From the IMG/VR virus record IMGVR_UViG_3300032325_000065, positions 1 through 25,406 of that record: a DNA stretch of 25,406 nt. One strand, given 5' to 3'. Shown here one piece after another: positions 1-25,406 of the stretch (the stretch's first letter is position 1; every line of letters starts with the position of its first letter). The position numbers and the translations under genes are program-made. The notes under the pieces are model-generated. The model searched no databases. It saw nothing but the letters and a program-made list of their open reading frames with translations, and had not been told where the DNA came from. The DNA comes from a virus.

Positions 1-848
1 GAAGCAATAATTTCTTTAGATGGCAAACTTGACAAATTAACATTATTAGGTGCAGAACTTACTGGTGCATTAGGTGGTCGGATTATGCCTTCATCTATTA
101 ATCTCAGTTCTTCAGCAGGCGAAAATTTAGGCTTAACCGATCCTTTTATAAATGTTGCAGCAGGATTAGGTGAATTTTTATCTACCCAACCTTGCACTTC
201 TTCCCCACCAATGTACTGTGTACTAGCAGTCCATTCAGGTTTTTCAGGTCTAGAATAAATAACTTCTGGCACACCATCTTTAATTCTTATAAGTTCGTCA
301 CCAGCTTTCTGTGACCTATACTCTGGCGGCTTAGTCATTTCAGTCAATAACGTACCTGCAAACTGTCTGGCCATAGGATTATAGGAATTTGATCCTCTTA
401 ATACAGCAGCCATTGGGTTAGGTGCTTGACCTGCAATTGCTTCTCTTTGCTGGTATTGTGGATTTAATTGCAAATTAGCATCATACATATCTGCTGTCGT
501 TGCTTGTGTTCGCTGGCCACTTTGATTGTATATGCCAGCCTCTTGAGCAGGCGTACCTTTATATTCTTTAAACATTGCTTGTAAATCTTCAGAGCCTCTT
601 TTTCTAATTGCTTCTGCAAGTTTCGCTTGCTGAGTATCGCCTTCCTCAAGCATTGACTTACCTACATACGCATTAACTAAAGGCAAAATGTTTTGAAAGA
701 AGCTAGGTGCGACATAACGACCACTTATCATTTGACCTTGTGGCTGCTGATTCTGTGACATTAGCATAGTCGCTAATCTTTGTTGACGAATAATCGCTTG
801 CTGTTGAGCAAAATCTTCAGGCGAAAGATTTTGATATTGATCTGCCAT
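1..848 (-). CDS. Probable internal virion or tail-associated protein, C-terminus cut by window edge
   Basis: The reading frame starts at ATG 848 (MADQYQNLSPEDFAQQQ) and stays open to the left edge, giving at least 282 residues. It starts 3 nt after the stop of the preceding 113-aa gene, so it is co-transcribed with the tail genes. The first 120 residues are rich in Q, A and N, with short helical stretches; residues 170-250 contain a more ordered E/K/P-rich part (IRIKDGVPEVIYSRPEKPEW). I see no enzyme motif, signal peptide or membrane segment. Being the last visible gene of the head-tail cluster, after the tail hub and the S74-domain protein, it fits an ejected internal protein or tail accessory protein of podoviruses. 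That role is inferred from position and composition only. Confidence 0.75.
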   Translation of the reverse strand, partial: MADQYQNLSPEDFAQQQAIIRQQRLATMLMSQNQQPQGQMISGRYVAPSFFQNILPLVNAYVGKSMLEEGDTQQAKLAEAIRKRGSEDLQAMFKEYKGTPAQEAGIYNQSGQRTQATTADMYDANLQLNPQYQQREAIAGQAPNPMAAVLRGSNSYNPMARQFAGTLLTEMTKPPEYRSQKAGDELIRIKDGVPEVIYSRPEKPEWTASTQYIGGEEVQGWVDKNSPNPAATFIKGSVKPKFSPAEELRLIDEGIIRPPNAPVSSAPNNVNLSSLPSKEIIA

Positions 849-851
849 GAT

Positions 852-1193
852 TTATCCTGCGTCGTAGTTAGCAACATAATTAGGCACAGTACCACCACCA
901 CCGTATTGTGAGTACACATTACCTGCACCATACTGTTTGTTTGCCATTGCTGTTTGTCTGTACGGATCATTGTTTTGATTACGCAAAGCCATTGCCAATG
1001 CTTGTTGCTGTGCATTTCCACCTTGTTGACCTATCATGCCTGCTTGTTGCACTTGATTGTTCTGTTCTTGCATTGCAGCGTTCTGCATTGCTGATTGTGA
1101 GCCTGTATTCTGATAAGTCGGCTGCATATTCATGCCTTGACCGTAATCAATTGGCATACCCAAGTAAGGATTATTCATCATGTATGGATTCAT
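852..1193 (-). CDS. Small Q/N/G/Y-rich virion-associated protein
   Basis: A 113-aa protein beginning MNPYMMNNPYLGMPIDYGQ, extremely rich in Gln, Asn, Gly, Met and Tyr. It has repeated QNNxxQ, QQGG and YGGGG stretches and no hydrophobic core segment, so it is probably largely disordered. Its ATG overlaps the stop of the S74-domain gene (TAATG), and a GGAG lies 7 nt before the start, so translation is probably coupled. Short low-complexity proteins of this kind occur among podovirus ejection and tail genes, but I recognise no named family. Plus-strand ORFs antisense to it are artefacts of the repetitive codons. Confidence 0.75.
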   Translation of the reverse strand: MNPYMMNNPYLGMPIDYGQGMNMQPTYQNTGSQSAMQNAAMQEQNNQVQQAGMIGQQGGNAQQQALAMALRNQNNDPYRQTAMANKQYGAGNVYSQYGGGGTVPNYVANYDAG

Positions 1194-2245
1194 TATATTG
1201 CTCCGTAGTTAACCATTTTATAACCATCTGAACCTGTAATTACAGCGTATGGCATGACTTTTTCAACGTCTTGTGCCATCACACCAACAAACTTACCGTC
1301 ACCTGCTTTTACCTTATATTCAGGCTTATATTCAAATTCATAAACAGGCAAGCCTTTGTATGCATAACCTAAAGACTTAATGTTTTCCTTCATGCGAATA
1401 TCTGAATACTTCATCATTCCTGCACCACCAAGACCATATATACCAGCATTTAAATTAGCTTGTTGTGCTTGCTTGCTGTTAAAGTCACCCATCTGAGCGT
1501 TATAGCCCATCTGTGCTGCACCTAAATAGTCTGCACCTGTTGTTGTTGCTTGTGGTGCTATGTTGTTACTAAACGTAGGATTGGTTACTTGTGAACCTGA
1601 TCTAATGGCGTTTAAGGTGTTAATCGGTTCATTACGAATGTAACCTGCTTGCTCAAAGCCTTGTCTATTTGCTGCCAACCCTGCTTGAAAGCCTGATGTT
1701 GTATTAGCTGCCAATAAGTCATTAACACGCTGGTCTTGTAACATCATTGCACGTTCATAGGCTTTAGAGCCAAGTCCTATGCCTTGATTAGATAATTTGT
1801 TTTCTAAAGTTTCACGACTTTGCTCAATTTGAGGCTGTAAACGCCTCATCGCTGCATCGTAATAAGTTTCGCCAGCATTGTAGCCAGTTTGGGGTAAGTT
1901 ATCTGTTCTAAATGGCGTACTGATCATGTTTTTGACATAATCTAAGCCTTGATTTTGCAGATTACCTAGACCTAAACTTGTCTGATTTTGTATATCAAAT
2001 AATTGCTGTTGTTCAGGAGATAAAGTTGTTCTTGATGACCACGTTGGATTACCGTATTGGTCTGTGCCTGACTGTGAGTATTCTAATGAGCCATATGGTG
2101 TGTATTGATTAACACGATTGGCAGCAGTCGCAGCTCTAGCAGCGTCTAAGTTGCCTTGTGATGTTGCTTGTGCAGCACCTGCGTAGTCTGGAGGAGGAGG
2201 AGCACTCTTTGCAGGCCCTAATCCTAAAAATCCACCACCACCCAT
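1193..2245 (-). CDS. Virion protein with C-terminal S74 intramolecular chaperone domain
   Basis: A 350-aa protein. Residues 1-270 begin with a Gly/Ala/Pro-rich leader (MGGGGFLGLGPAKSAPPPP), followed by Q/N-rich helical sequence of the type seen in podovirus tail or ejection proteins. The last 70 residues (from about 281) match the Peptidase_S74/endosialidase chaperone family: the SDIRMKENIK start with its Ser-Asp cleavage-site signature, then LPVYEFEYKPEY, GVMAQDVEKVMPYAV and a short NYG end. In that family the domain trimerises the preceding part and then cuts itself off at the Ser, using a Ser/Lys pair. The start has a good RBS (GAGGAGAATGACATG). It lies between the GNAT-like gene and the Q/N-rich gene. 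The N-terminal function is inferred. Confidence 0.88.
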   Translation of the reverse strand: MGGGGFLGLGPAKSAPPPPDYAGAAQATSQGNLDAARAATAANRVNQYTPYGSLEYSQSGTDQYGNPTWSSRTTLSPEQQQLFDIQNQTSLGLGNLQNQGLDYVKNMISTPFRTDNLPQTGYNAGETYYDAAMRRLQPQIEQSRETLENKLSNQGIGLGSKAYERAMMLQDQRVNDLLAANTTSGFQAGLAANRQGFEQAGYIRNEPINTLNAIRSGSQVTNPTFSNNIAPQATTTGADYLGAAQMGYNAQMGDFNSKQAQQANLNAGIYGLGGAGMMKYSDIRMKENIKSLGYAYKGLPVYEFEYKPEYKVKAGDGKFVGVMAQDVEKVMPYAVITGSDGYKMVNYGAI

Positions 2246-2246
2246 G

Positions 2247-2681
2247 TCATTCTCCTCTGTTTAGAGGACATTGGATGTCTAAAAACCGACAATCCTCTTT
2301 CCTCATAGTCATAATAACTAGATCGCCATCCATGTGACCATCTGGTATTTCAGCTACAATCTTAAAGCCTAAGTGTCGGTTTAACCTTAGAGCGTCTGCA
2401 TTATCTGCACATATTTGACCAATTATAACTTGTAAATTCAATTTGTTAAATGGGTAATCAAACGTAGCCCATAATAAATCTTTACTCATCCAATTCTGCG
2501 ATGTAGAACCTATGTGAATCTGACACGCTTTAGGCATAAAATTATTAAAACCGACTACTGCTGCTATATTTCCGTTGATTTCTTGACCTATACACATTGT
2601 ATCTTCAGGCAATGGATGATTCATAATCCTTACTAGCCAATCGCCTAAATATTTCTGATTTTCAGTCGTGACTCTACGCAC
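2247..2681 (-). CDS. GNAT-like acetyltransferase-fold protein
   Basis: A 144-aa protein started at GTG 2681, directly abutting the TAA of the upstream hub gene; GGAGGAG lies 8 nt upstream of the GTG, which decides this start. Residues 90-130 carry the typical GNAT C-terminal pattern NADALRLNRHLGFKIVAEIPDG (split here as NADALRLNRHLGFK and IVAEIPDG), with the beta-bulge/helix region KLNLQVIIGQICADNADAL before it. GNAT-fold proteins occur as single genes within head-tail clusters of many podovirus-type phages, where their substrate is unknown. The acetyl-CoA loop (Q/RxxGxG/A) is not clearly present, so a structural or modified role is possible. Confidence 0.8.
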   Translation of the reverse strand: MRRVTTENQKYLGDWLVRIMNHPLPEDTMCIGQEINGNIAAVVGFNNFMPKACQIHIGSTSQNWMSKDLLWATFDYPFNKLNLQVIIGQICADNADALRLNRHLGFKIVAEIPDGHMDGDLVIMTMRKEDCRFLDIQCPLNRGE

Positions 2682-4439
2682 TTATAGCACTCCTCCAGCT
2701 TCCATCACAAAATCGCTGGATGCCCAATGAAAATCTATGTTTTGCGATGCAACATTTAAGTTAATCGCAGCACTAAATCCTAGCCCTGTCACGCCTTGCC
2801 AATACTTTGTAATGACTAAGCCACCACCCCACAGCTTTTCATCCCATCTCGCTTGATCCCACAAGCCTGTATTAATAGATGTAGGATTAAAAGCAAGCTG
2901 ATTGGTTAAAGGCTGTGTATCAAAGTCAGTTGATATGCCACAAAGCACATTGGGTAAGCCTTGATCAGTCAAAAATATAGGTCTAACTAGCGTAAATCGC
3001 TTTAATTGACCTCGTGTTTCAAAATAGTTATATGCTTGCTGTGCATTACCTACAATATTCGTGTTGTTATCACTAAAACCTGTAAAGTATTGACCTACAT
3101 AGCCTTCACCACCAAAGTACATGATGTTATCGCCTGCTACTTCAAAGCAATTAGCTTCTATACCTGTAAATCTGGCCCACGATTTATTAATTGTGTTCAT
3201 TACATACTGTTCTATACCAAAATTTGTTGGTACATTAATAATCAGCATATTTGCTTCAGCCAAGAAGTTAATTTGCCAGCCAAAGTTGTTGTTGTACTGA
3301 CTTGCTGCTAATGAAACTGCGTAATAAATCTTGTCTGTCAGATTAATACGAGGATCAAGCCGACTAGACTGTAATGCAGCAGTAAGTGGTACAAGTCCAT
3401 CTTGCGTCAATAGTAATAAATCACCACCCCACTTAAAGAAGCACCTACGACTAAAAGTTTGACCAAATTGCCATAAGCCTACCATTGCCCATTCAGCAGG
3501 ATCGTTAGGATTTGTGCCTTTATAGACTAAAATCTCGCCCATGCTTGTAACAAATACAATAAAGTCATCTACACCATAACCAGCGTCTAATGTCCATGTA
3601 CCTGCTGCTTGTATGTAGCCACCATTACGATAAAACGCACCTAATGGGAACTCCTCTGCTACGCCTGTAATCGCCTGTACGTCTAAATACCAAAAACTCA
3701 GGCTATTGTTTTGGCAAAAATACAGTCTGTTCTTAAATAAATTAACATTAACAAATGTGTTACTGTTTACCCCTGTAATGCCACTTACTGTGTACGTTCC
3801 TACAACCGTTGCATCATTTGCAGGTGCTGTAACCATTGTGTAAGTAAAAGTAGACACACCTGTAACTGTAATTGCGTATGTACCATTAAACTGACTGGGC
3901 GTAGCACCTGATATTGTTATTCTGTTACCTGTAGCTAACCCATGTGCGACTGATGTTGTAAGTGTAGCCGTTAGATTACCTGTGCCACCACGAACTATTG
4001 TTGATATTGTTTGTGCTGTTGACGTTGTTGCTGCCGATGCCCAAATTGAGCCATCATAAATCAAGACTGGATCAACGCCATTGCAAGCTACAACAAAGTC
4101 ACCACCTGAGTTAGATATATTGACAAATTGCCACTTAGCATTTGTCAAACCTGAATAAACAATCGTAGCTGTTGAGCCTGTTACGTCATAAATCCTGTCA
4201 TTTGCAAAGCCAAATATCTTGTAACCTGATGGCGTAGGATAGTTAACTAATGTCTGTACCTTACCTACGATACCTGTACAAGTCTTTGTCCAGCCCTTAC
4301 GCAATTGCACATCTGTAGGTGTTGGCCAAAAGTTATTTAACGTCACAGCATCCAAAGGAGGCATTTGTGCCAATGAATCTCTATTATTCCATCCACCTAT
4401 CGGTGATGGCATAGATGTTGTCATTGCTGTTCTTGCCAT
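2682..4439 (-). CDS. P22 gp10-like tail hub / DNA-stabilisation protein with an inserted beta repeat
   Basis: A 585-aa beta-rich protein. Residues 12-50 (IGGWNNRDSLAQMPPLDAV, LRKGWTKTC), the central VDDFIVFVTSMGEILVYKG and the later TRGQLKRFTLVRPIFLT resemble the layout of P22 gp10-type beta-propeller tail-hub proteins, which close the head below the adaptor. Roughly residues 150-220 hold an insertion (VAHGLATGNRITISGA, QFNGTYAITVTGVSTFTYT) of the small beta module that databases often label E1 FCCH-like in phage proteins. It sits just downstream of the adaptor gene, as in P22 (gp4 then gp10). No strong RBS precedes ATG 4439; it lies 2 nt after the adaptor stop, so coupling is likely. The gp10 assignment is by pattern and order, not by alignment. 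Confidence 0.78.
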   Translation of the reverse strand: MARTAMTTSMPSPIGGWNNRDSLAQMPPLDAVTLNNFWPTPTDVQLRKGWTKTCTGIVGKVQTLVNYPTPSGYKIFGFANDRIYDVTGSTATIVYSGLTNAKWQFVNISNSGGDFVVACNGVDPVLIYDGSIWASAATTSTAQTISTIVRGGTGNLTATLTTSVAHGLATGNRITISGATPSQFNGTYAITVTGVSTFTYTMVTAPANDATVVGTYTVSGITGVNSNTFVNVNLFKNRLYFCQNNSLSFWYLDVQAITGVAEEFPLGAFYRNGGYIQAAGTWTLDAGYGVDDFIVFVTSMGEILVYKGTNPNDPAEWAMVGLWQFGQTFSRRCFFKWGGDLLLLTQDGLVPLTAALQSSRLDPRINLTDKIYYAVSLAASQYNNNFGWQINFLAEANMLIINVPTNFGIEQYVMNTINKSWARFTGIEANCFEVAGDNIMYFGGEGYVGQYFTGFSDNNTNIVGNAQQAYNYFETRGQLKRFTLVRPIFLTDQGLPNVLCGISTDFDTQPLTNQLAFNPTSINTGLWDQARWDEKLWGGGLVITKYWQGVTGLGFSAAINLNVASQNIDFHWASSDFVMEAGGVL

Positions 4440-4441
4440 GA

Positions 4442-5347
4442 TTATGAACCGTAGTAAGAGTCAGGAATGTTTGCCCAGCCAATAAGCACAGCACTAGGCT
4501 GTGGTGCAAAGCTAAGTGTTGCAGAGCCTTTATCATTCGCTTTGGCAATGCTAAGATAACGCTGATAATCTGCTCGTAAGTTTGTTGTATCAAAGCCTTT
4601 AATTTGAAAGTATTTAAGTTTGGTTAGTAAAACCATAACTGTATCGTCTAATACTGTTGTGTCTGTGTCTGCTTGAAAGCTATTTAATACAGCGTTTGTA
4701 GCACTTCTAACAAAGCCTTTTGATCTATATTCAAAGCCTAAATACTCTTGTGTATTGTATGGTGGCCATATCTGAAACGTGTTGCCTAATATTCTCCAAC
4801 GTACTCGTGGGCCTGTAGAAATATAACCAGACTTCAGCCATTGCCATTGCTGAGCATCAACTGGCCCAAGCATTTGCCAATGTTTGGTTTTATCCCAATG
4901 CGTATTATCTGTGATTGTTTCGTAGTCTGGTGGTAATGGATAAATTGTCTTACTAAACGTAACTGAGCCACCTACTGTTGTTTCAGAAGATTGCTGTGTC
5001 GTAGTCACAATAGTAGGACTAATTACTTCGTTGACATAAGTGTCTTGTGGTATTGCTGTGCCTACAATTGAGTATGTATTGTCTAGACCTGCCGTACTGG
5101 GAATAGCAGTCAATGTCTGAGTGCCTTCTGTCGTATTGCAGGTCGTAGTGATTGCGTTAGTATAAAAACGATACTCTAACTCTAATGCTTGCCAATCGGA
5201 CTCCTTAACTAAGTCATACCCAGCTCTGTTCATTAATGCTAAGACTTGTTGAACGTCTTGATTGGGATTGCCAATCACATAAGTAGGTATGGCTAAATTA
5301 AGTTCAGCAGTTGTTTGCTGAACCAGTTGGAGTAGATTGTATGACAT
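4442..5347 (-). CDS. Head-tail adaptor protein (SU10/P22 gp4-type)
   Basis: A 301-aa protein. The N-terminal helices (LLQLVQQTTAELNLAIP, VQQVLALMNRAGYDLVKE, SDWQALELEY) and the conserved block LPPDYETITDNTHWDK, WRILGNTFQIWPPY and LGFEYRSKGFV are the recurring signature of podovirus head-to-tail adaptor proteins that bind beneath the portal ring. The C-terminal helix region (VMVLLTKLKYFQIKGFDTT, ADYQRYLSIAKA) matches the helical tail of this family. An RBS (GAGGAAGCATAAAATG) supports ATG 5347. It sits between the 216-aa head gene and the gp10-like hub, which agrees with its job. Residues 70-120 are a Thr-rich beta insertion of unknown function. Confidence 0.85.
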   Translation of the reverse strand: MSYNLLQLVQQTTAELNLAIPTYVIGNPNQDVQQVLALMNRAGYDLVKESDWQALELEYRFYTNAITTTCNTTEGTQTLTAIPSTAGLDNTYSIVGTAIPQDTYVNEVISPTIVTTTQQSSETTVGGSVTFSKTIYPLPPDYETITDNTHWDKTKHWQMLGPVDAQQWQWLKSGYISTGPRVRWRILGNTFQIWPPYNTQEYLGFEYRSKGFVRSATNAVLNSFQADTDTTVLDDTVMVLLTKLKYFQIKGFDTTNLRADYQRYLSIAKANDKGSATLSFAPQPSAVLIGWANIPDSYYGS

Positions 5348-5348
5348 T

Positions 5349-5999
5349 TTATGCTTCCTCTGTGGCTACCGTTGATCTTCTTCGAGTTTTCTTTTCACCA
5401 ACAGCAGCAAGGATTTGTGCCATTTGTTCTTGCATTAGAGCTAATTTTGCATCTGTTTCTTGCTTAATTCTAACAGATTCTAGTTCTTTTTCAGCAAGTT
5501 CTTGACGTAATTGGTCAATTTCTTGTGTTCTTTTATCTGTTTCAGCAGAAGTAGATGCTAGATTTAAGAATGACTTAGCCTTATCTCTAAATGCGTATGG
5601 ACTCATGCCAGCAGCCATGCCCATGCGTTGTAATTGCTGATCTGAAGCGTTGGCAATAGATTCTACTGTATAGAATTTCATTGCTCTAAGTTCTTCAGCT
5701 TGGCTTTTACTGACTAATGGCCATTCTGCTACAGGTGTGCCTACAATATCTTGTTCTTCTGAGCCAATTCTGTTCTGGTATCTTGCCCATTGGATTGGAA
5801 ATCTTAGTTTATGACTGTTTAGTGCATAAGTATCAATCTCAGTCAAAGTATCGCCTGCGACACAGATGTGTACAAAGTCAAATTCTTTGTAGATTGGTCG
5901 ACCAGCTTCTAATGTTTCTTGCTCTTGTTGGACAGGTCTTTTGTAAAACTTTACTTGTAATCGTGAATCTGCATTATTTTCGTCTGATGGTAGTGCCAT
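5349..5999 (-). CDS. Conserved head-module protein with C-terminal coiled coil
   Basis: A 216-aa protein with a strong RBS (GAGGAGAAACAAATG). Residues 1-120 form a compact domain (FVHICVAGDTLTEIDTY, FPIQWARYQNRIG, GTPVAEWPLVSKSQAEELR), and residues 105-145 are TVESIANASDQQLQRMGM, a helix-hairpin-like stretch. Residues 150-205 are a coiled coil (DKRTQEIDQLRQELAEKEL, RIKQETDAKLALMQEQMAQI), ending in a basic KKTRRRS patch. I recognise this as a recurring neighbour of capsid genes in podovirus-type phages, but no function is established. It is the first gene after the terminator at 6025-6053, so it may depend on read-through or a separate late promoter that I cannot identify. Confidence 0.82.
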   Translation of the reverse strand: MALPSDENNADSRLQVKFYKRPVQQEQETLEAGRPIYKEFDFVHICVAGDTLTEIDTYALNSHKLRFPIQWARYQNRIGSEEQDIVGTPVAEWPLVSKSQAEELRAMKFYTVESIANASDQQLQRMGMAAGMSPYAFRDKAKSFLNLASTSAETDKRTQEIDQLRQELAEKELESVRIKQETDAKLALMQEQMAQILAAVGEKKTRRRSTVATEEA

Positions 6000-6024
6000 T
6001 TGTTTCTCCTCAAGGTATTAAGGT

Positions 6025-6053
6025 TAAAAAAAGAGGAAGCCGAAGCCTCCTCT
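6025..6053 (-). terminator. Rho-independent terminator after capsid genes
   Basis: Read on the minus strand, a 9-bp stem AGAGGAGGC / GCTTCCTCT (one G-U pair) closes a TTCG tetraloop and is followed directly by six to seven T. The 3' arm is plus 6032-6040, loop 6041-6044, 5' arm 6045-6053, and the A-run on the plus strand is 6026-6032. It lies downstream of the capsid and 98-aa genes and just before the RBS of the 216-aa gene. It is therefore well placed to reduce transcription after the highly expressed capsid gene. Confidence 0.88.
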
Positions 6054-6079
6054 CTATTATGCTACAAAACTACTTAATA

Positions 6080-6376
6080 TCAAACACTTGCTGCTGCGAA
6101 CCATGCATAACTATCTGTAGGTACAGATACAGCAGGTGATCCGTAAGTACCACCTGTTGCTGTTGCTATAAAAGTTGTAGGACTAACTGAGCAAACTGCT
6201 GTACTTGCAGCAATTGTTGCACCTGCTATTGCTAGTACATAACGCTTACCATCTGAACCAAATACTTGCGTTCCTAATGGGCCTACAGTTGGTATTGCTA
6301 CGCCAGCAGAATTTAAATTCGTATTAACTAAGTCATTTAAATTGATGCCTGACGTTGGGGTTACTGAATATGGCAT
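6080..6376 (-). CDS. Small capsid-associated (decoration-like) protein
   Basis: A 98-aa protein, MPYSVTPTSGINLNDLVNT onward, rich in Ala, Thr, Val, Gly and Ser, with alternating hydrophobic residues suggesting beta strands (GTQVFGSDGKRYVLAIAG, TAVCSVSPTTFIATA). It lies 24 nt after the capsid stop and before a strong terminator. Its leader (CTTAATTTAG, AAAAGGAATTATCATG) is almost a copy of the leader of the capsid gene itself, implying matched expression at high level. Position directly after the major capsid gene and its size suit a head decoration or head-fibre subunit. This is inference; no family motif is certain. Confidence 0.78.
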   Translation of the reverse strand: MPYSVTPTSGINLNDLVNTNLNSAGVAIPTVGPLGTQVFGSDGKRYVLAIAGATIAASTAVCSVSPTTFIATATGGTYGSPAVSVPTDSYAWFAAASV

Positions 6377-6400
6377 GATAATTCCTTTTCTAAATTAAGT

Positions 6401-7871
6401 TTAAGCAGTACCTGTCAAAATACCTTGTAATGAGGCATTTGAACAAGTTAAATTTCCAGCCCAACCATACAACTTCACAATCTTTCTGTTACTTCGGCTT
6501 TCGCCTACTGACCATTTTCATGGCGAAGCAACCTCTTCGGATCACTTTCTAGGACTTCAAATTACAAGTTATATCCTAGTTCAGACTATCGCTTACCTTT
6601 TCAGGCCCATCTCACTTAGTCGTTCAGGCTGTATTTAAACTTGCCCCTTGTCGTCTGCTTCCAGACTTCCAAGTCAATCAGAGTTGGTTTATAGACACCA
6701 TTAATGCAATGTAGGTTTAGCGTCTTGGTTAATTGACTGACGTTCTCCACCAATCGGAACAAAGTTACGTTCTTTATGTGGTCTGAAGAAGATGTAATTA
6801 GTATTCAAGAGATACATATACAATGCATTTTCTTGTGAACCAATACCACCACCGAGAACCACGTCAGCAGACATACCACCACCGTAGAACTTGAGTGATG
6901 CAAATCCTGCTGCACCTTCTTCTACGCCTGCGATACGCTGAATTGCTTGTAACGATGCAACATAACGCTGGTACAAAGTGTTACCTGCAATGATTAAATC
7001 AGTCTTATCTGTACCACGAACAGACTTGATAGCAGCTTCAGTCATAGCAGCTTGGATTAACAAAGATGAGTTAGCACCTGTTGTTGATTGGTTTCTCCAG
7101 AATGTCCAGTTAGCACGATTAATGCCACCGTACGTTCCTGACGAAGGACTTGTGCTAATACAAGCCGACAATCCAGTTATGTTCTTACCCCCATTACCTG
7201 TACCGTCACCATATAAATCGGTGGAGATACGATTTAACAGACGTGCTTCAGAAACTTGCATACGACCATCTAACAAGTCGATGATTGCTTCTTTAGAACT
7301 GTTCTGCAACATTTCCAAACCACTCATTGTTACGCTATCTGCGTACTGAGTAATAGAGAACTGAGCAGCACTAATAGGACTATCAGGAGTGATGTCTAAG
7401 ACCTCATATCCTGAATAGCTGTTAGCGTTGTTTGTTGCATTCTGTTACTTCAGCTTTCGCTTACTGACCATTTCTGGCGATTCAAGTTCTTCGACTCAAA
7501 CTCTAGGACTTCTGCTAACTTTAGTTATATCCTAGTTCAGACTATCGCACCACCTTTTCAGGTGTTTTCTCGCTTAGTCGTTCAGGCTGTATTTAAACTT
7601 GCCCCTTGTTGTCCACTACTGGAGTTCCAAGTCAATCAGAGAAAATTATTCAATCTACGTTTTAATGTAGAAGGCCACCAGCAATTAATGGATCGTTATA
7701 CATAATCTCTTCCAAGATGACCGAGCCACCTGAAAAAGTGCGTACATTTCCTTTAGAGTTTAATCTCTGTAGAACTGCATTGTTTTGTGTTAAGTTATCA
7801 GCCAATACACCACTACGACTTTGGATCGTTGTAGCGATAATATCGGTGATTGCTGAGTTTGCAAATGCCAT
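6401..7871 (-). CDS. Major capsid protein, three exons interrupted by two group I introns
   Basis: Predicted join on the minus strand is exon 1 7871-7688 (184 nt), exon 2 7437-6719 (719 nt) and exon 3 6481-6401 (81 nt), together 984 nt and a 327-aa protein. The N-terminus MAFANSAITDIIATTIQSRS, the region SGLEMLQNSSKEAIIDLLDG, YGDGTGNGGKNITGL, the DLIIAGNTLYQRYV block and the C-terminus VKLYGWAGNLTCSNASLQG are characteristic of podovirus HK97-fold capsid proteins. Joining gives ...MYNDP-S-TNNANSYSGYEV... and ...SINQDA-IVKLYGWAGN..., both continuous and natural for the family. Without splicing, exon 1 would end in intron 1 after 69 residues, and exon 2 would end in intron 2 after NQDAKPTLH. RBS AAGGAAATATCATG. 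It sits directly after the scaffold gene, as expected. Confidence 0.93.
6482..6718 (-). ncRNA. Group I intron 2 in the capsid gene (237 nt, no ORF)
   Basis: Sense strand is minus. P1: exon AGACGCU (6725-6719) pairs with guide GGUGUCU (6699-6693), 7 bp, with the required U-G at the splice site (6719/6699). P3: CCAACTC (6687-6681) with GAGATGG (6613-6607), one A-A mismatch. P5: GTCTG-GAAG-CAGAC (6653-6666). P7: GACTA (6621-6617) with TAGTC (6588-6584), within the R (GAACGACTAAG) and S (GCGATAGTCTGAAC) signatures of group IA-type introns. P8: CCT-GAAA-AGG. P9: CTAGGA/TCCTAG. Near the 3' end lies a GGC-GAAA-GCC hairpin. The intron ends AACAGAAAG with terminal G at 6482. P10 candidate: guide-loop AAU with exon AUU. 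Splicing out restores the capsid frame exactly. No P2 hairpin, no endonuclease. Confidence 0.92.
7438..7687 (-). ncRNA. Group I intron 1 in the capsid gene (250 nt, no ORF)
   Basis: Sense strand is minus. P1: exon CCAU (7691-7688) pairs with guide GUGG (7678-7675), with U-G at the splice site (7688/7678). P2: TCTAC/GTAGA (7671-7667, 7658-7654), absent from intron 2. P3: TTTTCTC (7645-7639) with GAGAAAA (7571-7565), 7 perfect bp. P4 candidate ACTTG/CAAGT (7632-7628, 7601-7597). P5: TCCA-GTAG-TGGA (7612-7623). P7: GACTA (7579-7575) with TAGTC (7544-7540). P8: CACCT-GAAA-AGGTG (7551-7564). P9: CTAGGA/TCCTAG (7508-7503 region and 7535-7530). Near the 3' end AGC-GAAA-GCT (7452-7461). It ends AACAGAATG, terminal G at 7438. 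P10 candidate: guide-loop UUG with exon CAA. Contains no ORF. Confidence 0.92.
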
Positions 7872-7897
7872 GATATTTCCTTTTAAATTAAGTTAAG

Positions 7898-8905
7898 TTA
7901 AACCCGACCTTCCATTGCCTGACCAATTTGATCAGCTAACAATGAACGTCTATCTTTTGCATCGCCTTTATTCACTTGACCACTAGGTGTTGATGATCGT
8001 GGACTAATTGCTGTTGCTTTAGCTCTTGCTACTTGTTGTGCTTTAGATGCTTGTGTACTTGTTGCTCTCAGGAGTTTTTCCGTTTCCAACTTATACGCTT
8101 CATCGTTAAATCGCACAGCTTTGGCGTAAGCCGATTCTAGGTCTTGGGCTAAACCTCGCTCAAGGAGTTGAGCCATATCTTCCCTAACCATTTCAAAATG
8201 TGGAAACTTCTCCACATTACTACTGACTCGATTGATTTCATTCATCAATCGTAAATTTTCTTCTTGCTCTCGTATCTGTGACAATTGATGAACTTGTTGC
8301 TGTGTAGCTTGAAGTTGTTGCATTAATTGTGTTTGATACTGATCTTGCTCTGGCATTTGTATGCCGTTCTGATCTAATTGTATGCCATAATCTTGTGCAA
8401 GTCTATGAAACATCTGCACTTTCTCAGCGTATGGTGCTTTAGTTAACACCATGTGTGCTCGACCTAAGTTATTAATCCAAGCTACAGGATGAATATTCTG
8501 TGCTTGTAACTCAGGAATAAATGGCCCAAGTGCTTCAGTTAACTGTCTAGCATTGTCAGCTTCAGCTTTGTAAGCAGACACGCCACGCCTATACTCGTTC
8601 TCACGTTGATTGGCGTAGTCAGCAAACTTAACAAAGTCATCCTTGCTGATGGCCTCGCCTTTCTCCATCTTGTCCCAAATATCTCTGTACTCACGCTTCC
8701 ATGTAGTCGGTCTATTGACGTTAGGTTCATTTCTTTGAGCTTCTATAGGTTCTGATTCAACTTCAGGCGTTTCTTCAGTTACTTCTTTTACCTGCTCTGC
8801 TTCCTGTTCTTCAACGACTTCTTCTAAAACTTCTTCAACAGGTGCTTCTTCAGCTTGTTCAAGTGCAGCTTCTAGCATATCTCGTCTTGATTCTATTTCT
8901 TCCAT
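7898..8905 (-). CDS. Capsid scaffolding protein
   Basis: A 335-aa, highly charged, helical protein directly upstream of the capsid gene, the classic place for a scaffold. Residues 1-65 are strikingly acidic (EEVLEEVVEEQEAEQVKEV). Residues 70-110 hold a conserved-looking block (TTWKREYRDIWDKMEKG, DDFVKFADYANQRENEY). Residues 185-250 form Q-rich coiled coil (QLMQQLQATQQQVHQLSQI). The C-terminus is basic (KAQQVARAKATA then GDAKDRRSLLADQIGQAM), as in scaffolds that bind the capsid by a C-terminal helix. RBS AGGAGAATCACATG. In this family the protein fills the procapsid and is removed before DNA packaging. Confidence 0.88.
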   Translation of the reverse strand: MEEIESRRDMLEAALEQAEEAPVEEVLEEVVEEQEAEQVKEVTEETPEVESEPIEAQRNEPNVNRPTTWKREYRDIWDKMEKGEAISKDDFVKFADYANQRENEYRRGVSAYKAEADNARQLTEALGPFIPELQAQNIHPVAWINNLGRAHMVLTKAPYAEKVQMFHRLAQDYGIQLDQNGIQMPEQDQYQTQLMQQLQATQQQVHQLSQIREQEENLRLMNEINRVSSNVEKFPHFEMVREDMAQLLERGLAQDLESAYAKAVRFNDEAYKLETEKLLRATSTQASKAQQVARAKATAISPRSSTPSGQVNKGDAKDRRSLLADQIGQAMEGRV

Positions 8906-8914
8906 GTGATTCTC

Positions 8915-9310
8915 CTAGTAGTTAAGTTTTGCGTAGGTAATTTCAGCAATCTGACGTTTTCTTGCCTCTTGCTCTTTTCTGCTAAATTCGTGCTTTTTCT
9001 GCTGTGTAGGTACGTCATTGCCAATTTCTACGCAATTATTACGCTTGAGATTCTCACGATGCTTTGATCTTGACGAAATCCAAGTGCCATCTGCCATTGA
9101 GATGTGACCACTAATATCAGGTATAACGTCTGGTGCTTTTCTTGGAGTCATAGCCTGCTTGTCAGCCCATGCTTTTTCTGCCTCTTCTGAACCTAACTCA
9201 TAGTTCCAATACATGAGATATTTTTCTTTGTCAGAGAGTTGAGTTTCATCAACTTCTTGATAGTCACTTTTGCATAATGGGCAACACTTCTGCACCTTTA
9301 CTACAGCCAT
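8915..9310 (-). CDS. Small protein with N-terminal Cys motif and basic SRSKHRE motif
   Basis: A 131-aa protein, start supported by AAGGAGAAGCAATG. The N-terminus has CCPLC (residues 9-13), half of a zinc-ribbon; a later Cys in RNNCVEIGND may complete a site but no second CxxC exists, so metal binding is uncertain. Residues 70-95 contain GTWISSRSKHRENLKRN, a conserved-looking motif of phage head-module proteins of FmdB-like or zinc-ribbon appearance. The C-terminus is a basic helix (FSRKEQEARKRQIAEI). It lies between the coiled-coil protein and the scaffold. Function unknown; nucleic-acid binding is a guess from charge. Confidence 0.78.
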   Translation of the reverse strand: MAVVKVQKCCPLCKSDYQEVDETQLSDKEKYLMYWNYELGSEEAEKAWADKQAMTPRKAPDVIPDISGHISMADGTWISSRSKHRENLKRNNCVEIGNDVPTQQKKHEFSRKEQEARKRQIAEITYAKLNY

Positions 9311-9319
9311 TGCTTCTCC

Positions 9320-9793
9320 TTACATTAAAAAGATTAACGCTTCCTCATCATCCAACTCAGCTAGGCGTATATCCTCTAATGCTTGTAAGTGTGCTTGTAA
9401 TCGTGCATACTCTTGCCTATAAGCCATTGCTTGTTGGATGTTCTCCAATTGACGCTCAAGATAGCTAATAGACTGTTGCAGTTCATCGACTAACGGTATA
9501 TTAGCAATAACCTCTTGTTTTGATTGTACTTTAGATTTTTTAAACTGTATAGGTTTAGGATCAACTAAGTTTTTAATCGCTTGTTTACGACTAGCATTAG
9601 CATCCTTAATTGCTTGCTCAATTTTGCGTTGCCTTGTGGCTATCTTCTGTTGAATCTTTTGTATTCGTCTAAGTTCTTCTGCTGTGTACCATGCATCATC
9701 ACCACCTACTTTTGTATCTGTCGGTGGGGGGGGAACATATATCTGAAATGCGTTATTTTGAAACGCATTTGCTTGAAATGCTGATGCAAACAC
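9320..9793 (-). CDS. Coiled-coil head-module protein
   Basis: The start is ambiguous: GTG 9793 forms TAGTG with the stop of the fibre-like gene; TTG 9808 would add five residues and a 16-nt overlap. I prefer the coupled GTG, though neither has a clear RBS. The N-terminus shows a short repeat (AFQANAFQNNAFQIYVPPPP), a type often seen at the start of small phage virion proteins. The rest is long alpha-helix: residues 35-75 (basic, RRIQKIQQKIATRQRKIEQA) and 105-155 (QQSISYLERQLENIQQAM), an uninterrupted coiled coil. No enzyme motif. Between the fibre-like gene and the scaffold region. Function unknown. Confidence 0.78.
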   Translation of the reverse strand: MFASAFQANAFQNNAFQIYVPPPPTDTKVGGDDAWYTAEELRRIQKIQQKIATRQRKIEQAIKDANASRKQAIKNLVDPKPIQFKKSKVQSKQEVIANIPLVDELQQSISYLERQLENIQQAMAYRQEYARLQAHLQALEDIRLAELDDEEALIFLM

Positions 9794-11490
9794 TATAGGA
9801 CTACCCAACGACTGCCACTTGCCACAGTAACTGTTTGACCACTTGCTACGGTGACAGGCCCAACTGACATACCTGAGTCACCACTTGCTATCGTATAGCT
9901 TGCAGATACAGTCTTGTTATTGACTACGATGCCATTGCTTGCACGTTGTATTGGTGCAGTCTGCGTTGTGCCATCAAATGTAAAGTTAGCATTTTGGTTA
10001 GGCGTTGTTGTGCCTTGACCGTAAGGAATGTAATTAGTCGTATAAGTAAAAGCGTTGGCTTTACTGTTAAATGTAGTCCAGTCAGCACTCGTTAGATAAC
10101 CATTAACGCTTGTTGTCGCTGCTGGCATACTAATTGCAGGTGTATTGCCACCACTTGATACGACTGGTGCAGTTCCTGTAACGCTTGTGACTGTTCCTAC
10201 GTTAATTGAACCACCTAGACTTGTGCTAGTGCCATTGATTGTAATCGCTGAATTTACAAGAGCAGAATTAGGAATAGATGTAAGACTTGCACCTGAACCT
10301 ACAAAAGTAGTAGCCGTTACGGTTGTGCCTGTAATTGCTCTAGGTGTTGTTGCACCAATAGTCATGTTGTCAATTGTGCCAACATTTGTAGGTGCAATTT
10401 CAAGAGAACCTGTGCCAGTTGGCTTTATATGTACATGACCTGTACCTGTAGGACTTATATCAATTTGTGCGTTTGTACCATTTAAATTGGTAGAAACATT
10501 AATAGACATATTATCGCCACCACCTGCACCGACACTCATTTGAGTCGTGCCACCTGAGTTTTTGAGTGATAGCCCACCAGAGTTTGATGCTTGAACTATA
10601 GGCGTTGTTACGCTAGTAGATGCAGATAATGTAGTAATGCCTGTAGTTGCACCTGTATCACCTATGGTGACTACAGAGTTTTGTAGTAGTTTGCCTGTTG
10701 TGCTGTCATACCTTGCAACAGCATTGTCCGTTGCTGACGCTGGGCCAACTACATCGCCTACATGGGCATCAGTAGAAGTTATAGTAAAACTAGGATATGT
10801 GCCTGTTACAACAGTTGTACCTGCACCTGTAAGTGCGACTACTTGATCAGGTGCAGCGTTAGTAATAACACCTGTCGTATTGCTATAGCTGATGCCTGTA
10901 CCTGCACTTACTGACGCTCTTGCTCTAGCATCTGTGTAGTAAAGATTAGTACCTTCTGCTACGTTAGTAGTCGTTAGTACGACTGCACCTGTTTGACCGT
11001 TTACGCTTGTAACTGTTTCTGTATTGTCTACCTTTTGCCAGACTGAGCCATTAAATACTGCCCAATCGCCAATAAGCCAGTCGGTAATGCCATTAAGATT
11101 AGTAGAGCCAGCAACATTGACAACGTAATAGTAACCTTTAGTACCCACGCTAGAAGTAAGAGTAGGAGTATTAGTGCTTGCATCCCATGTTCCTTGATAA
11201 CTTAATGCACCCAAAACAGCAGCAGGCAATTCAGAAACAGGCACTTTTCCACCTGCGTCTAGTGTTGCTACGCCATTAGCTACGCCTTTTTGCGTTGTCG
11301 GTATGTAACCTGCGACTGTGACACCACTAATCGAACCACCTGTAATATTGACGTTATTGGCATTTTGTTCTGCCATCGTGCCAAGTCCTACTAACGTATG
11401 ATCTGCGTTCCAATTACTAGGCTGAACAACAGAAGTATCGCCAGAGTCAGGTATTGCACTTACATAAGTGTGTTTGACGGTTATAGGCAT
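9793..11490 (-). CDS. Fibre-like virion surface protein
   Basis: A 565-aa Thr/Ser/Gly/Val/Asn-rich protein, overlapping the portal stop (TAATG). Residues 1-40 (MPITVKHTYVSAIPDSGD, VVQPSNWNADHTLVG) are a conserved N-terminal anchor-like segment. Residues 75-160 contain KVPVSELPAAVLGALSYQG and DWLIGDWAVFNGSVWQKVD, a module common in tail-fibre proteins. Then SVNGQTGAVVLTTTNV and NLYYTDARARASVSAGTG, followed by repeated beta-helical or triple-beta-spiral-like strands. The C-terminal module SYTIASGDSGMSVGPVTVA ending SGSRWVVL is shared by many phage surface proteins. Its place between portal and scaffold is unusual for a tail fibre, so a head fibre or head-attached appendage is possible. Confidence 0.82.
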   Translation of the reverse strand: MPITVKHTYVSAIPDSGDTSVVQPSNWNADHTLVGLGTMAEQNANNVNITGGSISGVTVAGYIPTTQKGVANGVATLDAGGKVPVSELPAAVLGALSYQGTWDASTNTPTLTSSVGTKGYYYVVNVAGSTNLNGITDWLIGDWAVFNGSVWQKVDNTETVTSVNGQTGAVVLTTTNVAEGTNLYYTDARARASVSAGTGISYSNTTGVITNAAPDQVVALTGAGTTVVTGTYPSFTITSTDAHVGDVVGPASATDNAVARYDSTTGKLLQNSVVTIGDTGATTGITTLSASTSVTTPIVQASNSGGLSLKNSGGTTQMSVGAGGGDNMSINVSTNLNGTNAQIDISPTGTGHVHIKPTGTGSLEIAPTNVGTIDNMTIGATTPRAITGTTVTATTFVGSGASLTSIPNSALVNSAITINGTSTSLGGSINVGTVTSVTGTAPVVSSGGNTPAISMPAATTSVNGYLTSADWTTFNSKANAFTYTTNYIPYGQGTTTPNQNANFTFDGTTQTAPIQRASNGIVVNNKTVSASYTIASGDSGMSVGPVTVASGQTVTVASGSRWVVL

Positions 11491-13778
11491 TATTGAACTC
11501 CAATGATTTTACCGTCAGGGCCTCGCAATACTTGTTTAGGTTGGTTCATTTTATCAATCAAGATAGCAAGCATTTGTGTTAACTGAGCATTGCTTTCTTG
11601 CATCTGGTCAAGTGCTGGTTTTAGTGGATGATCTGCCATTTGTGAATACCCCATTTGATCTTGTAAAATTCTAGCTTGTTCAATACTCTCAATGTACGCT
11701 GCTGAACCGTCATCTAATCCTGCACCAATTCGTGCAGTTTCTAGTTTAGTCGCATTATCTAAGTATGTTACCAAGATAGCCTTATTATTTTCTGCTGTTG
11801 CCTTCAGTTTCTCAAGTTCCATCTGCATCTCAGCTTCTTTCATATTACGCTGATCTTCAAGTTCAAACTTCAGTCTGTTTTCTTGTGCCTGATACTCTTG
11901 TTTAGCCTTCTCTAACTCCATCTGCATCTGAATCTTTTGCTGTTCAAGTTGTGCATCCAACTGTGCTTGTTGTTGCTCTGCTTGCATCTTTGCTTGAGCC
12001 ATTTGCATATCGAGTTGCATCTTCTGTTGTTCAGGTGATGGTGGTTTAGGCTGTCCTTCTGCTTGTTTAGCCTGTTCTCTAAACTTATCAGCTGTTTCGT
12101 CAATAATGCCTTCCAATCCTTTGCCAGCTTTGTACGCTGTTACTGCAAATTTGACCATTTCCATGAGCATAGGTGTAAGTTCAGGTACAGATTGTGCAGC
12201 AGGAATGACTTGTTGCATAAATCCACCGATTGACTGCAAAAACTCCATGCGATTCTGCTTTTCTGCCTGTTCATCTTGGTAAATCATCGAATCAGATGTC
12301 ACTTCTATACGGAAATTCTTAGCAGGTTCGTCTTTGAGTAGTGCCAATGCTTGTGGTATGTACTGTTTATCGCTATCTGACAGTTGCATCGCACCTGAAA
12401 TCTTAATAATCGTTTCTTCTGTGAAATGATTACAAATAATTTGGGCTTTAATCTGCAATAAAGCTGTAGCAAAGTTCACTACATCGTTCTGCATCGTCTT
12501 TAAACGACCAGATGCGTTATTACTCTTGATGATTTGAGCACCCAAAGTTTCGTTGGGATCACTTTGGCCACGCTGGATGTCAGCGATGCCCATAATCTCG
12601 TAAATTTGACCTTTAACCTGATCCATTGCTGCGTAACTTGACTGTAATGCTGACGCAATAGGCTGAATGTCAACTAGATTAATTGCACCAGCCATGCCTT
12701 GCTTCTCTGCAAATGCACCCCAATTATTAATTGGCAATAGTGAATTGTTTTCGCCTTCAGTAAATAGTCTTTGTAAGCTAGGTTCTGAAGCATCGTAAAC
12801 GCCACGCACTTTTAACGCTTGGATAAAGCCATCAATTCTGTCTGCTAGTGTGTCTAATTGTCTTGCTTGGTCTTGATACAAAGCAAAGTCAGGTACAGGA
12901 ATCAATGAATCAGTCGTAATTGTTGAATATAAAGGCTTTGGACATGGCCAGAAGTTCTCTAATTTAAGAGGATCAGCCTTAGTATCAAGTATCTTACCCA
13001 TCGATTTGGATAGCCAAATAACCTCACCACTTGTCTTATCCCATATTTCGTAGATACACGCCTCAGATGCACCTTCGCCCATCTTCTCGTTAAATGTCTT
13101 AGAGTTCTCAGGCTTTGTATCAAGTGGTATTCTGCCACCTAGTTCTTCGCCAAAGCGTTCAACAAGTGCTTCTCTACCTAAATATACTTTACGCCAAACT
13201 GCTGTGACTTCTTCCCAAGTCCTAGCAATTGTATGTCCAAAGTCACGCCAATAGACATAATCGCATGGAGCACATTCGTACTCAATACGCTCTTCATCTT
13301 CTTGGTAAATACCACCTGCTGTTTCAGCATCGTCAATATCTTCTGTAATCTGAAAGCCATCATCAGGTTCGCCTTCTACTTTCTGGCCTGTAATGTGTGG
13401 TTCATATCGTACCCAAGATGTGCCACGACCACCTAAAAGTCTGTCTTGCACAGCAGATTTCATGGCACTACGGTAATCATCGTAATGCTCAATCTCGTAC
13501 TCTAAAGCACGTTCTAGCATCATAGAGGCGACTCGGCCTACTGGATCATTGTCCTTAAACCTACGAGAAACGTCAGGTCTAGGCAAACGAGCAAAGATTG
13601 CAGGTGTAATTGTCTGTACGTTTGACCACAGAATATTAAATTTAGCCGTTGGATTGTTTCTAGTGCGACTGTCATCTCTGTACTTTTTGATGATTCTGTC
13701 AGCACGTTCTTCCCAAGACTTATAGCCTCGTTCATAAGATGCGATGCAGTTGTACCAGTCTGAGTAAGTGTGTTCCAT
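11490..13778 (-). CDS. Portal protein
   Basis: A 762-aa protein directly downstream of the large terminase. Residues 1-130 (SDWYNCIASYERGYKSWEER, AKFNILWSNVQTITPAIFA, RLPRPDVSRRFKDNDP, VQDRLLGGRGTSWVRYEP) match the P22/SU10-type portal clip and wing region. The middle has LYSTITTDSLIPVPDFALYQ and GQIYEIMGIADIQRG, typical of the stem-crown part. Residues 570-690 are a long Q/E/K-rich coiled coil (KMQLDMQMAQAKMQAEQQQA), probably the C-terminal barrel helix. Twelve copies would form the DNA channel at the unique vertex. Gap of 2 nt to the terminase stop. The family has similarly long members. Confidence 0.92.
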   Translation of the reverse strand: MEHTYSDWYNCIASYERGYKSWEERADRIIKKYRDDSRTRNNPTAKFNILWSNVQTITPAIFARLPRPDVSRRFKDNDPVGRVASMMLERALEYEIEHYDDYRSAMKSAVQDRLLGGRGTSWVRYEPHITGQKVEGEPDDGFQITEDIDDAETAGGIYQEDEERIEYECAPCDYVYWRDFGHTIARTWEEVTAVWRKVYLGREALVERFGEELGGRIPLDTKPENSKTFNEKMGEGASEACIYEIWDKTSGEVIWLSKSMGKILDTKADPLKLENFWPCPKPLYSTITTDSLIPVPDFALYQDQARQLDTLADRIDGFIQALKVRGVYDASEPSLQRLFTEGENNSLLPINNWGAFAEKQGMAGAINLVDIQPIASALQSSYAAMDQVKGQIYEIMGIADIQRGQSDPNETLGAQIIKSNNASGRLKTMQNDVVNFATALLQIKAQIICNHFTEETIIKISGAMQLSDSDKQYIPQALALLKDEPAKNFRIEVTSDSMIYQDEQAEKQNRMEFLQSIGGFMQQVIPAAQSVPELTPMLMEMVKFAVTAYKAGKGLEGIIDETADKFREQAKQAEGQPKPPSPEQQKMQLDMQMAQAKMQAEQQQAQLDAQLEQQKIQMQMELEKAKQEYQAQENRLKFELEDQRNMKEAEMQMELEKLKATAENNKAILVTYLDNATKLETARIGAGLDDGSAAYIESIEQARILQDQMGYSQMADHPLKPALDQMQESNAQLTQMLAILIDKMNQPKQVLRGPDGKIIGVQ

Positions 13779-13780
13779 AT

Positions 13781-15130
13781 TTATATCCGTCTGTTAATTA
13801 TCTTAGGTGTTTCTTTCCACATCTCATCCAAAGTTACTTTAGTCTTGCCAACATGAAGTCCTCTAATGCTTTCATCTTTGTTGACAGGCTTATCTTCGTC
13901 TTTCCATACAATAGACAGATACCTAAACGCATCTGCACTATGACTTGTCCAATCGTGCTTAGGCCGATCTCTAAATACTTTCTTATCATCATCCCACTCT
14001 CGTTGATATTGCCGTAAACATTCTATACCTTCTTCACACTTATTATCGAACCAAGTCCGAGTTAATGCAAGCCTTGCAGATTGGATACCATCCTGTAATG
14101 ACAGGTTTGGTACGATTTTTATCTGTTTTATGTCGATTTTTGTTGATAATTGCTCGATTATGCTCTTGCCACCAGATGCTAGTGTTTTTGCTCGTGCATC
14201 ATGAGGCAGCCAATGGATGCCATATCTATAGCCAAATTCTTCTTCTTTTTGCTTCAGTAAGCCTGTGTAAAATGGTATTGCTTGTCCATTAGAACTGTGA
14301 TGATCAAGCACCCTAATCTCGCCATGAATGACTTGATACCACCAAATACTTGTACTGTCGTTAAAGCCTAAATCCCAAGCCGTGTGGCATGGAAACATAG
14401 GATCGTACTCAACGCTTGTTATTCTGTCTAAGTCTGTAATCCTACGCATTTCTTGACCATAATATGCACCTAAAATAGCAGCTTCAAACGAGCATAAGAA
14501 CTCTTGTTCGTACTGGTTAGCAGACATTGACTGTTGTGCGTCTAATAATTCGTTTTGTGGGATTAGATTAGATTGATCTGCTCTTAACGTCTTGACGTAC
14601 CAATTGCTATGCTTTTGTGCTGCGTTGTATATGTCGTAAAAACTGTTATGACCTTTAGGTGTGCCTATAAACGTAGCCCATCCTTCTCGATCAGTTAGTA
14701 ATGGTCTTACGATTTCACCCCACATTCTAGGTTTCATATCGGCATATTCATCCAAAACTACGCCATCTAAGTATAAGCCTCGCAATGCATCAGGATTATC
14801 AGCACCAAATAAGCGTATCTTTGCACCATTGACTAACTCTACCCATAATTCTGATTGATTAGCTTTGACAATAGCAGGTTCAGCAAACTTTAAAAGATAG
14901 TCCCAAGCAATGTTTTTAGCCTGTGCGTAGTACGGTGCAATATAGGCGTATCTTGCGTCTGGTTTATTCTCTACGATTGATCTACGAATAATGTCGCAGA
15001 TCGTTGCCACCGTCTTACCTGCTCTTCTGTGGGCTACTAATACAGCCCATCGTTCTTTACGCTTGTGAAAGTCTTTAAAAGCATCTCTAGGAGAATAAGG
15101 ATACTCGTAGATATGTTCTACTACTTTCAC
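13781..15130 (-). CDS. terL: Terminase large subunit
   Basis: A 449-aa protein starting at GTG 15130, which overlaps the small-subunit TGA (GTGA). ATPase domain: the Walker A-like VAHRRAGKTVATICDIIRR (residues 32-50), Walker B LDGVVLDEYADM (about 122-133), and coupling motif FIGTPKGHNSFYD. The nuclease domain begins AWDLGFNDSTSIWWYQV (about 246) with its metal-binding Asp, and a later Asp lies in HDWTSHSADAFRYLSIVW. It translocates DNA into the procapsid through the portal and cuts it. Length and motif order are normal, and the gene is intact, with no sign of an intron. Confidence 0.96.
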   Translation of the reverse strand: MKVVEHIYEYPYSPRDAFKDFHKRKERWAVLVAHRRAGKTVATICDIIRRSIVENKPDARYAYIAPYYAQAKNIAWDYLLKFAEPAIVKANQSELWVELVNGAKIRLFGADNPDALRGLYLDGVVLDEYADMKPRMWGEIVRPLLTDREGWATFIGTPKGHNSFYDIYNAAQKHSNWYVKTLRADQSNLIPQNELLDAQQSMSANQYEQEFLCSFEAAILGAYYGQEMRRITDLDRITSVEYDPMFPCHTAWDLGFNDSTSIWWYQVIHGEIRVLDHHSSNGQAIPFYTGLLKQKEEEFGYRYGIHWLPHDARAKTLASGGKSIIEQLSTKIDIKQIKIVPNLSLQDGIQSARLALTRTWFDNKCEEGIECLRQYQREWDDDKKVFRDRPKHDWTSHSADAFRYLSIVWKDEDKPVNKDESIRGLHVGKTKVTLDEMWKETPKIINRRI

Positions 15131-15441
15131 TCTTTAAACTTGTGTATGTGTTCGTGTCGTACAGGTGCTGTTTCATCGCCCACTTGTTCAACTCTTGCTA
15201 ATTTAGGCACATGATATTCAGCGACTTGCATAAAACAATCAAAAGCTACTTTAGGCCCATGCTTTTCACTTGCTGCAATTTCATCTAACCATTCTTGTAG
15301 TTTGTGTGAGTTTCCATCAACAAAACGAGCAATAGCTTCTCGTGCCATTGTCGTTGATTTATTAGGCACTCCTGCTTTACGACCAGCTCGACTTAGGTTA
15401 TTTAGTCTTACATCATCAGATTTCGACAGTTTTTTATCCAT
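15127..15441 (-). CDS. terS: Terminase small subunit (probable)
   Basis: A 104-aa protein overlapping terL by 4 nt. It carries the motif RAGRKAGVPNKSTTMAREAI (residues 19-38), the usual start of many small phage proteins that precede terL, where GRxxGxPNK-T introduces a helical DNA-binding or assembly domain. The middle (LQEWLDEIAASEKHGPKVAF) and DCFMQVAEYHVPKLARVEQ form helices and the end is His/Glu-rich (RHEHIHKFKE). In this role it would recognise the packaging site and feed DNA to TerL. The assignment rests on motif and position; no HTH is clear. Confidence 0.8.
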   Translation of the reverse strand: MDKKLSKSDDVRLNNLSRAGRKAGVPNKSTTMAREAIARFVDGNSHKLQEWLDEIAASEKHGPKVAFDCFMQVAEYHVPKLARVEQVGDETAPVRHEHIHKFKE

Positions 15442-15476
15442 ATATTCTCAAGGTATTGATTTATATAGTGTAAATT

Positions 15477-17195
15477 CTACTCTATTTTTTTAAATTCTTC
15501 TTCTAATTGCTCTTTACGACTTAAACCTAATATTGGCACACCTGCAAACATTTCTTTACCAAATTTTTGTATAAGTGATTTACGCTCTTCTGGGTTAGCA
15601 TACTTATAAATATCTTTAATGCCATTTTTTTCTAATACAGACATTGTTTTTGCAGTTGTTTCTTTTGGAACTATTGCACCTGCAAATTCATTAAGTTGAA
15701 CTGCTCTTTTGGGTTTAATTTCAAAATATCCAGTAGGTGCATCTTTTAATTCTTTGGTGTAAGCAGATATTCTATCTTTTAGTTCTTGTGGAACTTTTTG
15801 AGCTATTTCTCTGCTATATTCATATTTATTTGCTGTTCCTAAAGCTAATTCTTCTAAAAACGCTCTTACATCAATTCTACTGTTATTTTCTTTTAAAAAT
15901 TTAGATAAATCTTCAGTTAAAGATTCATGTGTCGAATTTAAATTATCTTTTATTTGTTGGCTTTCTGTTTCAGAAACTATTTTTGATCTATTTTTTAGGA
16001 CATCTGATTGATTTTTTAATTTTGGTATTAATTTTGCTCTTAAACTACCAGCCGTAAACAAATTTCCATTACCTTCAGCACCAGCATTTTTAGATGACAT
16101 TCTTTTAACTATATTTTCTAAAGTAGCTGGTTCATACAATGCTCTACCAGTTGTATTTGAACTGCCTTTATATAACAAACTTTTAACTGATCCCCCAACA
16201 TCTTGAGCTTCCTTTTTCAATTTATCAATGTAATCAATTTGCCAATCATAAAATGGAGATTGTTTTTCACTAGGAAGTTTATCAAAAGCATTTCTTGCTG
16301 CCATCCTAAATTCTGATGGCGTATCGTAATTTTTAGAATCAGGTAAAAGACCTTTTTCTCTGAGATATTGCATTTTTAACAAAACAGTATCTTGTAAATT
16401 AGAATCTAAATTTTGTGTATATCCTGAAACAGCACTTAAAGTATCTTTATGATTTTTTAATTCACCATAATGTTCTGCAAGTTTATTAGTTATAAAATCA
16501 TCTGCAATTCTGTCTGTTTGAGTGACTATATGTGGTTTTCTTGCAGTATAAGCATCAGTTGAATAAATAGGATTTTGTCTAGATGGAGTTGCCATATTTT
16601 TATTGCCAATAAGCGTAATATCACCAAATTCTTCTAATGGGTTTTTTACTTTACTGATTGCCAATGATGGTACTGGTAGCCCACCTAATTTTTCTACAGC
16701 ATATAATTTTTCAGGCGTTAGATTGTGCTGCACTATCATTTCTTCGCCTGCTTTAACATTAGGCACAAATGCTGATGCATTTTTATTTGTAACAAAAGGA
16801 ACTACACTAGGCATCAATCCTTGTTGTTGCATCATCTTTTCTGTTCTGTTCCATGCTTCTTCACCAATTGCTCTAGCTACTGGTTTAGCAATAGGTTTAG
16901 TTAATGCAGCAGTACCACCTAATATACCTGTGGCTAATCCAGCCTCTTCGCCTGATTCATAACCTTTGTTGTATTGAATATTGTTAGGATCGAGTACGCC
17001 TATGTCAGATGGTGGTTTTGCAGGTACACCAGAATAACCTGCACTAAAACCACTTAATTGTTGATTAGGAGTATAGCCAAAAGATTTTAAAAATGCTTGA
17101 GGATCAGTTAAATTACGAACAACAGTCGTAGGAAAATCCACAGCAGATTGTAATTTTTGACGCAACATATTGGCTAATGTTTGATTATCAGCCAT
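15477..17195 (-). CDS. Large protein with polyvalent-protein-like segment, function unknown
   Basis: A 572-aa protein. Residues 15-110 are a flexible N-terminus with Ala/Gly-rich helices (GLATGILGGTAALTKPIAKP). Residues 150-215 hold the distinctive segment VQHNLTPEKLYAVEKLGGLP, VPSLAISKVKNPLEEFGDIT, LIGNKNMATPSRQNPIYSTD, which I recognise from large multi-domain polyvalent proteins of phages and conjugative elements, where it accompanies effector or DNA-manipulating domains. The remainder (220-572) is charged alpha-helix and shows no catalytic motif I can name. Codon use is clearly more A/T-rich (many AAA, AAT, TTT) than in terL or portal, suggesting separate acquisition. It lies between small early-late genes and TerS, with no strong RBS. 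A co-injected protein is a possible role. Confidence 0.75.
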   Translation of the reverse strand: MADNQTLANMLRQKLQSAVDFPTTVVRNLTDPQAFLKSFGYTPNQQLSGFSAGYSGVPAKPPSDIGVLDPNNIQYNKGYESGEEAGLATGILGGTAALTKPIAKPVARAIGEEAWNRTEKMMQQQGLMPSVVPFVTNKNASAFVPNVKAGEEMIVQHNLTPEKLYAVEKLGGLPVPSLAISKVKNPLEEFGDITLIGNKNMATPSRQNPIYSTDAYTARKPHIVTQTDRIADDFITNKLAEHYGELKNHKDTLSAVSGYTQNLDSNLQDTVLLKMQYLREKGLLPDSKNYDTPSEFRMAARNAFDKLPSEKQSPFYDWQIDYIDKLKKEAQDVGGSVKSLLYKGSSNTTGRALYEPATLENIVKRMSSKNAGAEGNGNLFTAGSLRAKLIPKLKNQSDVLKNRSKIVSETESQQIKDNLNSTHESLTEDLSKFLKENNSRIDVRAFLEELALGTANKYEYSREIAQKVPQELKDRISAYTKELKDAPTGYFEIKPKRAVQLNEFAGAIVPKETTAKTMSVLEKNGIKDIYKYANPEERKSLIQKFGKEMFAGVPILGLSRKEQLEEEFKKIE

Positions 17196-17197
17196 GT

Positions 17198-17623
17198 TTA
17201 TCTAAATTTCTTTAGTTCTTCTTGGTAAGGCAAGTAATTAGGATCGTTTTTTATTGCTTGCTGAAGCTCTTGCACATAGTTAAAGTTACTCATTGCAGGA
17301 TAAACATTAGAGTCACTTGCTGCACCTAAATTCATGCGAGTTGCTGCACCTTTTTCGTAAAACTTAGGATTAACTTCACCAGCTTTAACACGCTTCATGT
17401 AGTTTTCTTGTTGCTGGCTAATGCCTCGTTGATCTCTGCCAGTTTCAGGTCTAATGTCACCAGCAGTTGTTCGCATATCATGATAGAACTGGCCCATGTA
17501 GGCAGGTATTCTGCCTTGCTGAATTGCTCGTTGTATTTCAGGATGTAAATTTGCTTGACCTACCATGCGTTCTGACACGTTACCACCACGCAATAAATTG
17601 ACAAGCATATTCTTTTCATCCAT
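17198..17623 (-). CDS. Hypothetical protein, 141 aa
   Basis: Starts MDEKNMLVNLLRGGNVSERM; ATG 17623 directly abuts the stop of the 49-aa gene, with GAGGT 10 nt upstream. Features: QANLHPEIQRAIQQGRIPAY, then FYHDMRTTAGDIRPETGRDQ and a C-terminal helix YVQELQQAIKNDP. No transmembrane or catalytic motif. It precedes the 572-aa gene by 2 nt in the same operon and contains N/Q/Y-rich loops like other virion-associated small proteins. Function unknown. Confidence 0.72.
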   Translation of the reverse strand: MDEKNMLVNLLRGGNVSERMVGQANLHPEIQRAIQQGRIPAYMGQFYHDMRTTAGDIRPETGRDQRGISQQQENYMKRVKAGEVNPKFYEKGAATRMNLGAASDSNVYPAMSNFNYVQELQQAIKNDPNYLPYQEELKKFR

Positions 17624-17773
17624 TTACTTGACCTCTTTGTCCAAGTCTTTAACTTTGTTGGCAAGCATGGCCCTACGTTCTAAACGCAGGCGTTGTTGCT
17701 TTTCAAGTGTAGATTCATGCTCTGGTCGAAGCATGGCATCTTCTTTTTTATAAGTTCTGCTCATGGGTGTCAT
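17624..17773 (-). CDS. Small basic/helical protein, 49 aa
   Basis: MTPMSRTYKKEDAML... to ...KDLDKEVK. ATG 17773 overlaps the upstream gene's TGA (ATGA), and its TAA 17626-17624 abuts the next ATG. This seamless spacing within the operon argues that it is real despite its length. Residues 20-49 form one charged amphipathic helix (TLEKQQRLRLERRAMLANKV). No known family; it may be a small DNA- or protein-binding helix. Confidence 0.65.
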   Translation of the reverse strand: MTPMSRTYKKEDAMLRPEHESTLEKQQRLRLERRAMLANKVKDLDKEVK

Positions 17774-17949
17774 TTGGCGTACCTATCATATGCTTCTTCA
17801 AGCATAGTTTTTCTTGCAGTCTTTTCGGATTCTTTAAAATCTTCTGCCGTAGGTGCATCTGGTGAGCCGACTTTATTCATCTTTTCACCAGAGCCAGCTT
17901 TGATACGAGCTTTTTTTCGATGAATATTAGCGTATAGTCCGTCTTTCAT
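17770..17949 (-). CDS. Conserved small phage protein (MKDGLYANIHRKKARI), 59 aa
   Basis: I choose ATG 17949, preceded by AAAGG 7 nt upstream, one nt after the stop of the DUF5856-like gene. A longer upstream reading would overlap that gene by more than 100 nt and is unlikely. The N-terminus MKDGLYANIHRKKARIKAGS, followed by GEKMNKVGSPDAPTAEDFKE, is a widely recurring small phage protein of unknown function that usually lies among head and packaging genes. It is basic at the N-terminus and helical at the end. Confidence 0.8.
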   Translation of the reverse strand: MKDGLYANIHRKKARIKAGSGEKMNKVGSPDAPTAEDFKESEKTARKTMLEEAYDRYAK

Positions 17950-17950
17950 A

Positions 17951-18313
17951 TTAACCTTTAAATTTAATAAGATAAATTGTTTTGTCGATTTCTTCGGCAA
18001 TATTGTCAACAAGCTGAACAATCTGTGATTCTGTAGGCAAGTCGTTTCTTGCATCCTTCACAAAACGCTGTAATGATTCTAAGTAACTGAGAGGCGTACC
18101 TTTGGGCAAGTGATACGAGTCAGGGAAGTTCTTGATTTGACCATAGCAGCCAAAATACGTTTCAGCTAACTGATCTATCAGCTCGATGATGTTCTGGTAA
18201 AAATGACCTAATGTTTTGTGCTGGGCATAGGATGTAGTAGACCAATGCATCAAATGGGCATTAGTGCCTGAATGAAGCAATGTCGATAAAAACAAGGCCA
18301 TTGATTTTTCCAT
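17951..18313 (-). CDS. DUF5856-like, ferritin/Dps-like helical protein
   Basis: A 120-aa protein with RBS AGGAG 6 nt before the ATG. Helix 1: STLLHSGTNAHLMHWSTTSY; then AQHKTLGHFYQNIIELIDQL and AETYFGCYG. This H-x3-W-x3-SYA(Q)H-x-(A/T)L-x-x-FY-x10-D pattern is that of the DUF5856 phage family, whose sequence resembles a four-helix ferritin or Dps-like bundle. The His, Glu and Asp residues are candidates for metal ligands. The protein is shorter than Dps and its role in phage is unknown. A TATACT -10-like box lies about 35 nt upstream, but no good -35 accompanies it. Confidence 0.75.
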   Translation of the reverse strand: MEKSMALFLSTLLHSGTNAHLMHWSTTSYAQHKTLGHFYQNIIELIDQLAETYFGCYGQIKNFPDSYHLPKGTPLSYLESLQRFVKDARNDLPTESQIVQLVDNIAEEIDKTIYLIKFKG

Positions 18314-18352
18314 GAAAAACTCCTATTTAAAGACTAGTATAAAACAAATTAT

Positions 18353-18553
18353 CTAATCCCAAAAATTATTTTTTTCATTTTTTTCAAAAGATGCACAACG
18401 GATTTTTAAATTTAAATCCCAAAACATTTCCCCAGCCAAACAATTTTTTGCACTAGGCCACTGGGGAAAATTTTGACAGTCCAAACATTGCACCCTGTCA
18501 TCTATCGCATTTTCGTTTTTTACACATCCCATTGCTAAAAGTGCAGCCAACAT
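18353..18553 (-). CDS. Small Cys-rich protein, lipobox-like N-terminus or zinc-binding
   Basis: A 66-aa protein with a strong RBS (AAGGAGTGATAAATG). The N-terminus MLAALLAMGC looks like a minimal lipoprotein signal with lipobox LAMGC, although there is no positive n-region. The rest has VQCLDCQNF, AKNCLAG and IRCASF, a CxxC-x10-C-x13-C pattern typical of a small zinc- or Fe-S-binding domain. The two readings are alternatives: if exported, the Cys residues would form disulphides. First gene downstream (leftward) of the repeat-rich region 18554-18808. Function unknown. Confidence 0.68.
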   Translation of the reverse strand: MLAALLAMGCVKNENAIDDRVQCLDCQNFPQWPSAKNCLAGEMFWDLNLKIRCASFEKNEKNNFWD

Positions 18554-18808
18554 TTATCACTCCTTAAAAGTATTGGGCAACGCATGTAACGCATCTTTTT
18601 CTAAAAGTTTTCTGTAACCCTGTAACTATGTAACTCATGTTTTTCTATTGTTATCCCCATATATATATATATATATATTTACTACTCTTTTATATATAAG
18701 AGTTACAAGAGTTACAAAAGATACAGTACTGATTTTAAAATATTTTTTTAGCAACGCATCTTTAATTGCAACGCTTCTTATGCGTTGCAAATGATTAACT
18801 ATAAAATA
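18554..18808. other. Repeat-rich, gene-free region: candidate replication origin or control region
   Basis: A 255-bp gap between the helicase-primase stop and the next gene. It contains: (AT)n at 18659-18678; three TGTAAC at 18613, 18621 and 18629 with exact 8-bp spacing on the left; two tandem AGAGTTACA (18699-18707, 18708-18716), i.e. TGTAACTCT in the opposite orientation on the right; GCAACGCAT at 18577 and 18751 with GTAACGCATC at 18586; and a perfect 9-bp inverted repeat TTGCAACGC/GCGTTGCAA at 18766-18774 and 18782-18790, loop 7 nt. Iteron-like repeats around an AT tract beside a replication gene suit an origin or a complex promoter/operator. Inference only. Confidence 0.55.
18766..18790. 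repeat. 9-bp perfect inverted repeat
   Basis: TTGCAACGC and GCGTTGCAA separated by TTCTTAT, 19 nt beyond the primase stop. It has no T-run on either side, so it is a poor intrinsic terminator. It reuses the GCAACGC unit found three more times in this gap, hence a protein-binding site or origin hairpin is likelier. Confidence 0.7.
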
Positions 18809-20860
18809 TCAATCTTTCACATACATTCTTGTAACACGACTTTGTAAAGCATCACCCACTTTAACTTGCTGCCTAATTGACTTATTTTTGTACCCCAATT
18901 TGGTCATAATTCTGCCAATTTGGTTCTGTGCTTTCTTATCAAATTCTTTAAATGGGTTAATTGAAGTCCAAATTTCTTGCCCTTTAAACTTAGAAAAGTG
19001 TGCATTTTGGGCTAAATATTCCACTACAGATTCATGTAATGGGTCTTCACTAAAGAATGTTTCACGCACAGGATCAGCTAATTTTTGAGCTTCTTCCCAC
19101 AAAACGCCATGCTTCTCAAACAGATAAATTGCCTCTGCCCAGATTTGCAGACAATCTTTTTTGATTAAATGTGCTTGGGGAGTTTTGACAACAATGGGCA
19201 GCCACCTACGATTTCCTGTGTGATCACTCAAGAATTCATAGTTGTTGGTTGATCCCCAAAGTGTCAGCCTACGTTTAAACGTCTTGGTAAACTCCATGTA
19301 CTTTGGAGTCCATTCCTCTGTCGTTCTGGACATCCAAGCCTTAATATCTTCAGCCTCTTTAGTTTGTAGGCCTGATAACTCAGCCAGCTCACCAATGAGC
19401 TTACCTCTTAGATGCCTTGATAAGTCAGCATCCCTAGTTTGTAGGCTAATCTCCACAAAGTTATCATCAAATGGTGACAATGCTTGTATCGCCATCGTCT
19501 TGCCCACGCCCTGCTCACCCACCAGTACAATAGCAGCGTCAGCCTTAATCCCTGCGACCATCAGCCTGCCACCCATAGCTGTCGTAATGTACATTGACGC
19601 AGCAGTCGTATAAGCATTTTCTTCAGCACCAAAGTAAATATGTAGCAGGTGCTTACAGCGTTCAATACCATCCCATTGCAAGGACTTACCCCACTCAATC
19701 GCTGAGTCATACGGATGGTTCATACAGAGCATATGCACGTTATCCCTAATCATCTCCTTTGGCATAGCCTTGAAGCCCATCTTCTCAGCAATGTACTGGA
19801 TACGTGTGTAATCCTCATCCTCGACTGGCCTTGTCGTTTCATCAATCGTAATCATGGATGCAGCCCTAAAGTTGTCATAACGCAGATCGTACTGACTCAG
19901 TAACTTGAGCAGATTGCCTTGTGTCTTGTCAATCTTGCCATTTTTGTCAATAATAAAGTCAGGCAAGAGTTCAGGATCACTATTAACCACTACGCCAATT
20001 TCTTGCTTAAACTCTTGTAAGCCAAAGGCAGCATAAGCACTATTGACTAAGTTAGGAATATCGTTAAACCGATCATTCCAGCGTTGATCCTTGACAGTAA
20101 TGACATTCATCATGCCCTCTAGTATCTCGATGGCTGAGTTACGCTTAACGCCAGTAGCGACATAATGACAAGCTAGATCACGCAAGGAGTCATGCCATTG
20201 CTCACCACTTAAGATATTACTTACGAGCTTAGTTAAGTCTAACTTTGAGCGTATCACCTCGCCAGTTTCATTGACAATAGTGGTCTTGGAGGACTTATAG
20301 GTCGGTTGCCAGTCATTGACCTTAAAGTCAATATACTCGCCACGCACACGAATGACTTGGTACGGTGCGTCAGTTCTGCCGATAAAGTAGGATTGTGACA
20401 GCGTAAAACTCTCAGGTGCAAGTATCCCACCAAGTGCTGTATTGAGCATAGCTAGGTGCAGCTCTCGTTCTTCTGGTTCTTTGGCAGCACTAAATGGGCA
20501 GATGACACGCCACTTGGGATGCTCTTTCTTCCAACTTGGACTAGTGTAAAGCAATGCCTCTATGCCAAACTGTTCAAGTCGTGCCTGTGCTTCTTCCATC
20601 GTCACCTGCCCTGCATCATAATCGCCTTCGATGCCATAGACTTCAATGACGTTATCGTTGTGACGTAGGCTGCCCTTGCTGGTCTTGGTTTCCCCAAAGG
20701 ATGCCATCTTGATTAGTGGCATTTGCTCTTTGGTGGGGTATATCTTAGGGGATTCTACTTTCTTACAAAAGTCATCCCAAGTCCATTCGTATTGTTGTAA
20801 CTGGTAGGCATTGACATCATGGAAGATAGTAAAAATAGCTGATATTGTGTTATTATTCAT
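18809..20860 (-). CDS. Primase-helicase: N-terminal primase-like part and VapE/VirE-type P-loop ATPase
   Basis: A 683-aa protein. Residues 55-175: KMASFGETKTSKGSLRHNDN, EVYGIEGDYDAGQVTMEEA, ALLYTSPSWKKEHPKWRVIC. The GDYD acidic motif and the WRVIC strand resemble the AEP/primase-like N-terminal part of phage and plasmid replicases. Residues 440-590: Walker A GEQGVGKT; then LRGKLIGELAELSGLQTKEA, KAWMSRTTEEWTPKYMEFTK and LWGSTNNYEFLSDHTGNRRW, the VapE/VirE (PF05272-like) ATPase signature. It would prime and unwind phage DNA. ATG 20860 has no clear RBS. Upstream is a terminator, so a promoter must lie within 20861-20885 or expression is by read-through. The repeat-rich region lies immediately downstream. 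Confidence 0.88.
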   Translation of the reverse strand: MNNNTISAIFTIFHDVNAYQLQQYEWTWDDFCKKVESPKIYPTKEQMPLIKMASFGETKTSKGSLRHNDNVIEVYGIEGDYDAGQVTMEEAQARLEQFGIEALLYTSPSWKKEHPKWRVICPFSAAKEPEERELHLAMLNTALGGILAPESFTLSQSYFIGRTDAPYQVIRVRGEYIDFKVNDWQPTYKSSKTTIVNETGEVIRSKLDLTKLVSNILSGEQWHDSLRDLACHYVATGVKRNSAIEILEGMMNVITVKDQRWNDRFNDIPNLVNSAYAAFGLQEFKQEIGVVVNSDPELLPDFIIDKNGKIDKTQGNLLKLLSQYDLRYDNFRAASMITIDETTRPVEDEDYTRIQYIAEKMGFKAMPKEMIRDNVHMLCMNHPYDSAIEWGKSLQWDGIERCKHLLHIYFGAEENAYTTAASMYITTAMGGRLMVAGIKADAAIVLVGEQGVGKTMAIQALSPFDDNFVEISLQTRDADLSRHLRGKLIGELAELSGLQTKEAEDIKAWMSRTTEEWTPKYMEFTKTFKRRLTLWGSTNNYEFLSDHTGNRRWLPIVVKTPQAHLIKKDCLQIWAEAIYLFEKHGVLWEEAQKLADPVRETFFSEDPLHESVVEYLAQNAHFSKFKGQEIWTSINPFKEFDKKAQNQIGRIMTKLGYKNKSIRQQVKVGDALQSRVTRMYVKD

Positions 20861-20884
20861 AAACGTGAGAAGTAAAAGGGTTGT

Positions 20885-20918
20885 AAAAAAAAGCCATGAT
20901 TGAGAGTCGTGGCTTTTT
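20885..20918 (-). terminator. Strong intrinsic terminator after early leftward genes
   Basis: Stem AAGCCATGA (20891-20899) with TCGTGGCTT (20907-20915), nine pairs including one G-U, loop TTGAGAG. Read leftward it is followed by eight T (plus A-run 20885-20892); read rightward it is followed by five T, so it could act in both directions. It separates the YdaS-HNH-nuclease operon from the primase. Confidence 0.88.
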
Positions 20919-20940
20919 GCTTGGGTAAATTAGTTTAGCA

Positions 20941-21921
20941 TTACTTGCTACGCTTGAGCGAACTTGCTGACAAAGATTCTTCAATATATTCTTTTGGAAC
21001 GTCAAAGCCATCTTTTTTGAGTTGTGTTAAAGACTTCAAAGTATACAAGCGTTGATTACCCTCAAAGTGTGCAATAACTTCCGTTTCATTACGAATCTTC
21101 GACATCTTGCGACCTTGAGATAACTCCCATCCCTGAATAAACGCACCTGTACTTAGTAAGTCTTTAGCCGATTCCCTGACTGAGTTGATCCAGCCTTCTA
21201 ACATTTCTGCCGTATCTAATAGCTCTGGCAAATCAGACATATCTGTTTGCAGGTTAAAGTCTGCTTGTGCAGTCTTGACAGCTAAGTCCTTCATGCTAGG
21301 GCAAACCGTCTTTGCAAGACAATAGCGGCACGCTTCGTAACTTGGAGTAACCTCAACAAATGGATCTAAGGCATCTTCGACCAACTGTTGCAACTCATTT
21401 ATAAATGCTTCAAGATCTGCTACAGAATATTGTGCAGGTTCTTGTATGGCATAGTGAGGACACCATATATGAGCCTTAACAGTTACATTCGGTCTGCCTG
21501 CCCAAAGCCAAGCACCTAACGCATAGCATTTTAATTGTGGACTTGTTACATTCACTTTGCCTCGACCACTTTTTAAATCAACAACGTGCAATTCATCATC
21601 TTTAAAAATAATGGCATCGGCTGTCCCACCCAACAGTTCGTGTACTTGCTGTAATGGCCCTGTTAGGTTAATTTCAATATGCTGTTGACCTCCAATGGCT
21701 TTAACATAAGCCACATAATCAGTCGCCCATTGCAAGGCTTCTGTATCGTCTGTTTTAACCTCTATGCCATGATAAAGTTTCTCTGCCATTGCATGACAAT
21801 CTGTTCCTCTTTGAGCATGAACATTCGTTTTATTAGGCATACCCAATTCCATTTGGTATGATCCTTTGCATAGCATGACTCGCTGTAAGCGACTTGCAGA
21901 AATTGGTGCATGAATACTCAT
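20941..21921 (-). CDS. RecB/Cas4-like PD-(D/E)XK nuclease (DUF2800 type)
   Basis: A 326-aa protein. N-terminal SASRLQRVMLCKGSYQME holds the first Cys; RGTDCHAMAEKLYHG has the conserved His; LLGGTADAIIFKDDELHVVD followed by DLKSGRGKVNV gives the catalytic G-T-A-D...D-x-K core; SPQLKCYALGAWLWAG is the Gln-Tyr helix. EACRYCLAKTVCPSM supplies three C-terminal Cys, with the N-terminal one making a Cas4-like iron-sulphur cluster plausible. In the family, such proteins act as DNA exonucleases in recombination or replication. It starts at ATG overlapping the HNH stop (TAATG), and its RBS (AGGAGTAATTAATG) lies inside the HNH gene end. Last gene before the terminator. Confidence 0.9.
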   Translation of the reverse strand: MSIHAPISASRLQRVMLCKGSYQMELGMPNKTNVHAQRGTDCHAMAEKLYHGIEVKTDDTEALQWATDYVAYVKAIGGQQHIEINLTGPLQQVHELLGGTADAIIFKDDELHVVDLKSGRGKVNVTSPQLKCYALGAWLWAGRPNVTVKAHIWCPHYAIQEPAQYSVADLEAFINELQQLVEDALDPFVEVTPSYEACRYCLAKTVCPSMKDLAVKTAQADFNLQTDMSDLPELLDTAEMLEGWINSVRESAKDLLSTGAFIQGWELSQGRKMSKIRNETEVIAHFEGNQRLYTLKSLTQLKKDGFDVPKEYIEESLSASSLKRSK

Positions 21922-22400
21922 TAATTACTCCTAGCGAATTGGTTGTGGTATTGTTGACGCATTTTTTCTGCTTCAAGAATTGCATCATTAATATTTTTAA
22001 ACAAAGATGAGGTATGTAATTTTTTATTTATCCTAAATTCAACTCTCCATCTATTTCGATTTTTAATCCAAATAACATTTTTATAACCACTTAAATTATT
22101 TTTTTGTAAAAATCTATTAAATCCATTTTGACTTCTTGTGGCAGGTCTTAAATTTTCAATTTTATTGTTTAATTTATTTCCATCTTTATGATCAACAAAT
22201 TCAGGCATTTTGCCATAAAACATTAAATAAATTATTCGATGGATTCTAAATTGTTTGTTATTTATTTGAATATAAAAATAACCACATTTGCTAAATGATC
22301 CTGCCTTATTACCAATTTTTTGTCCACCTTTAGTTATCTTCCAAAATAACTCGCCATCTCGATACTCAAATAAATTCTTCACTAATTCTTGTGTAATCAT
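21921..22400 (-). CDS. Free-standing HNH homing endonuclease with AP2-like domain
   Basis: A 159-aa protein. Residues 1-50 are YRDGELFWKITKGGQKIGNK and YFYIQINNKQFRIHRIIYLM; residues 55-95 the HNH core FVDHKDGNKLNNKIENLRPA (HKDGN...NN...NLR) with TRSQN; residues 100-150 the AP2-like DNA-binding part SGYKNVIWIKNRNRWRVEF, NINDAILEAEKMRQQYHNQF. The codons are much more A/T-rich than those of its neighbours (long AAA/AAT/TTT runs), a mark of recent acquisition. It is inserted neatly between the regulator (ATGA overlap) and nuclease (TAATG), so it does not disrupt either. It cleaves at or near a homing site, probably in intron-less or HNH-less relatives. Confidence 0.93.
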   Translation of the reverse strand: MITQELVKNLFEYRDGELFWKITKGGQKIGNKAGSFSKCGYFYIQINNKQFRIHRIIYLMFYGKMPEFVDHKDGNKLNNKIENLRPATRSQNGFNRFLQKNNLSGYKNVIWIKNRNRWRVEFRINKKLHTSSLFKNINDAILEAEKMRQQYHNQFARSN

Positions 22401-22669
22401 TGATTTTCTTCTCCATCGTTAAGTGAAGCATTGACTCTGACAGTTTGTATTGCTTTGCTAATATTTGGCACGCCTAACAGATCAGGCCTCAAGTCATAGG
22501 GCTGAAGTCTGCCATCGGTTAACTGGGCAATTTCCTTCAAGTATTTGACAGGAATACCCTTGTTTTTCCATTGGTAGACAATGCTCTCAGACACCGATAA
22601 GGCATAGGCAATGCCCTTGACTGTCTTAAACTCAATCAGCAGTTTGTTAAAATTGTTGACGGATTCCAT
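22397..22669 (-). CDS. Cro/YdaS-like helix-turn-helix regulator
   Basis: A 90-aa protein with a strong RBS (AAAGGAGTAAATATG). KTVKGIAYALSVSESIVYQW (residues 15-34) is a helix-turn-helix, followed by KNKGIPVKYLKEIAQLTDG and the YDLRPDLL tail that is typical of YdaS/Cro family repressors of phages. It lies first in the leftward operon, facing the divergent control region, so it probably binds the inverted repeat there and sets the balance between leftward and rightward transcription. No CI-type partner is in the window. Confidence 0.87.
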   Translation of the reverse strand: MESVNNFNKLLIEFKTVKGIAYALSVSESIVYQWKNKGIPVKYLKEIAQLTDGRLQPYDLRPDLLGVPNISKAIQTVRVNASLNDGEENQ

Positions 22670-22698
22670 ATTTACTCCTTTGTATTAAGAAACAGTAG

Positions 22699-22727
22699 TT
22701 TACAACAAATATAAAAATAATTGTAAA
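22699..22727. promoter_or_regulatory. Inverted-repeat operator with leftward promoter candidate
   Basis: TTTACAA (22699-22705) and TTGTAAA (22721-22727) are perfect inverted arms separated by 15 bp. Read leftward they also give -35 TTTACA and -10 TGTAAA with a 17-nt spacer, so a repressor on the arms would cover the promoter. The position right before the YdaS-like gene supports autoregulation. The -10 match is poor (4 of 6). Confidence 0.55.
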
Positions 22728-22733
22728 TAAATG

Positions 22734-22762
22734 TTGCAAAGTGTTAAAAATAGGAATATAGT
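22734..22762 (+). promoter_or_regulatory. Rightward sigma70-type promoter
   Basis: -35 TTGCAA (22734-22739), 17-nt spacer, -10 TATAGT (22757-22762; 5 of 6 to consensus). It lies 43 nt before the first rightward gene and just beyond the inverted repeat, so one bound regulator could affect both directions. Confidence 0.68.
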
Positions 22763-22805
22763 TCTTATAAGCAGTAATTATTAACCAAGTGAAAGAAAGT
22801 GAAAA

Positions 22806-23003
22806 ATGAAAACATTTAAGTGGGTAGTTGAATTTGAAGTTACAGAAAACTGGGTAGAAGATGGCTTTAACATAACAGAAGATAGAGCTAACGACATGAT
22901 TGCTAATGCTTTGCCGTATGCTTACGGATCAGAATACAAAGCTACTGTGATTAAATCTCCTAGTGCAAAGTTAATTGCAAAAACTCAAGGAGAAACGGCA
23001 TGA
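22806..23003 (+). CDS. Small early protein, 65 aa (MKTF series 1)
   Basis: MKTFKWVVEFEVTENWVEDG, then FNITEDRANDMIANALPYAY and a lysine-rich end. Predicted mixed alpha/beta, cytosolic, no known family. The first gene after the rightward promoter. The start context AAAGTGAAAAATGAAAA lacks a classical RBS but matches the context of the ssDNA-binding protein gene. It shares its first 12 nt with the next two genes. Stop overlaps the next ATG (ATGA). Confidence 0.75.
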   Translation: MKTFKWVVEFEVTENWVEDGFNITEDRANDMIANALPYAYGSEYKATVIKSPSAKLIAKTQGETA

Positions 23004-23227
23004 AAACATTTAACTGGACTAAAGATCAAACAACTGGCGAACACCAGCTTGTTTTGGCAGACGGATATTACGCAGTCGTGCCAACTGTTGCTGGCGATTG
23101 GTATGCTGGCTTTTCCAAGCATGGTGATGTTTGCCTTGAGCAAGATAGCGATAATGACATCCAGCATTTTGATAGCTGGCAAACTGCTCGTAAGTGGTGT
23201 GAAAACAAAGCAAAGGATCAAATATGA
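23000..23227 (+). CDS. Small early protein, 75 aa (MKTF series 2)
   Basis: MKTFNWTKDQTTGEHQLVLA, DGYYAVVPTVAGDWYAGFSK, then HFDSWQTARKWCENKAKDQ. Beta-rich with many Trp, cytosolic; probably a small compact fold. RBS AAGGAGAAACGGCATG is strong. It overlaps both neighbours by 4 nt, so translation is coupled. No family recognised. A minus-strand reading over the same span has no RBS or neighbours and is an artefact. Confidence 0.8.
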   Translation: MKTFNWTKDQTTGEHQLVLADGYYAVVPTVAGDWYAGFSKHGDVCLEQDSDNDIQHFDSWQTARKWCENKAKDQI

Positions 23228-23310
23228 AAACATTTCTTGAAGCCATAATTGCCTTTACCGTTATGTTTGGCCCAGCACTTGCAATATGGGCATTAAACAT
23301 CCGATTTTAA
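23224..23310 (+). CDS. Small membrane peptide, 28 aa (MKTF series 3)
   Basis: MKTFLEAIIAFTVMFGPALA followed by IWALNIRF. One hydrophobic segment (residues 6-23) makes it a probable single-span inner-membrane peptide. The ATG overlaps the preceding stop (ATGA), and the first 12 nt are identical to those of the two preceding genes. Being so short, it is less certain than its neighbours. Confidence 0.6.
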   Translation: MKTFLEAIIAFTVMFGPALAIWALNIRF

Positions 23311-23323
23311 GTAGTACCAGTAC

Positions 23324-23352
23324 GGATTCTCTGGGTAAAAGAATCCATTTTT
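23324..23352 (+). terminator. Hairpin terminator or attenuator before the ssDNA-binding gene
   Basis: GGATTCT (23324-23330) and AGAATCC (23340-23346) make a perfect 7-bp stem with loop CTGGGTAAA, followed by ATTTTT (23347-23352). It lies 18 nt before ATG 23371 and so separates the three small genes from the ssDNA-binding gene. It may terminate part of the transcripts or work as an attenuator or mRNA stabiliser. Confidence 0.68.
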
Positions 23353-23370
23353 GAAAAAGTGAGAAAAAAG

Positions 23371-23946
23371 ATGAAAGTAATAACCAACAAATGCAGAGCC
23401 TCTTATTTATCTTGGCATACCCCAAGAGAAGGTCTAGATGGCAAGATGTCTTACTCTGTAGAACTCTTGATCCCTAAGTCTGACGTAGAAGGCATTGCCA
23501 AGATTAAGGCAGCCATGAAGTCAGCCCTAGAAAAGAAGTTTGGCGATTTGTCTAAAGTTAAGGGCCTCAAGAACCCACTTAAAGACGGTGATGGGCCTAA
23601 GCTAGATGGTTCAGCACACGCTGATGAGTATCATGGTCATTTCTACCTGCGAGTCAAATCATCTGAAAAGGTAGGCGTTATCGACCTCAAAGGCAAAGAG
23701 ATTACCAATGCAATGGACTTTGTATCTGGTGATTATTGCAGAGCAAGTATTACTGCAAGTGCCTACGATTCTAATATGGCTAAAGGCGTTACCTTTTACT
23801 TAAATAATCTGCAAAAGGTAGCTTCTGGTGACGCATTAGGTGGTGGTCGCACCACAGCAGCAGAGGACTTTGGTGTTCAATCTTCAGCTAGTGCAGACTT
23901 TAGTGATGCACCAAGTGATGCAGAAGCAAACCCAGTCCCATTCTGA
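23371..23946 (+). CDS. Single-stranded DNA-binding protein (Enc34/DUF2815 type)
   Basis: A 191-aa protein from ATG 23371. A GTG 12 nt upstream would add MRKK, but the ATG context repeats that of gene 22806. ASYLSWHTPREGLDGKMSYS, VELLIPKSDVEGIAKIKAAM, DEYHGHFYLRVKSSEKVGV, and GDYCRASITASAYDSNMAKG match the DUF2815/Enc34-type OB-fold ssDNA-binding proteins. YLNNLQKVASGDALGGGRTT then AAEDFG is the family's typical end of the fold. The C-terminus is acidic and flexible (SADFSDAPSDAEANPVPF), as in SSBs that use the tail to recruit partners. It covers ssDNA in phage replication and recombination. Confidence 0.92.
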   Translation: MKVITNKCRASYLSWHTPREGLDGKMSYSVELLIPKSDVEGIAKIKAAMKSALEKKFGDLSKVKGLKNPLKDGDGPKLDGSAHADEYHGHFYLRVKSSEKVGVIDLKGKEITNAMDFVSGDYCRASITASAYDSNMAKGVTFYLNNLQKVASGDALGGGRTTAAEDFGVQSSASADFSDAPSDAEANPVPF

Positions 23947-24139
23947 GATCACGCTTGATTGGCTTTTGGCTGAGTATGTCTATCAGCCAAAGCCAGTTCT
24001 ACAAGCTCATTCTGTGAGCCTGATGGACATCAAAAATGATTATCCTGAATTGGAACGAGGCAAACCTTTGACTAAGCTAGAGAAAGCCAAGAAAGCCAAG
24101 ATTGATGCTGAAATAGCACACATGAAAGCCAATAAATGA
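23918..24139 (+). CDS. Hypothetical small protein, 73 aa
   Basis: Frame is open from 23840, but the first part overlaps the ssDNA-binding gene by over 100 nt; I suggest ATG 23918 (MQKQTQSHSEITLDWLLAEY), leaving a 29-nt overlap. The RBS is unclear, so the start is uncertain. ELERGKPLTKLEKAKKAKID is a basic, helical C-terminus. The end overlaps rusA by 4 nt (ATGA). Function unknown; coupling to RusA suggests a nucleic-acid-related role. Confidence 0.6.
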   Translation: MQKQTQSHSEITLDWLLAEYVYQPKPVLQAHSVSLMDIKNDYPELERGKPLTKLEKAKKAKIDAEIAHMKANK

Positions 24140-24501
24140 AGGTTATGCTAGAACTTCCACACCCACCTAGTGTGAATGTGTATTACAGGCGATCAGGTCA
24201 CCATATGCATATCAGCGAAAAGGGCAGGAAGTTTAAGCTCAACGTATCAGAAATTATTGCAACGCATCACCACATTAAATTTAATATGCTCAGACTTAAA
24301 GTACACATTGATTACTATCCACCGACTAAACGTAAAACGGACATTGACAATCGGATTAAGGCAGTCTTAGACTCACTCACCGATGCTGGGCTATGGGTTG
24401 ATGACGAGCAGGTCGATGAGCTGTCTATTAAGCGTATGCCAGTTTATAAAGGTGGCAAGGTTGTAGTGACTGTTGAAACTTTGGAGAGCCAAGATGAATG
24501 A
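24136..24501 (+). CDS. rusA: RusA-family Holliday junction resolvase
   Basis: A 121-aa protein. LPHPPSVNVYYRRSG is the RusA N-terminal signature, and KTDIDNRIKAVLDSLTDAGL (residues 74-94) supplies the catalytic TDxDN...K with the two Asp metal ligands and the Lys. WVDDEQVDELSIKRMP gives the following Asp. Length is normal (120-130). As a dimer it resolves Holliday junctions and branched DNA formed during phage replication before packaging. All key residues are present. Overlaps both neighbours by 4-8 nt. Confidence 0.95.
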   Translation: MKVMLELPHPPSVNVYYRRSGHHMHISEKGRKFKLNVSEIIATHHHIKFNMLRLKVHIDYYPPTKRKTDIDNRIKAVLDSLTDAGLWVDDEQVDELSIKRMPVYKGGKVVVTVETLESQDE

Positions 24502-24646
24502 TTACCAGATAGCCATTTTTGGTAAGGATTGTCTAGTGCAATTTAAGCAAGAGCCTGACATCCATAGCATTGAAGCTGTGCGTAGGATATTAAACGAATT
24601 GACGGATCAACTCATTGAGAAGAAATTACATGGAAGAATTAATTGA
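24494..24646 (+). CDS. Hypothetical small protein, 50 aa
   Basis: MNDYQIAIFGKDCLVQFKQE, PDIHSIEAVRRILNELTDQL, IEKKLHGRIN. It overlaps the end of rusA (ATGAATGA) and the start of the next gene. An N-terminal strand pair and C-terminal helix are predicted. No family recognised; position in the seamless early operon supports it. Confidence 0.6.
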   Translation: MNDYQIAIFGKDCLVQFKQEPDIHSIEAVRRILNELTDQLIEKKLHGRIN

Positions 24647-24845
24647 TAATTTGGTTGTAGCTGCCAAAGATTCTGCAACATTGTTAGAAAAAGAAAAATG
24701 TTTTCATTTGGTGATTGATGTAATTAATAAGCACATGATTACATGGCCAGAAAGTGCAGATTCACAGTTGTGGAATCAGCGTCTGGATCGGTTAACAAAT
24801 TCTTTAATTGATGCTTTTGATATGGATGCTGAAAAACAAAAATGA
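24630..24845 (+). CDS. Hypothetical helical protein, 71 aa
   Basis: ATG 24630 (MEELIDNLVVAAKDSATLLE), with GAGAAG 10 nt upstream; a TTG 15 nt earlier would give an MRRNY start and is less likely. Three helices are predicted, KEKCFHLVIDVINKHMITW and WNQRLDRLTNSLIDAFDMDA. Cytosolic. It overlaps the next ATG (ATGA). No family recognised. Confidence 0.66.
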   Translation: MEELIDNLVVAAKDSATLLEKEKCFHLVIDVINKHMITWPESADSQLWNQRLDRLTNSLIDAFDMDAEKQK

Positions 24846-24994
24846 CTGAAATTGACAAGTTAAAACAAGAAATTGAGCTGCTCAAGCAGCAGGTGAAGGA
24901 TTGCCATCTGTACATGACTGACACACAGAAATGGCAAATGGCCAGAGATAACGCCAGTATTGAGCTAGATATGATGCTTGAGAGGTGTACATGA
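24842..24994 (+). CDS. Hypothetical coiled-coil peptide, 50 aa
   Basis: MTEIDKLKQEIELLKQQVKD then MARDNASIELDMMLERCT. A heptad-like helix in residues 3-20. The ATG overlaps the stop of the previous gene and its TGA the next ATG (ATGA). A minus-strand frame exists here, but the operon layout favours this one. Confidence 0.62.
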   Translation: MTEIDKLKQEIELLKQQVKDCHLYMTDTQKWQMARDNASIELDMMLERCT

Positions 24995-25194
24995 TCAATC
25001 AGATAGCACTAGCGATATGGTATTTAGTCGTATTTACAATGGTTATGGGATCAGTCATACTAGGATTGGTGCTATTGACACCTAGCAGACCTGATACGAT
25101 TGGCTATGACTGCCAGTTAGCACAGTACCCCCATGCAGTTGATGTGCCACAGGCATACATTCAAGCCTGTAGAGAAGCGAGGAAAAATAAATGA
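24991..25194 (+). CDS. Small membrane protein, 67 aa
   Basis: ATG 24991 with AGAGG 6 nt upstream; GTG 24985 would add two residues. Residues 5-30 (ALAIWYLVVFTMVMGSVILG) form one membrane-spanning helix, followed by a soluble tail (PSRPDTIGYDCQLAQYPHA) with two Cys. Family unknown; it could be an inner-membrane early protein. Its single Cys-rich tail would lie on one side of the membrane. Confidence 0.68.
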   Translation: MINQIALAIWYLVVFTMVMGSVILGLVLLTPSRPDTIGYDCQLAQYPHAVDVPQAYIQACREARKNK

Positions 25195-25355
25195 CAACAC
25201 CAGCAAAAATACTTGATCCACAACGCTTTACTTGGGTAAAACCAGAGGCTACAGATATTATGAAAACCTTTGAACGCTTTGGCTATGTACGACCATCCAA
25301 GAATTTATGGTTTCACGAAAAATGGGAACACTACAGGTTACCAAAAAATAAATAG
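25191..25355 (+). CDS. Hypothetical small protein, 54 aa
   Basis: MTTPAKILDPQRFTWVKPEA, TDIMKTFERFGYVRPSKNLW, FHEKWEHYRLPKNK. The motif T-D-I-M-x-T-F-x-R-F-G-Y resembles small helical phage proteins that occur at the ends of early operons; no named family. Its ATG overlaps the preceding TGA (ATGA). The last 18 nt overlap the antisense end of a possible minus-strand gene. Confidence 0.65.
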   Translation: MTTPAKILDPQRFTWVKPEATDIMKTFERFGYVRPSKNLWFHEKWEHYRLPKNK

Positions 25356-25406
25356 CACAATGATAGCCATCCAAGCGATGGCTAATCCTAGATCAACGTA
25401 CCACCA
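25338..25406 (-). CDS. C-terminal end of a membrane protein, cut by right edge
   Basis: Read leftward from the window edge, the last 22 codons give WWYVDLGLAIAWMAIIVLFI, FW, and then TAA (25340-25338). This is a clear membrane helix at a C-terminus and looks more protein-like than the plus-strand alternative (MIAIQAMANPRSTYH). It would converge with the rightward early genes. Too short to name; a holin-like or other membrane protein is possible. Confidence 0.45.
   Translation of the reverse strand, partial: WWYVDLGLAIAWMAIIVLFIFW

What the first reader, a model, noticed from the sequence alone, without database searches (positions are those of the whole stretch)
6401..7871. Major capsid gene split by two related, ORF-less group I introns
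The capsid N-terminus (69-aa frame) and body (208 aa) look like separate genes, and the last 26 residues look missing. The gaps hold two similar 250- and 237-nt sequences with a fully placeable group I core: P1 with U-G at the 5' site, P3, P7 in the R/S context, P8 GAAA hairpin, P9, and terminal G. Removing both gives one 327-aa protein with natural joins (NDP-S-TNN, NQDA-IVKLYGW). Two introns of one family in the same essential virion gene, both near the minimum size, is unusual. I cannot say if it is already known.
Basis: partly seen in the sequence, partly recalled or inferred. Interest (0 to 1): 0.9.

Follow-up and report, generated by a model that had tools for sequence, protein, structure and literature searches.

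The report
Two small introns splitting capsid gene
The gene for this phage's main shell protein is cut into three pieces by two small RNA introns that should splice themselves out, and their relatives interrupt capsid and other virion genes of many other phages at more than twenty positions, which makes these genes look broken or missing in ordinary annotation.

Summary
The major capsid gene (minus strand, 7871-6401) is interrupted by a 250-nt (7687-7438) and a 237-nt (6718-6482) group I intron. Removing both gives a 327-aa capsid protein that 53 related phages encode uninterrupted. Both inserts belong to one family: across 63 diverse members all seven pairs of the P3 pseudoknot show compensatory changes, the internal guide matches the 5' exon with a terminal U.G, and every insert ends in G. 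Rfam RF00028 misses both window introns (E<=10) but matches one relative of the family (26.6 bits) and another kind of intron at a third site in homologous genes (41.8 bits). Homologues show four insertion sites and up to three introns per gene. The same family splits an unrelated P22-coat-like capsid gene at about 17 sites (up to four introns per gene), other virion genes and ribonucleotide reductase. Gene-tree scatter and co-inherited flanking exon bases indicate spread by recombination, with no endonuclease inside the introns. Splicing itself was not observed. Group I introns in phage capsid genes are known, so this is a new member of a known kind; the number of sites per capsid gene and Rfam's blindness are the surprising parts.

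The parts
7688..7871 (-). Major capsid gene exon 1 (184 nt, starts ATG at 7871, ends ...CCAT)
   Evidence: phrog_9953 major head protein
7438..7687 (-). Group I intron 1 (250 nt), insertion site B (CDS nt 184)
   Evidence: model R1 129.1 bits at 7528-7654 (in training set)
6719..7437 (-). Major capsid gene exon 2 (719 nt)
   Evidence: phrog_9953
6482..6718 (-). Group I intron 2 (237 nt), insertion site D (CDS nt 903)
   Evidence: model R1 130.6 bits at 6572-6696 (in training set)
6401..6481 (-). Major capsid gene exon 3 (81 nt with stop)
7675..7678 (-). Intron 1 internal guide GUGG, pairs with exon CCAU (7691-7688), U.G at the splice site
   Evidence: exon and guide covary in homologues (CCG/GCGG, CCA/GUGG)
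6694..6699 (-). Intron 2 internal guide GGUGUC, pairs with exon GACGCU (6724-6719), U.G at the splice site
7639..7645 (-). Intron 1 P3 5' strand UUUUCUC
7565..7571 (-). Intron 1 P3 3' strand GAGAAAA
7575..7579 (-). Intron 1 P7 5' strand GACUA
7540..7544 (-). Intron 1 P7 3' strand UAGUC
6681..6687 (-). Intron 2 P3 5' strand CCAACUC
6607..6613 (-). Intron 2 P3 3' strand GAGAUGG (one A.A mismatch in this copy)
6617..6621 (-). Intron 2 P7 5' strand GACUA
6584..6588 (-). Intron 2 P7 3' strand UAGUC
7503..7535 (-). Intron 1 P9 hairpin (CUAGGA...UCCUAG)
6549..6579 (-). Intron 2 P9 hairpin (CUAGGA...UCCUAG)

Best explanation
The inserts are two group I introns of one family in the major capsid gene of a tailed phage with an Mx8-type head protein. 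In the primary transcript each intron folds into the P3-P8 core. The internal guide pairs with the last exon bases (P1, U.G at the 5' site), guanosine bound in P7 attacks that site, the freed exon U attacks after the terminal G, and the exons join into one 327-aa frame (anatomy shown; catalytic steps inferred from established group I chemistry). The introns encode no recognisable endonuclease. They spread between phages by recombination that copies a few tens of bases of flanking exon with them (pattern shown; the enzyme that starts it is unknown and would have to act in trans), and they are gained and lost often.
For: Exact junctions and 53 intron-less homologues. Core structure 96.9% paired against 37-50% slid; P3 pseudoknot 7 of 7 pairs with compensatory changes, 98.2% paired. 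RNAalifold finds the nested helices unaided. Guide matches own 5' exon 4.19 Watson-Crick pairs against 1.65 across sites, 0 of 2000 permutations as high; exon and guide covary at site B. All inserts in this gene follow T and end in G. RF00028 matches one family member, E=8e-7. Patchy presence on the gene tree: at least 9, 5, 6 and 8 changes for sites A-D. Flanking exon co-inherited with the intron, clearest at site D.
Against: No RF00028 match at either window intron. No RNA data: splicing not observed. No endonuclease found in the introns; the window's free-standing HNH gene shows no association with intron presence. Co-conversion signal is weak at site A.
Confidence: 0.95

Rival explanations
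1. The inserts are decayed introns, or the record is a defective phage or an assembly error, and no functional capsid protein is made from this gene.
For: Splicing not observed. Intron 2 has one A.A mismatch in P3. The record is an uncultured contig.
Against: All exons are open and conserved after splicing. The same introns at the same sites occur in independent contigs. Core pairs are kept by compensatory change, which decay would not keep.
Confidence: 0.03
2. The interruptions are bridged at the protein or translation level (intein, ribosomal bypass, or separate subunits).
For: Translational bypass of a short gap is known in phage T4 gene 60 (own knowledge).
Against: Both inserts carry in-frame stops at once (the 69-aa and 208-aa ORFs end there), so not inteins. 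At 250 and 237 nt they carry a covarying group I core and an exon-matching guide. The 26 residues after intron 2 have no start of their own in register.
Confidence: 0.01
3. On mobility: the introns reach sites mainly by reverse splicing guided by their own internal guide, and the shared flanking bases only reflect the target sequence that the guide needs.
For: No endonuclease in the introns. One family sits at about 20 different sites of two capsid genes. Bases next to the site match the guide.
Against: The excess similarity of intron-plus alleles includes 3' exon bases outside P1 and a zone of about 30 nt, which a target requirement alone does not give. Both may act: reverse splicing for new sites, recombination for spread at a site.
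Confidence: 0.25

Closest known systems
Intron in the major capsid gene of mycobacteriophage LittleE (cluster J), PMC3706429
   Same: Splits a major capsid gene, exon ends in U, intron ends in G, removed at RNA level as shown there by RT-PCR and protein sequencing.
   Different: One 819-bp intron with a reading frame for an HNH endonuclease; here two to four ORF-less introns of about 215-280 nt in one gene.
Small group I introns of Jug phages, PMC12363816
   Same: Many small group I introns (about 206 nt on average) in essential phage genes including terL, nrdD; splicing of many confirmed by metatranscriptome reads.
   Different: Huge gut phages; found with existing group I models; capsid genes not reported as the main host in the passages read.
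Introns in Roseobacter phage CRP-118 (OR420741) and Podoviridae sp. ctn9Y15 (MW202674)
   Same: Same family: model R1 96.6 and 120.8 bits, not in training; split ribonucleotide reductase and split P22 coat gene.
   Different: Not annotated as introns in these records; other host genes.
T4 td intron (group IA per the record's note)
   Same: Group I core, S strand UAUAGUCUG.
   Different: Encodes I-TevI; not matched by model R1; the window introns have no room for P7.1/P7.2 between P7 and P3.

Membership tests
Group I intron | 5' exon ends in U paired to G of the internal guide (P1) | tested here: met
   21 sites; own guide 4.19 WC pairs against 1.65 across sites, 0 of 2000 permutations
Group I intron | Intron ends in G | tested here: met
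   All introns at sites A-D
Group I intron | P3 and P7 form a pseudoknot around P8 | tested here: met
   P3 7 of 7 pairs with compensatory change, P7 invariant and paired in 63 of 63, P8 4 of 4 covarying
Group I intron | P4-P6 domain 3' of P3 5' strand | tested here: met
   P4 100% paired, P6 99.6% paired with compensatory changes; found unaided by RNAalifold
Group I intron | P7 guanosine site: G-C pair beside a bulged base | tested here: met
   Invariant AACGACUA/UAGUCU leaves a bulged C beside the G-C pair; by sequence only, binding not tested
Group I intron | Match to Rfam RF00028 | tested here: inconclusive
   None at the window introns; 26.6 bits, E=8e-7 for one family member in the L035 contig; site C intron of homologues 41.8 bits; gathering score 50
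Group I intron | Guanosine-dependent self-splicing | not testable with these tools
   needs RNA work
Group IA subgroup | P7.1/P7.2 helices between P7 5' strand and P3 3' strand | tested here: not met
   Only 3 bases lie between P7 and P3 strands
Endonuclease-encoding homing intron | Homing endonuclease gene inside the intron | tested here: not met
   250 and 237 nt; longest stop-to-stop frame in introns of this gene 49-86 codons, overlapping the ribozyme core
Homing intron (spread by recombination) | Co-conversion of flanking exon and patchy distribution | tested here: met
   Clearest at site D, weak at site A; 5-9 changes per site on the gene tree

The most novel reading that the evidence does not exclude
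One family of tiny, ORF-less group I introns, mostly invisible to Rfam, has specialised on virion structural genes of phages, with about 21 insertion sites in two capsid genes alone, and moves without its own endonuclease, so that some phages must complete up to four splicing events per capsid mRNA.
Probability: 0.45. Interest if true: 0.75.

Novelty: new member of a known kind. Interest (0 to 1): 0.6.

Why it matters
Phage major capsid genes are standard markers, and introns of this family make them look split or missing in automatic annotation, as already in two GenBank records. A high-output virion gene carrying up to four ribozymes is a natural system for asking how ORF-less introns move and whether splicing limits phage yield. 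A group I intron catalogue seeded from the Rfam model (PMC11835236) may under-count this family.

Tried and rejected
Rfam at gathering cut-off over the window and ten loci: nothing. That the window's free-standing HNH gene drives the introns: relatives of it lie near the capsid gene in 2 of 53 intron-minus loci and in no intron-plus locus other than the window, so no support, though loci are short. That the two window introns homogenise each other as a rule: they share a long identical P4'-P7 stretch, but other phages with two introns do not. Group IA membership: rejected, no P7.1/P7.2. Site C introns as the same family: rejected, model R1 does not match them. PDB search with the capsid protein: one weak hit only. 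Paper searches: no report of this family; only open papers are held. No structure prediction was run, as the protein identity is not in doubt.

Full report
Observation. The window is a 25,406-base virus record. On its minus strand the capsid N-terminus (69-aa ORF, 7871-7662) and body (208-aa ORF, 7327-6701) both match phrog_9953, major head protein; among annotated phages the relatives of the body include Myxococcus phage Mx8 at 52% identity. Removing 7687-7438 and 6718-6482 gives one 327-aa frame.

Homologues. A scan of viral contigs kept the best 80 of 589 confirmed relatives of the 208-aa body. Aligning genes to uninterrupted copies, with long inserts allowed, shows four insertion sites: CDS bases 158 (A), 184 (B, window intron 1), 214 (C) and 903 (D, window intron 2). 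Of 78 full-length genes, 53 have no insert and 25 have one to three (L037 has A, C and D). All spliced full-length genes read through without a stop. An intact copy reads NDP-N-TNN and NQDA-IVKLYGW at the two window junctions. These 80 are the closest relatives, so 25 of 78 is not a prevalence.

The RNA. Introns at A, B and D share a core; those at C (280-282 nt) are another group I kind, 41.8 bits to RF00028. On 26 introns of A, B and D the group I structure I named pairs in 96.7% of cells, against 36-46% when slid; RNAalifold finds the nested helices unaided. On 63 diverse members from all host genes pairing is 96.9% against 37-50%, and P3, which crosses P7 as a pseudoknot, has compensatory changes in all seven pairs. 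P4 and P7 hardly vary. The alignment was made by MAFFT and not fitted to the structure.

Guide. For 21 sites in two capsid genes the intron's guide pairs with its own 5' exon by 4.19 Watson-Crick pairs on average, against 1.65 with exons of other sites; none of 2000 permutations reached the own value. At site B the exon's silent third base and the guide covary: CCG with GCGG, CCA with GUGG. The last exon base, U, pairs with G throughout.

Rfam. RF00028 gives nothing at either window intron. The same model matches one of four family members in the contig of L035 at 26.6 bits, E=8e-7, where model R1 also matches. So the family belongs with group I, but most members tested lie outside the reach of the Rfam model. 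R1 finds exactly two introns in the window (both in its training set) and, outside training, those in MW202674, CRP-118 and Paenibacillus loci.

Host genes. In 144 loci found by intron sequence alone, 87 of 175 introns lie at the P22-coat-like capsid gene, 24 at the window's capsid family and 64 elsewhere. Flanking ORFs of twenty of the latter include a third head-protein family, portal, tape measure, major tail protein and ribonucleotide reductase large subunit; whether each flank is the interrupted gene was not checked one by one. The P22-type gene has about 17 sites and up to four introns (L035) (sites merged by hand where references differ in length).

Spread. On a tree of the exon body, intron presence needs at least 9, 5, 6 and 8 changes for A-D. 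At site D all 10 intron-plus alleles share GACGCT^ATTGTGAAGTTG, while the listed intron-minus contexts read mostly GATGCA^ATCGTGAAGCTG. Intron-plus pairs are 0.908 alike in the 30 bases upstream against 0.762 for plus-minus pairs, and 0.968 against 0.839 downstream; the upstream excess is gone at 60-30 bases away, and part of the downstream excess persists to 60 bases. This is what co-conversion leaves, though part of it can be the target sequence the guide needs. No recognisable endonuclease is encoded in the introns. Relatives in Paenibacillus loci lie next to genes with Vsr/DUF559-like domains, a possible driver there.

Literature. Introns in phage capsid genes are known: LittleE, with splicing shown, and Tuc2009 as cited there (PMC3706429). 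Jug phages carry some 18 small group I introns each, many confirmed by RNA reads (PMC12363816). A recent catalogue was seeded from the Rfam model (PMC11835236). I found no report of the present family, within the limits of an open-access library.

Verdict. Observation confirmed; interpretation supported; anatomy shown, catalysis and splicing inferred, driver of mobility unknown.

Noticed in passing
L035, L012, L014, L022, L122, L149, L215, L222: An unrelated P22-coat-like major capsid gene carries three or four introns of the same family in one gene, at about 17 sites overall.
   Followed up: partly
L120 (OR420741) 3972-4373; L119 (MW202674) 3987-4205: GenBank records annotate the two halves of intron-split genes (ribonucleotide reductase; P22 coat protein) as separate genes, and in MW202674 a 'hypothetical protein' inside the intron.
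   Followed up: partly
L106, about 5513-5795, and other site C loci: A second, different group I intron kind (280-282 nt) sits at CDS base 214 of the same capsid gene in relatives, 41.8 bits to RF00028, below its gathering score.
   Followed up: partly
L118 1201-3177 and L032 5538-7514: Two family introns flank a gene with Vsr/DUF559-like domains, upstream of a tail tape-measure-like gene in Paenibacillus.
   Followed up: no
L116 1944-3303: Family intron beside an anaerobic ribonucleotide reductase (NRDD) gene in a Clostridiaceae contig; that genome also has two RF00028 introns over cut-off.
   Followed up: no
window 21921-22400 (-): Free-standing HNH endonuclease gene (phrog_99, Pfam HNH_3); no association with capsid introns seen.
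   Followed up: partly
window 15477-17195 (-): Protein with a PBECR5 (Barnase/EndoU/ColicinE5-like nuclease) domain beside the terminase genes.
   Followed up: no
window 1193-2245 (-) and 2247-2681 (-): Virion protein with a C-terminal Peptidase_S74 chaperone domain, next to an acyl-CoA N-acyltransferase gene.
   Followed up: no
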